From Thioalkalivibrio sp. (GTDB lineage Bacteria; Pseudomonadota; Gammaproteobacteria; Ectothiorhodospirales; Ectothiorhodospiraceae), in the NCBI GenBank assembly GCA_007116035.1, contig SKJG01000076.1, forward strand, positions 1 through 64,000: DNA of 64,000 nucleotides, written 5' to 3'. Both the position numbers and the translations under genes were made by a program. Below the pieces are notes generated by a model. It was not told the origin of the DNA, searched no databases, and worked only from the letters and a program-made list of their open reading frames with translations. Shown here in pieces: positions 1 to 64,000 of this stretch. Each line of letters opens with the position of its first letter. Position 1 is the stretch's first letter.

Positions 1-654
1 CGGGAATTTGGTCCCTTTGAACGGGTTCTATGGGCCGTCGGCCGGCGCCCAAAGACGCGGGATATCGGCCTGGAGGCCGCTGGCGTCGAGATCCGCCCGA
101 ATCATACCGTTCCGGTGGACGAATGGCAGGAGACCAACGTACCTGGCGTGTTCGCCTTGGGCGACATCATCGGCAAGGGACCGCTGACACCCGTGGCCAT
201 CGCCGCCGGGCGCCGGCTTGCCGACCGTTGGTTCGTACCGGAACGGAACCCGTTACCGGTGGACTATCAGCAACTCCCGACGGTCACCTTCACCCACCCC
301 CCCACTGCCGCGGTCGGCATGACCGAGCCACAGGCGGTGGAACGCTTCGGCGACGCGGTACACGTGTACGAGACGGAGTACGGCGGCCTCGCCCGTGCCT
401 TCGCCGAAGCTGACATCGCACCGATTGCGATGAAGCTGGTCTGCGCGGGAGAGGACGAACGCGTGGTCGGCATCCACATGGTCGGCGATGCTGTAGACGA
501 GATGCTGCAGGGCTTCGCAGTCGCGGTGCGCATGGGTGCAACCAAGCGTGACTTCGACCTGACCATCCCGATCCATCCAACCAGCTCCGAGGAACTGGTT
601 ACGCTGAAGGTCTCGCGCCCCGGACAGATGGACCCTTTGGCCGACGCTGCCTGA
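1..654 (+). CDS. gor: Glutathione reductase, C-terminal part (5' end outside window)
   Basis: Reduces glutathione disulfide with NADPH in the cytoplasm. Reading from base 1 gives about 217 residues, roughly the second half of a ~450-residue flavoprotein; the FAD site and the redox-active CxxxxC lie upstream of the window. Visible are the end of the NAD(P) domain (VLWAVGRRPKT), the second FAD contact (FALGDIIGKGPLTPVAIAAG) and the dimerisation domain (THPPTAAVGMTEPQA, MLQGFAVAVRMGATKRDFD). The IHPTSSEE motif with the catalytic His starts near base 571. These elements fit Gor better than dihydrolipoamide dehydrogenase or mercuric reductase. The gene ends convergently to the minus-strand operon that follows. 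Confidence 0.9.
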   Translation, partial: REFGPFERVLWAVGRRPKTRDIGLEAAGVEIRPNHTVPVDEWQETNVPGVFALGDIIGKGPLTPVAIAAGRRLADRWFVPERNPLPVDYQQLPTVTFTHPPTAAVGMTEPQAVERFGDAVHVYETEYGGLARAFAEADIAPIAMKLVCAGEDERVVGIHMVGDAVDEMLQGFAVAVRMGATKRDFDLTIPIHPTSSEELVTLKVSRPGQMDPLADAA

Positions 655-750
655 CCCGCGCGCGGCCAGGGACGGCCGTGGATTCCCTCTCCTCGCGGCC
701 TACCAGGCACCGTAGGAGCGCGCGAACACCCCCGGCCCAGCCGGGCCGAC

Positions 751-1704
751 TCATTGGTGCCATGCAAGGCCCCGAACGAATGCAACCCGTTCAGCAGGAC
801 TGAGGGCGCTCTGCGCTGCGCGCGCATCGATGCGTTCGACGCTACCCAGAAGGCCGGTGCCGTTCGCAATCTGCACGGCAAGGCCCGGCCGGGCGTTCAG
901 TTCGAGGATCAGCGGGCCGCGGTCGCGGTCGAGTACCACATCGACGCCAAGGTAACCCAGCCCGGTGAGTTCGTAACAGCCGGCGGCCAATTCCAGCAGG
1001 CGGCCCCAGCCGGGGATCGCGATACCACCTAGCGGGGCGCCAGTATCCGGGTGTCGATCGACGATGTCGTTCAGCAGAACGCCGTGGCCGGTGACGCCGG
1101 TGGCAATATCAATACCCGCCCCCACGGCGCCCTGGTGCAGGTTGGCCTTGCCGTCGGAGGCGCGGGTCGGCAGTCGCACCATCGCCATCGCGGGGTAGCC
1201 CTTGTAGACCACCGTGCGGATATCGGGCACACCCTGAAAACTGACCTGTTCGAACAACGGGTCGAAGAGGACCCGGTATTCGATCATCGCCCGATCCGGC
1301 TGGCCGCCGAGGCTGTACATGCCGCTCAGGATGTTGGAAACGTGGTGCTTGAGACCATCCAGATCCACCAGCAGGCCGGAGGCCTTGCGAAATTGCTCGC
1401 CCACCCTGCCCGTGAGCACCAGAATCCCGTTGCCACCGCTGCCGTGAGCGGGCTTGATCACAAAGTCCTCGCGCCCGGCGACGATGGCAGGAAGGTGCCG
1501 GACGTCGTGGTTGGTCTCGATCACCCCGTACAATTCGGGTACCGAGATGCCGGCGCCGAGCGCGACAGCCTTGGTCTGCAGCTTGTCGTCCACCAGGGGG
1601 TAGCGACTGCGCGGATTCAGTGCAGCGATCATCTGGGTGTTGCGGCGGTTCATGCCCACGACACCCTGGCGGCGCAGTTCCCCAGGGGTGATGAACCACT
1701 TCAT
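751..1704 (-). CDS. Alpha-L-glutamate ligase-like ATP-grasp protein
   Basis: 317 residues, resembling the RimK-related alpha-L-glutamate ligase-like family. ATP-grasp features are visible: a glycine-rich loop (IKPAHGSGGNGILVL, about residues 82-96) and a late metal-binding segment (LGVDVVLDRDRGPLILELNARPG, split here as LGVDVVLDRD and LILELNARPG). Enzymes of this fold join an amino acid or peptide carboxylate to an amine using ATP; the substrate here is unknown. The start overlaps the stop of the upstream membrane protein by 4 bp (ATGA), so it is the third gene of a tight operon. The neighbourhood ATP-grasp ligase, inactive transglutaminase and retropepsin-like protease is recurrent in proteobacteria, pointing to one shared pathway. 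Confidence 0.85.
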   Translation of the reverse strand: MKWFITPGELRRQGVVGMNRRNTQMIAALNPRSRYPLVDDKLQTKAVALGAGISVPELYGVIETNHDVRHLPAIVAGREDFVIKPAHGSGGNGILVLTGRVGEQFRKASGLLVDLDGLKHHVSNILSGMYSLGGQPDRAMIEYRVLFDPLFEQVSFQGVPDIRTVVYKGYPAMAMVRLPTRASDGKANLHQGAVGAGIDIATGVTGHGVLLNDIVDRHPDTGAPLGGIAIPGWGRLLELAAGCYELTGLGYLGVDVVLDRDRGPLILELNARPGLAVQIANGTGLLGSVERIDARAAQSALSPAERVAFVRGLAWHQ

Positions 1705-3230
1705 GGACCGGAGCGCCCGGCCAGCACCCGGAACCGCAGCAACTCAGACAGGCGGTACCCCGTATAACGCCCCAGCAGCAGAGTGGCAGCGAGCACGATC
1801 AGGAGTAGTTCCGGGAACACGAAGATCAGGTGCTCGATATAGGGATTGATCATCAGCAGATATCCGGCCACCGCGACCATCAGGCTTCCGATCCCCTGCC
1901 GGATCGCGTCCCCAGCCCCGTGCTCCTCCCAGACGATCGACATGCGTTCGATGGTCATCGCCAGGATCACCATGGGGAACAACGCGATGGCCAGACCATG
2001 TTCGATCCCCAGGCGGTGACTGAGGATACTCAAGGTGAGCATCAGCATCACCACGATGCTGACCACGGCCGCCAGCCGGGGTACCAGCAGCAGCTTCAGG
2101 TGTTCCAGATAGAACCGGATGGCCAGCCCCAGGGACACGATGAGGGTGAACAGGATCACCCCGCCGAGCAACTCGGTCTCGCGAAACGACAGTGCGATCA
2201 GTACCGGCATGAAGGTGCCGAAAGTCTGCACGCCGACCACGTTGCGCAAGAGCACGATGATCATCGCGCCGACCGGGACCATCAGAAGTACCCGGTACAT
2301 GTTCTGGGTCTGCACCGGCAGGCCGAACAGCGAAAAATCCATCACCCGGGAGTTCAGGAGTTTCGCGCGCTGCTGAGCGGTATCCACCGCGTCCTGAAAA
2401 TTTCGGCTGACCGCGAAGCTGACCTGCGCGTTGCCGGCACGGTTGAGTTCTATCGGATCCTCATCTCCGTACCACCAGACCAGGAAGTGATCGGGGTAGC
2501 CCACGCTGCCGTCGTTGGGGTTGATCGCAACCCACTCACGGGTGTTGTGGACCTCGAGCCAGGTCCGGGGCTGCAGGTCCCGGCCACGATCCGTCAACTG
2601 CAGCCCATGGGCCATGCGGGCCGGTATACGGGCACCCGCCAGCAGTTCGATCGCGACAGCCACGCGGTCGCGATCGCTGGCATTCCCGGGCTGGAACAGA
2701 CGCACGTTCTCATCGGCACCACTGAGCAGGTCGCGTACCAGCACGGTCGCGAAGCTGGTGATGTCGGCGGAACGCGCACGCACCTGCTCGACGATGGTCT
2801 CGGCCGCGGACCGGTAGGGCTCGTCCAGATCCGGGACATCGGCGGGGCCAGGGTAGTCCGGCTGGGTTCGCAGAGAGCGTTGCAACTGGTAGACCGTGGC
2901 ACGGTAGTAGACCACCTGCCGACCGCTCGGACTGCGTGTGGTCCAGGTTGCTTCCCGGTTAGCACCGTCCATACCGGTGGCCAAACCGTAGCCGCGGGAT
3001 ACGAAGTGTTCGTCCAGAAGGGCAAAGCCGGGTGGCTCATGCGGCAGGAACAGCCGGGCGGTGAGCGCGCCACCCGTTGGCTCGAACGCGACGCGCGCTT
3101 CGACGGTCCAGTTGTCAGTGGTCTGGGCCGGCAGCACCGGGAAGCCGAGATTCCAGACCTTGTGATAAAAGACCCCGAGGCTGAGCGCTGTCAGAAACAG
3201 AATCAGCAGCGGAAGGTGCAGGCGCCTCAT
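1701..3230 (-). CDS. Inactive-transglutaminase membrane protein with C-terminal 7-TM region
   Basis: 509 residues. An N-terminal membrane helix (about residues 5-25) anchors a periplasmic region of about 280 residues. This includes a transglutaminase-like core (ARIPARMAHGLQL, TWLEVHNTREWVAINPNDG). The usual catalytic Cys is not evident, in line with the family name 'inactive transglutaminase'. From about residue 310 on there are seven hydrophobic segments. The architecture matches the 'inactive transglutaminase fused to 7 TM helices' family (UUP1 type). It overlaps its upstream and downstream neighbours by 4 bp on both sides. A role as membrane sensor or scaffold working with the adjacent protease and ATP-grasp ligase is inferred from context. 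Confidence 0.85.
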   Translation of the reverse strand: MRRLHLPLLILFLTALSLGVFYHKVWNLGFPVLPAQTTDNWTVEARVAFEPTGGALTARLFLPHEPPGFALLDEHFVSRGYGLATGMDGANREATWTTRSPSGRQVVYYRATVYQLQRSLRTQPDYPGPADVPDLDEPYRSAAETIVEQVRARSADITSFATVLVRDLLSGADENVRLFQPGNASDRDRVAVAIELLAGARIPARMAHGLQLTDRGRDLQPRTWLEVHNTREWVAINPNDGSVGYPDHFLVWWYGDEDPIELNRAGNAQVSFAVSRNFQDAVDTAQQRAKLLNSRVMDFSLFGLPVQTQNMYRVLLMVPVGAMIIVLLRNVVGVQTFGTFMPVLIALSFRETELLGGVILFTLIVSLGLAIRFYLEHLKLLLVPRLAAVVSIVVMLMLTLSILSHRLGIEHGLAIALFPMVILAMTIERMSIVWEEHGAGDAIRQGIGSLMVAVAGYLLMINPYIEHLIFVFPELLLIVLAATLLLGRYTGYRLSELLRFRVLAGRSGP

Positions 3231-3841
3231 AACCCCCGCGCCACGTGCCGCTTCCCTGCCGCCGGGGCCGCATCGTAAGCCGAAGGATCAACTGCCGGGT
3301 GCAATCCCGTGGGGTCCGGGACGCCCTCCGGCAACGCGCAGCGGGGCGACTGGGTAAACGTCTCCGCCGGGTCCACCACGATGGCCCCCGCCATGTGATT
3401 ACGGCCCACCAGGGCCTGGTAATTCAGCTGCGTACGGTCGACCAGGTTCATTTCCTCTTCGCGGTAGACGCTACCCATGCACAGTCCGATCGTGACCACG
3501 GGCCGCCGCTGGTGCTCGCCATCGTGGCGAATGATCCGGACGTATCGGGTGACTTTGCGCTCCAGCCGCACCTTGCTGTCCGGAGTCTCGGGGTCGATGA
3601 TGTCAAAGGCGATCCAGCGCTCCCCATCGCGGCGGAAGGCCTCCTTGTTCAGCGCATTCAGCGACGATGTGGTGGCCCCGGTATCCATCTTGGCCTTCAG
3701 CGATATTCCTTCAGGAAAAATTTCGACCCGCTCGACCCAGCCGAAGATGGAACGGCTTGCGGGTTCGTCCGCGGCAAGGCCGCTGCTCGCAAAAAACAGG
3801 GTCAGCAGCAACGCAGCTGCGCGCAAAACGTGCGGGTACAT
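3227..3841 (-). CDS. Exported retropepsin-like (RimB-type 'zinc protease') protein
   Basis: 204 residues from the chosen start. That start is preceded by GGAGGA at 4-nt spacing and begins a clear signal peptide (MYPHVLRAAALLLTLFFASSGLAA). A longer reading to 4072 lacks such support. The mature part has KAKMDTGATTSSLNA, the DTGA active-site motif of aspartic retropepsins, and GRNHMAGAIVVDP near the C-terminus. This is the Pfam family historically named ATP-dependent zinc protease, although the fold is retropepsin-like. Export suggests it acts in the periplasm next to the membrane protein encoded immediately downstream. First gene of the three-gene operon. Confidence 0.85.
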   Translation of the reverse strand: MYPHVLRAAALLLTLFFASSGLAADEPASRSIFGWVERVEIFPEGISLKAKMDTGATTSSLNALNKEAFRRDGERWIAFDIIDPETPDSKVRLERKVTRYVRIIRHDGEHQRRPVVTIGLCMGSVYREEEMNLVDRTQLNYQALVGRNHMAGAIVVDPAETFTQSPRCALPEGVPDPTGLHPAVDPSAYDAAPAAGKRHVARGL

Positions 3842-4175
3842 CGGGTCCTCCATCGAATCCATCGGGCCAGCATTCACTGGCTCCTTTTGCCGGAGCCATA
3901 AGATTTTAATTATACGCGGATTCCGACCTCTTGAGGCATCAAGCGTTCCCATTGCCATGACCCCGTCACCCGTCCTTCGCCACGAATCCGGGAACCGTCG
4001 ACGGAACGCCACTTCCCGGACTGCGAACGATGCCCGCATCACGCAAACTCCGCGATCTGCGTCTACTATCACTGAAGCCTGCGGTCGTCAGGCAAAACAA
4101 GGTACGTGCGGTCCGCCCCCCGGGGCGAGGACATGCGCGGCTCATCAGCAGCCTGCTTGCCCGGAGGTAGCCGCG
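3842..4175. other. Divergent intergenic region between protease operon and HMA-like gene
   Basis: No gene is recognised here. On the minus strand there is a perfect TATAAT (3909-3914) about 68 bases upstream of the protease start, in an AT-rich pocket that contrasts with the GC-rich surroundings. No convincing -35 box sits at 16-18 bp. The right part must hold the plus-strand promoter for the small gene at 4176, but I see no clear match. Confidence 0.4.
3909..3914 (-). promoter_or_regulatory. Candidate -10 box for the protease operon
   Basis: TATAAT read on the minus strand, perfect to the sigma-70 -10 consensus. The -35 region is poor (TGCCTC at 18-bp spacing is the nearest option), so activator dependence or a different -35 is possible. 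Confidence 0.35.
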
Positions 4176-4409
4176 ATGAATGACGCCATCGCCGACGTGA
4201 CGGTACACATCGATGAGAGCATCGACCCCGAAACCCGGATCAGTCTTGAAAACAGACTCCTGGCCCTGAACGGCGTGGCCGCCGCATCCAGTGATAACGG
4301 GAGGTCCCACCTTCTGGTGGTGAAATTCGATCCCGAGAGACTGCAGAGTCACGATATTTTGCAGGCCGTGATCGCAACCGGTCTCCATGCGGAGCTGATC
4401 GGCCTCTGA
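4176..4409 (+). CDS. Small HMA-like (ferredoxin-fold) protein lacking the CxxC motif
   Basis: 77 residues starting at ATG with a GGAGG ribosome-binding site (4162-4166) 9 bases upstream. It resembles heavy-metal-associated domains in length and pattern (VTVHIDESIDPETR, LLVVKFDPERLQSHDILQAV). The metal-binding CxxC is absent, so copper delivery is unlikely to be conventional. Very similar short proteins annotated as HMA-domain or 'ATP-binding' proteins are frequent in sulfur-oxidising gammaproteobacteria, as I recall. Function unknown. It stands alone, upstream of a decayed methyltransferase fragment. Confidence 0.65.
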   Translation: MNDAIADVTVHIDESIDPETRISLENRLLALNGVAAASSDNGRSHLLVVKFDPERLQSHDILQAVIATGLHAELIGL

Positions 4410-4569
4410 GGTGGCTCATTTGCCATGCACCGCGGTCCGCCTTGGTGGCTCGAGCCGATTGCCGCGCGTTCGGCCGGACCAAAGAGAGGCGATACGGGAA
4501 CAGACACACGACCCCGGGCGACAGCCCGCCCTTTCCGGCCATGTCGCACTCTTTCTGCGCGATTCCGCA

Positions 4570-4764
4570 ACGGCCGGCGCGATCATCTCCAACTGCGTGA
4601 TCAACCTGTCTCCGGACAAACCCCCGGTCTTCCGGGGAGCCGCTTTTCGCATCCTGAAACCTGGCGGCCGGCTTGCCATCGGTGACGTCGTCGACAGCGC
4701 CGCGCGACCCCGGGACATGCGCAACGAACCTGTGCTCTACGCCGGCTGCATCGCCGGTGCGCCG
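4570..4764 (+). pseudogene. Remnant of an arsenite methyltransferase (ArsM-like)
   Basis: In the frame containing base 4579, about 62 residues read like the middle of ArsM-type SAM methyltransferases: ISNCVINLSPDKPPVFR, then ILKPGGRLAIGDVV, then NEPVLYAGCIAGA. The conserved Cys of the SNCVINL motif and the later GCIAGA Cys, both typical of ArsM, are present. The SAM-binding first half and the C-terminal third are missing, and flanking sequence in the same frame has no recognisable similarity. The rest of the 4410-4817 gap holds nothing I can identify. Best read as a degraded gene fragment left after deletion. Confidence 0.6.
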
Positions 4765-4817
4765 GTGACAGCCACGCTGATGCTCCCGCCGCCACCCCGG
4801 AAAAACCAGTGCGAGCA

Positions 4818-5627
4818 TCAGCTCGGTGCGTTTCCCGAATGGTTCCGCTCCGCAATCGGGACACCATACCGTTGTGCGAAAGCGACGACTTCCGCGCGCA
4901 GCGCCGGATCCAGACGGGCCATCACCTCGGCCTGGATGCTGTCCGGCACGCATCCGTAATACGCTTCGGCCATCGCCCCCGCGATACACGCCAGCGTGTC
5001 CGCATCACCGCCGAGCGAGACGGAGCGACGCACGGCATCCTCGAAATCCGTCGATTGCAGGAAGGCAGCGGCCGCGGCCGGCACCGTGCCCTGGCAGGTC
5101 ATGTCGAACCCGCCGCGGCTTTGCAGGGTGTTCCAATCGAGGTCGCAGTCGTAGCCGAAGCGCTCCCACAAGGAGGCCGCAATCCGGTCCTTACTCTGCC
5201 CTGTCCGCCCGGCCCACACCGCCGCCGCCACCGCCTGCGCGCCCTTGATCCCTTCCGGGTGATCGTGCGTGACCTCCGCGCTCCGGGCCGCCTCGCGCAA
5301 CACGGCGTCGAGATCGTCGAAGGCCCAGCCAATGGCCGCGACGCGCATCGCCGACCCGTTGCCGAAGCTGTTATACGCGGGTGCGTCCGCCTCGAAGAGC
5401 CAGCGGTAGAACCAACCGCCGTACCCGGCCCGCGGGTAGCGCCGTCCCCACTTCCGGAGCGAGTCCGCGTAGTCGGTACCGGCCATCACCGCGCTGGCCA
5501 CCGCAACCGTCAGAACCGTATCGTCCGTGAACCGCGAGCCGGGTACGAACAGTGGAAAGCCCTTCGGCTGAGGCGCCGCACCCTCGTGCACCGAACCAAT
5601 GATGTCGCCGGAAATGGCGCCGATCAT
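4818..5627 (-). CDS. ADP-ribosylglycohydrolase family protein
   Basis: 269 residues, full length for the DraG/ARH family, which removes ADP-ribose from proteins or nucleic acids using two Mg2+ ions. The metal-binding motifs are intact: FTDDT at residues 33-37, and SLGGDADTLACIAGA near residue 210. GNGSAMR and THDHPEGIKGAQAVA lie between them, and the start MIGAISGDIIGS is typical. No DraT or other ADP-ribosyltransferase partner is nearby, so its substrate cannot be inferred. The 3' end abuts the decayed arsM fragment. Confidence 0.9.
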   Translation of the reverse strand: MIGAISGDIIGSVHEGAAPQPKGFPLFVPGSRFTDDTVLTVAVASAVMAGTDYADSLRKWGRRYPRAGYGGWFYRWLFEADAPAYNSFGNGSAMRVAAIGWAFDDLDAVLREAARSAEVTHDHPEGIKGAQAVAAAVWAGRTGQSKDRIAASLWERFGYDCDLDWNTLQSRGGFDMTCQGTVPAAAAAFLQSTDFEDAVRRSVSLGGDADTLACIAGAMAEAYYGCVPDSIQAEVMARLDPALRAEVVAFAQRYGVPIAERNHSGNAPS

Positions 5628-5947
5628 GCATCACCTTCTGCACAAGGCTCTCGCATTCCAACACACCTCCGGCCATGTGCCGATTCGTGACGCCCAAGCG
5701 CAATCGTGGTGAAACCGTCCGCCTGCACCTTGCCGGCCTCGCTCTGTTCAGAGCCTCTCAAGGCAATCGCTGCGGCAACCCGGCAGCGTATTCCGCATGA
5801 CCCAGGGGTTTCTGCTGTCGGAACCGGACAGGAGACCTGCCCCCCTATTTTTGCACGCATTCCGTGGCATCGCTGTTCCAGGACTGCATACTGGGCATCT
5901 CTTCGGGTGTTTTCCCCGTGGCATGGGCATGAGGCGGACCAACTGAC
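5628..5947. other. Divergent intergenic region, no gene recognised
   Basis: About 320 bases between the ADP-ribosylglycohydrolase start and the exported hypothetical protein. Short ORFs occur on both strands but none has a good start, ribosome-binding site or recognisable family. It presumably holds the two divergent promoters; I see no strong consensus match. Confidence 0.4.
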
Positions 5948-6430
5948 ATGAAGGGCTCCTGGCGTGATCTTGTACTCCTCCTCCTTGTCGCAGGCGGATT
6001 TGCGACCGAGGCTGCCAGTTCGGAGTTGGCGGGCTATTGGTCCTGCCCCGCGAAGGTACAGCTGGCGGCCGTCGGCCAGAGTGAGCTGACCCTGCAGCTG
6101 GACACCCGCGCTCACCTGAATCCCGAGGGGCGTTACGAGAGCGAGGGGGATGCCATCGTGCTCTTCGGAAGGTGGCCGTTGACGCTGGCGGCGACGAGCC
6201 GTGGGCAATGGCTGCGCGAACAGCAGAACGTCACGGTCACCGTGGAAACGCTGGAACTGTCCCCAGGGTCGACTCTGGGCGTTGAACTGCAGCGCCAGCT
6301 GATCCTGCAGATCACGTCGCTGTTTCCGGAACTCCCACATACGCAGACCACGCGCATTCTCGCCGAAACGCCCACGCAGCTTGTGCTCGAAGACGCGTTT
6401 GGCGAGCAATACACCTGCAGCCGGTTGTAA
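5948..6430 (+). CDS. Exported hypothetical protein
   Basis: 160 residues. The N-terminus (MKGSWRDLVLLLLVAGGFATEAASS) is a signal peptide with likely cleavage after AASS or just before. The mature part has two cysteines (one in YWSCPAKV near the N-terminus, one in QYTCSRL at the C-terminus) that could form a disulfide. It has alternating polar/hydrophobic stretches as in a small beta-rich periplasmic protein. No family is recognised. No clear operon partner. Confidence 0.7.
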   Translation: MKGSWRDLVLLLLVAGGFATEAASSELAGYWSCPAKVQLAAVGQSELTLQLDTRAHLNPEGRYESEGDAIVLFGRWPLTLAATSRGQWLREQQNVTVTVETLELSPGSTLGVELQRQLILQITSLFPELPHTQTTRILAETPTQLVLEDAFGEQYTCSRL

Positions 6431-6527
6431 GTCGAACGCAGCAACCGATGCCTATCGGTCCCCTGCCACGCCGTCGGGCTGCGCAGCATCGGAAACCTCA
6501 GCGCGGCGATTGGCTAGAATACGTGTC

Positions 6528-7130
6528 ATGGACGCCATCAGTGAGTTGGGCACCCTTCCCGCGCTGATGGCGGGCATCAGCCTGAGCGCCGCGGCGGGAT
6601 TGCGGGTGTTCCTGCCGGTGCTGGCGCTGGGGCTTGCCACGCGCTTCGGGCTGCTGGAACTGGGCGAGCAATTCGCCTGGCTGGCTTCCGACCCGGTGCT
6701 GATGGTGGTGGGCATTGCGGCCCTGCTCGAGATCGGCACGTACTACATCCCCATTGTCGACAACCTGCTCGACACCCTGGCCACTCCGGCGGCCATTGGG
6801 GGCGGCACGGTCATCGTTGCGGCGCTGCTGCCGGAGATGCACGGGCTACTGCAGTGGGGCATCGCGGCTCTGCTGGGCGGTGGTGCAGCGGGCATCACAC
6901 AGGGAACGACCGTGCTGGCGCGCGGCGTATCCACGGCGTCGACCGGCGGCCTCGGCAACCCCCTGATCGCGACTTCCGAAACCGGCGGCAGCCTGGTCGC
7001 GATCCTGCTCGCCCTGTTGATCCCGGTGGTCTTCGGTGTGGTGGTGATCCTGGTCCTGGCCTGGCTGCTGGTGCGGCTGGTCCGGCTGTTACGTAGCAGA
7101 CGGCACCGGGCACCGGCTCCCGGCGGTTGA
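6528..7130 (+). CDS. DUF4126 family membrane protein
   Basis: 200 residues with several hydrophobic segments and a glycine-rich central part (AAIGGGTVIVAALLPEM, LLGGGAAGITQGTT). The pattern fits the DUF4126 family of predicted inner-membrane proteins, whose function is unknown. It ends in a basic tail (LRSRRHRAPAPGG). The start used here matches the family; an in-frame upstream extension looks non-coding. TAGAAT at 6515-6520 ends only 7 bases before the ATG and no Shine-Dalgarno sequence precedes it, so a leaderless transcript is possible. Confidence 0.75.
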   Translation: MDAISELGTLPALMAGISLSAAAGLRVFLPVLALGLATRFGLLELGEQFAWLASDPVLMVVGIAALLEIGTYYIPIVDNLLDTLATPAAIGGGTVIVAALLPEMHGLLQWGIAALLGGGAAGITQGTTVLARGVSTASTGGLGNPLIATSETGGSLVAILLALLIPVVFGVVVILVLAWLLVRLVRLLRSRRHRAPAPGG

Positions 7131-7290
7131 GAAAGCCGTCGCATCCCGGGTTACCTGCAGCATCGCCGTCTACGGGGCTCAATCCCCACAACGCAAAAGC
7201 ACCGATGAACCGCCCGGCCAGGCCCCATTGCGCAGCGGTAGCGAGTTCCTTATCGTCGCCAGCATCCTTGACTTTCGACGAGAGCGTGGC

Positions 7291-8811
7291 ATGAAGGTAC
7301 TGGTCGTTCTTGGGCACCCTCGCGTCGAGAGCCTGTGCGGAGCACTGGCCGCGGCGTTTGAAACGGGGGCACGAGAGGCCGGCGCCGAGGTCCGAAACTT
7401 GCGTCTCTCGGCGCTGGAGTTCGACCCCCACGTGCGCAGGGAATCACCGAACCAGCAGCCGCTGGAAGCGGGTTTACGGGAGGCACGGGAACTGATCGTC
7501 TGGGCCGAGCACCTGGTGTTCGTCTACCCGACCTGGTGGGGAACGATGCCGGCCTTGCTGAAAGGGTTCCTGGACCGGGTGTTTACCCCCGGCTTTGCGT
7601 TCCGGACCTGCGAGGGAGGCACCGGTTACCAGGGATTGCTGGGCGAACGTTCAGCGCAGTTGATCACGACCATGGATACCCCACCGCTGATTCATCGCCT
7701 GGTCTATCGCCAGCCCGGTCGCGAAGCGATGGCGCGTGCGACCCTGGGCTTCTGTGGCATCCGGCCGGTGCGCTCTCTGGTCTTCGGCCCGGTGCGGACC
7801 TCGAGCCCGGAGCAACGCCAGCGCTGGCTGGACCGCGCCCGCCGCCAGGGCCAGAGGCTGCAACGTGGCCGGTTCACACCCAGCGAGCGGCTGCGCCACA
7901 AAGCAAGCTCTTGGCTCCGGGGCGTGCGCCTACAGTTCTACCCGATGACCTGGCTGGCCTACACTGCCGGGGCGCTCGCAGCCGGGCCGCCGGGCGGCGT
8001 GTTCGGCAACCCGGTCTTCTGGCTGGGCTATCTCTGTCTGTTCCTGCTGGAGGTGGCGACGGTCCTGAGCAATGAACTGCTGGACGTACGCAGTGACCGC
8101 AACAACCGCTTCTTCAGCATGTTCACCGGAGGCTCCCGGGTGCTGGTCGAAGGCTTACTGAGCCCGCGGGAGGTTCAGGCCGGCATTGCGGTCAGCCTGG
8201 CCGCCTTCGTCGCGGCCACCGTGGCGCTCCTGACCCTGACGCCGGGCTCCGCAGCGGCAGCGCTCGCGGTGCTGGCTCTGCTGACGTTCCTGGCCATCGG
8301 CTACACCGTGCCGCCCATGAAACTCAGCTACCGCGGACTGGGCGAGATCGACGTGGCGGTCACCCACAGCCTCGGCGTGATCCTGTGTGGCTTCGTGTTC
8401 CTGGGCGGGCACTGGCAGGATCCGCTGCCTTGGCTGCTGAGCCTGCCGCTGCTGCTGGCGATCCTGCCGTCGATCACCCTATCGGGCATTCCCGACCTCG
8501 AAGCCGATGCGGCTGCCGGCAAGCGCACGCTGGCCGTACGCCTGGGGCACCGGAACACGCTGTGGCTGGCCACCGCGTTCACAGTACTCGCGGCGGCTGC
8601 GGCGGTACTATGGGACCTCTTCGGCGTGGCCAATGGGGCCTACGCGGGGATCGCCTATCTTGCCGTCCCTCACGCCCTGTGGCTGACTTGGCTGCTATAC
8701 AGACGCATCGAATCCGCGGCTTCTCCGGGCCGCATCGATGGCCTGATGGCGGCCTCTCTCACCTTCATACTCTGGTTTGGCATCGTCCCGGTACTGCGGC
8801 TCGCGGGTTGA
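7291..8811 (+). CDS. Flavodoxin-fold NAD(P)H:quinone reductase fused to UbiA prenyltransferase
   Basis: 506 residues in two domains. Residues 1 to about 190 form a flavodoxin-2 domain like quinone reductases: MKVLVVLGHPR at the start and YPTWWGTMPALLKGFLDRVF as the flavin/quinone pocket signature. Residues about 205-506 form a polytopic UbiA prenyltransferase: the first Asp-rich motif is NELLDVRSD and the second is DLEAD followed by GKRTLAVRLG. Both catalytic motifs look intact, and no stop or frameshift lies between the domains. UbiA enzymes attach isoprenoid chains to aromatic rings such as naphthoate or hydroxybenzoate. Joining one to a quinone reductase suggests reduction and prenylation, or recycling, of a quinone-like compound. 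ATG 7291 is preferred over TTG 7228 because it begins the flavodoxin strand. Confidence 0.85.
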   Translation: MKVLVVLGHPRVESLCGALAAAFETGAREAGAEVRNLRLSALEFDPHVRRESPNQQPLEAGLREARELIVWAEHLVFVYPTWWGTMPALLKGFLDRVFTPGFAFRTCEGGTGYQGLLGERSAQLITTMDTPPLIHRLVYRQPGREAMARATLGFCGIRPVRSLVFGPVRTSSPEQRQRWLDRARRQGQRLQRGRFTPSERLRHKASSWLRGVRLQFYPMTWLAYTAGALAAGPPGGVFGNPVFWLGYLCLFLLEVATVLSNELLDVRSDRNNRFFSMFTGGSRVLVEGLLSPREVQAGIAVSLAAFVAATVALLTLTPGSAAAALAVLALLTFLAIGYTVPPMKLSYRGLGEIDVAVTHSLGVILCGFVFLGGHWQDPLPWLLSLPLLLAILPSITLSGIPDLEADAAAGKRTLAVRLGHRNTLWLATAFTVLAAAAAVLWDLFGVANGAYAGIAYLAVPHALWLTWLLYRRIESAASPGRIDGLMAASLTFILWFGIVPVLRLAG

Positions 8812-8954
8812 CTCGCATTTGCCGCGTTTGCGCGCACGATGCCGTGCGACGCAACCCCCACTGGTGCCATTCGCTTGCGCTCATCGGCACCCTACGCAGC
8901 GACAGGCGCAGGGTGCCGGGCAGCCGAACCGTACCCGGAACGGCGGTTCCGACC

Positions 8955-9164
8955 CTATCGGCGAACGCCAAAGAGGGTCAGCAGCAGGCCAACCACCACA
9001 GCGACACCGCCACCGATGAAGTACCACATGGTCTCATCGGTGAAGCGACCGGTCAGGGCCTCGTGTGCCTGGTCGACGAATCCCTCGGAGGCCTGCCAGC
9101 CGAAATAAAGGGCGACGATCCCTGCGACCAGCAGGGCGATACCGAGAATGCGAACAGGGCTCAT
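8955..9164 (-). CDS. DUF3185 family small membrane protein
   Basis: 69 residues with two membrane helices (VRILGIALLVAGIVALYFG and FIGGGVAVVVGLLLTLFG) separated by a conserved-looking loop with GRFTDETMWY. This matches the DUF3185 family, often near stress-related membrane proteins. GGAGGA lies 5 bases upstream of the ATG and fixes the start; longer in-frame readings are unsupported. Lies next to a DUF1328 protein on the same strand, and the two may respond to the same condition. Confidence 0.8.
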   Translation of the reverse strand: MSPVRILGIALLVAGIVALYFGWQASEGFVDQAHEALTGRFTDETMWYFIGGGVAVVVGLLLTLFGVRR

Positions 9165-9287
9165 CCGTTTCCTCCTATGCAAGACCTGCCACCGCCGATC
9201 TCCACGGTAACGGCTGGCAGTCTCGAGATGGTTAATCGTCGCATCGGCGGCCAGAATCACCCTCCGGCCGCCGATACGAGGGAAAGC

Positions 9288-9452
9288 TCAGATCCGCGGT
9301 CTTCTGCCCGTAACCAGGAACACGAGCGCGAGCACCAGACCGACGACGAACAGGATCCAGGCGATGTTCGTGGCCGCTCCGGCAACGCCGGTCAATCCCA
9401 AAGCTCCCGCAACGATGGCGACGATCAGAAAGATCAATGCCCAGTAAATCAT
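9288..9452 (-). CDS. DUF1328 (UPF0391, YtjA-like) small membrane protein
   Basis: 54 residues with two membrane helices: MIYWALIFLIVAIVAGALG, and a second one ending before the basic tail GRRPRI. The N-terminus and the GLTGVAGAATNIAWILF centre are hallmarks of the YtjA/UPF0391 family. A strong ribosome-binding site (AAGGAGGT, 4 bases from ATG) sets the start well inside the longer open frame. Function unknown; members are often induced by stress or high osmolarity. Confidence 0.85.
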   Translation of the reverse strand: MIYWALIFLIVAIVAGALGLTGVAGAATNIAWILFVVGLVLALVFLVTGRRPRI

Positions 9453-9648
9453 GGCGACCTCCTTGTTACGAGTGGTGTTAATGACTCTAGCACCTGTACG
9501 GGATCTTTCCACCAAAATTTCGTCTCGGACGCGATCGGATAGAGGATGACTCAGACGCTTCGCCGGGACCCTGGGAACCTCCCGCCGCAACCCCCTCGAT
9601 CGAAACGGGAATCGCGGCACCACACGCCTGGAGGTGGGTCGAAATCGC

Positions 9649-10098
9649 TCACTCCGTGGTCACCGAGTCGGCATCGCTGGTCAACGCTGTGTCCAGCGTA
9701 TGCCAGCACAGCGTCGCGCACTTGACCCGCATCGGATATTCGTGAACGCCGGCGAGTGCGCCAAGGTTGCCGAGTTCGGCGGGATCGGTGTGCGGGTCAT
9801 CGCTGGTCAGAAGATCGTGCACATCGGCGAACAGGCGTTGCGCCTCGTCCACGGCCCTTCCTTTCACAGCCTCAGTGAGCATTGACGCGGATGCCATTGA
9901 AATCGCGCAGCCCACACCGATAAAACTGACGTCTTCGACCCGCCCCTCCACGACCTTCACGAACAGCCGCAACTGGTCCCCGCAAAGCGGGTTGTGGCCG
10001 TCCACCGCCCGGGTGGCATCGGGCATGTCGCGGAAGTTCCGGGGATGCCGCTTGTGATCCAGAATCAGTTCCTGGTACAGGTCGTTCAGTTCACTCAT
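9649..10098 (-). CDS. sufU: SUF-type NifU-like Fe-S scaffold/sulfur acceptor SufU
   Basis: 149 residues of the IscU/SufU fold. It accepts sulfur from the cysteine desulfurase encoded immediately upstream. Three ligand-bearing sites are visible: HNPLCGDQL, GVGCAIS and KCATLCWHTL. The insertion between the second and third sites (TEAVKGRAVDEAQRLF and following) is typical of SufU rather than IscU. The start overlaps the sufS stop by 4 bp, so the two are translated together. No sufB, sufC or sufD lies in the window. Confidence 0.9.
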   Translation of the reverse strand: MSELNDLYQELILDHKRHPRNFRDMPDATRAVDGHNPLCGDQLRLFVKVVEGRVEDVSFIGVGCAISMASASMLTEAVKGRAVDEAQRLFADVHDLLTSDDPHTDPAELGNLGALAGVHEYPMRVKCATLCWHTLDTALTSDADSVTTE

Positions 10099-11342
10099 GC
10101 CAGAAGCTCCCGCGCATGCCGCAGGGCCGCCGCCAGCCGGTCGATCTCCTCCGCGGTGTTGTAGAAGGCCATCGCCGCCCGGGAGGTGGCGGGTACCTGA
10201 TAGAAGGTCATCACCGGCATCGCGCAGTGGTGGCCGGCGCGAACCGCCAGACCGCTGTGGTCGAGGATCGTGCCCATGTCGTGCGGGTGCACGTCGTCCA
10301 TCACGAAGGAAACCAGCGCAACCTTGTCTCGCGCCTCGCCGATGACACGCAGACCCGGGATGTCTTTCAGTCGATCGGTAGCGTACTCGAGCAAGCGGTG
10401 CTCGTAGACCGTCGCGGCGTCCCAGTCCAGCTTCTCGAGATACTCGATCGCCCGGCCCAGACCGATGGCGCCGGCGATGTCCGGGGTGCCTGCCTCGAAT
10501 CGGTAGGGCAGTCCCGCGAAGGTGGTTTTTTCGAAGCTCACCATGCGGATCATCTCGCCGCCGCCCTGGTACGGGGGCATCGCCTGCAGCAGGAGCTCGC
10601 GCCCGTAGAGGACACCGATGCCGGTGGGTCCGAACAGCTTGTGCCCGGAGAAGGCATAGAAGTCGCAATCCAGAGCCTGGACGTCCACCCGCATGTGCGG
10701 CACGGCCTGGGCACCGTCCAGCAGCACGGGAACCCCGTGTTCATGCGCCATCGCAACAATGTGCCGTACTGGGTTGATCGTTCCAAGCGCATTGGACACG
10801 TGCGTCAGGGCGAGCAGGCGCGTGCGGGCACTGAACAGACCGGGCAACGCCTCCAGGTCCAACTCCCCTTCCGGGGTGATCGGCAACACCCGCAGGACGA
10901 CACCACTCCGTTCGCGCAGCAGCTGCCAGGGGACGATGTTCGCGTGGTGCTCCATCGCAGTGAGGATGACCTCGTCACCCTCGCGCAATCCCTGCCCGAA
11001 GCTCGACGCCACCAGGTTGATGGCCTCGGTGGTGCCGCGCACGAAGACGATCTCGCGCGTCGAAGCGGCATTGATGAACCGCCGCACCGACTCGCGCGCC
11101 GCCTCGAACTCCGTCGTCGCCCGTTCCGCAAGCGCGTGGACACCGCGGTGCACATTGGCATTGTCGCGCCGGTAGTACTGGTCCATCGCCTCGATCACCG
11201 AGCGCGGCTTCTGCGTCGTCGCGGCGTTGTCGAGGTAGGCCAGCGGATGGCCATGCACCTCCTGGTCCAGAATCGGGAAGTCCCGCCGCACCCGCGCAAC
11301 ATCCCAGTCGGCAGCAGACGTGGGTTTGATGATCGCATTCAT
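10095..11342 (-). CDS. sufS: Cysteine desulfurase SufS
   Basis: 415 residues from ATG 11342, which has GAGGG 7 bases upstream; a longer frame to 11465 is unlikely. A PLP enzyme that takes sulfur from cysteine as an enzyme-bound persulfide for Fe-S cluster assembly. The PLP lysine lies in FSGHKLFGPTGIGVLYG and the persulfide cysteine in RAGHHCAMP, the group II (SufS) signature. AYLDNAATTQKP near the N-terminus is also diagnostic. Paired by 4-bp overlap with sufU. Confidence 0.95.
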   Translation of the reverse strand: MNAIIKPTSAADWDVARVRRDFPILDQEVHGHPLAYLDNAATTQKPRSVIEAMDQYYRRDNANVHRGVHALAERATTEFEAARESVRRFINAASTREIVFVRGTTEAINLVASSFGQGLREGDEVILTAMEHHANIVPWQLLRERSGVVLRVLPITPEGELDLEALPGLFSARTRLLALTHVSNALGTINPVRHIVAMAHEHGVPVLLDGAQAVPHMRVDVQALDCDFYAFSGHKLFGPTGIGVLYGRELLLQAMPPYQGGGEMIRMVSFEKTTFAGLPYRFEAGTPDIAGAIGLGRAIEYLEKLDWDAATVYEHRLLEYATDRLKDIPGLRVIGEARDKVALVSFVMDDVHPHDMGTILDHSGLAVRAGHHCAMPVMTFYQVPATSRAAMAFYNTAEEIDRLAAALRHARELLA

Positions 11343-11565
11343 GGCAACGCCCTCGGCAGCTTTTGCGGCTCGGCTCCCCGATCCCATTCTCCGCAAACCA
11401 ACCTCCCGTGGGGCCGGCCCGATCGCTGACCAACAAGAGGAGACGAGTTCAACCACATCGCTCACCCTTGGCCCAATCCGTCATGCGGGTCAAGTTACGG
11501 GATCAATCGCCCGGTCTTGCCAGCGACCCGTAGAGGAGCCCGCGCAGGACGTCTCTGGGGTCTCT

Positions 11566-11851
11566 GGGGTCGGACCAAGCCAAGTCGTTGTTAAGACAAA
11601 GCACAAAGGCCCCAGTTGGGGTGAACGGGTACCTTAGAAGGCCATTTTGGATGGCCAAAACACCTGCTTAAGAGAAGCGATCGAGCCGCCAACCGATTCG
11701 CGGAGCGCATGAGGAGCCGGGTTGGCCGCGCCAAGGGTTTCCGCTGTTAGGGCGTCGTTTTGAGCACCCAAACTGGCCCTTTAAGCGCTTTTTCGGGGTG
11801 TTTTTCGCCTCAATTGCTATAGGGATCAATGGATTGGCTTGGTCCGACCCC
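11566..11851. mobile_element. MITE-like element bounded by 18-bp perfect inverted repeats
   Basis: GGGGTCGGACCAAGCCAA at 11566-11583 recurs as its exact reverse complement at 11834-11851, giving a 286-bp unit. It has no open reading frame of note and is richer in A+T than its surroundings. It fills most of the 515-base gap between sufS and guaA. The right end stops 6 bases before the guaA stop codon. Left of it TCTCTGGGG is repeated in tandem (11552-11569), partly overlapping the end. No target-site duplication is obvious. A non-autonomous transposon or RAYT/REP-derived unit would look like this; no transposase is in the window. Confidence 0.6.
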
Positions 11852-11857
11852 GTTGGA

Positions 11858-13435
<1,578 letters not shown>

Positions 13436-13612
13436 CTCGTCACCCAGTCATCGAGGGAAAAACCACCTGATTATCACGCAATCTCCGCAGGCCGTTCTGT
13501 CGGGAAAACGCACTCTGCGCGTTAGCCTTCCCCCGTACGAGGCGAGCCCTAGCGCCGATCGGGCGGCGGGAAACCCATCGGCCAGGGGCGGGGCTCCTTC
13601 CGTGCCGGGTTC

Positions 13613-13682
13613 GTAGGAGCGACCTCTGGTCGCGATCATGACCAAGACACACAGCTGGATCGCGGCCGGAGGCCGCTCCTAC
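13613..13682. repeat. REP pair (BIME) between guaB and guaA
   Basis: Two 24-bp units in opposite orientation, 13613-13636 and 13659-13682. Each begins or ends with GTAGGAGCG / CGCTCCTAC and has its own small hairpin (GCGACC-tct-GGTCGC; GCGGCC-gga-GGCCGC). This is the layout of bacterial interspersed mosaic elements. The first unit is identical, inverted, to the one at 16871-16894. A shorter partial match (GTAGGAGCG) lies at 712-720. Confidence 0.75.
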
Positions 13683-13728
13683 ATCCGCACCCCTGAGCCA
13701 CGGGCCGGACCAGCCGCGCGATCGGTCC

Positions 13729-15234
<1,506 letters not shown>

Positions 15235-15236
15235 TC

Positions 15237-15265
15237 AGTATAAAATTCGCGGGCATTCCGGTAAA
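15237..15265 (-). promoter_or_regulatory. Candidate sigma-70 promoter of guaB
   Basis: Read on the minus strand: TTTACC (-35), 17-bp spacer, TATACT (-10, 5 of 6 consensus), in an AT-rich pocket of the guaB-xseA divergent region. It predicts a leader of about 40 bases before guaB. Confidence 0.55.
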
Positions 15266-15390
15266 GAAAACCTGTAGCGAGCCTGCAAGCGCCGCGCGTG
15301 ACTCAAGGCCCTTCTGGCTACCCGAGTCCCCGAGTCCGAGGTCTTCCCTGCTAAGCTGCGGATCCACCTGAGCCCTACGGCCGGAACCAC

Positions 15391-16824
15391 ATGGCAAGCG
15401 AGCGAAGCGTCCTCAGCGTCAGCGAACTGAATCAGCAGGCCGACGACCTGCTGCGCGCGCGACTGGGCGCGGTGTGGGTCGAGGGCGAGGTCTCCAACCT
15501 CAAGCGCTACGCTTCGGGACACCGATACTTCTCACTCAAGGACGCAAACGCGAGTGTCAGCTGCACGCTGTTCCGGGGGCAGAGCCGCAACGCAGCCACC
15601 TTTGCCGACGGCGACCGGGTTCAGATTTTGGGCCGCGCCGGCGTCTACACGGCCCGCGGCCAGTTTCAGATCATCGTCGAACGACTCGAGACTGCCGGAG
15701 AAGGACGCCTGCTGGCAGCTTTCCAGCGCTTGAAGGCGCGGCTGCTGGTGGAGGGACTGTTCGAGCCCGAACGCAAGTTGCCACTCCCGCCCCTGGTACA
15801 CCGGCTTGGCGTGATCACCTCACCCCAGGGCGATGTCCGCCACGACATCGCCCGCACACTGGCACGCCGCTTCCCGCTCCTGTTGCCCTTCAAGCTCTAC
15901 CCGGTCGCTGTACAGGGCGCTGCGGCAGTGCCCCAGATCGTGCAGGCGTTGGAACAGGCCAGCGAGGAGGCCATGGTGGACGTACTGATCCTTGCACGTG
16001 GCGGGGGCTCGCTGGAGGATCTCTGGGCCTTCAACGAGGAGGCCGTCGCCCGCGCAATCGCCGCCTGCCCGATCCCGGTGGTCACGGGGATCGGGCATGA
16101 GACCGACACCACCATCGCCGATTACGTCGCCGACCTGCGCGCCTCGACGCCCACCGCGGCTGCAGAGGCCGTGAGCCCGGATGGCGCGATGCTCAGCCGC
16201 CAACTGGCCGAGTCCCGGACCCGCATGCGCCAGGCGCTCGCCAGCCAGCTGCGGGCACGCCAACAGTCGCTGGCGCAGATGCTGGCGCGGCTGCGGCGCA
16301 TGCATCCGGGTCGGCGCCTGGAACAGCATCTGCTGCGCCTGGACGAACTGCGCGGCCGACTGGACCGGGGGGTTCGCGGTCAGAGGGAACGCCAGCGGTC
16401 CCGGCTGCGGCAGCTAGCGCTGGAACTGCGGCTGCACAGCCCGGCGCTGCGTATCGGGGCGTCACAGGCGCGCCTCCAGCAACTGCGGCATCGCCTCCTG
16501 CAGGCGCGTCCGTCCCGGTCACTGCAATTGCAGCGCGGCCGGATGGAAGGCCTGCAAGAACGCCTCCGGCGCGAAGTGCGCAATCGGCTGGGCCGGGACC
16601 GGTCACGGCTGGACGCCGTCGCCGGAAGGCTGAGGGCCCTGGACCCCGATGCCGTGCTGCAGCGCGGTTACAGCATCCTGATGACCGCCGACCAGCGGGT
16701 GATACGCAGCGCCGCACCGGAACTCGCCAACGCCCGCCTGCGTGCTCGACTGGCCCGTGGCGAGCTGGACCTGCAGGTCCTTGGCGTTCGCACGCAACCG
16801 GCGACCCGCAAGAAGCGCCCGTAG
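15391..16824 (+). CDS. xseA: Exodeoxyribonuclease VII large subunit
   Basis: 477 residues. Catalytic subunit of the single-strand-specific exonuclease VII, which works with the small subunit XseB (not in the window). An N-terminal OB fold (VWVEGEVSNLKRYASGHRYF) is followed by the catalytic core with GVITSPQGDVRHDI, ILARGGGSLEDLWAFNEE and GIGHETDTTIADYVADLR. A long arginine-rich coiled coil (about residues 270-420) and the C-terminal domain (LQRGYSILMTADQRVIRSA) follow. Divergent from guaB. Its stop codon lies within GTAGGAGG, resembling a REP end. Confidence 0.97.
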   Translation: MASERSVLSVSELNQQADDLLRARLGAVWVEGEVSNLKRYASGHRYFSLKDANASVSCTLFRGQSRNAATFADGDRVQILGRAGVYTARGQFQIIVERLETAGEGRLLAAFQRLKARLLVEGLFEPERKLPLPPLVHRLGVITSPQGDVRHDIARTLARRFPLLLPFKLYPVAVQGAAAVPQIVQALEQASEEAMVDVLILARGGGSLEDLWAFNEEAVARAIAACPIPVVTGIGHETDTTIADYVADLRASTPTAAAEAVSPDGAMLSRQLAESRTRMRQALASQLRARQQSLAQMLARLRRMHPGRRLEQHLLRLDELRGRLDRGVRGQRERQRSRLRQLALELRLHSPALRIGASQARLQQLRHRLLQARPSRSLQLQRGRMEGLQERLRREVRNRLGRDRSRLDAVAGRLRALDPDAVLQRGYSILMTADQRVIRSAAPELANARLRARLARGELDLQVLGVRTQPATRKKRP

Positions 16825-16870
16825 GAGGCCCGCCCCCTGGCCGATCGGGCCCTGCGGACTGCTCACTCCC

Positions 16871-16894
16871 ATCGCGACCAGAGGTCGCTCCTAC
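16871..16894. repeat. REP unit at the 3' end of the CbbY-like gene
   Basis: Exact reverse complement of the 24-bp unit at 13613-13636. It overlaps the last 4 bases of the minus-strand phosphatase gene, so the stop codon TAG is supplied by the repeat's CTAC end. Confidence 0.7.
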
Positions 16895-17670
16895 AGGCCG
16901 GCCTCCCAGGCCAACCGGTGCCAGCGTTCCAGGCTGTCCAGATCGACATGACCGGCCGCGGGCGGCTCTCCCGCATGCACCGTTGCCGGGGCGCCGGGTT
17001 CACCGAACCCGTCCAGCACCGCCACAGAACCGGAGAAGTCCTCCCCCCGGGTATAGTCGTTGGTGGTCACCACGACCGCCAGTCCGGCGCCCCTCGCCGC
17101 CTGTACACCGTTATCCGAGTCCTCCAATGCCAGGCAGGCGCGGGCTGGCAGGTCCAGTTCCGCCAGCACGTGATGATAGATATCCGGAGCCGGCTTCTTG
17201 GCCGGGACGATGTCGCCGGCCCCGATGACCTCGAACCAGCCGATCCCCTCCTCTTCCAGGGTGGCGCGCAGCAGCGCGCTGACGTTCTCCGGGGTCGTGG
17301 TCGTGGCAATGGCCAGCCGCATTCCGGATGCGCGCGCCTCCTCCAGCAAGCGTCGTACGCCGGGCCGCAGCGGGATCGCACCCGTCGCCAACAGGGAAAC
17401 ATAGTGGCGAGTCTTGGCGGCATGCAGGGCCCTGATACGTGCGTCGATATCCGGCTCCTGCAGCATCGCCGGCCAGTCCTCGGAGATGAATTTCCGGATG
17501 CGCTCCTTGCCGCCGGTCACCGACAACAGCGCCCCGTACCGCGCGACGTCCCAGTGCCAGTCGAGACCGGCCTCGGCGAAGGCCCGGTTGAAGGCCACCC
17601 GATGGCCATCCCGCTCGGTATCAGCGAGCGTGCCGTCGACATCGAAGATCAGCGCAGCGAGTCTGTCCAT
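16891..17670 (-). CDS. cbbY: HAD-family phosphatase, CbbY-like
   Basis: 259 residues starting at ATG 17670 with GGGAGG 4 bases upstream. HAD motif I is FDVDGTLADTE (nucleophile Asp10, acid Asp12). Motif II is in IATTTTPENV, the lysine in AKKPAPDIY and motif III in LALEDSDNG. GHRVAFNRAFAEAGLDW in the cap resembles CbbY, which dephosphorylates xylulose-1,5-bisphosphate, a RuBisCO inhibitor; related members act on other sugar phosphates. No Calvin-cycle genes are in the window, so the substrate is unproven. The C-terminus ends in a REP unit. Confidence 0.75.
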   Translation of the reverse strand: MDRLAALIFDVDGTLADTERDGHRVAFNRAFAEAGLDWHWDVARYGALLSVTGGKERIRKFISEDWPAMLQEPDIDARIRALHAAKTRHYVSLLATGAIPLRPGVRRLLEEARASGMRLAIATTTTPENVSALLRATLEEEGIGWFEVIGAGDIVPAKKPAPDIYHHVLAELDLPARACLALEDSDNGVQAARGAGLAVVVTTNDYTRGEDFSGSVAVLDGFGEPGAPATVHAGEPPAAGHVDLDSLERWHRLAWEAGL

Positions 17671-17730
17671 GCCATCCTCCCGGAATCGGCCCGGGCAGCG
17701 CGCCCGGTCAAGCGTTTCAGGCCCCCGCCG

Positions 17731-17782
17731 ACGGCAAGCCCCCGCGCGTCTCGCGATCGCGGAGGACCCGGGGGCTTGCCGT
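17731..17782 (+). promoter_or_regulatory. Long hairpin upstream of dksA
   Basis: Perfect 14-bp arms ACGGCAAGCCCCCG (17731-17744) and CGGGGGCTTGCCGT (17769-17782) enclose a 24-base loop that itself holds GCGATCGC. There is no U-tract on either strand, so it is not a classical terminator. The right arm overlaps a weak candidate promoter (TTGCCG, then GATACT). Confidence 0.5.
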
Positions 17783-17836
17783 GGGGAGCCGACTCTGATA
17801 CTAAAGGCGCCCATTTCATGCTAGAGATCAGCGACG

Positions 17837-18289
17837 ATGGCCGCAAACCCGAAGAACGCCAAGCCCTCCTCCAAGCATATGGTCGCCAGCGGCATCGCCG
17901 CGTATGAGCCGGAAGCGGGCGAAGAGTATATGAGCAAGGCGCAACTGGCACATTTCCGGGAACTCCTGCTGATGTGGAAACAGGAGTTGGTGGAAGAAGT
18001 GAGCCGTACCGTCGGGCACATGAAGCAGGATGCGGCGAATTTTGCCGATCCCGCCGATCGCGCGACCCAGGAAGAGGAGTTCGGGCTCGAGCTGCGGGCC
18101 CGGGACCGGGAACGCAAGCTGTGCAAGAAGATCGACGAGGCCCTGCGCAACATCGATCTCGGCAACTACGGCTACTGCGAGGCATGCGGCGTCGATATCG
18201 GCATCCGCCGCCTCGAGGCGCGCCCGACCGCGACGCTCTGCATCGACTGCAAGACGCTGGCCGAGATCAAGGAGAAACAGATGGCATGA
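17837..18289 (+). CDS. dksA: RNA polymerase-binding transcription factor DksA
   Basis: 150 residues, close to the 151 of E. coli. It binds the RNA polymerase secondary channel and, with ppGpp, represses rRNA promoters. The coiled-coil tip carries Asp71, Asp74 and Ala76, at the same numbering as the functional residues of E. coli DksA. The zinc finger has all four cysteines (Cys114, Cys117, Cys135, Cys138). Gene order with gluQ and cbrAB downstream is as in Pseudomonas. The upstream hairpin may influence its expression. Confidence 0.98.
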   Translation: MAANPKNAKPSSKHMVASGIAAYEPEAGEEYMSKAQLAHFRELLLMWKQELVEEVSRTVGHMKQDAANFADPADRATQEEEFGLELRARDRERKLCKKIDEALRNIDLGNYGYCEACGVDIGIRRLEARPTATLCIDCKTLAEIKEKQMA

Positions 18290-18326
18290 GGGCCGGCCAC
18301 CCTCCCCGGCGCCAGCCGGCGACGTC

Positions 18327-19253
18327 TTGACCACGTACGTCGGCCGCTTCGCGCCAACCCCTTCGGGCCCACTCCACCGGGGCTCCCTGACCGCAGCCGT
18401 GATCTCATGGCTGGACGCGCGCAGCCAAAACGGTCGCTGGCATCTGCGCATTGACGACATCGATCGCCCGCGCGCCGTACCGGGAGCCAGCGACGCCATC
18501 CTGCGCGCCCTCGACTGCTTCGGCCTGTCCTGGGACGGTCCCGTGGTCCGTCAGAGCCAGCGCGAGCAGGCCTACGAGGAGGCCGCAACGCGGCTGCAAT
18601 CGGATGGGCACGCCTTCCCCTGTGGCTGCTCCCGCAAGGACGTAATGACCGCCGGCCAGGCCGGCTGGGAGGGCCCCGTCTACCCGGGCACCTGCCGCAA
18701 TGGCCTCCCTGCGGGACGCAAGGCGCAGGCACTGAGGTTGCGGGCCGCCCAGCGCCACTGGACCCTCGTGGACCGCTGTCTCGGCCCGCTGGGATTCGAC
18801 CTGCATTGGCTGGGCGGTGACTTCGTGATCCGGCGCGCCGACGGTTTCTTCGCCTATCAGCTCGCGACGGTGGTCGATGACATTGGTCTCGGGGTCACCG
18901 ATGTCGTGCGGGGCATCGACCTCCTCGGCTCGGCACCCCGGCAGGTGCAGCTGTATCAGTCCCTGAAACGGACCGCCCCGCGCTACCTCCACCACCCGGT
19001 GGTGATTGCCGACAACCATCTCAAGCTCGCGAAGTCCTCGGGGGCCACTCCGGTCCACTGTCGTGACGCCGGCGCTTGCCTGGCCCGGGTGCTGACCGCG
19101 ATCGGCGTCCCCGGGATCGAAGCCGGCTTTGCGGCCAGCGGAGCCAGCGCCGTCGGCGAGTTGCTGCAGCATGCGCGCTCCCATTGGCATTCCCGCCTCT
19201 TGCCTGCGGGTCCGATCCCCGAGGCGCTCCTGCGCGTCAACGGAATATCATGA
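18327..19253 (+). CDS. gluQ: Glutamyl-Q tRNA(Asp) synthetase
   Basis: 308 residues from a TTG start, the length of the E. coli protein. It attaches glutamate to the queuosine base of tRNA(Asp). It is a truncated GluRS lacking the anticodon-binding domain. APTPSGPLHRGSL is the HIGH-like ATP site and HLKLAKSSGA replaces KMSKS. Zinc ligands are in CGCSRKD and YPGTC. No in-frame ATG or GTG gives a better N-terminus: VGRFAPTPSG must be close to the start, so TTG at 18327 is used. Between dksA and cbrA as in Pseudomonas. Confidence 0.92.
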   Translation: MTTYVGRFAPTPSGPLHRGSLTAAVISWLDARSQNGRWHLRIDDIDRPRAVPGASDAILRALDCFGLSWDGPVVRQSQREQAYEEAATRLQSDGHAFPCGCSRKDVMTAGQAGWEGPVYPGTCRNGLPAGRKAQALRLRAAQRHWTLVDRCLGPLGFDLHWLGGDFVIRRADGFFAYQLATVVDDIGLGVTDVVRGIDLLGSAPRQVQLYQSLKRTAPRYLHHPVVIADNHLKLAKSSGATPVHCRDAGACLARVLTAIGVPGIEAGFAASGASAVGELLQHARSHWHSRLLPAGPIPEALLRVNGIS

Positions 19254-19292
19254 AGGCCGTGCAACCGCGGAGATCAGGCCGGCGCCAAATGG

Positions 19293-19320
19293 CCAGGGGC
19301 AATACATCCAGGGGCAATAC
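19293..19320 (+). repeat. Short tandem repeat in the leader of the cbrX-like gene
   Basis: CCAGGGGCAATAC occurs at 19293-19305 and again at 19308-19320, a 15-bp period, 48 bases before the GTG start of the small ORF. Could be a protein-binding site pair or chance. Confidence 0.5.
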
Positions 19321-19367
19321 GTGATGAGAGACCTCGCAAATCGCGGATCTGGCTGGGCAGACTGCCG

Positions 19368-19538
19368 GTGAACCCGTCTGTTGGCGTGTTGCTCGTCGTC
19401 GTGGGAATCCTGCTGTTCCTGTCGCCGCTCGTCCCCTGGGTGGCCACGGTGGCACCGGCATGGTGGTGGCCTTTCGCGGCCTGGGCCGCGTTCATCGCCC
19501 TGATCGCCGTCAGCATGATGCGCCGCCGTGACCCTTAG
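19368..19538 (+). CDS. Small membrane protein upstream of and overlapping cbrA (CbrX-like)
   Basis: 56 residues from GTG 19368. Two hydrophobic helices (VGVLLVVVGILLFLSPLVPW and a second with WWWPFAAWAAFIALIAV) and a basic tail (MMRRRDP). Its last 11 bases overlap the start of cbrA, and its stop TAG lies inside cbrA codons 3-4, an arrangement that favours translational coupling. In Pseudomonas a short ORF, cbrX, sits in the same place and controls cbrA translation; the assignment here rests on position and size, not on sequence alignment. No strong ribosome-binding site precedes the GTG. Confidence 0.65.
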   Translation: MNPSVGVLLVVVGILLFLSPLVPWVATVAPAWWWPFAAWAAFIALIAVSMMRRRDP

Positions 19539-22458
19539 TCTCGGGTTGCTCTACACGGTCGGGGTCATTTCCCTGGCGCTGCTGTTCGGCATCGCCTTCG
19601 CTGCCGAACGCTCGCGGACCCTCGGCAGTCTCGCCGGCAACGCCTGGGTCTACACCCTGTCCCTGGGCGTCTATGCAACGTCGTGGACGTTCTACGGCAA
19701 CCTGGGTTTTCTCGAGACCCACGGGTATCTGTACCTGACCATCTATCTGGGCGTAACCCTGGCCTTCGCTGCGACGCCATGGCTGCTGCGTCCGATCCTG
19801 CGGCTGGCCCGCGAGCATCAGTTGACCTCGCTGGCCGATCTGTTCGCCTTCCGCTACCGCAGCCGCTTGACCGGACCATTGGTGGCCCTGTTCATGCTCG
19901 CCGGCGTCCTCCCCTATATCGCGCTGCAGATCAAGGCGGTGGCCGAATCCGCCGCGGTCCTGACGGCGGACACCCCGCCTCACCTGCTGGCATTGACGTT
20001 CAGCGCCACCATCGCCCTGTTCGCGGTCCTGTTCGGCGCCCGCCACATCTCGCCGCGCGAGAAGCACTCGGGCCTCGTCGTCGCCATCGCCTTCGAGTCG
20101 CTGGTCAAGCTGGTGGCCCTGCTGACCATCGCCGGCATCGGCCTGTTCGCGGTCTTTGGCGGACTGGCCGGCCTGGATGCCTGGCTGGAGCGCCATCCGG
20201 AGGCGGTCACCGCGCTGTACTCGCCCGTACTCGAAGGAGGCTGGTTCAGCCTGATGGTGCTGGCCTTCGCTGCCGCATTCCTGCTGCCCCGGCAATTCCA
20301 CATGCTGTTCACGGAGAACATCAACCCGAGGGCCCTGACCCAGGCCGCCTGGGGGTTTCCACTCTTCCTGCTACTGCTCAACCTGCCGATGCCCGTGCTG
20401 TACTGGGCCGGGCAAGCCGCCAACCTGACCCAGGACACGAATTACTTCGCCTTGGGATTGGCCGCCTGGCTCGAATCGCCGACGTTGGCCCTGCTGGTCT
20501 TCATCGGCGGGCTCTCCGCCGCCAGCGCAATGATGATCGTGACCACGCTGGCCCTGGCCAACATGGGCATGAACTACCTGTCGCTGCCGGCCCGGGTGCG
20601 TGAACGCAGGACATTGTCGGCCAACCTCTACCGAAACCTGCTGTGGGGCCGGCGCATGTGGATCGTCCTGATCATCGCGCTGGGCTACGGCTTCTACGGG
20701 CTCCTGCAGGTCGTCGAAGGGCTGGCCCAACTGGGCCTGATCTCCTTCGCCGCGGTCACCCAGTTCCTCCCCGGGCTGGTCGGCCTGCTGCTGTGGCCGC
20801 GCGCGACCCGGGTCGGGTTCCTGTTGGGCTTGAGTGCCGGCATCATCGGGTGGTTCTTCAGTCTGGTGGCGCCCCTGCTCGGCAACGCCGGCATCTGGCC
20901 TTCGGCACCCCAACTGCAGCAGACCCTGGGCGCGAGCGGTTTCGATGCGTGGACCTTCGCGTTGACGTTGAGCCTGGGTGCGAACGCCCTGCTGTTCGTT
21001 CTTGGTTCACTGCTGTCGCGCCCGAACCAGGAGGAGATCGAGGCCGGCCAGGCCTGCTGCCCCGGCGGATCCTTTTCTCCCACCGCCGGCCTGCCGCTGG
21101 CGCGCGACATCACCGAGATGGAGGCGGAACTGGGTGCGACGCTAGGCACGATGCCCGCCCGGCACGAGGTACAGCGGGCCCTGGACGATCTGGGGCTGCC
21201 GCGCCACACCCGTTCGCGGCGGGATCTGCAGCGCCTGCGCGAGCGCATCGAGCGCAACCTTTCCGGGTTGCTGGGTCCGGTCCTCGCCCGCATGATCGTG
21301 GACCAGCACCTGCGGCTGGACGCCGCAGGACGCTCCAGCCTCGGCGAGAGCCTTCGCCGCATCGAACAGCAGCTGGAAGACGTCCGGCTGCCGCTGACCG
21401 GCCTGGCCGCCGAACTCGACGCCCTGCGCCGCTTCCATCGGCAGATCCTGCACGAACTGCCGCTGGGCGTGTGCAGCACGACCGCGGGAGGTGAGATCAC
21501 CGGCTGGAACCACGCCCTGCGAGTCCTCACCGGCATTTCTACGGACAGCGCCGTCGGCCAGCTGATCGAGCGACTGGAGCGGCCGTGGGGCGGGCTGCTA
21601 CAGGCCTTCCTCGAGAGCGGGGATCGCCAGATCTACAAGCTGAACCTCGAAACGCGCCATGGCCCGCGACGGCTGAACCTGCACAAGTCCTCCCTCGAGG
21701 TGGTCACGGGCCGCCGCGAGGGCTACGTCATCCTGATCGAGGACGTAACCGCCCGGGTGCAGCTCGAGAGCGAGGTTGCGCACAGTGACCGTCTCGCCTC
21801 GATCGGCCGCTTCGCCGCAGGTGTTGCCCACGAGATCGGAAATCCCCTCGCCGGCATCGCATCGCTGGCACAGACCCTGCCTCTGGAAGACGATCCCAAG
21901 GAGATCCGCGACATTGCCGACGACATCATCGGACAGACGCGCCGCATCAATGCCATCGTGCAATCACTGATCGCCTTCGCACACTCGGATACGCCGCCAC
22001 GCAGCCGGTTCGAGCCAGTCGATCTGAACGACCTGGTCGCCGAGGCCACCCGCCTGACGCGGCTGGCGGGCCGCAAGGACATCCGCTACGACATCTCCGG
22101 GAACGAGGGCCTGTTTCTCCAGGGAGCGCGGCCCAAGCTGCTGCAGGTCTTCATCAATCTCCTGACCAACGCAGAGCAGGCCTCTCCGCCCGGCGCCACT
22201 ATCCACATCCGTGCGCAGCAAACCGGCAGCAGGGTACGGATCGAGATTCGGGACCAGGGTCCGGGGATCCAGGAAACCACGATCGACCGCCTGTTCGAAC
22301 CCTTTTTCACGACCAAACCGGCCGGACAGGGAACAGGCCTGGGGCTGCCGGTGGCCTACAGCATCGTACAGGACCACGGTGGTAGCCTTATGGCGACCAA
22401 TGCACCGGAAGGCGGTGCCCAATTCATCCTGACCTTTCCGCTTGGCGTACCCACATGA
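19528..22458 (+). CDS. cbrA: Sensor histidine kinase with sodium/solute symporter domain (CbrA-like)
   Basis: 976 residues from GTG 19528. Residues 1 to about 500 form an SSS-type transporter domain of about 13 helices. A linker and a PAS-like domain (about 645-740; LPLGVCSTTAGGEITGWNHA) follow. The kinase core has HisKA with phospho-acceptor His768 (GVAHEIGNPLAG) and HATPase with N box LLTNAEQA, DQGPGI and GTGLGLPVAYSIVQDHGG. CbrA of Pseudomonas governs carbon-source use and has this architecture; the related CrbS controls acs but pairs with a LuxR-type regulator, not an NtrC type. Overlaps cbrB by 4 bp. Whether the transporter domain senses or moves a solute is unknown. Confidence 0.88.
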   Translation: MTLSLGLLYTVGVISLALLFGIAFAAERSRTLGSLAGNAWVYTLSLGVYATSWTFYGNLGFLETHGYLYLTIYLGVTLAFAATPWLLRPILRLAREHQLTSLADLFAFRYRSRLTGPLVALFMLAGVLPYIALQIKAVAESAAVLTADTPPHLLALTFSATIALFAVLFGARHISPREKHSGLVVAIAFESLVKLVALLTIAGIGLFAVFGGLAGLDAWLERHPEAVTALYSPVLEGGWFSLMVLAFAAAFLLPRQFHMLFTENINPRALTQAAWGFPLFLLLLNLPMPVLYWAGQAANLTQDTNYFALGLAAWLESPTLALLVFIGGLSAASAMMIVTTLALANMGMNYLSLPARVRERRTLSANLYRNLLWGRRMWIVLIIALGYGFYGLLQVVEGLAQLGLISFAAVTQFLPGLVGLLLWPRATRVGFLLGLSAGIIGWFFSLVAPLLGNAGIWPSAPQLQQTLGASGFDAWTFALTLSLGANALLFVLGSLLSRPNQEEIEAGQACCPGGSFSPTAGLPLARDITEMEAELGATLGTMPARHEVQRALDDLGLPRHTRSRRDLQRLRERIERNLSGLLGPVLARMIVDQHLRLDAAGRSSLGESLRRIEQQLEDVRLPLTGLAAELDALRRFHRQILHELPLGVCSTTAGGEITGWNHALRVLTGISTDSAVGQLIERLERPWGGLLQAFLESGDRQIYKLNLETRHGPRRLNLHKSSLEVVTGRREGYVILIEDVTARVQLESEVAHSDRLASIGRFAAGVAHEIGNPLAGIASLAQTLPLEDDPKEIRDIADDIIGQTRRINAIVQSLIAFAHSDTPPRSRFEPVDLNDLVAEATRLTRLAGRKDIRYDISGNEGLFLQGARPKLLQVFINLLTNAEQASPPGATIHIRAQQTGSRVRIEIRDQGPGIQETTIDRLFEPFFTTKPAGQGTGLGLPVAYSIVQDHGGSLMATNAPEGGAQFILTFPLGVPT

Positions 22459-23762
22459 CACGCATTCTTCTGGTCGACGACGAGGCCACCATCCGCCGTG
22501 GCGTGCGGCGCTTCCTGGAACACCAGGGATTCGACGTGACCCTGGCCGAGGACCTCGCTGGTGCGCGCAGGCAGGCCTCAAACGGGGACTTCGACCTTTT
22601 GCTGGCCGACCTGCGTCTCCCCGATGGCGAGGGCACCACCCTGATCGGGGAGTACCCGCGGCTGCCCACGGTGATCATGACCAGCTATGCCTCCGTGCCC
22701 TCCGCAGTCGAGGCGATGAAATCGGGCGCGATCGACTACATCGCCAAGCCCTTCGACCATGATGCCCTGCTCCTGACTTTGCGTGCCGCCCTGCGCAGTA
22801 GCGGCCACGGCAAAGAGCAGACCGTAGCCACCTCCGATTCCTCGGAGGACTGCGGCCTGATTGGCCAGGATCCCGGCATCGTGACCCTCCGGCACCAGAT
22901 CCGGAGGGTCGCAACGGCGAACTCCACCGTGCTGATCCGGGGCGAGTCGGGCACCGGCAAGGAGGTCGCCGCGCGCGCGATCCACACGCTGAGCCCACGC
23001 GCCGGCCAGCCCTTCGTCCCGGTGAACTGCGCCTCGATCCCCGAGGGACTCGTGGAAGCCGAGCTGTTCGGGCATGCCCAGGGCGCCTATACAGGGGCGG
23101 TCAAGGCGCGCGCAGGCCTGGTTGAGGCTGCTCATCGGGGCGTGCTGTTCCTGGACGAGATCGGCGAGCTGGCACCCGCGGCACAGGCCCGTCTGCTGCG
23201 TGTCCTGCAGGAGGGAGAGATCCGGCCGGTCGGGGCGAACCAGGCGCGGCGCGTCGATGTGCGGCTCCTCGCCGCGACGCATCGGGACCTGGAGGCGATG
23301 ATCGAAGCGGGGGAATTCCGGGCCGATCTCTATTACCGCCTCCGCGTCCTGGAGATCCGGATCCCTCCACTGCGGGAACGCATGGAGGATCTGACCCTGC
23401 TCGCAAGCCACTTCCTGCGCGAACTCGAGTCGCGCTTCGACAAGCACGACGTCGTGCTGAGCGACGAGACCGTTGCCCGGATGATGCATTACTCGTGGCC
23501 GGGTAACGTGCGCGAACTGGAGAACGCCCTGGAACGAGCCGTGGTCCTGTCGGAAGGCAGCCGTATCGATTGGGAACACCTGGGGCTCGCCACTTCGGCA
23601 AAGGAGCCGCGGGGACAGCCGGGCAGCCTGAGCGACTACTTCCGACGCTTCGTGCTCGAGAATCAGGGCCGCATGAACGAGACCCAACTCGCCCAAGCCC
23701 TGGGCATCAGCCGCAAGACCCTCTGGGAGCGGCGACAACGCGAGAACCTGCCGCGGACTTGA
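22455..23762 (+). CDS. cbrB: NtrC-family sigma-54 response regulator (CbrB-like)
   Basis: 435 residues. The receiver domain has acidic residues in LVDDEA, phosphorylatable Asp52 (LLADLRLPDGEG) and the lysine in IAKPFD. The AAA+ domain has Walker A GESGTGKE, the sigma-54 contact loop GAYTGA (instead of the common GAFTGA) and Walker B GVLFLDEIGEL. The C-terminal Fis-type helix-turn-helix is TQLAQALGISRKTLWERR. Translationally coupled to the kinase gene. Directly downstream lie dyads and a sigma-54 promoter in front of the acetate cluster, a likely target. Synteny with dksA-gluQ-cbrA supports the CbrB name. Confidence 0.9.
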   Translation: MTRILLVDDEATIRRGVRRFLEHQGFDVTLAEDLAGARRQASNGDFDLLLADLRLPDGEGTTLIGEYPRLPTVIMTSYASVPSAVEAMKSGAIDYIAKPFDHDALLLTLRAALRSSGHGKEQTVATSDSSEDCGLIGQDPGIVTLRHQIRRVATANSTVLIRGESGTGKEVAARAIHTLSPRAGQPFVPVNCASIPEGLVEAELFGHAQGAYTGAVKARAGLVEAAHRGVLFLDEIGELAPAAQARLLRVLQEGEIRPVGANQARRVDVRLLAATHRDLEAMIEAGEFRADLYYRLRVLEIRIPPLRERMEDLTLLASHFLRELESRFDKHDVVLSDETVARMMHYSWPGNVRELENALERAVVLSEGSRIDWEHLGLATSAKEPRGQPGSLSDYFRRFVLENQGRMNETQLAQALGISRKTLWERRQRENLPRT

Positions 23763-23820
23763 CCATCGGCGGTGATCGCGAGGCCACGGCTTCGCCGTCA
23801 CCGACTACCTGTGAAACGCT

Positions 23821-23860
23821 GCGTTACGTTCCGTAACGCCGGCGTGTTACCGACAGTAAC
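23821..23860 (+). promoter_or_regulatory. Two GTTAC/GTAAC dyads, candidate upstream activating site for CbrB
   Basis: The first dyad, 23821-23839, has perfect 8-bp arms GCGTTACG and CGTAACGC around a 3-base centre. The second, 23846-23860, has GTTAC and GTAAC around 5 bases and is preceded by T, giving TGTTAC. The GTTAC half-sites are 23 bp apart, about two helical turns, placing both on one DNA face. They lie about 65-100 bp before the -24/-12 promoter, the usual place for an NtrC-type activator. TGTTAC/GTAACA half-sites are what I recall for Pseudomonas CbrB, though the spacing differs. Confidence 0.6.
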
Positions 23861-23924
23861 GTCGCGGCCCAGCTTGGTACTCGACCCGGCGAGTAACCCA
23901 TTCATTTCCATGGGTAATCCATGC

Positions 23925-23941
23925 CTGGCGCAGGTCTTGCA
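23925..23941 (+). promoter_or_regulatory. Sigma-54 (-24/-12) promoter of the acetate-use cluster
   Basis: CTGGCGCAGGTCTTGCA matches the 17-position sigma-54 consensus YTGGCACGrNNNTTGCW at all but two defined positions, with invariant GG and GC correctly spaced. The predicted start of transcription is near 23952, 24 bases before the ATG at 23976. No comparable sigma-70 promoter is seen nearby. Confidence 0.75.
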
Positions 23942-23975
23942 GTAGGAAACGCTCATCCGATTGCACCAGGCACCC

Positions 23976-25853
23976 ATGTCCGACGGGCTCGACACAACCC
24001 GGGAATTCCTCAGCGCCCATGCCCCGTTCGACCGACTCGAGGCGGACGCGCTCGAGTTCCTGTTGCCGCGCCTGGAGACCCGCTTTTATGCCAGCGGCGA
24101 TCGCATCACCGATCCGGACCATGGCCCGGCGCAACGCTTCCACATCATTCGCCAGGGCCGGATTCGTGGTGAGACCCCCAGCGAAGACGAACAGATCTCG
24201 GGCAAGGCCTGGGAACTGATCCCCGGCGAGTCCTTCCCGATCGGGGCGCTGTTGGGGCGCCGGCCGGTGCATACGGTGCATCGCGCACTCGAAGACACGA
24301 TCTGCCTCGAACTCTCGGTCGAAGACTTCGACCGACTGCGTGCCCGTTCCCAGATCTTCAACGACTTCTGCTCGCGACGCCTCGCAAGCCTGCTCGACCG
24401 GGTGCACCAGGGGCTGCTCAGCCAGGGCCTGGGCAATGGGGGCGCCGGCAGCGGGCAACTGAACACGCCACTCGGGGCGCGGATCGCCAGGGAGCCGGTC
24501 ACCTGCGGACCCGACACACCGCTGCGGGAGGCCCTGACCGCGATGCGCGACCAACGGGTCGGCTCCATCGTTGCGGTCGACGGAGAACAGCGGCCGGTGG
24601 GCATCTTCACCATGACTGACCTGCTCGGCCGCGTCGCCCTGCAGGAGGTTGACCTCGATACCCCGCTACAGCGAGTGATGACGCCTGATCCGATTGCGCT
24701 TCCAGACTCCGCGCTGGGATTCGAGGGCATCGAGAGCATGGCCGAACACGGCATGAAGCACCTTTGCGTGGTCGCCGACGGGCGCCTGGTGGGCGTGCTT
24801 GGCGAGCGCGATCTGCTGACCTCGAATCCGTTGACGCTGGACCGCATGGTGCGGGGCATCCTGCGCGCTGAAGCGGTCGGCACCATCGCCGACCACCTCC
24901 GCGAGGTCCCGCGCATGATCGGCGCCGTGATCAGCCAGGGGGCGGAAGCCGACCAGATCCTGCGCCTGATCACCCGCATCAACGATCACGCGACCCGCCG
25001 GGTGCTGGTCCTGATGCGCCGGCAACACGATATCGACGGTATCGATTTCACCTGGCTCGCCTTCGGTTCCCAGGCGCGCGAAGAACAGGCCCTGCGCACG
25101 GACCAGGACAACGGCATCCTGTTTCAGTGCGAGAAGGGGCAGGAGGACGCGACCCGCGAGCGCCTGCTGCCCTTCGCCCAGGATGTGAACAAGGCACTCG
25201 ATGAATGCGGCTTCGACTTGTGCCCCGGAAACATCATGGCCGGCAATCCGGAGTGCTGCCTGAGCGGCCCGGAATGGAACCGGCGCTTCAGCCGCTGGAT
25301 CGACCAGGGCACGCCGGAGCACCTGCTGAAAAGTTCGATCTTCTTCGACATAAGAACCATCGACGGCGATGCCGACCCGGTGGAGTCCCTGCGTTCGCAG
25401 ATGCTGCGCAAAACGGCCTTCAACAGCCGCTTCCGCCGCCAGATGGCCGCCAACCAGATGAGCATCCGCCCGCCACTGGGCCTGTTCGGCGAGATCCGCA
25501 GCGGTGCCGACGGCATCAATATCAAGCTCCAGGGGCTCACGCCCTTCGTCGACGGCGCCCGGGTCATGGCGTTGGCGGCCGAGTTGCCCGCCACCCGCTC
25601 TCACGAGCGGCTGGACCAGGCCGTAGCCAGCGAGGTACTGCGTGAAAACGATGCCCGCGACTATCACGCCGCCCTGCGCTACCTGCAGATGCTGCGCCTG
25701 CGTACGCAGCAGCGCGCGCTGGACGCAGGGCGCGAGGACAGCAACCGAATCCGACCGGAGGAACTCGGCACTCTTGAGGCGCGCGTGCTCAAGGAGGCCT
25801 TCCGGCAGGCCCGCAAGCTGCAGGGGCAGCTTGCGGTTCAGTACCAGCTCTGA
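23976..25853 (+). CDS. DUF294 signalling protein: cNMP-binding, CBS pair and GlnD-like nucleotidyltransferase domains
   Basis: 625 residues from ATG 23976. Domains: a cyclic-nucleotide-binding fold (about 1-135), a CBS pair (about 165-290; VGSIVAVDGEQRPVGIFTMTDLL and following), a DUF294 nucleotidyltransferase-like core (about 350-460; AFGSQAREEQ followed by TDQDNGILF, the GlnD-type G-S...D-x-D pattern) and the DUF294 C-terminal helical part. Such proteins accompany acetate symporter and acs genes and may adjust transport or activity to nucleotide levels, but no reaction is proven. First gene after the sigma-54 promoter. A paralogue lies at 28070-29929. Confidence 0.85.
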   Translation: MSDGLDTTREFLSAHAPFDRLEADALEFLLPRLETRFYASGDRITDPDHGPAQRFHIIRQGRIRGETPSEDEQISGKAWELIPGESFPIGALLGRRPVHTVHRALEDTICLELSVEDFDRLRARSQIFNDFCSRRLASLLDRVHQGLLSQGLGNGGAGSGQLNTPLGARIAREPVTCGPDTPLREALTAMRDQRVGSIVAVDGEQRPVGIFTMTDLLGRVALQEVDLDTPLQRVMTPDPIALPDSALGFEGIESMAEHGMKHLCVVADGRLVGVLGERDLLTSNPLTLDRMVRGILRAEAVGTIADHLREVPRMIGAVISQGAEADQILRLITRINDHATRRVLVLMRRQHDIDGIDFTWLAFGSQAREEQALRTDQDNGILFQCEKGQEDATRERLLPFAQDVNKALDECGFDLCPGNIMAGNPECCLSGPEWNRRFSRWIDQGTPEHLLKSSIFFDIRTIDGDADPVESLRSQMLRKTAFNSRFRRQMAANQMSIRPPLGLFGEIRSGADGINIKLQGLTPFVDGARVMALAAELPATRSHERLDQAVASEVLRENDARDYHAALRYLQMLRLRTQQRALDAGREDSNRIRPEELGTLEARVLKEAFRQARKLQGQLAVQYQL

Positions 25854-25902
25854 CCATGTGTCGGAGGAGACCTTTCACACCAAGACCTAAGGAGAAATTC
25901 CC

Positions 25903-26163
25903 ATGACACAAGAGGAAAGCAGAGCCGCCTACTGGCGCGCGAATCTGCGGCTGCTCGCCATACTGCTGACGATCTGGTTCGTCGTGTCCTTCGGGTTCGG
26001 CATCCTATTGTCACAGCAGCTGAACGCCTTCAGCCTGGGCGGCTACCCGCTGGGCTTCTGGTTCGCGCAACAGGGTTCGATCTACACCTTCATCATCCTG
26101 ATCTTTTTCTACGCCTGGCGCATGAACGTGCTGGACCGTAAGTTCGACGTGCACGAGGAGTAA
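25903..26163 (+). CDS. DUF4212 small subunit of sodium/solute symporter
   Basis: 86 residues with two membrane helices (LRLLAILLTIWFVVSFGFGI and SIYTFIILIFFYAWRMNVL) and the family signature YWRANLR near the N-terminus. AAGGAGA precedes the ATG. DUF4212 proteins are predicted small partners of VC_2705-type symporters; the large subunit starts 6 bases after this stop. The charged tail (DRKFDVHEE) is probably cytoplasmic. Confidence 0.9.
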   Translation: MTQEESRAAYWRANLRLLAILLTIWFVVSFGFGILLSQQLNAFSLGGYPLGFWFAQQGSIYTFIILIFFYAWRMNVLDRKFDVHEE

Positions 26164-26169
26164 GAAAAA

Positions 26170-27942
26170 ATGGATCTCAAGACTCTAAGCTTCATCGTCG
26201 TCGGTGCGACCTTCGCCATCTACATCGCCATCGCGATCTGGGCCAAGGCCAGCACCACCTCCGAGTTCTACGTCGCCGGCAAGGGCATTCATCCGACACT
26301 GAACGGCATGGCGACCGCGGCCGACTGGATGTCGGCGGCCAGCTTCATCTCCATGGCGGGCCTGATCGCCTTCCTCGGCTTCACCGGTGGCGCCTACCTG
26401 ATGGGCTGGACCGGTGGCTACGTGTTGATGGCGCTGCTGCTCGCCCCCTACCTGCGCAAGTTCGGGAAGTTCACGGTGCCCGAGTTCATCGGTGACCGCT
26501 TCTACTCGAAAACCGCGCGCATCGTCGCGGTGATCAGCCTGCTGGTCATGTCCATCACCTATGTGATCGGGCAGATGCGCGGGGTCGGGATCGCCTTCTC
26601 CAACATCCTCGAGGTGGAACTGGCGACCGGCCTGTACGCGGGCATGGCGGTGGTCTTCATCTACGCCGTGTTCGGCGGGATGAAGGGCATCACCTACACC
26701 CAGATCGCGCAGTACGTGATCATGATCTTCGCCTACACGGTGCCTGCGGTGTTCATCGCCATCCAGTTGACCGGGCATCCGTTCCCGCAGATCGGCCTCG
26801 GCGGGACCCTGGCGGGCGAGGATACCTACCTGCTCGACGCTCTGGACAAGACGCTGATGGATCTTGGCTTCGCGGCCTATACGTCGGTTGCCGGCATGAC
26901 CATGCTGAACATGTTCCTGCTGACCCTGGCACTGATGATCGGCACCGCGGGTCTGCCGCACGTGATCATCCGCTTCTTCACCGTGCCGCGAGTCCGTGAC
27001 GCCCGCAAGTCCGCTGGCTGGGCGCTGGTGTTCATCGGCATCCTGTACACGACCGCGCCCGCCGTTGGAGCGATGGCCATGTACAACTTCATCAACACGG
27101 TCCAGCCCGGACCGGTCGGCGACCCCCAGGGCAACGTGATCATCGAGGAGCGACCCGACTGGATGCTGCGCTGGGAGCGGACCGGTCTGCTGCAGTGGGA
27201 AGACAAGAACGATGACGGCCGCCTGCAGTACTACAACGAGCGCAACACCGAGTTCGCCGAGATGGCGCGCGAGGAGTATGGCTGGGAAGGCAGCGAGTTC
27301 ACCCGGATCGACCGTGACATCATGGTGCTCGCCAACCCACAGATTGCAGGTCTGCCCAACTGGGTGATCGCGCTGGTCGCGGCGGGAGGTATCGCTGCGG
27401 CATTGTCGACAGCGGCCGGGTTGCTGCTGGCGATTTCGTCATCGATATCCCATGACCTGCTCAAGGGCGTGTTCATGCCGAGGATATCGGAGAAACGCGA
27501 GCTGATGGCCGGACGCATAGCGATGGGGGCCGCGATCCTGTTCGCGGGCTACCTTGGACTGAATCCACCCGGCTTCGCGGCCGAGGTGGTGGCGTTGGCA
27601 TTCGGTCTGGCTGCGGCCAGCCTGTTCCCGACCCTGATGATGGGCATTTTCTTCAAGCACATCAATCGTGAAGGCGCCATCGTCGGTATGCTCGTCGGCC
27701 TCGCCAGCACCCTGCTGTACATCTTCCTGTTCAAGGGCTGGTTCTTCTTCCCGGGCACGAACGTGTTCCCGGATACGGCTGACTACTGGCTGTTCGGCAT
27801 CAACCCGACCGGCTTCGGCGTGATCGGCGCGATCCTGAACTTCGCTGCCGCCTATGCGGTATCCAGCATCACCAAGGCCCCACCCGAGCACATCCAGAAG
27901 CTCGTGGAAGAGGTCCGTGTGCCGCGCGTGGGTACGAGTTAA
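26170..27942 (+). CDS. VC_2705-type sodium:solute symporter, probable acetate/short-chain acid uptake
   Basis: 590 residues with about 13 membrane helices, in the SSS family near ActP. STTSEFYVAGKGIHPTLNGMA at the start (split as STTSEFYVAG and KGIHPTLNGMA) and ADWMSAASFISMAGLIAF are typical. A hydrophilic insertion of about 90 residues (around 300-390, rich in Asp, Glu and Arg) marks the VC_2705 subfamily. Forms a two-part system with the DUF4212 protein just upstream. Acetate or a related monocarboxylate is inferred from acs downstream. A good intrinsic terminator follows 17 bases after the stop. Confidence 0.88.
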   Translation: MDLKTLSFIVVGATFAIYIAIAIWAKASTTSEFYVAGKGIHPTLNGMATAADWMSAASFISMAGLIAFLGFTGGAYLMGWTGGYVLMALLLAPYLRKFGKFTVPEFIGDRFYSKTARIVAVISLLVMSITYVIGQMRGVGIAFSNILEVELATGLYAGMAVVFIYAVFGGMKGITYTQIAQYVIMIFAYTVPAVFIAIQLTGHPFPQIGLGGTLAGEDTYLLDALDKTLMDLGFAAYTSVAGMTMLNMFLLTLALMIGTAGLPHVIIRFFTVPRVRDARKSAGWALVFIGILYTTAPAVGAMAMYNFINTVQPGPVGDPQGNVIIEERPDWMLRWERTGLLQWEDKNDDGRLQYYNERNTEFAEMAREEYGWEGSEFTRIDRDIMVLANPQIAGLPNWVIALVAAGGIAAALSTAAGLLLAISSSISHDLLKGVFMPRISEKRELMAGRIAMGAAILFAGYLGLNPPGFAAEVVALAFGLAAASLFPTLMMGIFFKHINREGAIVGMLVGLASTLLYIFLFKGWFFFPGTNVFPDTADYWLFGINPTGFGVIGAILNFAAAYAVSSITKAPPEHIQKLVEEVRVPRVGTS

Positions 27943-27959
27943 GCAACCCGCCCGCCTTC

Positions 27960-27990
27960 AGGCCCGCCGCAAGGCGGGCCTGATTCTTTT
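27960..27990 (+). terminator. Intrinsic terminator after the symporter
   Basis: Arms AGGCCCGCC (27960-27968) and GGCGGGCCT (27973-27981), GCAA loop, then GATTCTTTT. A strong hairpin plus U-rich tail on the plus strand; genes beyond would need read-through or their own promoter. Confidence 0.8.
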
Positions 27991-28002
27991 CGGATCGAAC
28001 CG

Positions 28003-28030
28003 CTAGTGCAGTGCAGCTAGTGCAGTGCAG
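28003..28030 (+). repeat. Perfect 14-bp tandem duplication within a larger hairpin
   Basis: CTAGTGCAGTGCAG at 28003-28016 is repeated exactly at 28017-28030. Around it, GAACCGCTAG (27998-28007) pairs with CTAGCGGTTC (28039-28048). It lies between the terminator and the second DUF294 gene, where that gene's promoter would be expected. Confidence 0.7.
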
Positions 28031-28069
28031 CGTTGCGCTAGCGGTTCCATCTGGGGTAATGAATCAGGA

Positions 28070-29929
28070 ATGGATGCGGAACTGCAGGAGATCCGGGAAT
28101 TTCTCGCCGCAAGCCCTGACTTCGCGGTCTTGCCAGAGACGGCGTTGGACCGCCTCCCCAAGCAACTGATCGTGCGCTATCTGCGCCGGGGCAGCAGCTT
28201 TCCGCCGGTGGGCACGGAAGCCGGGGACCTCTGGCTCGTTCGCGCGGGCGCGGTGGACCTGCGGGACAGCCACGACGAACTGCTCGACAAGCTGGGCGAG
28301 GGTGACGTCTACGCGAACCCGGCGAATGGAGATCCGGTCACGCCGGTGATCGGGCGTGTGGTCGAGGACGCCCTCTTCTACCTGCTGCCCGCAAGGGACT
28401 CCGAGGAATTGCGGCGGCAACACCCAGAATTCGCGGAGCGCTTTGACCGCGCCAGCAGCCGCCCCAAGGAGAAGGCCCTCGCCGCACTGCAGGGCGCCGG
28501 CAGTCAGGGCGACAGCGTGCTAACCGTCTCGGTCGGCGAACTGATCACGCGCGCCCCCGAGTCCACCTCCCCTGACGCGAACATCCAGTCCGCCGCGCAG
28601 CACATGAGTGAACAGAATGTCTCCGCCCTGTTGGTGATGGCCGAAGACGAGCTGGTCGGGATCGTCACCGACCACGACCTGCGCAAGCGCTGCCTGGCGA
28701 CCGGACGATCACGCAAGGAGCCCGTGGGCAACATCATGAGCAGCCGGCTGCAGACGGTGACCCCGGAGACGCCGGCCTTCGAGGCGCTGCTGCTCATGTC
28801 CCGCCAGGACATCCATCACCTGCCGGTGCTGGCCGGAAAGCGTCCCGTGGGGCTGATCTCAACCACGGACCTGATCCGGCACCAGGGCACCAATGCCGTC
28901 TACCTGGTGCGGGACATCCGGCGCTGCGAGTCGGTGGCAGCCCTGTCCCGGGTGGCCAAGTCCCTCCCGGAACTGCAGATCCAGCTGGTGCAGTCGGGGG
29001 CCACCGCCTTCCATCTCGGGCAAGCCATCACGGCCGTGATCGACGCTCTGACCCGGCGCCTGCTGAAACTGGCCGAGGCCGAACTGGGCCCACCGCCGGT
29101 ACCCTACGCCTGGCTCGCCTGCGGCTCGCAGGGGCGTCGCGAGCAGACCGTGCACACGGATCAGGACAATGCCCTGATCCATGCGGACTCCGACCAGAAA
29201 GGTATCGACGCCTATTTCGTCCGTCTCGCCAACTTCGTGACGGACGGGCTCGACCGCTGCGGGCTGCCGCATTGCCCCGGCGGGGTGAGTCCGAAGAACA
29301 GCGACTGGCGGCGCAGCGTCAGCGACTGGCGGAACGCATTCGCAAAGGCCACCTACAATCCAGACTTGAAGGGTGCGATGCTTGCCGCGCATTACTTCGA
29401 TCTCCGCGTCGTGCACGGCGACGCCACGCTGTTCGACCCACTGCGCTCCGAGGCCCTCGCAAGCGGGGCACGACGACCCTTCATCAACCAGATGGTCACC
29501 AATGCCCTGCGCCATTCACCACCCCTGGGGTTCTTCCGGCAGCTGGTGCTGGTCCGTAGCGGCGAACAGGCCGACACGCTCGATGTGAAGAAACAGGGCC
29601 TGCTGCTCGTCTCGAGCCTGGCGCAGGTCTACGCACTTCTCGGAAGGCTGACCGGGATGCACACCATGGAACGGCTCCGGGGTGCCGTACAATTGGGTAT
29701 CATCAACCGCGATGCCGGGGCCAACCTCTGCGATGCCTACGAGACACTCGCCACCCTTCGCACCCGACACCAGGTCAACCAGCTGAAGGGCGGCCTGAGC
29801 CCCGACAATCACATTCCCCCGAAATCGCTGTCGGCGCTGGAGCGCGGGCACCTGAAGGACGCCTTTTCGGTCATCGCGACCATGCAGAAAAACCTCCGGG
29901 TGCAACTGGCCGGCACGGGATCGCTGTGA
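28070..29929 (+). CDS. Second DUF294 protein (cNMP-binding, CBS, nucleotidyltransferase-like)
   Basis: 619 residues from ATG 28070; a GTG at 28025 in the same frame is the alternative and ribosome-binding sites are weak for both. Same architecture as the protein at 23976: cNMP-binding-like region (about 20-125), CBS pair (about 165-285; VSALLVMAEDELVGIVTDHDL and following), nucleotidyltransferase-like core with ACGSQGRREQ and TDQDNALIH, and the DUF294 C-terminal domain. Paralogues flanking a symporter suggest distinct regulatory inputs. Its stop overlaps the exonuclease start by 4 bp, so the two are co-translated. Confidence 0.83.
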   Translation: MDAELQEIREFLAASPDFAVLPETALDRLPKQLIVRYLRRGSSFPPVGTEAGDLWLVRAGAVDLRDSHDELLDKLGEGDVYANPANGDPVTPVIGRVVEDALFYLLPARDSEELRRQHPEFAERFDRASSRPKEKALAALQGAGSQGDSVLTVSVGELITRAPESTSPDANIQSAAQHMSEQNVSALLVMAEDELVGIVTDHDLRKRCLATGRSRKEPVGNIMSSRLQTVTPETPAFEALLLMSRQDIHHLPVLAGKRPVGLISTTDLIRHQGTNAVYLVRDIRRCESVAALSRVAKSLPELQIQLVQSGATAFHLGQAITAVIDALTRRLLKLAEAELGPPPVPYAWLACGSQGRREQTVHTDQDNALIHADSDQKGIDAYFVRLANFVTDGLDRCGLPHCPGGVSPKNSDWRRSVSDWRNAFAKATYNPDLKGAMLAAHYFDLRVVHGDATLFDPLRSEALASGARRPFINQMVTNALRHSPPLGFFRQLVLVRSGEQADTLDVKKQGLLLVSSLAQVYALLGRLTGMHTMERLRGAVQLGIINRDAGANLCDAYETLATLRTRHQVNQLKGGLSPDNHIPPKSLSALERGHLKDAFSVIATMQKNLRVQLAGTGSL

Positions 29930-30633
29930 TCCGCCCGGGACCCTGGGTCTTCTGCTGGCGTCGCCATCGCCTGGCGGCACGCCTGCCCCAGAACCCGCTC
30001 CGCGACTACCTCCGCCACGAGATGCCCGACCTAAACGGGGACTGCAGCAGCACTCCGTTCCTCGCCGTAGATTTGGAGACCACCGGCCTGAATCCCAGAG
30101 AGGACCAGATCCTGAGTATCGGCTGGGTCGCGATGGACGGCCTGGCCGTCCGCCTGGCCACGGCCGAACAGCGTTGGGTCCGGCCCACGCGGGACATTCC
30201 GGAGGCCAGCGCAGTGGTTCACCAGATCACCGACGACCAGGCCGCGCGTGGCGGCAGCTTGGGCGAAGCCCTGGCCCATCTGCTCAGCGCACTGGCGGGC
30301 CGCGTGATGCTTGCCCACCACGCCGCCGTGGAGACCGGTTTCCTCGACCGGGCCTGTCTCGCGGAATATGGTCATCCCTGCATGATTCCTACCGTCGATA
30401 CCCTGAAGCTGGCCCAGGACGAACTCGCACGTCGGCAGGAGACAGCGCGCTCGGGCGGACTGCGGTTGAACGCTCTGCGGCAGCAGTACAACCTGCCCCG
30501 CTACCGTGGTCACGACGCGCTGCTCGACGCACTGGCCGCGGCAGAGTTGTTCGCCGCACAGATCACCCATCGGGCCGAGGGGCGTCCGCTGCCCCTGCAC
30601 CGCGTGCTGCACCGGCCCGGCCCCCTATGGTGA
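29926..30633 (+). CDS. DEDDh 3'-5' exonuclease (DnaQ-like)
   Basis: 235 residues. The exonuclease core has motif I LAVDLETTGLNP (Asp and Glu), motif II around MLAHHAAVETGFLDRA, and motif III with RGHDALLDALAAAELF (His and Asp). It lacks polymerase or tau-binding features, so it is not the replicative epsilon subunit. The N-terminal 30 residues are basic (RRHRLAARLPQNPLRDYLRH). Coupling to a DUF294 gene by ATGA overlap is recurrent in acetate clusters of proteobacteria. Its role there is unknown; action on a nucleotide or small RNA signal is conceivable. Confidence 0.85.
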   Translation: MIRPGPWVFCWRRHRLAARLPQNPLRDYLRHEMPDLNGDCSSTPFLAVDLETTGLNPREDQILSIGWVAMDGLAVRLATAEQRWVRPTRDIPEASAVVHQITDDQAARGGSLGEALAHLLSALAGRVMLAHHAAVETGFLDRACLAEYGHPCMIPTVDTLKLAQDELARRQETARSGGLRLNALRQQYNLPRYRGHDALLDALAAAELFAAQITHRAEGRPLPLHRVLHRPGPLW

Positions 30634-30798
30634 CACGGGGTGGGGAATGCGCAGGCAGATTGCAAGGCACATGCTATTCTCGATGATTGCACAGCGGCGT
30701 CAGAGGGAGCCACTGGTACATCCCAGAGCATGCAGAAACCGGGGGCCGCGCCGACGGTCCCTCGAACAACCAAGACCTGGACCATTTGGAGGCAAGAG

Positions 30799-32757
<1,959 letters not shown>

Positions 32758-32773
32758 GCCCTTACCCACGGTC

Positions 32774-32797
32774 CCGCCCCGGTCTCGACCGGGGCGG
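32774..32797 (+). terminator. Hairpin after acs, possible terminator without U-tract
   Basis: Perfect 10-bp GC arms CCGCCCCGGT and ACCGGGGCGG with a CTCG tetraloop, 17 bases after the acs stop. No T-run follows, so it may only protect the mRNA 3' end or attenuate. Confidence 0.45.
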
Positions 32798-32867
32798 TGC
32801 CCGCGCGCGGCAACACTGACGTCCACCGACCCGTCCTTGTTTCGAACAACACGCAGCAGGAAGCCTC

Positions 32868-33518
32868 ATGTCGACCCGACAAACATCCTACCCGTTGTTC
32901 CTGATCGCGCTGGCACTCGCGTATACCCCGATTCATGCCGGACCTCCCGAGGTCGGCATCACCGCCACGATGGACCGCGTGGAAGTCCTGCATGGGGGAG
33001 AACCCGTGATCATTCAGCGCGATCAGGATACGTTCAACATCGTCACACCCGACTTCAGCATGACCTCGCGGCCGTGCCCGCCCTACTGCATCCAGCCGAT
33101 GTCGGCCGGACCCGGAATCGAAACGCTGGGTGAAATCGAATTGATCGATTACCTGAAGCGGGCGGGCGAGGACGACAGCATCCTGGTGATCGACTCGCGC
33201 ACGGCCCAGGAATACGAGCGGGGTACGATTCCCGGCGCGATCAATCTCCCCTGGGACCGCCTGCATTTCGGTTCCGGCGCGGACCCGGCACAGGTCGAGA
33301 GCTACCTGGAAAATTTCGGGGTGATCTTCGATGGCAGCTTCCATGACTTCAGCCAGGCCAAGACGTTGGTGCTGTTCTGCAACGGCCCATGGTGTGGCCA
33401 GTCACCCACGAACATACGCACCCTGACCAACCTGGGCTACCCCGCGGACCGGCTGAAATGGTACCGGGGAGGCATGCAGCTGTGGCACCTGCTCGGGCTG
33501 ACGGTGATCAAGCCCTGA
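32868..33518 (+). CDS. Exported rhodanese-domain protein
   Basis: 216 residues. The N-terminal segment (SYPLFLIALALAYTPIHAG) is a signal peptide. The rhodanese fold follows: ILVIDSRTAQEYERGTIPGA and INLPWDRLHF, then the active-site loop in LFCNGPWCGQSP. The catalytic Cys is in this loop. An extra pair of cysteines (RPCPPYC, about residues 65-70) lies before the domain. Periplasmic sulfur transfer or redox sensing is possible; the substrate is unknown. Follows acs after 110 bases containing a hairpin, so probably a separate unit. Confidence 0.85.
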   Translation: MSTRQTSYPLFLIALALAYTPIHAGPPEVGITATMDRVEVLHGGEPVIIQRDQDTFNIVTPDFSMTSRPCPPYCIQPMSAGPGIETLGEIELIDYLKRAGEDDSILVIDSRTAQEYERGTIPGAINLPWDRLHFGSGADPAQVESYLENFGVIFDGSFHDFSQAKTLVLFCNGPWCGQSPTNIRTLTNLGYPADRLKWYRGGMQLWHLLGLTVIKP

Positions 33519-33671
33519 CCGGATGGTGCCCGGCCGAGGGTCGTCACCGGGCGCCGAGAGGTCGGACGAACCGCAGCGGAACGACCCGACACAGCGGCGC
33601 ATGCGTCGGCATCAGCCGGTACAATTCGCTCCGCTCCCGGGTACCCTGCGGCGAATAGCCCACGGTTTTCG

Positions 33672-33700
33672 TTGACGCTGGCGGTGCCCGGTCCTAGTAT
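33672..33700 (+). promoter_or_regulatory. Sigma-70 promoter of anbu
   Basis: TTGACG (5 of 6 to -35 consensus), 17-bp spacer, TAGTAT (4 of 6 to -10). It ends 34 bases before the Anbu start codon. Confidence 0.6.
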
Positions 33701-33734
33701 TCCGGGTCCGCATTGCCCCGGATGTCCCCCGCCG

Positions 33735-34538
33735 ATGACTTACTGTGTTGCGATCAAGCTCGATGACGGCCTGGTGTTCGCCTCCGACTCGCGAACCAAT
33801 GCCGGGGTGGACCAGGTCAGCACCTACAGCAAGATGCACACCTTCGAAACCGAGGGTGAACGTCTGTTCGTCGTGCTCACGGCGGGCAATCTCGCGACCA
33901 CGCAGGCGGTGGTCAACCGTCTCAAGCGCGAGATGGAGGAAGGCGTCGAGGGCAGTTTCGCCGACGTCGCCCACATGTCCGAGGCGGCCGAGTATCTCGG
34001 CCGGGTGAACCGGGAGGAACAGGAGAAGCATTCGGAGGCATTGTCCAAATCCGGCATCGTCGCGGAAGCCACGCTGATCATCGGCGGCCAGATCCAGGGC
34101 GAGGAGCCGCAGCTCTATCGCGTGTACCCCCAGGGCAATTACATCACGACCAGCATGCACACCCCGTTCCTGCAGATCGGCGAGAGCAAGTATGGCAAAC
34201 CGATTCTCGACCGCATCATCACCCCCTCTACGCAACTGGGCGATGCCGCACGCTGTGCCCTGGTGTCCATCGACTCCACCATCCGCTCGAACCTCACCGT
34301 CGGTCCTCCGCTCGAAGTCTTCGTCTACGAAGGAGGCTCGTATGCCTTCGAGCACTACCTGTGCCTCGAGGCCGACAACGACTATCTGCACGCCCTGACC
34401 CACGCCTGGGACGATAACATCAAGAAGGCCTTCATCGATCTGCCGCGCTTCGACTGGGAGGCGACGAAGGGGAGGAAAAAACGCGGGACCCTGTTCCACG
34501 CCCGCGCATCCAAGCAGACGTCCAAAACGGCCCGCTGA
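33735..34538 (+). CDS. anbu: Anbu, proteasome-like peptidase
   Basis: 267 residues. The start MTYCVAIKLDDGLVFASDSR is the Anbu (proteasome-beta-like) N-terminus, which fixes the start at 33735; an upstream in-frame extension is not conserved and contains the promoter. The Ntn-hydrolase fold is further shown by LFVVLTAGNLATTQAV, LIIGGQIQGEEPQLYRVYPQG and GESKYGKPILDRII. Anbu proteins form large self-compartmentalised or helical assemblies, and their substrate is unknown. Transglutaminase, alpha-E and circularly permuted ATP-grasp genes, its standard partners, lie convergently just beyond. Confidence 0.92.
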   Translation: MTYCVAIKLDDGLVFASDSRTNAGVDQVSTYSKMHTFETEGERLFVVLTAGNLATTQAVVNRLKREMEEGVEGSFADVAHMSEAAEYLGRVNREEQEKHSEALSKSGIVAEATLIIGGQIQGEEPQLYRVYPQGNYITTSMHTPFLQIGESKYGKPILDRIITPSTQLGDAARCALVSIDSTIRSNLTVGPPLEVFVYEGGSYAFEHYLCLEADNDYLHALTHAWDDNIKKAFIDLPRFDWEATKGRKKRGTLFHARASKQTSKTAR

Positions 34539-34665
34539 GCGATCCGGAAACGTCGATCCGGGTCCCGTCCAAAAGGCTCAGGACGAACGGCGCTTCATTC
34601 CCGCGCGCGGTGCGCTCGTTCAACCATGAACGGCATGGGCTTGTGCAGGCTAGACCAGAGCCGCC

Positions 34666-35571
34666 TCACGCGTCCTGAGCCGACGTCCCCTCGATCCGCT
34701 GCACATCCACCGAGACCATCAGCGTGTGCTTGGCGCCACTGCCGCGGACGACCCCACGGATCGGCGCCACATCACCGTAGTCGCGGCCCCAGGCCAGGGT
34801 GACGTAGCGCTGATCCGGCACGGTGTCGTTGGTGGGGTCGAATTCCAGCCAGCCGCGGATCGGATCATAGAGCGCGAACCAGGCATGCGTTGCGTCCGCA
34901 CCCACGAGCCTTGGCCTACCGGGGGGCGGGAGGGTCTCGAGGTATCCGGACACGTAACGAGCGGGAATGCCCAGCGTGCGGCTGCACGCGATCGCGAGAT
35001 GGGCAAAATCCTGGCAAACGCCGACGCGCCTGGCGACCACATCGCTCAAGGGCGTGCTGACCTCGGTCTGCCCAGGTCGGTAGGCGAACTCGTCGAAGAT
35101 GAAGCGCGACAGTTGCAGGCCCAGCGCCTCGACGCCCTGCTCCGGGTCCACGGTCAGCCCCACGCGCTGCAGCAGGTCCGACAGTTCGGGCAGTAACGGC
35201 GACGCCTGGCTGAAACCGCGCGCCTCCAGCGCGGCAGGCCGGCAATCCCCGCGCAGGTGCTCGCGGACTTCGGCCAGCGACAGCGGGGGATCGAACGGCA
35301 GTTCCGCCTCGACCATGACCCTGCCCACCTCCGACACGGTGGTCACGCTCCATTCCCGGTGTGCTTCCTGGATGCCGAGAATGCTGGCCGGGTTCCCGAA
35401 GGCGTCCTGGTACGCTGCCAGGTAGCTGGCCTGCGGAACGACGTTGATCTGGAAGGCGTGCAGCCTCTGCAACGGCGTCGCTCGCGGCTTGAGCCGCAAC
35501 TCGTTGAGGCTGCCGTGTACCTTGGCAGGGTAACGGTACCGGGTGATATGGGTGATCCGGTACCGCATCAC
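34666..35571 (-). CDS. Transglutaminase-like protease, Anbu-associated
   Basis: 301 residues with the bacterial transglutaminase N-terminal domain (MRYRITHITRYRYPAKVHGS) and a core carrying an apparently complete triad: Cys in RVGVCQDFAH, His in DATHAWFAL, Asp in EFDPTNDT. In such loci these enzymes are predicted to cleave or form amide bonds in peptides made by the neighbouring ATP-grasp ligases. Start ATG 35571 overlaps the upstream stop by 4 bp. Last gene of the minus-strand unit facing anbu. Confidence 0.88.
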   Translation of the reverse strand: MMRYRITHITRYRYPAKVHGSLNELRLKPRATPLQRLHAFQINVVPQASYLAAYQDAFGNPASILGIQEAHREWSVTTVSEVGRVMVEAELPFDPPLSLAEVREHLRGDCRPAALEARGFSQASPLLPELSDLLQRVGLTVDPEQGVEALGLQLSRFIFDEFAYRPGQTEVSTPLSDVVARRVGVCQDFAHLAIACSRTLGIPARYVSGYLETLPPPGRPRLVGADATHAWFALYDPIRGWLEFDPTNDTVPDQRYVTLAWGRDYGDVAPIRGVVRGSGAKHTLMVSVDVQRIEGTSAQDA

Positions 35572-38144
35572 ACCGCACGAGCCACGAGGGGCAGCGTGGG
35601 CGCGGGAGCGAGGTAATGCGCGAACATCGCCTGGTAGCAGGCCGCCAGCTCCTGCTGCTGCTGAAGCAGCAGCGCATCGAGGTCCGCACGCAGCCCGTCC
35701 TTCGGCTCGGCCCAGCCTCCGACAACAGCGAGACGGAGCCGGGAACGGGCCTCCTCGAGGTGGCGGGCATGCGCGGGCAGGCGTTCGCCGTGGTCGAGAC
35801 GCGGCAACTGCCCGACATGCTCCACCAGGCGGTCCAGTTGATAGATCAGTGCCCTTGGGTTCTCCGGCTCCAACAACAGCAGGTCCAGCAGCCCGAGCGC
35901 ATTGCGCTGGTTTTCCGGCCGGGAACGGAAGATGGACAGGCTCTCGGCGAAGGCCAGCACCATATCGCCCAACAGCACCGCCTGTCGCGGCTCGGGCGGC
36001 ACCACCAGCGTCGCGCGCAGGAGATTCACCAACATCAGGCCACGTTCCAGTCGCCGTCCGCTATCCATGAAGCGCCAGCCGTGATGGCGCAGCATGCTCT
36101 CGTGGGTCAATCCCGAAAGAGCCAGCAGGTGGACCGTGAGCTCGTCCAGGATACTTTCCGCCGCCAGCGGATCCCGCAAGGCCGCCAGGGGTTGCCCGAC
36201 TTCCCTGAGTCCCGTCAGTACGCGCACGCTCTCCGCCGAGAGCCGGTCGCGCAGGGCGTTGGCGGTATTGTGCAGGGCATTCAGTGCCGAAGACACACTG
36301 CCCGGGACACGGGCATCGGTCAGCAGACGAAGGAGTTCCGACTCCGGTCGATGGAGATTCCTGCCCTTGCCATCGGCCCCGACAAACCCCGGATAGCTGC
36401 CACTGAGGTGTGTCAGCGCCCGCAGCATGTAGCCGGAGACCTCATCGCCCGACCGGGCCTCGAAGCGCGCCACCTGCAGCCGTCGAAGAACCAGTCGCAG
36501 CCAGCGGATCAGGCCTTCGGCGCGTTCGGCGTAACGCCCGGCCCAGAGCAGGTTGTCGGCGACCCGGCGCGGCAGACTCGAAGGCTGGCTGACGCCGGCT
36601 TCCGGTTCCGGGAATGCGTCGGCGCGCGGAGGTGCCGCGCCAACCCGGCGCAACACCCAGGTGTCCTTGCTGACCCCTCCCTCCTGGTTCGAAACCATCC
36701 GGGTCTCGGGGCGGCTGGCGACCCGGGTCAGGCCCCCGGAAAGCACGAGAGGGCCGTCAGGGGACTGGCAGGTAAAGGCCCGCACGGTCCCGTGCCGAGG
36801 CTCAAGAAAACCCGCCTCGTTCAGGCAGGGCATGGTCGAGAGTCCGATGCATTCCTGGCCCACGAACCGTGTCGGCTGCCCCCGGATCTGCGCACAGAGG
36901 CGACGACGTTCCTCCTCCGGCAGCCCGGCCAGGAACATCGGCCTGCCCCCCTCGGTTCGATCGACGCTGCGGACCACGAAGGACTCGCTGTGCGCCATCA
37001 CGTGTTCCAGCGAGTCCGGGTCGCCGCACCACCAGGTCGCGACCGAAGGCATCAACAGGTCCTCACCCAGCGCAAACCGGGCGATTGCGGGCAGAAATGC
37101 CGGCCAGGCCGGGCTTTCCAGCAGCCCGGTACCGAGGGCGTTTGCCACGACGACATTGCCGCGGCGTACGGCCTCGACCAGACCGGCGACACCGAGCCTG
37201 GAATCGGGGTTCAGGCTCAGCGGATCACACCATGCGTCGTCGACCCGGCGCAGGATCACGTCGACCCGCTCCAGCTGACCCAGCGTGCTGAGCCAGATGA
37301 AGCCGTCGCGGAACACGAGATCCTGCCCCTGGACCAAGGCCAGGCCCAGTTGCCGCGCAAACAGCACGTGCTCGAACCAGGCCTCGTTCAATGGCCCCGG
37401 GGAGAGCAGGACGATACGCGGCTCCGGCACCGAGGGCACGAGGTCGCGGAGGCCCTGGTACAAGCCACGGAAGAATGGGCCCAGCCCCTGCACGCCGAGT
37501 TCCGAGAAAGCCGCCGGCCAGGTTCGTGAAAGGATCTCCCGGTTCTGCAGGGCATAGCCCGCACCCGAGGGCGCCTGGGTACGGTCGCCGAGCACCCAGA
37601 AGCGTCCGTCAGGCCCCCGGGCAAGATCGGCGGCGTAGAGAGTCAGGGCCGGGAGATCGGGCCGCAGCGTGCCCCGTACCGGTTGCAGAAAGGCGCTGTG
37701 CGCGGCCAGGAACTCCGGCGGCAGGATGCCCGCCCGCAGCAACTCGCCCGGACCCAGCACATCCTGGATGATCCACTCGAACAGGCCTGCGCGTTGCACC
37801 AGCGCCTTCTCGATCCCGGCCCACTCCTCGGCATCCAGAAGGTGGGGAATCGCGTCCAGCGGCCAGGGGCGCTGGACGCCGACCGGGTCGGAATAGACGT
37901 GGTAGGTTACGCCCAGTTCGTCGACCAGGCGTCGGGTCTCCCTGCCGATGTCGCGCAACACGCTGCCTTCGTGGGCGCCCAGTGCCCTCAACAACGGCAC
38001 CCACTGCGGCCGAGGCGTACCATCCGGCTGCAGCAATTCGTCGGCGTCTCCGGACACGGGAGCATAGGCTCCGAGCGCCGTGACCAGGGGATCCCCCTGA
38101 CGTCCCGCGGTCTGTCCCTGGGCCTGCCCCTGCGGCAGGCTCAT
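35568..38144 (-). CDS. Circularly permuted ATP-grasp protein fused to alpha-E domain
   Basis: 858 residues from ATG 38144; longer readings are unsupported. Residues 1 to about 490 are a DUF404/DUF407-type circularly permuted ATP-grasp (GVTYHVYSDPVGVQRPWPLD, PEPRIVLLSPGPLNEAWFEH, TRMVSNQEGGVSKDTWVLRR). Residues about 520-858 are an alpha-E (DUF403) domain (LPRRVADNLLWAGRYAERAE, MDSGRRLERGLMLVNLLRA). The same two domains occur as separate genes at 41641-44032, so this is a paralogous fused pair. Probably a peptide or amide-bond ligase. Starts 13 bases after the upstream gene and overlaps the downstream one by 4 bp. Confidence 0.88.
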   Translation of the reverse strand: MSLPQGQAQGQTAGRQGDPLVTALGAYAPVSGDADELLQPDGTPRPQWVPLLRALGAHEGSVLRDIGRETRRLVDELGVTYHVYSDPVGVQRPWPLDAIPHLLDAEEWAGIEKALVQRAGLFEWIIQDVLGPGELLRAGILPPEFLAAHSAFLQPVRGTLRPDLPALTLYAADLARGPDGRFWVLGDRTQAPSGAGYALQNREILSRTWPAAFSELGVQGLGPFFRGLYQGLRDLVPSVPEPRIVLLSPGPLNEAWFEHVLFARQLGLALVQGQDLVFRDGFIWLSTLGQLERVDVILRRVDDAWCDPLSLNPDSRLGVAGLVEAVRRGNVVVANALGTGLLESPAWPAFLPAIARFALGEDLLMPSVATWWCGDPDSLEHVMAHSESFVVRSVDRTEGGRPMFLAGLPEEERRRLCAQIRGQPTRFVGQECIGLSTMPCLNEAGFLEPRHGTVRAFTCQSPDGPLVLSGGLTRVASRPETRMVSNQEGGVSKDTWVLRRVGAAPPRADAFPEPEAGVSQPSSLPRRVADNLLWAGRYAERAEGLIRWLRLVLRRLQVARFEARSGDEVSGYMLRALTHLSGSYPGFVGADGKGRNLHRPESELLRLLTDARVPGSVSSALNALHNTANALRDRLSAESVRVLTGLREVGQPLAALRDPLAAESILDELTVHLLALSGLTHESMLRHHGWRFMDSGRRLERGLMLVNLLRATLVVPPEPRQAVLLGDMVLAFAESLSIFRSRPENQRNALGLLDLLLLEPENPRALIYQLDRLVEHVGQLPRLDHGERLPAHARHLEEARSRLRLAVVGGWAEPKDGLRADLDALLLQQQQELAACYQAMFAHYLAPAPTLPLVARAV

Positions 38145-38157
38145 CGGAAACGCAGAA

Positions 38158-41100
38158 TCACTGCGAAGGCTCCGGACCCCGGCGCAGATCCAGCGTGTGG
38201 GGATACTCGGGATTCCAGCCCTCGGCCGGTGGCGCCAGCGGCCTGACCCCGCTGCCCTCGGGCAGGAAACGACGCTCGCTGGCGACCGGGCCGGCCACCA
38301 CGGTGCGTGGCTCCAGGGGTCCCGGCGAATGGCCGTAGGGCCAGAACCGCGCCATGCGCCGGGCCTCGGCCTCGAAGGCGTTGACCGGGAAGGTCTCGTA
38401 GTTGCGCCCGCCGGGATGCACCACGTGATAGGTGCAACCGCCGATGGCGCGGCCGTTCCAGGTGTCGACCAGGTCGAACACCAGCGGTGAATGCACGGCG
38501 ATGGTCGGGTGCAGCGCAGCGGCCGGCTGCCAGGCACGGTAACGCACGCCCGCCACCTTCGTGCCCTGGATGCGCGTCGGGCGCAGCGGCACCCGGCGGC
38601 CATTACAGGTCAATACGTAGCGGTCGCCCGACAGGCCGGTCACCCGCACCTGCAGGCGCTCCAGGGACGAATCCACGAAGCGGGAAGTCCCGGACTGCGT
38701 CACCTCCTCTCCCAGCACGTGCCAAGGCTCGATCGCCATCTTCAATTCGATCTCGATCTCGCCGATCTGCACCCGGCCGAAGGTCGGAAAACGGAACTCG
38801 AAGAAAGGAGCCAGCCACTCGAGGTCGAAGGGGTAGCCGTCGCGCTGCAACTCCTCCACCACCTCGCGCAGGTCATTCTCCACGTAGTGAGGCAGCAGGA
38901 AGCGGTCGTGCAGTGCCGTTCCCCAGCGCACCAGCCGGTGCCGGTACGGCTTGCTCCAGAAGCGCGCGACCAAGGTCCGCAGCAGCAGCATCTGCACCAG
39001 GCTCATCCGGGCGTGCGGCGGCATCTCGAAGGCCCGCAGTTCCAGGATGCCGAGCCGGCCCGAGGCGGTATCGGGAGAATACAGCTTGTCGATGCAGAAT
39101 TCGGCGCGGTGCGTGTTACCGGTAATGTCCACCAGCAGGTTGCGGAACAGCCGGTCCACCAGCCAGGGCTCGGCACACTCCCCCTCCGGCATCTGGGACA
39201 GCGCGATCTCGAGTTCGTAGAGGTTCTCGTGCCGGGCCTCGTCGACCCGGGGCGCCTGCGAGGTGGGGCCAATGAAGGTTCCGGAAAAGAGGTACGACAG
39301 GCCCGGGTGATGCTGCCAGAAGGTCAGCAGCGACCCGAGCAGGTCCGGACGCCGCAGCAGGGGGCTGTCGGCAGCGGTGGCGCCGCCCAGCGTCACGTGG
39401 TTGCCGCCACCCGTCCCGGTGTGGCGGCCGTCGAGCATGAATTTCTCGGTACCCAGACGGGTGAGGCGCGCCTCGGCGTAGAGGGTGGTGATGATCTCCT
39501 TCAAGTCCTCCCAGTTCGACGACGGGTGAATATTGACCTCGATCACGCCCGGATCCGGCGTCACCATCAACCGCTGCAGCCGGGAATCCCGCGGCGGCTC
39601 GTAGCCCTCGAGGACGACCGGAAGACCCAGCTCGGCGGCGGTGGTCTCGATACGGTCGACGAGCGCCAGGTAGTCCTCGAGCAGCGGTAGCGGCGGCATG
39701 AAGAGGTGCAGCCGGCCGTTGCGGGCCTCGAAGGCCAGGGCCGTGTGCGGTATCTCGATGACCTCCTCTCGGGTCGAGGGCTGTGGCTTGTCCCGCTGCG
39801 GGACCGGTACCACCCCGGATTCCGGAATGAATACCGGCAACGCTCCAAGCTCGTCGAAGGGATCCCGGGGCTGCGGCTGGACTTCGACTTCGCGCGTCAC
39901 CGACCAGGGCAGGCGATCCAGCGGCAGGCGCAGGCCCATCGGGGAGTCGCCCGGAATCAGCCGCAACCGGCCATCCCGGAACGGCCAGGGTCCGGTCCGC
40001 CAGGTCTCGTACTCGCGGGCCAGCGGCAGCACGAAGCCCGCGGGGTTCTCCAGGCCGTGACTCAGGAAGCGCGCGAGGCGTTGCCGTCCCGCCGGCGCCT
40101 TCAGGTCCGCCTTTTCCGGGTCCAGCCCCAGCGGCAGGTTGTCCTCCGACCATGCGGCATGAAAGGGATCCTCGAAGGCAGGGATCAGATCGTCGCGGGT
40201 CAGGCCCAGCTTGACGACCAGAGCCTCTGCGAACCGCTGGGCCGCATCGAGTGTGTGGCCGTAATCCTGGCTGAAATCGGCCAACCATTGCGAATCGTGC
40301 CAGACCGGCTGGCCATCACGGCGCCAGAAGATGCCCAGCGCCCAGCGCGGCAGCGCTTCGCCCGGATACCACTTGCCCTGCCCGAAATGCAGCAGCCCGC
40401 CGGGCGCGAATCGATCGCGCAGGCGGCGGCTCAACTCACGGGAGAGACGGCGCTTGTCCGGGCCGTCGGCACGGGTGTTCCATTCCGGGCCGTCCATGTC
40501 GTCGATGGATACGAAGGTCGGCTCCCCACCCATCGTCAGTCGGACGTCCATCGCGCGCAGTTCCGCGTCGACGCGCTGACCCAGACCGTCGATGGCGACC
40601 CACTGGTCGTCGCTGTAGGGCCGCGTCACACGCGGATCCTCGTGGATGCGCTGGACCCGGTTGTCGTGCACGAACGAAACCTCGCAGGCCTCGGTATAAC
40701 CGGTTACGGGCGCCGCCGAGATCGGATCGGGCGTGCAGGCCAAAGGGATATGTCCCTCGCCGGCAAACAGGCCGGAGGTCGGATCCAGGCCGACCCAGCC
40801 GGCCCCGGGAATGTAGACCTCGGTCCAGGCGTGCAGATCGGTGAAGTCCACTTCCGTCCCGGAGGGACCGTCCAGGGACTTCTCGTCGGCCTTCAGCTGG
40901 ACGAGGTAGCCGGAGACGAAACGCGCCGCCAGCCCCTTGTGGCGCAGGATCTGCGCCAGCAACCAGGCCGAGTCGCGGCAGGAGCCGATCCGCCTCTCCA
41001 GCGTCTCCTCGCAGGACTGGATGCCCGCCTCCATGCGCACGCTGTACGCGATGTCCTGATTCAGGCGCCGGTTCAGTTCGACCAGGAAATCGACGATGCT

Positions 41101-41517
41101 CTCGTGGGATTCGGGCACCTCTTCCAGCCAGGCCCGCAGCAAAGGCCCGGCCTCCGAGACCTCGAGGTAGGGCACCAGCTCCTTGGCGAGGATGCCGTCA
41201 TAGACGAAGGGGTAGTGCTCGGCATAGCTCTCGACGAAGAAGTCGAAGGGATTGATGACCGTCAGCTCGGCAATCAGGTCGACATTGACCTCGATGAAGC
41301 GGACCGCCTCGGGGAAAGTCACCCGGGCCAGCCAGTTACCGAACGGATCCTGCTGCCAGTGGATGAAGAACGGCTCGGGCGCGATGTTCAGCGAATACCC
41401 CAGGACCGGCGTCCGGCTGTGGGCGGCCGGGCGCAGCCGGATCACGTGCGGCGACACGCGTACCAGGCGGTCGAACTCGTAGCGGGTGTGATGCGTCAGT
41501 CCTACGCGTATCGCCAT
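38158..41517 (-). CDS. Transglutaminase fused to DUF2126 putative amidoligase domain
   Basis: 1119 residues. The N-terminal 300 residues are a bacterial transglutaminase (GLTHHTRYEFDRLVRVSPH, catalytic Cys in RRIGSCRDSAWLLAQ, His in FTDLHAWTEVYIPG, Asp in GLDPTSGL). The rest, about residues 330-1119, is the DUF2126 region, predicted as an amidoligase, with MGGEPTFVSIDDMD, TGTGGGNHVTLGGAT and GILELRAFEMPPHARMSL. It could link peptide cleavage and amide formation in one chain. Common member of Anbu-type loci. 123 bases without recognised features separate it from the alpha-E gene upstream. Confidence 0.9.
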   Translation of the reverse strand: MAIRVGLTHHTRYEFDRLVRVSPHVIRLRPAAHSRTPVLGYSLNIAPEPFFIHWQQDPFGNWLARVTFPEAVRFIEVNVDLIAELTVINPFDFFVESYAEHYPFVYDGILAKELVPYLEVSEAGPLLRAWLEEVPESHESIVDFLVELNRRLNQDIAYSVRMEAGIQSCEETLERRIGSCRDSAWLLAQILRHKGLAARFVSGYLVQLKADEKSLDGPSGTEVDFTDLHAWTEVYIPGAGWVGLDPTSGLFAGEGHIPLACTPDPISAAPVTGYTEACEVSFVHDNRVQRIHEDPRVTRPYSDDQWVAIDGLGQRVDAELRAMDVRLTMGGEPTFVSIDDMDGPEWNTRADGPDKRRLSRELSRRLRDRFAPGGLLHFGQGKWYPGEALPRWALGIFWRRDGQPVWHDSQWLADFSQDYGHTLDAAQRFAEALVVKLGLTRDDLIPAFEDPFHAAWSEDNLPLGLDPEKADLKAPAGRQRLARFLSHGLENPAGFVLPLAREYETWRTGPWPFRDGRLRLIPGDSPMGLRLPLDRLPWSVTREVEVQPQPRDPFDELGALPVFIPESGVVPVPQRDKPQPSTREEVIEIPHTALAFEARNGRLHLFMPPLPLLEDYLALVDRIETTAAELGLPVVLEGYEPPRDSRLQRLMVTPDPGVIEVNIHPSSNWEDLKEIITTLYAEARLTRLGTEKFMLDGRHTGTGGGNHVTLGGATAADSPLLRRPDLLGSLLTFWQHHPGLSYLFSGTFIGPTSQAPRVDEARHENLYELEIALSQMPEGECAEPWLVDRLFRNLLVDITGNTHRAEFCIDKLYSPDTASGRLGILELRAFEMPPHARMSLVQMLLLRTLVARFWSKPYRHRLVRWGTALHDRFLLPHYVENDLREVVEELQRDGYPFDLEWLAPFFEFRFPTFGRVQIGEIEIELKMAIEPWHVLGEEVTQSGTSRFVDSSLERLQVRVTGLSGDRYVLTCNGRRVPLRPTRIQGTKVAGVRYRAWQPAAALHPTIAVHSPLVFDLVDTWNGRAIGGCTYHVVHPGGRNYETFPVNAFEAEARRMARFWPYGHSPGPLEPRTVVAGPVASERRFLPEGSGVRPLAPPAEGWNPEYPHTLDLRRGPEPSQ

Positions 41518-41640
41518 GCCCTGCTCTCCCGTTCATCGTCTTTACCGGCGCGGAAGCCCGCTGCCGGAGTACTGTCCATCGCCATCCGATCGGTCGCCGC
41601 GTCCGAACCGGACGTCGTGCCAATGCCGCGCACCCTGCAA

Positions 41641-42582
41641 TCAGGCGGCCTTTTCCAGGCTGAACCAGGTGTCGACGATTGCGTCATGGATCTCGGCAAT
41701 GTCCTGCTGCAGGCTGTCGAGGAAGTCGTGCAGCCGATCCTCGGAGATCAGCTGATCCACGTCGGCCCCCAATGCATGACGCCGCGCCTGCATGACCAGG
41801 CGCAGTGGCACCTCGTTGCGCGGCAGACGCTCCAGGGCCTCCTGCACATAGCGCAGGGCATGGGCGACCGCGCGCGGGAACGGGATGTCCTGAAGCAGGA
41901 AGCGCACGACGTCTGCGCCATTGATCCGCCGCTTCACGTGCTGGCGGTACATCTGGAACCCGCTCTGGGAACGCAGGATGCTGGTCCAGAGCAGTCCGTC
42001 GTAGGGACTCGGGTCGTCGCTGGCTTTTTTCAGGAAACGAATGGCACCGACGTCGATCTGGCGGGAGGTCATGTCGGCCCGTTCCAGGTTGCGACCGAGG
42101 CGGATGAAGTCATACGCGGGGTCGTGGCTCATGCACCCGGCCAGCAGGCCGGTCAGCGTCTGGCAGCGCTGCACGATCTCGCTGAGAAACTGGTAGCGGC
42201 CCCGCTTGCCGATGCCCGCGTCCATGTTGTCGCGCGCGAAGAGATAGAGTTCGTTGACGATCTCCCAAGCCTCCGATGGCACCAGGTCGCGGGTCGTGCG
42301 CACGTTCTCGCGCGCGGACTTCAGCGAACTGAAGACCGAGCTTGGATTGTAGTGATCCGCGAGCAGGAACTTCACGCAGTTGCGCTCGTCGTCGCGCTGA
42401 TAGTGCTCATCGAAGATGTCGTCCGTGCCGGTCACCGCCACCAGCCCCTTCCACGACAGCTTCACCGTCTTGGGCATGTCCAGAGACACGAGATTGAACG
42501 ACATGACCATGCGCGCGGTGTTCTCGGCACGTTCGATGTACCGCGCCAGCCAGTAGAGCCTTTCCGCTACTCTCGAAAGCAT
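41641..42582 (-). CDS. Alpha-E (DUF403) protein
   Basis: 313 residues, all-helical. The start MLSRVAERLYWLARYIERAENTAR (split: MLSRVAERLYWLARYI, ERAENTAR) is the family signature, as is YDFIRLGRNLERADMTSRQI in the middle. Function unknown; always near circularly permuted ATP-grasp proteins. A single base separates the start from the stop of the ATP-grasp gene upstream (TGAGATG), indicating coupled translation. Paralogous to the C-terminal half of the fusion at 35568-38144. Confidence 0.9.
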   Translation of the reverse strand: MLSRVAERLYWLARYIERAENTARMVMSFNLVSLDMPKTVKLSWKGLVAVTGTDDIFDEHYQRDDERNCVKFLLADHYNPSSVFSSLKSARENVRTTRDLVPSEAWEIVNELYLFARDNMDAGIGKRGRYQFLSEIVQRCQTLTGLLAGCMSHDPAYDFIRLGRNLERADMTSRQIDVGAIRFLKKASDDPSPYDGLLWTSILRSQSGFQMYRQHVKRRINGADVVRFLLQDIPFPRAVAHALRYVQEALERLPRNEVPLRLVMQARRHALGADVDQLISEDRLHDFLDSLQQDIAEIHDAIVDTWFSLEKAA

Positions 42583-42583
42583 C

Positions 42584-44032
42584 TCAGGCCTCCTCGTCCA
42601 CGATCCAGGTGTCCTTGCTCCCCCCACCCTGTGAGGAATTCACGACCAGCGAACCCTTGCGCATTGCCACCCGGGTCAACCCACCGGCGGTCACGTCGGT
42701 ACGCACGCCCTGCAGCACGAAGGGCCGCAGGTCCAGGTGACGCGGCTCAAGACCTTCCTCGCAGAGGGTGGGCGCCACCGACAGGCTCAATGTCGGCTGG
42801 GCGATGTAATTGCGCGGGTCCTTCTTGATCAGCTGCGCAAACTCGGCACGCTGCTTCTTGGTCGCGTGCGGACCCACGAGCATCCCGTAGCCCCCCGATT
42901 CGTTGGCAGGCTTGACCACCAGTTCGTCCAGATGCTCCAGCACGTACTCGCGTTCCTTCTCGTTCACGCAGAGGTAGGTCGGCACGTTCGGAATGATCGG
43001 ATCCTGGTCCAGGTAGTACTTGATCATGTCCGGCACGTAGGCATAGATCACCTTGTCGTCGGCCACGCCGGACCCGGGTGCGTTCGCGATCCCGACCTTG
43101 CCGTTGCGCCAGGCGCGCATCAGGCCGGGCACACCGAGCATCGACTCGGCGTTGAACGCCTCGGGATCCATGAATTCATCGTCGATACGGCGGTAGATGA
43201 CGTCGACCCGCTCGAGTCCCTGGATGGTGCGCATGTAGACGCAGTCGTCGTCGCCCACGACCAGGTCCGCACCCTCCACCAGTTCGGCACCCATGCGCTG
43301 GGCCAGGAACGAGTGTTCGAAATAGGCCGAGTTGAAGATCCCGGGCGTCAGAACCACGACCTCGGGGAAATCCTGCGGTCGCGGCGAGATCGACGCGAGC
43401 ATGTCGAAAAGCTGGGTCGGATACTCGTCCACCGGAAGAATGCTCGAGTTCTCGAAGACCTCCGGGAACACCCGCTTGGTCACCTGGCGGTTCTCCAGCA
43501 TGTACGACACGCCGGAAGGTACCCGAAGGTTGTCCTCCAACACGAAGAGGGTGCCGTCCCCGTCCCGCACCAGGTCCGAACCGCAGATGTGCGCCCAGAC
43601 CCCATGCGGGGGGTGGATCCCCCTGCACTGCTCGCGGAAGTTCTTCGAGTTGTTGAGCACGTACTTCGGCAGGATCTTGTCGCGGAAGATCTTCTGATCA
43701 TTGTAGACGTCGTCGATGAAGAGGTTGAGCGCGGTCAGCCGCTGCACCAGCCCCTTTTCCACCGTCTGCCACTCGCGCTTCGGGATCACGCGGGGGATGA
43801 TGTCGAACGGCCAGGCGCGGTCGATGTTCTCGCCCTCGCTGTAGACGGTGAAGCTGATCCCCATTTCCAATATGGCGTGGTCGGCGGCCTGCTTGCGGGT
43901 CTGCAGTTCCTGGTCGTCCAGGGAACTGAGGTAGTCCGTGAGTTTCTTTGCCACCGGACGCGGCTTGCCGCGCGACTGAATCAGTTCGTCGTAAAAGGGA
44001 GTGGGATCATACGACTTCCAGTCAATGGACAT
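42584..44032 (-). CDS. Circularly permuted ATP-grasp protein (DUF404/DUF407)
   Basis: 482 residues from ATG 44032, which has GAGGA 8 bases upstream. Visible family signatures: ISFTVYSEGENIDRAWPFDI, RGIHPPHGVWAHICGSDLVR, VVVLTPGIFNSAYFEHSF, KPANESGGYGMLVGP and SSQGGGSKDTWIV at the C-terminus. Predicted to be an ATP-dependent peptide or amide ligase. First gene of the five-gene minus-strand unit. The last motif recurs in the fused paralogue as EGGVSKDTWVL. Confidence 0.9.
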   Translation of the reverse strand: MSIDWKSYDPTPFYDELIQSRGKPRPVAKKLTDYLSSLDDQELQTRKQAADHAILEMGISFTVYSEGENIDRAWPFDIIPRVIPKREWQTVEKGLVQRLTALNLFIDDVYNDQKIFRDKILPKYVLNNSKNFREQCRGIHPPHGVWAHICGSDLVRDGDGTLFVLEDNLRVPSGVSYMLENRQVTKRVFPEVFENSSILPVDEYPTQLFDMLASISPRPQDFPEVVVLTPGIFNSAYFEHSFLAQRMGAELVEGADLVVGDDDCVYMRTIQGLERVDVIYRRIDDEFMDPEAFNAESMLGVPGLMRAWRNGKVGIANAPGSGVADDKVIYAYVPDMIKYYLDQDPIIPNVPTYLCVNEKEREYVLEHLDELVVKPANESGGYGMLVGPHATKKQRAEFAQLIKKDPRNYIAQPTLSLSVAPTLCEEGLEPRHLDLRPFVLQGVRTDVTAGGLTRVAMRKGSLVVNSSQGGGSKDTWIVDEEA

Positions 44033-44260
44033 CCGGGCCATCCTCGCGCAAAAGGGAAGCGGAACGTCCGCTACTCTAACCCACCCGGAGCCCAGCAAGA
44101 ACCCTGCCGATTCCCTGCCGTTCGTCGGACGAGCACGCCCAATAGCGATGGGGCCAGCCTGCACCAAAGCGGCGCCGATCCATGCCCCGGTCTCTCGAAG
44201 ACGCATGCGAACGGTGCAGGAAATGACGCGGGAGCGAGACCTCCACGCCGGCTGTGACCC

Positions 44261-44881
44261 TCAGGCGGGCTTGGTGAACTGAATCTGCTTCCAGTAGCCG
44301 AACAGACTCGCCGGTTCGATGGCCACCGGCTGCTGACCGGCCACCGCGACGAAATCGGACAGTTCCATGTCCGGGCGGAATCCGACTGCGCGGGACAGCG
44401 GCCGCAGGCTGCGCTCGAAGCTGCGCAGGATCCATTGTCGCGACGCGAAATGATTCACCACGAGGATCTGCCCACCAGGCCGGCAGACGCGCCACATTTC
44501 GGAAAACAGCCGATCGGGATTCGGTACGACCGAGGCCACGTACATCGCCACCACCGCGTCGAAGCTGTCGTCGGCAAAGCCCAGGTGTTCAGCGTTCATC
44601 TCGGCGAGGCCGGTGACCGCGGGACACATGCCATCCGCGACGCGCTGGCGCGCGATTTCCAGCATCTCCCGGCTGACGTCGATTCCGACCACCTCCGCGT
44701 CCGGACAGTAGAACGGCAGCGAGATACCGGTTCCCACGCCGACCTCCAAAACGCGCTTGCCAGAGACCGGCGCCAGTGTCTTCAGCGCAAGGCGACGCCC
44801 TTGGGCAAAGACGCGGCCGAAGATCACGTCGTAGTGCCTCGCGTAGCGGCGATAGCTCTTGCGTATGCTGACCAGATCCAC
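44261..44881 (-). CDS. Class I SAM methyltransferase, PmtA-like phosphatidylethanolamine N-methyltransferase
   Basis: 206 residues from GTG 44881 with AAGGGG 8 bases upstream. SAM-binding motif I is VLEVGVGTGISLPFY, followed by VVGIDVSREMLEIARQR. The YRRYARHYDVIFGRVFAQGR N-terminus resembles PmtA-type enzymes, which methylate phosphatidylethanolamine toward phosphatidylcholine. The closest alternative is a generic ubiquinone/menaquinone-type methyltransferase. Located between pnp and the Anbu-associated unit, with 228 bases to the ATP-grasp gene. Confidence 0.7.
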   Translation of the reverse strand: MDLVSIRKSYRRYARHYDVIFGRVFAQGRRLALKTLAPVSGKRVLEVGVGTGISLPFYCPDAEVVGIDVSREMLEIARQRVADGMCPAVTGLAEMNAEHLGFADDSFDAVVAMYVASVVPNPDRLFSEMWRVCRPGGQILVVNHFASRQWILRSFERSLRPLSRAVGFRPDMELSDFVAVAGQQPVAIEPASLFGYWKQIQFTKPA

Positions 44882-44955
44882 GGCCGATGCCCCTTAGCGA
44901 AGTGTCGTCACGTCCGAGCGCGGGCCGCCCCGCGCAGACAGGTCAACGAGCCGCA

Positions 44956-47040
44956 TCAGGCCGCTTCGATGGCCTTCATGCTGAGCCGGATGCGCCCCTG
45001 CTTGTCGACCTCCAGCACCTTCACCGTCACGGTATCGCCTTCGGTCAGGAAGTCGCTCACGTTCTCGACGCGGTCGTTCGAGATCTGGGAGATGTGCACG
45101 AGGCCGTCCCGCCCCGGCAGGATGGCCACAAAGGCGCCGAAGTCCATGATCTTGACCACGCGACCGCTGTAGATCCGCCCCACCTCGACGTCGGCGGTGA
45201 GTTCCTCGATCCGGCGCTTGGCCTCCTCTCCGGCGGCCTGATCGGTGGAGGCGATCTTCACGCTGCCGTCGTCGGAGATGTCGATCGACGTCCCGGTCTC
45301 CTCGGTCAACATGCGGATGGTCGCACCGCCCTTGCCGATCACGTCCCGGATCTTCTCCGGGTTGATGCGCATGGTGATGAAGCGCGGGGCGTAGCTGGAC
45401 ATCTCGGTGCGGTGCGAACTGATCTCATCGCCCATCCTTTCCAGGATGTGCAGCCGCCCCGCGCGCGCCTGCTCCAGCGCTCGTTCCATGATCTCGCGGG
45501 TGATGCCCTGGATCTTGATGTCCATCTGCAGTGCAGTGACACCGCCCGTGGTGCCGGCCACCTTGAAGTCCATGTCGCCGAGATGGTCCTCGTCGCCGAG
45601 GATGTCGGAAAGCACGGCAAAGCGGTCGCCTTCCTTGATCAAGCCCATGGCGATGCCGGCCACGGGGGCCTTCAGCGGGACCCCGGCATCCATCAGCGCC
45701 AGGCTGGTTCCACACACCGAGGCCATGGAGCTGGAGCCATTCGACTCGGTGATCTCGGAGACCACGCGGACCACGTAGGGGAAACTGTCTTCCTTCGGCA
45801 TCACCGCCTGTACGCCGCGCTTGGCCAGACGGCCATGACCGATCTCCCGGCGCTTCGGCGAGCCGACCATGCCGGTCTCGCCGGTGCAGTACGGCGGGAA
45901 ATTGTAATGCAGCATGAAGCGATCGCGGCGCTCGCCTTCGATCGCGTCGATGACCTGGGCATCACGATCGGTCCCCAATGTCGCCACGACCAGCGCCTGC
46001 GTCTCGCCGCGGGTGAACAGGGCCGAACCGTGGGCGCGCGGCAGCACGCCGGTACGCACGGTGATCGGACGTACGGTGCGGTTGTCACGGCCGTCGATGC
46101 GCGGGTTCCCGTCCAGGATCCGGTCGCGAACGATGCGGTATTCGAGGTCGTGGAACGCGGTCTTCACCGCATCGGCCGAGGGCGCGCCCTCGGCACCGGT
46201 GGCCAGCTGCTCGACGACGCTCGCGCGCAGGCTGTTCAGGCGATCGGTACGCGCCTGCTTCTCGGGGATCTGGTAGGCGTCGATCAGGAGATCGCGGGAG
46301 ACACCGGCAACCCGGTCCTCGAGATGACTGTCGTCCGCCGGCGGGGTCCAGTCCCAGGCGGGCTTGCCGACGTCGGCGGCGAGTTCCTTGATCGCCTGGA
46401 TGGCGGCCTGCATCTGCTCGTGCCCGAACATGACCGCGCCCAGCATCACTTCTTCCGAGAGCTCGCTGGCCTCGGACTCGACCATGATCACCGCGTTCTC
46501 GGTGCCGGCGACCACGAGGTCGAGATCGGATTCCGCCAGTTCGCTTGCCGTCGGGTTCAGCAGGTATTCACCGTCCCGGTAACCGACGCGGGCGGCGCCG
46601 ATGGGGCCGGCGAAGGGGACACCGGAAACCGCCACCGCAGCCGATGCGCCGATCAGGGCGGGAATGTCCGGATCCACCTCGGGATTGATCGACATGACCG
46701 TCGCAACGATCTGGGTCTCGTGCTTGAAACCCTCGGGAAACAGCGGTCGCAGCGGCCGATCGATCAGGCGGCTGGTCAGGGTCTCCTTTTCGTTGGGGCG
46801 CCCCTCGCGCTTGAAGAAGCCGCCGGGAATCTTGCCCGCGGCGTAGGTCCGCTCCTGGTAATTCACCGTCATCGGGAAGAAGTCGCGGCCAGGATCGGCG
46901 TCCTTGCGTGCCACCACGGTGACCAGCACCACGGTGTCCGCCACGTTGACCAGGACGGCTCCGTTAGCCTGGCGGGCGATGCCGCCGGTCTCTAGGATGA
47001 CCGTGTGATTTCCGTACTGAAACGTCTTCTTGTATGACAC
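44956..47040 (-). CDS. pnp: Polyribonucleotide nucleotidyltransferase
   Basis: 694 residues. Phosphorolytic 3'-5' exoribonuclease of the degradosome. Two RNase PH domains (first with [20 protein letters not shown], split as [13 protein letters not shown] and REGRPNE; second with [15 protein letters not shown] and [19 protein letters not shown]), then KH ([20 protein letters not shown]) and S1 ([19 protein letters not shown]). It follows rpsO after only 27 bases, leaving no space for the long RNase III-processed leader hairpin used for pnp autoregulation in E. coli. Confidence 0.98.
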
Positions 47041-47067
47041 GCTTTGTCTTCCCGCTTCTTGGTGAAC

Positions 47068-47337
47068 TTAACGACGCAGACCGAGGCTCTGCACGAGCGC
47101 CTGGTAACGCTCCTGGTCCCTGCCCTTCAGATAGGTCAGCAGCTTACGCCTTTGATTGACCATCTTGAGGAGACCGCGACGCGAGTGGTGATCCTTCTTG
47201 TGGGTCTCGAAGTGCCCCATCAGGTGCTTGATGCGCGCGGTCAGCAGGGCAACCTGGACCTCGGGCGAACCGGTATCCGTCGGATCGCGGCGATATTCCT
47301 CGACGATGGTCGTCTTGGTTTGGGTATCGAATGACAT
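47068..47337 (-). CDS. rpsO: 30S ribosomal protein S15
   Basis: 89 residues, full length. Typical motifs [38 protein letters not shown] and the C-terminal LGLRR. It binds 16S rRNA early in small-subunit assembly. AGGAG lies about 11 bases before the ATG. The 202-base gap to truB has a hairpin and an AT-rich pocket with TACTAT right after the truB stop, so an internal promoter is possible, but its -35 is poor. Confidence 0.98.
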
Positions 47338-47481
47338 GTCGTGCTTGACTCCTGAGACGTAAACCTTGGTTGTATGGCCCTGCGGGCGTGGCCCCGCACC
47401 CTCTTCCACCGGAACCTCGTCCGCAGCCCGAATCATCCCCTGATTCCGGGTGCGGCGCACGGCCGCGCGGCGCGAACGCAA

Positions 47482-47510
47482 GCCTTCGCAGCATGGGCGT
47501 TGGCGAAGGC
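47482..47510 (-). promoter_or_regulatory. Hairpin in the truB-rpsO spacer
   Basis: Perfect 8-bp arms GCCTTCGC and GCGAAGGC around 13 bases, about 145 bases upstream of rpsO. No U-tract, so a processing site or structural element rather than a terminator; in E. coli rpsO expression involves leader structure. Confidence 0.4.
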
Positions 47511-47539
47511 GCGAAATAGTAGCATGCAAATGCCATGAA

Positions 47540-48460
47540 TTAACAGGAATGGGCGGACACGAACAGACGTCTGGGCGCAACGCGGCCGTCATCCTGCAAC
47601 TCGCCGATGCCCAGGAACTCGCCATTGGCACCGTAGAGCCGCAATGGTCCCATCTCCCTGACCCCCGGGACGAACACCGGCTGCCCCTGCCGCAGGAAGC
47701 GGCTACTGGCCGCGTCCAGTCGCACCTCCGGGCGATCGGCCAGCGCGCGGTCCGCGGGCAGGAGCCAGCGCTCGACCGCCTGGGGGCCACCCTCGGCGGA
47801 GGCCGCCTCCAACGTCTCCATACTGACCATGCCCGCCGCGTCGAAGGCGCCGTGACCGGTGCGGCGCAGCTCCGCCACCGTCGCTCCGCAACCCAGCGCC
47901 CGCCCGAGATCCTGCACCAGAGTCCGGATGTAGGTGCCCTTGCTACAATGCACATCCAGGCGCAGACGGTCGGGAGCCACCGGCTCGACCGACAGCGAAT
48001 GAATGGTCACCTCGCGCGCGGGGCGCTCGACCTCGATGCCCCTGCGCGCCAGTTCGTAGAGGCGCTGACCCTCGTGCTTCAGCGCCGAGTACATCGGCGG
48101 AATCTGCTGAATCCGCCCTCGCAGCGCCGCGCAGGCCGCCTCGATCTCGGCAGCCGACAGCTCGGGCACCGGCATCTGCCGAAGGACCTCGCCTTCCAGG
48201 TCACCGGTCGCGGTCTCGACGCCAAGGCGGGCCACGGTCATGTAGCGCTTGTCCGCGTCGAGCAGCCAGCCGGAGACCTTCGTGGCCTGTCCAAAACACA
48301 GCGGCAGGAGCCCTGTGGCCAGCGGGTCCAGGCTCCCGGTATGCCCCGCCTTCCGGGCCGCAAGCAGATACTTGACCCGCCCCAGGGCCTGATTCGAGCT
48401 CAGCCCCAACGGCTTGTCGAGCAGGAGAATGCCGTCGACATCGCGGCGCTGTATCGGCAT
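47540..48460 (-). CDS. truB: tRNA pseudouridine-55 synthase
   Basis: 306 residues. Makes pseudouridine 55 in the T-loop of tRNAs. Start [19 protein letters not shown], the catalytic Asp in [18 protein letters not shown], and [19 protein letters not shown] are all typical. The C-terminal PUA-like part ends [15 protein letters not shown]. In the usual operon position between rbfA and rpsO. Confidence 0.97.
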
Positions 48461-48507
48461 GGCAGGGGACCGCGTTCGATGCTCCGGACCGCGGGGCTCG
48501 GAGGGCG

Positions 48508-48936
48508 TCAGTTCCGGGGCTCGGCGCCGGTTTCGTTGCCGGATTCCTCCGGCGCGCCGGCGTCGGGGTGCCGGGCCTCATCCTCTGCGATCGCGGAATC
48601 GATCAAGGCAGAGATCCGCGCCCCCCGTTCAGGGGTATCGTCATAGATGAAACGCAGGGTTGGCACGCTGCGCAGACGCAGCCGCGTGCCCAGGACCCGG
48701 CGCAGGTAGCCCGCCGCATGATTCAGACCCTGTTCCGCCTCGATCCCCTTTTCTTCGCCACCCAGCTGGGTGAAGAAGACCTTGGCATGGGCGAGATCGC
48801 GGGACACCTCGACGCCGGACAGGGTTACCATCCCGACGCGCGGATCCTTGACCTCGAGCCGGATCAGGTCGGCCAGCTCCCGCTGCATCTGGTCGCCGAC
48901 CCGGTCGCTGCGCTGATAATCCCGCTTCGCGGCCAT
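48508..48936 (-). CDS. rbfA: 30S ribosome-binding factor RbfA
   Basis: 142 residues from ATG 48936; the open frame extends further upstream inside infB but the family start is here. Small KH-fold protein that aids 16S rRNA maturation and cold adaptation. Visible: SDRVGDQMQRELADLIRLEV, VTLSGVEVSRDLAHAKVFF and LRSVPTLRFIYDDTPERG. The C-terminal tail is acidic and probably disordered. The start overlaps the infB stop by one base (TGATG). Confidence 0.97.
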   Translation of the reverse strand: MAAKRDYQRSDRVGDQMQRELADLIRLEVKDPRVGMVTLSGVEVSRDLAHAKVFFTQLGGEEKGIEAEQGLNHAAGYLRRVLGTRLRLRSVPTLRFIYDDTPERGARISALIDSAIAEDEARHPDAGAPEESGNETGAEPRN

Positions 48937-51677
48937 CAGAGCGTCCGGGCCACTTCGACCCGCTGGTAGACTTCGATCTGGTCGCCGGGGCGCACGTCGT
49001 TGTAGTTCTTGACCGCGATGCCGCACTCGGTACCGGTCTTGACTTCGTTGACGTCATCCTTGAAGCGCCGCAGGCTCTCGAGTTCGCCCTCGTAGATGAC
49101 CACGTTGTCGCGCAGCACGCGGATCGGATTCCCGCGCTTGACGGTGCCCTCGACCACCAGGCAGCCCGCAACGGCGCCAAAGCCCGAGGCTTTGAAGACA
49201 TCGCGCACCTGCGCGAGACCGACGATCTCCTCGCGCATCTCCGGGGACAGCAGCCCGGTCAGCGCCTGCTTCACGTCCTCGATCGCCTCGTAGATGACTG
49301 AGTAATAGCGCAGATCGATCTCGTTATCTGCGGCGAGACGCCGGGCGCCGGCGTCGGCACGGACGTTGAAGGCGATGATGATCGCCTGGCTGGCCATCGC
49401 CAGGTTGATGTCCGATTCCGAGATCCCGCCCACGCCGGTGGACACGACCTTGACGCGCACCTCGTCGGTAGAGAGCTTGATCAGCGCATCGCGCAGCGCC
49501 TCCGCCGAACCCTGCACATCGGTCTTCAACAGGATGTTGACCGTGGCAATCTGTCCATCCTGCATCTGGTTGAAGATGTTCTCGAGCTTGGAGGCCTGCT
49601 GAGCGGCGAGCTTGTGCTCGCGCTGACGGGTCTCGCGATGGGCCGCCACGTCACGCGCGGTCTTCTCGTCCGCTACCACGAGGACCTCGTCGCCGGCATT
49701 GGGTACGCCGGAGAGACCAAGCACCTCGACCGGCATCGACGGACCCACGGATTTCACCGCAGCGCCGGTATCATCGAACATCGCCCGCACCCGGCCGTAT
49801 TCCTGACCGCTCAGCATGATGTCGCCATGCTTCAGGCGTCCGGCCTGCACCAGCACCGTCGCCACCGGCCCCCGACCCTTGTCCAGGCGCGACTCGATGA
49901 CCACACCGCGCGCAGCGCCCTGATCCGGGACCTTCAGTTCCATCACTTCGGCCTGCAGGCCCACCGCTTCCAGCAGTTCGTCGATGCCCTGGCCGGTCAG
50001 CGCCGACACGGGCACGAACTGCGTGTCACCGCCCCAGGCCTCGGGCATCACCCCGCGCTGGGAGAGCTCGTTCATCACCCGCTCCGGGTCGGCAGCGGGC
50101 TTGTCAATCTTGTTGACCGCAACGACCAGCGGGACACCGCCGGCCTTGGCGTGCTCCACCGCCTCGATGGTCTGGGGCATCACGCCGTCGTCGGCGGCCA
50201 CCACCAGGATCACGATATCGGTCGCTTTTGCACCGCGCGCACGCATCGCCGTGAAGGCGGCGTGACCGGGGGTATCGAGGAAGGTGATCCCGTCCTTGGA
50301 GTTCGGCACATGGTAGGCGCCGATGTGCTGGGTGATGCCACCGGCCTCCCCGGAAGCGACCTTGGTCTTGCGGATGAAGTCGAGCAGCGAGGTCTTGCCA
50401 TGATCGACATGGCCCATCACCGTCACCACCGGCGGACGCGGCTTGGCCTCGCCGGTCTGGTGGATGTCCACGGTGATCTCGTCCTCGATGCTCCGTGCCT
50501 GTGCCGCCACTGCCTTGTGGCCCATCTCCTCGACGACCAGCACGGCCGTGTCCTGGTCGATGCTCTGGTTGATGGTCGCCATCACGCCCATACCCATCAG
50601 CGCCTTGATCAACTGGGGGGCCTTGATCGCCATGGCCTGGGCCAGTTCTCCGACGGTAATCGTCTCGGGGATCTCGACCTCGCGCACCACCGGTGCGGTC
50701 GGACGAGCGAAACCATGCTTGCTCGCCACCGCCGCGGCGGCGGCAGTCTGCGCGACCCGGCTCTTGCCCTTTTCGCGCCGGCCGCGGCGCTCACCCGCGA
50801 CGTGCAGTTCCTTGCGTCCGCCCTCTTCGTCACGGCCGCCACGGCGTCCCTTCTTGCGGGCAGGCTCGGCGGCCTTGGACGGTGCATCCACGCGTGCCTT
50901 GGCCTCCTTTTCGGTCAGTAGCCGCTGGGCCTCTTCCTTGCGTTCCAGACGGGCCTTTTCCTCGGTCTTGGCCAACAGGGCCTCGGCTTCCTCCCGTTGC
51001 TTGGTTTCCTGGCGCTGCTTGCGCTCCTCCTGCTCCTGCTGGCGCAACTCCACCGCGCGGCGCATTGCGTCACGCTCGACCTCGACCTGGCGTGCCAGTT
51101 GCTCGGTCCGACTGAGGGGTTTGGCCTTCGCCTTCGGTTCCGCCTTGGCAGGCGGCTCTTCGACAGGCTCGGCGGCGGTTTCCGCGACGATCGGCTCGGG
51201 TTCAGGGGCCTGTACAGGCTCTGGTGCAGGCGTGGGTTCGACCACGGGCTCGGGCGCCATCTCGGCAGGAGCCGCTTCCGGTGCCGGAGACGGAATCTCG
51301 GGCGCCGTCGTTGCCTCCGGCAGCGCATCGGCACGAACCGTCACGGGCTCTGGAACCGCCTCGGGCTCGGGGGCCTTGCGCACGATCTGGCGACGCTTGC
51401 GCACTTCCACGTTCACGGTCTTGGTTCGGCCCTGGCCCGCGTTGACCTTCAGGGTCTGCGTGGTGGCCCGGCGCTTCAGCGTCATGCGGCCCGCCTCGCT
51501 CTTGTCGCTGGCGCCGTGCGCCTGCCGGAGGTGGTCGAGCAAGCGCAGCTTCTGCGCATCGGTCACCTTGGCAGCCGGCCCGTCCACCTCAACGCCCGCC
51601 TCTTTCATCTGACCAATGAGACGGTCCACCGGCGTACCCACCGATTCCGCGAATTGCTGTACTGTCATCTGCGACAT
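48936..51677 (-). CDS. infB: Translation initiation factor IF-2
   Basis: 913 residues. GTPase that brings initiator fMet-tRNA to the ribosome. An N-terminal IF2 domain ([20 protein letters not shown]) is followed by a long charged, Glu/Ala/Pro-rich linker (about 95-330). Then come the G domain with [14 protein letters not shown] and NKIDKP, and C-terminal domains ending [16 protein letters not shown]. The low-complexity linker makes antisense frames appear open. Its initiator tRNA substrate is encoded about 4.7 kb upstream of the infB start on the same strand. Confidence 0.98.
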
Positions 51678-51745
51678 TGCGCCTACCTCCTATCCAATTC
51701 TAACCGCTTGCACACTGCGGCATGGCCACGACCACTGCGCCGCAT

Positions 51746-53242
51746 TCAAGCGTCCGCTGCGAACCAGGGTGCCCGGGCCGTCATGATCAGCTCCGCGGCC
51801 TTCTCGGGATCGATTCCGATCGCTTCCACCACATCGTCCACCGCCTGTTCGGCCAGGTCTTCCATGCAGCAGATGCCGTGGGCCGCCAGCTTGTTGGCCA
51901 GCGCCTGGGTCATGCCCTCCATGCTGACCAGATCATCCGCGGGCTGCGCGCCCTCGAGTTGTTCCTCGGCGGCGATCGCCCGGGTCAACAGTGCGTCACT
52001 TGCTCGCGAGCGAAGTTCCGCGACCATATCGGCATCGAACTCCTCGATGGCCAGAAGCTCCTCTTCCTCGACGTAAACCACCTCGTCGAGGGTGGTGAAG
52101 CCCTCCTGCACCAGGATGGCCGCGACCTCCTCGTCGACGTCCAGCGCGTCCATGAACTGCTGCTGGACCTGCTGGGCCTCGGCGTCGCTCTTTTCCGCGG
52201 CCTGCGCCTCCGTCATCACGTTCAGTTCCCAGCCCGTGAGCTGGGACGCGAGCCGGATGTTCTGCCCTCCACGCCCGATCGCCAGGGAAAGCTTGTCCTC
52301 GGCCACCGCGATGTCCATGCTCTGCTTTTCCTCGTCGACCACGATCGACAGAACCTCGGCGGGTGACATCGCGTTGATGACGAACTGGGCCGGATTCTCG
52401 TTCCAGACGATGATGTCGATGCGCTCGCCGGCCAACTCGTTGGAGACCGACTGGACGCGCGAACCACGCATGCCCACGCAGGCGCCCACGGGATCCAGCC
52501 TCGGATCATTGGAGCGCACGGCAATCTTCGCGCGCATGCCGGGATCGCGGGCCGCCCCCATGATCTCGATGATGTTCTGCCCCACCTCGGGTACTTCCAG
52601 CTTGAACAGTTCGATCAGGAATTCGGGTGCCGTGCGGCTGATGAAGAGTTGCGGACCACGCGCCTCCGGCCGGATCTCACGAAGGTAGCCACGCAAACGG
52701 TCATTGTTGCGCACGGATTCACGGGGAATCATGTGCTCACGCGGGATCAGCGCCTCGGCATTGGCGCCCAGGTCCAGGTAGACGCCATTGCGATCGGTGC
52801 GCTTCACGATTCCCATCACCAGCCCACCGACCCGGGACTGGTATTCCTCGATGACCTTCGCACGCTCGGCCTCACGCACCTTCTGAACGATCACCTGCTT
52901 TGCCGTCTGGGCGGCGATGCGACCGAAGTCCACCGCCGGCACCGGTTCCTCGATCACATCGCCGATCTCGATCTCGGGATTCTTCTGCCGCGCGTAGGAG
53001 AACAGGATCTGGTGGTCCGGCGACTCGAACTCGGGATCGTCGTCGTCCAGCACCGTCCAGCGCCGGAAGGCCTCGTAATCCCCGGAATTCCGGTCGATCT
53101 TCACCCGCACGTCCATCTTGCCACCGTGACGCTTGCGCGTCGCCATGGCCAGCGCCGATTCCAGCGCCCCGAAGATGACGCCCTTGTCCACACCCTTTTC
53201 GTTCGAAACGGCGTCGACGACCAGCAGGATCTCCTTGTTCAT
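51746..53242 (-). CDS. nusA: Transcription termination/antitermination factor NusA
   Basis: 498 residues. Binds RNA polymerase and modulates pausing, termination and antitermination. N-terminal domain (MNKEILLVVDAVSNEKGVDK), S1 domain (SRVGGLVMGIVKRTDRNGVY), two KH domains (VGACVGMRGSRVQSVSNELA, DKLSLAIGRGGQNIRLASQL) and two C-terminal acidic repeats (ILVQEGFTTLDEVVYVEEEE; DLAEQAVDDVVEAIGIDPEK). Located between rimP and infB. NusA autoregulates this operon in E. coli through leader terminators, and terminators are also present here. Confidence 0.98.
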   Translation of the reverse strand: MNKEILLVVDAVSNEKGVDKGVIFGALESALAMATRKRHGGKMDVRVKIDRNSGDYEAFRRWTVLDDDDPEFESPDHQILFSYARQKNPEIEIGDVIEEPVPAVDFGRIAAQTAKQVIVQKVREAERAKVIEEYQSRVGGLVMGIVKRTDRNGVYLDLGANAEALIPREHMIPRESVRNNDRLRGYLREIRPEARGPQLFISRTAPEFLIELFKLEVPEVGQNIIEIMGAARDPGMRAKIAVRSNDPRLDPVGACVGMRGSRVQSVSNELAGERIDIIVWNENPAQFVINAMSPAEVLSIVVDEEKQSMDIAVAEDKLSLAIGRGGQNIRLASQLTGWELNVMTEAQAAEKSDAEAQQVQQQFMDALDVDEEVAAILVQEGFTTLDEVVYVEEEELLAIEEFDADMVAELRSRASDALLTRAIAAEEQLEGAQPADDLVSMEGMTQALANKLAAHGICCMEDLAEQAVDDVVEAIGIDPEKAAELIMTARAPWFAADA

Positions 53243-53286
53243 TCAATACCTCTCCACTACTTCGGCGGGCTGCCACCGATGGTTGA

Positions 53287-53757
53287 TCAACGACTGGGTT
53301 CGGTCGGCTCCAGCAGCCGGGCCCTGGCGATGGCGCCAAACGGCAACGCGTAAGCGACCCCGTCGACCTCCACCTCGATCCCGCTGTCGGAGACCGAAAG
53401 CAGGCGCCCCCGGAAGTTGCGGCGGCCATGTTCAGGCCAGGCCAAACGCACCTTCACCTCGCCGCCGGCGTACTGGCGGTAGTGCGCGGGCGTGAACAGC
53501 GGCCGCTCGATGCCCGGGCTGGAGACCTCCAGGGTGTATTCGCCCCGGATAGGCTCCTCGACATCGAGCACAGCGCTGACCTGGTCACTGACCGCGCTGC
53601 AGTCGTCCACGTTGATACCGTCGGGGTGGTCGATGTAGATGCGCAGCAGCACCGGGGTCGATCCCGAATAGTGTTCCACACCCCACAACTCAAAACCGAG
53701 TGCCCGCACCACCGGCTCGAGCATCGCACTGATCTGTTCCGACTTGTCCAACGACAT
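53287..53757 (-). CDS. rimP: Ribosome maturation factor RimP
   Basis: 156 residues from ATG 53757 with GGAG 5 bases upstream; an open frame continuing to 53844 runs into the leader terminator and is not coding. Needed for 30S maturation. Family motifs: LGFELWGVEHYSGSTPVLLR, YTLEVSSPGIERPLFTPAHY and LLSVSDSGIEVEVDG. First gene of the nusA operon. Confidence 0.95.
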   Translation of the reverse strand: MSLDKSEQISAMLEPVVRALGFELWGVEHYSGSTPVLLRIYIDHPDGINVDDCSAVSDQVSAVLDVEEPIRGEYTLEVSSPGIERPLFTPAHYRQYAGGEVKVRLAWPEHGRRNFRGRLLSVSDSGIEVEVDGVAYALPFGAIARARLLEPTEPSR

Positions 53758-53820
53758 CTCACTCCACGCGCCCGCCGGGACACACCCGCCGGCCACCATC
53801 GCAAAATTCCGGGCAGCAAC

Positions 53821-53842
53821 AAAAAAGGGGCGAACCGCCCCC
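53821..53842 (-). terminator. Leader terminator 2 upstream of rimP
   Basis: On the minus strand GGGGCG-gtt-CGCCCC followed by TTTTTT. The hairpin ends 64 bases before the rimP start, so the operon must be transcribed through it. Confidence 0.75.
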
Positions 53843-53911
53843 ACGGACCTCCAAGCGCGACAGGCCCACAGACCTTCGCACCCCGACCTCCGGATACAGA
53901 GGACCGCGAAC

Positions 53912-53940
53912 CTAACAATAAAGGCCCCAATCGGGGCCTA
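53912..53940 (-). terminator. Leader terminator 1 upstream of rimP
   Basis: On the minus strand AGGCCCC-gatt-GGGGCCT followed by TTATTGTT. About 80 bases before the second terminator. Confidence 0.75.
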
Positions 53941-54084
53941 ATAAAGTCATTTGGTAGCGGGCCGAGTCAAGACTCGCGGGTCTTGTCCCTGCTCAACGAC
54001 CAGCTGAGTCGATCTCAGCACCTCAGGAGGACCGCCACCGAGGTCCCCGTGTGGCCACCTGTGGCCCGTTCACATGGGAGGTGA

Positions 54085-54113
54085 ACTATACCCCAAGCGG
54101 GCGCACGGCGCAA
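54085..54113 (-). promoter_or_regulatory. Candidate sigma-70 promoter of the rimP-nusA operon
   Basis: Minus strand TTGCGC (-35), 17-bp spacer, TATAGT (-10, 5 of 6). Located after the stop of the AstE-like gene and before the structured leader; it predicts a leader of about 320 bases. Confidence 0.55.
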
Positions 54114-54179
54114 AGCAATGGACTGCGCTGGCTTGCAGCTGCTGCGTCCTGCCGAGAGTTCGGTGCCCGGGAGGGGAGG

Positions 54180-55229
54180 TCAGACGATGGGTAAGGGTTC
54201 CATGGGCTCGCTGGGAATGGGTTGCAACTCACTGTGGAAGGATTGGATCCCGGCGGCGACCAGCTTCGGGGCCTCGAAACGACCGATGTGAAACAAGGCC
54301 TCCCCCTCGTGCACCAAGGGTTGGTTGCTGCGCCCGATGACGATGCCGCTGGCGCTGGCCTCGACCGGGTCTTCGTGGCCGGTGACAGGGTCGGCGATGA
54401 GGGCGAGCACCTGGCCCTTGTTCACCCGCGCCCCCAGGCCGACTCGCGGCAGGCACAGGCCACTCTCCGGGGCGCGCACCCAGAGGCTGGAGCGGGCGAT
54501 GAAGGGTTCAGCACGGACCTTGCGTGGGTGGCCGGGGGTCAACATGCCGATCGCGCGCATGACCCCGACGACGCCGGCGACCCCTGCCCGGATCGCCAAC
54601 TCTTCCAGTCGCAGGGCCTCGCCCGCCTCGTACAGCAACATCCTCACCCCGGCCTCGGCAGCGGCCTCGCGCAGGGAGCCGTCGCGCAGGCTGGAGTTGA
54701 TCAGCACCGGGACGCCGAAGGCGCGCGCGAGCTGTTCGGTGGGGGCATCATCGAGGTTGGCACGGATCTGCGGCAGGTTGGCGCGGCCGATCGCGCCGGT
54801 GTGGAGGTCGATGCCGTGCGTGCAGCGGGCAACGATCCGGGACATGAAGGTATGGGCGAGGCGGGCGGCCATCGAGCCGGTTTCGTGTCCGGGAAAGCTC
54901 CGGTTCAGGTCGCGCCGGTCGGGCAGGTAGCGGGAGTGGTCGAGTACCCCGTACAGATTCACCATCGGCACCGCGAGCAGGGTGCCACGCAGATTGTGCA
55001 GGGTGCGTTGCTTGAGCAGGCGACGAATGATCTCTACGCCGTTCAGTTCGTCGCCGTGGATTGCAGCGCTGACAAACAGGACCGGACCCGGCTTGCGCCC
55101 GTGCAGGACGTGCACGGGCAGCGTCACCGGCGTGCCGGTGAACAGTTGCGCAAGTTGCAGGTTGACGAGGGCGCGCTGCCCCGGGGCGATGCAGGTGCCG
55201 TCGATGCAGAATGCGCTGGGCTTGTTCAT
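54180..55229 (-). CDS. Succinylglutamate desuccinylase/aspartoacylase (AstE/AspA)-family peptidase
   Basis: 349 residues from ATG 55229; ATGs at 55253 and 55274 are alternatives and none has a strong ribosome-binding site. Zinc-carboxypeptidase-like M14 fold: AAIHGDELNGVEIIRRLL carries the His and Glu zinc ligands, DRRDLNRSFPG binds substrate, and HGIDLHTGAIGRANLPQI carries the second His. The C-terminal domain is beta-rich. Follows rimK after 70 bases. AstE-like peptidases beside rimK are common; trimming glutamate tails or another gamma- or alpha-glutamyl substrate is an inference. Confidence 0.85.
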   Translation of the reverse strand: MNKPSAFCIDGTCIAPGQRALVNLQLAQLFTGTPVTLPVHVLHGRKPGPVLFVSAAIHGDELNGVEIIRRLLKQRTLHNLRGTLLAVPMVNLYGVLDHSRYLPDRRDLNRSFPGHETGSMAARLAHTFMSRIVARCTHGIDLHTGAIGRANLPQIRANLDDAPTEQLARAFGVPVLINSSLRDGSLREAAAEAGVRMLLYEAGEALRLEELAIRAGVAGVVGVMRAIGMLTPGHPRKVRAEPFIARSSLWVRAPESGLCLPRVGLGARVNKGQVLALIADPVTGHEDPVEASASGIVIGRSNQPLVHEGEALFHIGRFEAPKLVAAGIQSFHSELQPIPSEPMEPLPIV

Positions 55230-55299
55230 GTCATCCGTTGCAGAAAAATCCATTCTCGTGGCGAGGCCAAGCATGGACGCGGCACGGCTGCACCGCTGT

Positions 55300-56223
55300 T
55301 CAACCCTTGCTGCCGCGCGTACGCGTGCGACTGCGGCTGGTTTGGCGCCCGGCCAGGGATTTCTCCACGAACTTGACGATCAAGCCGGCCACGTCCTTGC
55401 CGCTCGCGGCCTCGATACCTTCCAGACCGGGCGAGGAATTCACCTCCATGACCACCGGTCCATGGTTGGAACGCAGGATGTCCACGCCCGCCACGTTGAG
55501 ACCCATGATCTTGGCGGCACGCGTCGCGGTCGCGCGCTCCTCGGGACTGAGGCGGGTCAGCGAGGCGCTCCCGCCGCGATGCAGGTTCGAGCGGAATTCG
55601 CCCTCCTTCCCCTGCCGTTTCATGGCCGCGACCACCTTGCCGTCGACCACGAAACAGCGGATGTCGGCTCCGCCCGCCTCCTTGATGAACTCCTGCACCA
55701 GGATGTTCGCCTTGAGCCCCATGAAGGCCTCGATGACGCTCTCGGCAGCCTGCTGCGTCTCGGCCATGACCACACCGATGCCCTGCGTCCCCTCCAGCAG
55801 TTTGATCACCGCCGGGGCCCCACCGACCATCTTCATCAAGTCCTGCACGTCGTCGGGCTTGTGCGCGAAGCCGGTCACGGGCAGGCCCACACCCTCGCGC
55901 GCGAGAAGTTGCAGGGAACGCAGCTTGTCGCGCGAGCGGGTGATGGCCACCGATTCGTTGAGCGGCATGACCCCCATCATCTCGAACTGGCGCAACACCG
56001 CCGTGCCGTAAAAGGTCACCGAGGCCCCGATGCGTGGGATCACCGCGTCGAAGCCGGTGAGCGCCTCGCCCTTGTAGTGGATGCTGGGGCGGCGCGAGGT
56101 AATGTTCATGTAACAGCGCAACACGTCCAGCACGCGCGCCTCATGGCCACGCGCCGTGCAGGCCTCCACCAGGCGGCGCGTGGAATAAAGTTTCGAGTCG
56201 CGCGAGAGTACAGCGATCTTCAT
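55300..56223 (-). CDS. rimK: RimK, ribosomal protein S6--L-glutamate ligase
   Basis: 307 residues from ATG 56223 with AAGGA 8 bases upstream. ATP-grasp enzyme that adds glutamate residues to the C-terminus of ribosomal protein S6 (and can make poly-glutamate). Start [20 protein letters not shown], the ATP loop [36 protein letters not shown], and the metal-binding [14 protein letters not shown] are all standard. The C-terminus is basic and serine/arginine-rich ([15 protein letters not shown]). Related in fold to the ligase-like protein at 751-1704. Confidence 0.93.
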
Positions 56224-56330
56224 CGACAGTCCTTGGGATCCGGCCAAACAGAGCTGAGGAATTTCTGCCCTGCCCGACTTCTCGGGTTCGGAGGAACGTT
56301 GGCTTGGAGCCTAAACCGATGTTTCAAAAC

Positions 56331-56364
56331 TAAAAAAACCCGCATCGGGGCAGGATGCGGGTTT
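56331..56364 (-). terminator. Intrinsic terminator of the initiator tRNA gene
   Basis: Minus strand: AACCCGCATC, loop CTGCCCC, GATGCGGGTT, continuing into a run of T. It starts about 15 bases after the tRNA CCA end. With its A-run on the other side it could also act on the plus strand. Confidence 0.8.
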
Positions 56365-56378
56365 GATGACACTTGAGT

Positions 56379-56455
56379 TGGTAGCGGGGGCAGGATTTGA
56401 ACCTGCGACCTTCGGGTTATGAGCCCGACGAGCTGCCAGACTGCTCCACCCCGCA
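56379..56455 (-). tRNA. Initiator tRNA-fMet (CAT anticodon)
   Basis: 77 bases including an encoded CCA. Anticodon CAT at 56421-56419. Initiator hallmarks are all present: no Watson-Crick pair at 1-72 (U1 opposite U72; C1-A72 in E. coli), three G-C pairs closing the anticodon stem (GGG...CCC), and an A11-U24 pair in the D stem. The T-loop is GTTCAAATC. Followed by an intrinsic terminator. Confidence 0.95.
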
Positions 56456-56550
56456 TCAGAGGAGCGAGACTATACCAAAGACATACCCGGCCCGCAAGGT
56501 GCAGGTCGCGCGGACACGATTGCGCGTTCGGCGTTTCTTCTCCGCCGCAC

Positions 56551-58476
56551 CTACGCAGAGGCGGCCTTCGGCTGGGCGCAGCGCACCTCCCCACCGGCTG
56601 CGATACAGATGCGGTCACGGCCGGCGTTCTTTGCGGCATAAAGCGCCTTGTCGGCCAACGCCGTCAGGGTGTCCACATCGTCCGTACCGTCCTCCTTCGC
56701 GGCCAATCCGACGCTGATGGTCACCCGCACTCTGGCTTCGCCCGCCTCGATCTCCAGCGAACGGACCGCCAAACGCAATCTTTCGGCGGCAACCAGCGCA
56801 GAACGTGCATCCGCGTTTCTGCACACCACCAGAAACTCCTCGCCACCTATCCGGCAGACATGGTCATCCGTGCGCGCAGACGCCCTGAGAGCGGTCGCCA
56901 ATTCGACCAGTACCCGGTCACCCACCGCGTGACCATGATGGTCGTTGATGCCCTTGAACTGGTCGACATCGACCAGTAGGACTGTCAGCGGCAATCCGCC
57001 CCGCTCGGAGGCACTCCACGCCTGGCGCAGGGCGTCCATGCCGGCACGTCGGTTGGGCAGGCCGGTCAGGACATCGGTAAGGGCCGCAAGCTCGAGCTTG
57101 CGGTTGGTGATCGCCAGCTCCGCCGCGAACTGCTTGAGCTGGGCGCGATCCTGCTCCCAGGCCTCCATCAGCCGCACGTGATGCGAAGCCGCCCGAACCC
57201 GTGCGCGCAGCGCGTACACGCTGACCGGCTTGATCAGATAATCGTCCACGCCGGACTCGAAGGCCTCGGCCAGCCTCCCGTCCGTCTCGACGCCGGTCAA
57301 CAGGATCAGAAAAATGGACTTGCCCCAGTCCGTCGCGCGCAGCGCCCGACAGAAGTCGAGGCCTTCATCGCCCGACATCATGCCGTCGATCAAAACCACC
57401 TGCGGCTGCACCTCGAGGGCGAGGCCCAGGGCCTCCTCGCCGTTCGCGGCCGAGTACACGGTATGGCCCATGCGGGCTAACATCCCGCTCAGCAGTAACC
57501 GCGCGGAGGCGTCGTCCTCCAGCACCAGCACGCGGAACGAGGCCGGGTCGGAGAATTCTCCCGGCTTCGAAGCCGCCGCCCGGGAAAGTTTTGCGAACGG
57601 ATGGATGAAGCGCACCGGCACCTGCAGCATCTCGCTCCACTCGTGCCACTCCTTCACGATCCGGTCGACGAGTGCGCCCAGATCATCGGCATCGAGTCCG
57701 ATCCTGCCCCCCAGCAGCATGAGCTCGCTGATGCTCTCACCCCGGCCACCGTCCGACGCCAGGCCAAGATTCGCGATCCGGCTGGCAAGGAAGAACAGAT
57801 GCACGATCCGATGCGGCCGCGAACCCTCCACGAAACCCGATGCCTCGGGCCTTTCATGGTAGTAGACGGGCTCCGCGAGCGCCCTGGGAATGCCATAGTC
57901 GCGCAGCAACTCGGCGGTGCACTCGTTGTGGTCGATCTGGAGGGCCTGGCGCTCCAGTGCGGCCAGCGACCCGCCTTCCCGATGGGCCCGGCGCAGCACT
58001 TCGCTGTACTCCGCCGGGTAGACCGTAGCCAATGCCAGAGAGCCGATACCGGCCAATAATCCGCAAGCGAAAAGGTCATCGGGGGACGCCGCGCGGCTGA
58101 GATCGCCCAGCTCCCGCGCGGCGAGGGCCATCAACAGGGAACGGGACCAGAAGTCCTCGTAATTGAAGGCTTCGCAGGGCCCGTCTCGGTATTGGTCCAC
58201 GAGCGAAAAACCCAGGCTGACCTGCCGCACCGTGCCCAGCCCGAGCCGTACGATGGCCTCCCGCACGGACGCCACGGCTCTCCCCGCCCGCGCCGCCGAG
58301 TTGGCCAATCGCAGCAGGCGCCCCGCCAGGGCGGGATCGGTCTGGACCACGTTGGCGACTGCATCCATCGTCGCGTCTTCCCTGCGACACACTTCCACGA
58401 CCGCGAAGGCCACCCCTTTCGGGCTTGGCAGCTGTCCGCTATCCCTCAGTTCTGCGATCGGCATGTCGCTCACCAC
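56551..58476 (-). CDS. HDOD-receiver-GGDEF protein (diguanylate cyclase)
   Basis: 641 residues from GTG 58476 (ATG 58464 also possible). N-terminal HDOD domain (about 20-270; ALAGRLLRLANSAARAGRAV), receiver domain (about 320-440; VLEDDASARLLLSGMLA, phospho-Asp in VVLIDGMMSGDEG, Lys in YLIKPVS) and GGDEF domain (about 465-630). The active site reads GGEEF, and RTDD five residues before it is an intact inhibitory I-site, so it should make c-di-GMP with product inhibition. No partner kinase is adjacent. Placed between nuoN and the tRNA gene. Confidence 0.9.
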   Translation of the reverse strand: MVSDMPIAELRDSGQLPSPKGVAFAVVEVCRREDATMDAVANVVQTDPALAGRLLRLANSAARAGRAVASVREAIVRLGLGTVRQVSLGFSLVDQYRDGPCEAFNYEDFWSRSLLMALAARELGDLSRAASPDDLFACGLLAGIGSLALATVYPAEYSEVLRRAHREGGSLAALERQALQIDHNECTAELLRDYGIPRALAEPVYYHERPEASGFVEGSRPHRIVHLFFLASRIANLGLASDGGRGESISELMLLGGRIGLDADDLGALVDRIVKEWHEWSEMLQVPVRFIHPFAKLSRAAASKPGEFSDPASFRVLVLEDDASARLLLSGMLARMGHTVYSAANGEEALGLALEVQPQVVLIDGMMSGDEGLDFCRALRATDWGKSIFLILLTGVETDGRLAEAFESGVDDYLIKPVSVYALRARVRAASHHVRLMEAWEQDRAQLKQFAAELAITNRKLELAALTDVLTGLPNRRAGMDALRQAWSASERGGLPLTVLLVDVDQFKGINDHHGHAVGDRVLVELATALRASARTDDHVCRIGGEEFLVVCRNADARSALVAAERLRLAVRSLEIEAGEARVRVTISVGLAAKEDGTDDVDTLTALADKALYAAKNAGRDRICIAAGGEVRCAQPKAASA

Positions 58477-58546
58477 GAGTTTCCCGTTGGGGCGACCGTC
58501 CCACGCGCGCCGCCCCAGGGACTACACGCCCGTTGGGGGTCCTGAG

Positions 58547-59992
58547 TCAACCGGAAATGGCATAGTGGGTCAGGGTCAGCAGCAGGCCGGGGAAGATGCC
58601 CAGTGCCAGTACGGCCAGGCCATTGATGCTGATCGCCGTTGCGAAGACCCCGCCCCGATCTGCGGGCGCACGTTCCACGACCGGCTCGTCGAAGAACATC
58701 AGCTTCACCACGCGCAGGTAGTAGAAGGCGCCGATGATCGAGAAAATCACCGCGTACACGCCGAGCCAGACATACCCGGCGCCGATCGCCGCCTGGATCA
58801 CCGCAAGCTTGGCGAAGAAGCCGACCGTCGGCGGCACCCCGGCCATGGAGAACAGGAGCAACAGCATCAGGAAGGCAAACCAGGGATTGCGTCGCGCCAG
58901 ACCCTTGAAATCCTCCAGCTGGTCGGCCTCGAAGCCGCGCCCGGACAGCAGGATGATCATGCCGAAGCCGCCGGCGGCGGTCAGGGCATAGACGATGATG
59001 TAGAACATCGCCGAGGCGTAACCGGTGTCCGTGCCGGCCAGAATGCCCATGAACAGGAAACCGACATGGGCAATGGTCGAATACGCGAGCATGCGCTTCA
59101 GGCTGGTCTGGGCGATCGCGATCACGTTACCCACCGTCAGGGACAGCACCGCGAGCACCACCAGCATGCCCTGCCAGTCGCCATGCAGCGGACCCAGACC
59201 CTCGACCAGCAGCCGCATCAGCAGCGCGAAACCGGCGATCTTGGGTGCCGTCGCGATGAACAGCGTGACCGCCGTCGGCGCGCCGTCGTAGACGTCGGGT
59301 ACCCACATGTGGAACGGGACCGCGCCAAGCTTGAACGCCACGGCCACCACCACGAACACCAGCCCGAACACGAGCGGCACGTTCATGCCTTCTTCGGCAG
59401 CGGTCAGCGCCGCGGCCACGGTCGCGATGTCCAGGCTGCCGGTCATGCCGTAGATCATCGACAGCCCGTACAACAGTAGACCCGAGGCCAGCGCACCCAG
59501 CACGAAGTACTTCATCGCGGCCTCGGAGGCCCGGGGCGAGTCGCGCCAGAAGGCCACCAGCGCGTAGGAGACCAGGGCCAGCAATTCCAGTCCCAGGTAC
59601 AGGGTCAGGAAATTGTGCGCCGAGATCATGATCATCATTCCCAGCACGCCGAACAACCCGAGCACGTAGAACTCGCCCTTGTAGATATCGCGCTCCATCA
59701 GGTAGGGGCGCGAGTACAGGAACACGAAGAACGTGACCACGTAGGTAGCCAGCTTCAGCACGTCGCTCATCGGATCGGCGACGAAGGTGCCGTGGAAGGT
59801 GATCTGGGTCTCGGGACCGGCCAGCCAGAAGGTCAGGCCCGCGGCTCCGAGCAGGGTCGCCTGGACCAGGCCGTAGGTGATGTCGCGGCGCGAGTCCGGA
59901 AGGAAGGCGTCCAGCACCAGGATCAGGCAGGCCATGCCCAGCACGAACATCTCGGGCACCGCGGGCAGGAAGGCTGGAATCTCGAAATTCAT
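58547..59992 (-). CDS. nuoN: NADH-quinone oxidoreductase subunit N
   Basis: 481 residues from ATG 59992, with about 14 membrane helices. Proton-pumping antiporter-like subunit of respiratory complex I. Typical elements: [61 protein letters not shown] and [19 protein letters not shown]. The lysines and glutamate of the proton channel lie in these segments. 13 bases downstream of nuoM; last nuo gene. Confidence 0.97.
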
Positions 59993-60005
59993 GTCAGGTC
60001 CTGTA

Positions 60006-61529
60006 TCAGAGCGCAGGCAGCTTCGACTGGGCGATGTGGGCCACGAGGTGGTCGATGGTGGCATTCATCACGTCGAGCAGCGGGGCCGGCCAGACGCCGA
60101 GCAGCAGCACGAAGAACGCGAGGACGCCCATGATCAGGAACTCACGGCGGTCCAGATCCTTCAGCTTGGCCACATTGTCATTGCCGATTTCGCCGAAGAT
60201 CACCCGCTTCACCAGCCACAGCGTGTACGCCGCCGCCAGGATCAGCGTGGTGGCCGCGAGGAAGGCCAGCCAGAAATCGGCCCGGAAGGCGGCCAGGATC
60301 ACCATGAACTCCCCGACGAACCCGGAGGTCCCGGGGAGCCCCGTGTTGGCCATCGCGAACAGCACGAAGAAGGCCGCAAACCAGGGCATGGTGTTCACCA
60401 CCCCGCCGTAGTCCGCAATGTTGCGGCTGTGCAGGCGGTCGTACAGCACGCCCACCGCGAAGAACATCGCGGCGGAGATGAAGCCATGCGAGATCATCTG
60501 GACCATACCGCCGGCGATGCCCATCGAGGCCCCGGACCAGTCGCCGGTGTTGCGGAAGATCATGAAGGCGATGAAGAAACCGAGGGTGACGAAGCCCATG
60601 TGCGCGATCGACGAATAGGCGATCAGCTTCTTCATGTCGCTCTGCACCAGCGCCACCAGCCCGATGTAGACGACGGCGATCAGCGACAGGGTGATCACCA
60701 GCACGTCCAGCACCGCGGCCGCGTCCGGGGTGATCGGCAGGCTGAAGCGCAGGAAGCCGTAACCGCCGATCTTCAGCATGATCGCCGCCAGGATCACCGA
60801 GCCGCCGGTCGGCGCCTCGACGTGCGCGTCCGGCAGCCAGGTGTGCACCGGGAACATCGGGATCTTCACCGCGAACGCCGCGAAGAAAGCCAGGAAGATC
60901 AGGATCTGCGCCGTCATCGGCAGCGGCAGGTGGTGGAAGTCCAGGATCGCGAAGCTGCCGGACTGCAGGTACATGTAGATCAGCGCGATCAGCATGAACA
61001 CCGAGCCCAGGAAGGTGTACAGGAAGAACTTGATCGTCGCATAGACGCGCCGCGGCCCGCCCCAGATGCCGATGACCAGGAACATCGGGATCAGCATGGC
61101 CTCGAAGAACACGTAGAACAGCACCGCGTCCAGCGCCGAGAACATGCCGATCATCAGCCCCTGCATCACCAGGAAGGCGGCCACGTAGTAGCCGACCTGC
61201 TCCTTGACCGAGCCCCACGCGGCGATCACCACCAGCACGGTGGTCAACGTGGTCAGCAGGATCAGCGGCATGGAGATGCCGTCCACCCCCAGGTGGTAGT
61301 GGACATTGAAGGCCGCAATCCAGGGCGTGAACTCCTGGAACTGCATCTCGGCGGTGCCGCGCTCGAAGGTGAACCACAGCAGCAGGCTGACAACGAAGGT
61401 GGCCAGCGCGACCGCCAGCCCCAGACGCAGCGCGACCGCCGGCGCGTCGCGACCCGCCGCGAGCGTCAGGAAACCGCCCAGGATCGGCAGCCAGATCAGC
61501 AGACTCAGGATGGGCCAGTCAGTAAACAT
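60006..61529 (-). CDS. nuoM: NADH-quinone oxidoreductase subunit M
   Basis: 507 residues, about 14 helices. Antiporter-like subunit of complex I. Landmarks: [54 protein letters not shown] and [20 protein letters not shown]. Preceded by nuoL across 157 bases, longer than the short spacers elsewhere in the operon. No separate gene is recognised in that spacer. Confidence 0.97.
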
Positions 61530-61686
61530 GGTCGTTCCTTGATGGAGCCGGGACGCAGCAACGGCACAGCGACTCCACGGCGGCTCCGACCATCGCGCAG
61601 GTCAACCCGGCGCTTGGGCGGTGACGGGACCCGGACCGCTCGGCGGGACTGGAGGAATATCGTGCTGTCATCATGGCGGCAGGCAT

Positions 61687-63690
61687 TCAGATCACGAAGG
61701 CGAAGATCAGGACCAGCAGGCCGATGATCATCACGAAGGCGTAGTGGTAGAGAAAACCGGTCTGGATTCCGCGCACCCGCGCCGCGATCCAGCCGACCGA
61801 GCGGGCGGTCCCGTTGACCAGCAGGCCGTCGATCACCATGGCATCGCCATAGCGCCACAGCCAGCGGCCTAGGCCGCGCGACCCGGCCGCGAAGACCCGG
61901 TCGTTGAAGGTGTCGAAGCCATATTTCTCCTCGAGAATCCGCACGCCCAGGCGCAGGCGTTCGGCGATCACCCCGGGCAGGTCCGGGCGCTTCATGTACA
62001 GGTACCAGGCCGTACCCAGACCGGCGATCGCGAGCCAGAAAGCTGGCAGCATCAGGCCGTCCAGAACGAAGGCCAGAACGCCGGTGTAGGTCTCACCCTT
62101 CATGCCCAGCACGTCCTGCTCCTCCAGCACGAACAGACTGTCCGCGAAGAAGTCACCGAACAGCATCGGGCCGATGAAGTAACCGGCCACCACCGACGGG
62201 ATCGCCAGCAGGATCAGCGGCACGGTGACGACCCACGGCGACTCCTTCGGCTTTGCCGGTCCGTGGTCGTCGTGGTGATCGTCGTGATGATCATCGCCAT
62301 GGTCCGGCATGTACTGGTGCGCCTGGTCGTAGCGCTCCTTGCCGTGGAATACCATGAAAAACATGCGGAAGGTGTAGAGCGCGGTCACGAACACCCCGAG
62401 CAGCACCAGCCAGTACGCAAAGCCGGCCCCGGGAGTCTCGGAGTACCCCACCGCCTCGATGATCGCGTCCTTGGAGAAGAAGCCGGAGAAAAACGGGAAG
62501 CCGATCAGCGCCAGCGAACCGATCAGGGCGGTCGCGTACGTGATCGGCATGTACCGGCGCAATCCGCCCATCGCACGCATGTCCTGCAGGTGGTGCATGG
62601 CGACGATCACCGAACCCGCGGCCAGGAACAAAAGCGCCTTGAAGAACGCGTGGGTCATCAGATGGAACACGGCCGCCGCGTAGGCGGAGGCCCCGAGCGC
62701 GACCGTCATGTAACCGAGCTGGGAGAGCGTGGAATACGCGACCACGCGCTTGATGTCGTTCTGCACCAGCCCGATCAGGCCCATGAAGAAGGCCGTGATC
62801 GCACCAATCACCAGGATGAAGCTCAGCGCCACCACCGAGAACTCGTACAGCGGCGACATGCGCGCGACCATGAAGATCCCGGCGGTGACCATGGTCGCGG
62901 CGTGGATCAGCGCGGAGATCGGCGTCGGGCCCTCCATCGAGTCGGGCAGCCAGACGTGCAGCGGGACCTGGGCCGACTTGCCCATCGCGCCGATGAACAG
63001 GAAGATCAGCGCCACGTCGAGCAGACCGAAGGTACCGCCCGGCCACAGGGTGATGGTGGCGTCGCGCATCGCCTCGGCCTCGCCGAAGACCTCGGTGTAG
63101 TTCAGGCTGCCGGCATAGAAGACCAGCGTCGCGATCCCGATCAGGAAGCCGAAGTCCCCGACCCGGTTCACGATGAAGGCCTTCATGTTCGCGTAGATCG
63201 CGGTCGGCCGCTTGTACCAGAAGCCGATCAGCAGGTAGGAGACCAGGCCCACCGCCTCCCAGCCGAAGAACAGCTGCAGGAAGTTGTTCGCCATCACCAG
63301 CATCAGCATCGAGAAGGTGAACAGCGAGATGTAGGAGAAAAAGCGCTGATAGCCGGGATCGTCGGCCATGTAGCCGATGGTATAGATGTGCACCATCAGC
63401 GAGACAAAGGTCACGACCAGCATCATCATCGCGGTCAGGTTGTCGACCAGGAAGCCGATCTCGAAGTGCAGCCCGTCGCTGACCATCCAGGTGTAGACGG
63501 TCTCGTTGTAGACCGGCGTGCCCCCGAACACATGGGCGTAAAAGACCACGACCGAGAGCACGAACGAGACCGCGACCCCGAAAATGGTCACGCTGTGCGC
63601 GCCCACGCGGCCCACCTGCCGCCCGAACAGGCCAGCAATGACCGCACCCAGCAGCGGCGCCAGAACGATGATCAGGTATACCGTATCCAT
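61687..63690 (-). CDS. nuoL: NADH-quinone oxidoreductase subunit L
   Basis: 667 residues, about 16 helices with the C-terminal lateral helix characteristic of NuoL. Motifs: FFGWEAVGLVSYLLIGFW, GAMGKSAQVPLHVWLPDSME and IKRVVAYSTLSQLGYMTVAL. A His/Asp-rich stretch (about residues 465-485) lies in a loop between helices; it is unusually dense in histidine and might bind metal or be only a charged linker. Starts 6 bases after nuoK. Confidence 0.97.
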   Translation of the reverse strand: MDTVYLIIVLAPLLGAVIAGLFGRQVGRVGAHSVTIFGVAVSFVLSVVVFYAHVFGGTPVYNETVYTWMVSDGLHFEIGFLVDNLTAMMMLVVTFVSLMVHIYTIGYMADDPGYQRFFSYISLFTFSMLMLVMANNFLQLFFGWEAVGLVSYLLIGFWYKRPTAIYANMKAFIVNRVGDFGFLIGIATLVFYAGSLNYTEVFGEAEAMRDATITLWPGGTFGLLDVALIFLFIGAMGKSAQVPLHVWLPDSMEGPTPISALIHAATMVTAGIFMVARMSPLYEFSVVALSFILVIGAITAFFMGLIGLVQNDIKRVVAYSTLSQLGYMTVALGASAYAAAVFHLMTHAFFKALLFLAAGSVIVAMHHLQDMRAMGGLRRYMPITYATALIGSLALIGFPFFSGFFSKDAIIEAVGYSETPGAGFAYWLVLLGVFVTALYTFRMFFMVFHGKERYDQAHQYMPDHGDDHHDDHHDDHGPAKPKESPWVVTVPLILLAIPSVVAGYFIGPMLFGDFFADSLFVLEEQDVLGMKGETYTGVLAFVLDGLMLPAFWLAIAGLGTAWYLYMKRPDLPGVIAERLRLGVRILEEKYGFDTFNDRVFAAGSRGLGRWLWRYGDAMVIDGLLVNGTARSVGWIAARVRGIQTGFLYHYAFVMIIGLLVLIFAFVI

Positions 63691-63696
63691 GGCGCC

Positions 63697-64000
63697 CTAC
63701 CCCTTCATTGCGTCCAGATCCTGGACGTTGATGGTGCTTCGGTTGCGGAACAGCAGCACGAGGATCGCAAGGCCGATGGCGGCCTCGGCCGCAGCGACGG
63801 TCAGGATGAAGAACACGAACACCTGGCCCGCGAGATCCTGCAGGAAGAACGAGAACGCGATGAAGTTGATGTTCACCGCGAGCAGCATCAGCTCGATGCA
63901 CATCAGCAGAACGATCACGTTCTTCCGGTTCAGGAAGATGCCGGCCACGCTGATCGAAAACAGCAGCGCAGCGAGCACCAGATAGTGCGACAGCGTAATC
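63697..64000 (-). CDS. nuoK: NADH-quinone oxidoreductase subunit K (first bases outside window)
   Basis: About 100 residues in the window, reading [20 protein letters not shown] at the N-terminus. The ATG would occupy 64002-64000, so only two bases are missing. An internal GTG at 63978 is not the true start. Three membrane helices; the conserved membrane glutamates are in [13 protein letters not shown] and AAAEAAIG. The N-terminal sequence and the order K-L-M-N confirm it. Confidence 0.96.

Follow-up and report, generated by a model that had tools for sequence, protein, structure and literature searches.

The window analyzed here, a 64,000-nt stretch of Thioalkalivibrio sp. DNA (contig SKJG01000076.1), holds a gene that appears to join a flavodoxin-fold quinone reductase to a UbiA prenyltransferase. 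This raises two questions: whether the joined gene is a genuine two-enzyme protein, and which reaction such a pairing would serve.

One chain with two conserved domains

The gene is a single uninterrupted frame on the plus strand, running from an ATG at 7291, which agrees with the family's conserved start, to a stop codon ending at 8811 (506 codons plus stop). A Pfam search placed Flavodoxin_2 (residues 1-183, E 1.6e-38) and UbiA (residues 225-477, E 1.3e-26) on the same chain, and AlphaFold2 modeled the whole protein with a pLDDT of 90.8 and a pTM of 0.80. A scan for promoters and terminators returned nothing above chance. The features discussed below are as follows.

6453..7130, plus strand: upstream DUF4126 membrane protein (PF13548, E 2.8e-46)
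7291..8811, plus strand: NAD(P)H:quinone reductase-UbiA prenyltransferase fusion, 506 aa, coordinates including the stop (conserved start and full length; AlphaFold2 model)
7291..7839, plus strand: N-terminal Flavodoxin_2/NQO-like domain, residues 1-183 (PF02525, phmmer, Foldseek)
7525..7578, plus strand: predicted isoalloxazine-site signature YPTWWGTMPALLKGFLDR, residues 79-96 (invariant residues, 47 members)
7840..7905, plus strand: linker, residues 184-205, where conservation is lowest (dN/dS)
7906..8808, plus strand: C-terminal UbiA intramembrane prenyltransferase domain, residues ~206-506 (PF01040, AlphaFold2, Foldseek)
8071..8106, plus strand: first Asp-rich UbiA motif N261xxxD265xxxD269xxN272 (all four residues invariant, 47 members)
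8122..8142, plus strand: F278xGGSRV284 motif (invariant in 47 members; shared by many MenA-like proteins that stand alone)
8491..8523, plus strand: second Asp-rich UbiA motif P401-D402xxxD406xxxxK411 (invariant, 47 members)

The N-terminal domain scores 132.8 bits against PF02525 (cut-off 27). Its best phmmer match is SMU.1420 (3lcm, E 9.9e-25), and Foldseek returned the same structure (E 2e-12, TMt 0.83-0.88) together with NQO2 and NQO1, so that a flavodoxin-like fold accompanies the profile match. The FMN-site stretch Y79-P80-x-WWG-x2-PALLKGFLDR is conserved, and P80, W82, W83, G84, P87, L90, K91, F93, D95, and R96 are invariant in 47 members. As the closest solved relatives are quinone reductases, this half is presumably an FMN-dependent NAD(P)H:quinone reductase. 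It shares its fold and FMN-site signature with SMU.1420/NQO2-type FMN quinone reductases (PF02525), but those enzymes are soluble and stand alone, whereas the reductase here is joined to an intramembrane enzyme.

The C-terminal half scores 93.8 bits against PF01040 (cut-off 34.2), a profile matched by 47/47 members. N261, D265, D269, D402, and D406 do not vary among these members, nor does H359, nor the R213xQFYP218 stretch of the first transmembrane helix, which is specific to this family. Although phmmer of this half against the PDB gave no match, its AlphaFold2 model (pLDDT 93.8) did match by fold: Foldseek aligned it to 4od4, 4tq3, 6m31, and 8djk (probability 1.00, E 1e-6 to 1e-5), a set comprising archaeal UbiA homologues, DGGGP synthase, and human UBIAD1 (8djk, TM 0.68/0.73). 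The fusion thus carries the profile, the two Asp-rich motifs, and the helical fold of the UbiA superfamily.

Against relatives at 95, 79, and 78% identity, dN/dS of the fusion is 0.11, 0.16, and 0.14, and each half taken alone gives 0.10-0.18. The linker reaches 0.33-0.74 in the two comparisons with finite dS and therefore evolves faster than both domains. The low ratios, overall and in each half, indicate purifying selection on both halves, as is expected of a functional two-domain protein. The earlier note, made from the window's letters, had placed a flavodoxin-fold reductase and a UbiA enzyme in one continuous protein with both active-site motifs intact; its coordinates and domain names are correct, and most motif positions are invariant over 47 diverse members.

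Occurrence of the fusion

A scan of GTDB genomes yielded 531 related stretches. Among the best 80 loci, at least 69 encode a full-length fusion, at 46-95% identity. The loci listed include Thioalkalivibrio, Thiobacillus, Halomonas, Polaromonas, Nitrotoga, and Salinisphaera, as well as Bacteroidota, Balneolota, Gemmatimonadota, Planctomycetota, and others; where loci come from metagenome bins, organism titles are only as reliable as the binning. Within the genus, 12 of 29 genomes encode the full-length protein, and four more hold partial copies (at contig ends or damaged). The fusion is rare all the same, occurring in 3/398 sampled Pseudomonadota with its own genome counted. Searching across genomes for the same domain pair, as the earlier note had suggested, therefore finds it sporadic but intact in several bacterial phyla.

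The UbiA half was also surveyed by profile in 276 genomes of the same class. Five members passed E<1e-100, and each lies in a frame of 534-617 aa, consistent with the fusion. Behind them, at E~1e-35, come other UbiA proteins in other clades, their E-values weaker by some 80 orders of magnitude. The picture was the same in 297 Bacteroidota genomes, and neither survey turned up a stand-alone orthologue of this UbiA lineage. The fusion appears fixed wherever its UbiA lineage was found and is apparently obligate. The earlier note had named two findings that would count against it, a frameshift or assembly error between the domains and orthologues encoded as separate genes. The first we rule out on the basis of full-length copies in many other assemblies and of dN/dS; the second did not appear in the class and Bacteroidota surveys.

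Two damaged copies were seen. In one genome (G012:C1:2733363-2734526, locus L107), the N-terminal half is not intact and the UbiA half is still recognizable, which could reflect decay or separability of the halves. The other, from a metagenome bin (L069:5001-6506), is interrupted by an in-frame stop at about residue 117.

In the fusion tree, Halomonadaceae, Polaromonas, and Thioalkalivibrio each occupy more than one position, a pattern compatible with transfer and loss. We also considered mobile or phage cargo as a general explanation and rejected it, since the full fusion is in no phage record and on one plasmid, from Roseinatronobacter.

An accessory prenyltransferase and its possible chemistry

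The host genome encodes a separate true UbiA on contig C167, a MenA-like protein on C161, and MenD on C36 (E 1e-114). The MenA-like gene adjoins a NiFe hydrogenase gene (the hydrogenase identified from sequence), an adjacency seen in three genomes (L113:3661-4533(+), which is the host's own C161 locus, L188, and L193). Because the host already has these three proteins, the fusion is a predicted third, accessory prenyltransferase. The notion that it is the genome's MenA or UbiA was rejected on the same ground and by its NCBIfam scores: the window protein falls below the cut-offs of the MenA models TIGR00751 and PRK06080 (43.9 vs 102.15; 60 vs 264; 57.5 vs 346) and reaches 19.7 against 275.45 for the 4-hydroxybenzoate prenyltransferase model TIGR01474. 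The same weak profiles recur across the fusion family.

A UbiA tree that included E. coli K-12 UbiA, MenA, and CyoE and numerous further UbiA proteins for reference groups the UbiA halves of the fusions in a single clade, which is a distinct lineage on the MenA-like side. With MenA (1,4-dihydroxy-2-naphthoate prenyltransferase) they have in common the UbiA fold, the Asp motifs, and this side of the tree, and with MenA-like stand-alone proteins the GGSR motif; they differ in the fused reductase and in RLQFYP in the first transmembrane helix, where MenA has an RP motif. The UbiA half might accordingly be a divergent MenA-like isozyme acting on DHNA or a similar acid with no reduction needed, the fusion serving only for co-expression or to tether a detoxifying quinone reductase to the membrane. 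Its place in the tree fits this, as do the weak MenA matches in most members and the fact that DHNA is itself already a hydroquinone. We nonetheless consider it improbable, given that every MenA cut-off is missed by a wide distance, that a separate MenA-like protein coexists in the host, and that mere tethering explains the strict retention of the fusion poorly.

Slightly more doubtful still is an acceptor other than a quinone (another aromatic, a carotenoid-like compound, or an archaeal-type lipid), with the flavin domain reducing that substrate or its product. Among UbiA-type NCBIfam models the best match is PRK12884 (66.5 bits vs a cut-off of 269), whose function is only loosely defined; archaeal DGGGP synthase is among the closest folds, and UbiA specificity is not readable from sequence (PMC5133447), all of which leave room for such an acceptor. 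The N-terminal domain's closest structural relatives, which are quinone reductases, argue against it.

We favor, at a probability of about 0.5, a bifunctional membrane enzyme that would reduce a quinone and then prenylate it, giving a membrane-anchored prenylated quinol. The active site of the UbiA family faces the cytosol. The FMN domain, presumably at the cytosolic face, would draw on NAD(P)H to form a hydroquinone from a quinone that is probably small and diffusible (a benzo- or naphthoquinone). The UbiA domain of the same chain would then prenylate this electron-rich ring with the polyprenyl group of a prenyl diphosphate, leaving the product anchored in the membrane. Reduction ahead of prenylation is chemically sensible because UbiA enzymes act on electron-rich aromatics. 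The reaction order, quinone substrate, prenyl donor, and cytosolic topology are those we infer, and the role would be one of salvage or protection rather than the main respiratory quinone supply. A point against this reading is that the activity of the NQO half may be generic, as its stand-alone relatives (44-56% identity) are widespread in genomes without the fusion; the host itself has one stand-alone relative at ~39% identity (L104).

A known precedent is the salvage of vitamin K3 to MK-4, in which UBIAD1 prenylates menadiol once menadione is reduced (PMC10719312). Free-quinone reduction there precedes UbiA-type prenylation, as proposed for the fusion, but the route uses UBIAD1 and a separate menadione reductase in eukaryotes, as opposed to one bacterial chain. 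The UbiA half counts UBIAD1 among its top Foldseek hits, a likeness of fold only. EboC, the UbiA of the ebo operon, resembles the fusion as a UbiA lineage with no assigned substrate that has been spread by transfer, and differs in having no additional domain and in lying in a six-gene operon (PMC5133447).

An architectural parallel comes from two genomes of one genus, in which a PNPOx_N flavin split-barrel domain, which may bind FMN, another flavin, or F420, precedes a UbiA domain (L189:2300-3976(-), 558 aa; L191:4057-5646(-), 529 aa). As in the fusion, an FMN-type domain is followed by UbiA in one chain, but the flavin fold is unrelated and the UbiA clade is different. Two unrelated FMN-type domains on two UbiA lineages suggest a functional link between flavin chemistry and prenylation, and this independent fusion supports the coupling of reduction to prenylation. 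That coupling, which the earlier note had taken to be implied, is the most economical reading; it is still one that we infer.

Other UbiA genes with notable neighbors were also seen. A same-genus genome has an apparent operon of Flavodoxin_5, a bacterial sugar transferase, and a MenA-like UbiA (L115:2072-4314(+)), and another locus (L187) pairs a sugar-transferase-like gene with UbiA but lacks the flavodoxin. At L186:5638-9744(-), a UbiA gene is flanked by genes for a fatty-acid-desaturase/ferredoxin protein on one side and for an FAD amine-oxidase-type protein on the other; this UbiA is an early-branching relative on the MenA-like side with the GGSR motif, and is another redox-linked UbiA.

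Gene neighborhood and implications

Comparison of the loci revealed no gene conserved beside the fusion and no conserved operon, in keeping with the earlier remark that neighbors give no pathway, and no operon partner names the fusion's substrate. The upstream DUF4126 gene accompanies it in close relatives only (also at L024), outside any conserved operon; DUF1328 and DUF3185 genes lie directly downstream in the window, and two loci have in common an upstream gene of 526-570 aa without a Pfam match.

Elsewhere in the window, genes at 751-4072(-) encode a RimK-like ligase (TIGR02291), an RloB-like membrane protein (NF052267, below cut-off), and an RloA-like retropepsin, a three-gene osmotic-stress-type set. 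A cluster of transglutaminase-like, DUF2126 amidoligase, Alpha-E, and circularly permuted ATP-grasp proteins at 34666-44206(-) is probably involved in peptide-type modification.

Some neighbors recur. Long catalases (KatE) lie within 5 kb of the fusion in four lineages (L028/L029, L045, L101, L102), compared to 0.17 expected over all 80 loci; hemerythrins occur nearby more often than expected (L039/L043, L097, L101, L111); and Ku is present at L101, with a second Ku-like gene at L102 by sequence clustering (Ku/LigD-type, two loci). The choice of these families followed inspection of the loci; the enrichment is therefore post hoc, and the stress islands they suggest are a hint rather than a test.

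Such neighbors would suit a reversed order, in which prenylation comes first and the FMN domain then holds the lipoquinone, or else the entire quinone pool, in a reduced form that serves as membrane antioxidant; NQO-type enzymes do reduce quinones in general. We regard this order as possible but unlikely: beyond the post hoc nature of the enrichment, small quinones are the best substrates of NQO-type enzymes, and UbiA enzymes need an acceptor that is already electron-rich.

Under the favored reading, reduction followed by prenylation, the fusion probably makes or salvages a lipid-anchored quinol, perhaps for stress protection, and it may belong to a branch of quinone or meroterpenoid metabolism not yet described. 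It is a rather long shot that the protein is a self-contained quinone-capture enzyme, one that reduces free quinones (toxic or scavenged) and fixes them in the membrane as prenylated quinols. Stressed cells in alkaline, saline, or oxidative habitats would thereby gain a protective lipoquinol that belongs to neither the ubiquinone nor the menaquinone pathway.

Full-text searches of the open-access literature on fusions and on the UBIAD1/UbiA background returned no description of the fusion, an absence that is weak evidence; the domains are known, and their obligate fusion is apparently undescribed. One fusion record (H1) is labeled merely "NAD(P)H-dependent oxidoreductase," an annotation behind which lies a conserved, selected two-enzyme architecture. 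In sulfur oxidizers, halomonads, nitrite oxidizers, and Bacteroidota, the fusion points to a lipoquinone or prenylated aromatic outside known pathways, and because both steps would reside in one chain, the coupling of reduction to prenylation is directly testable.
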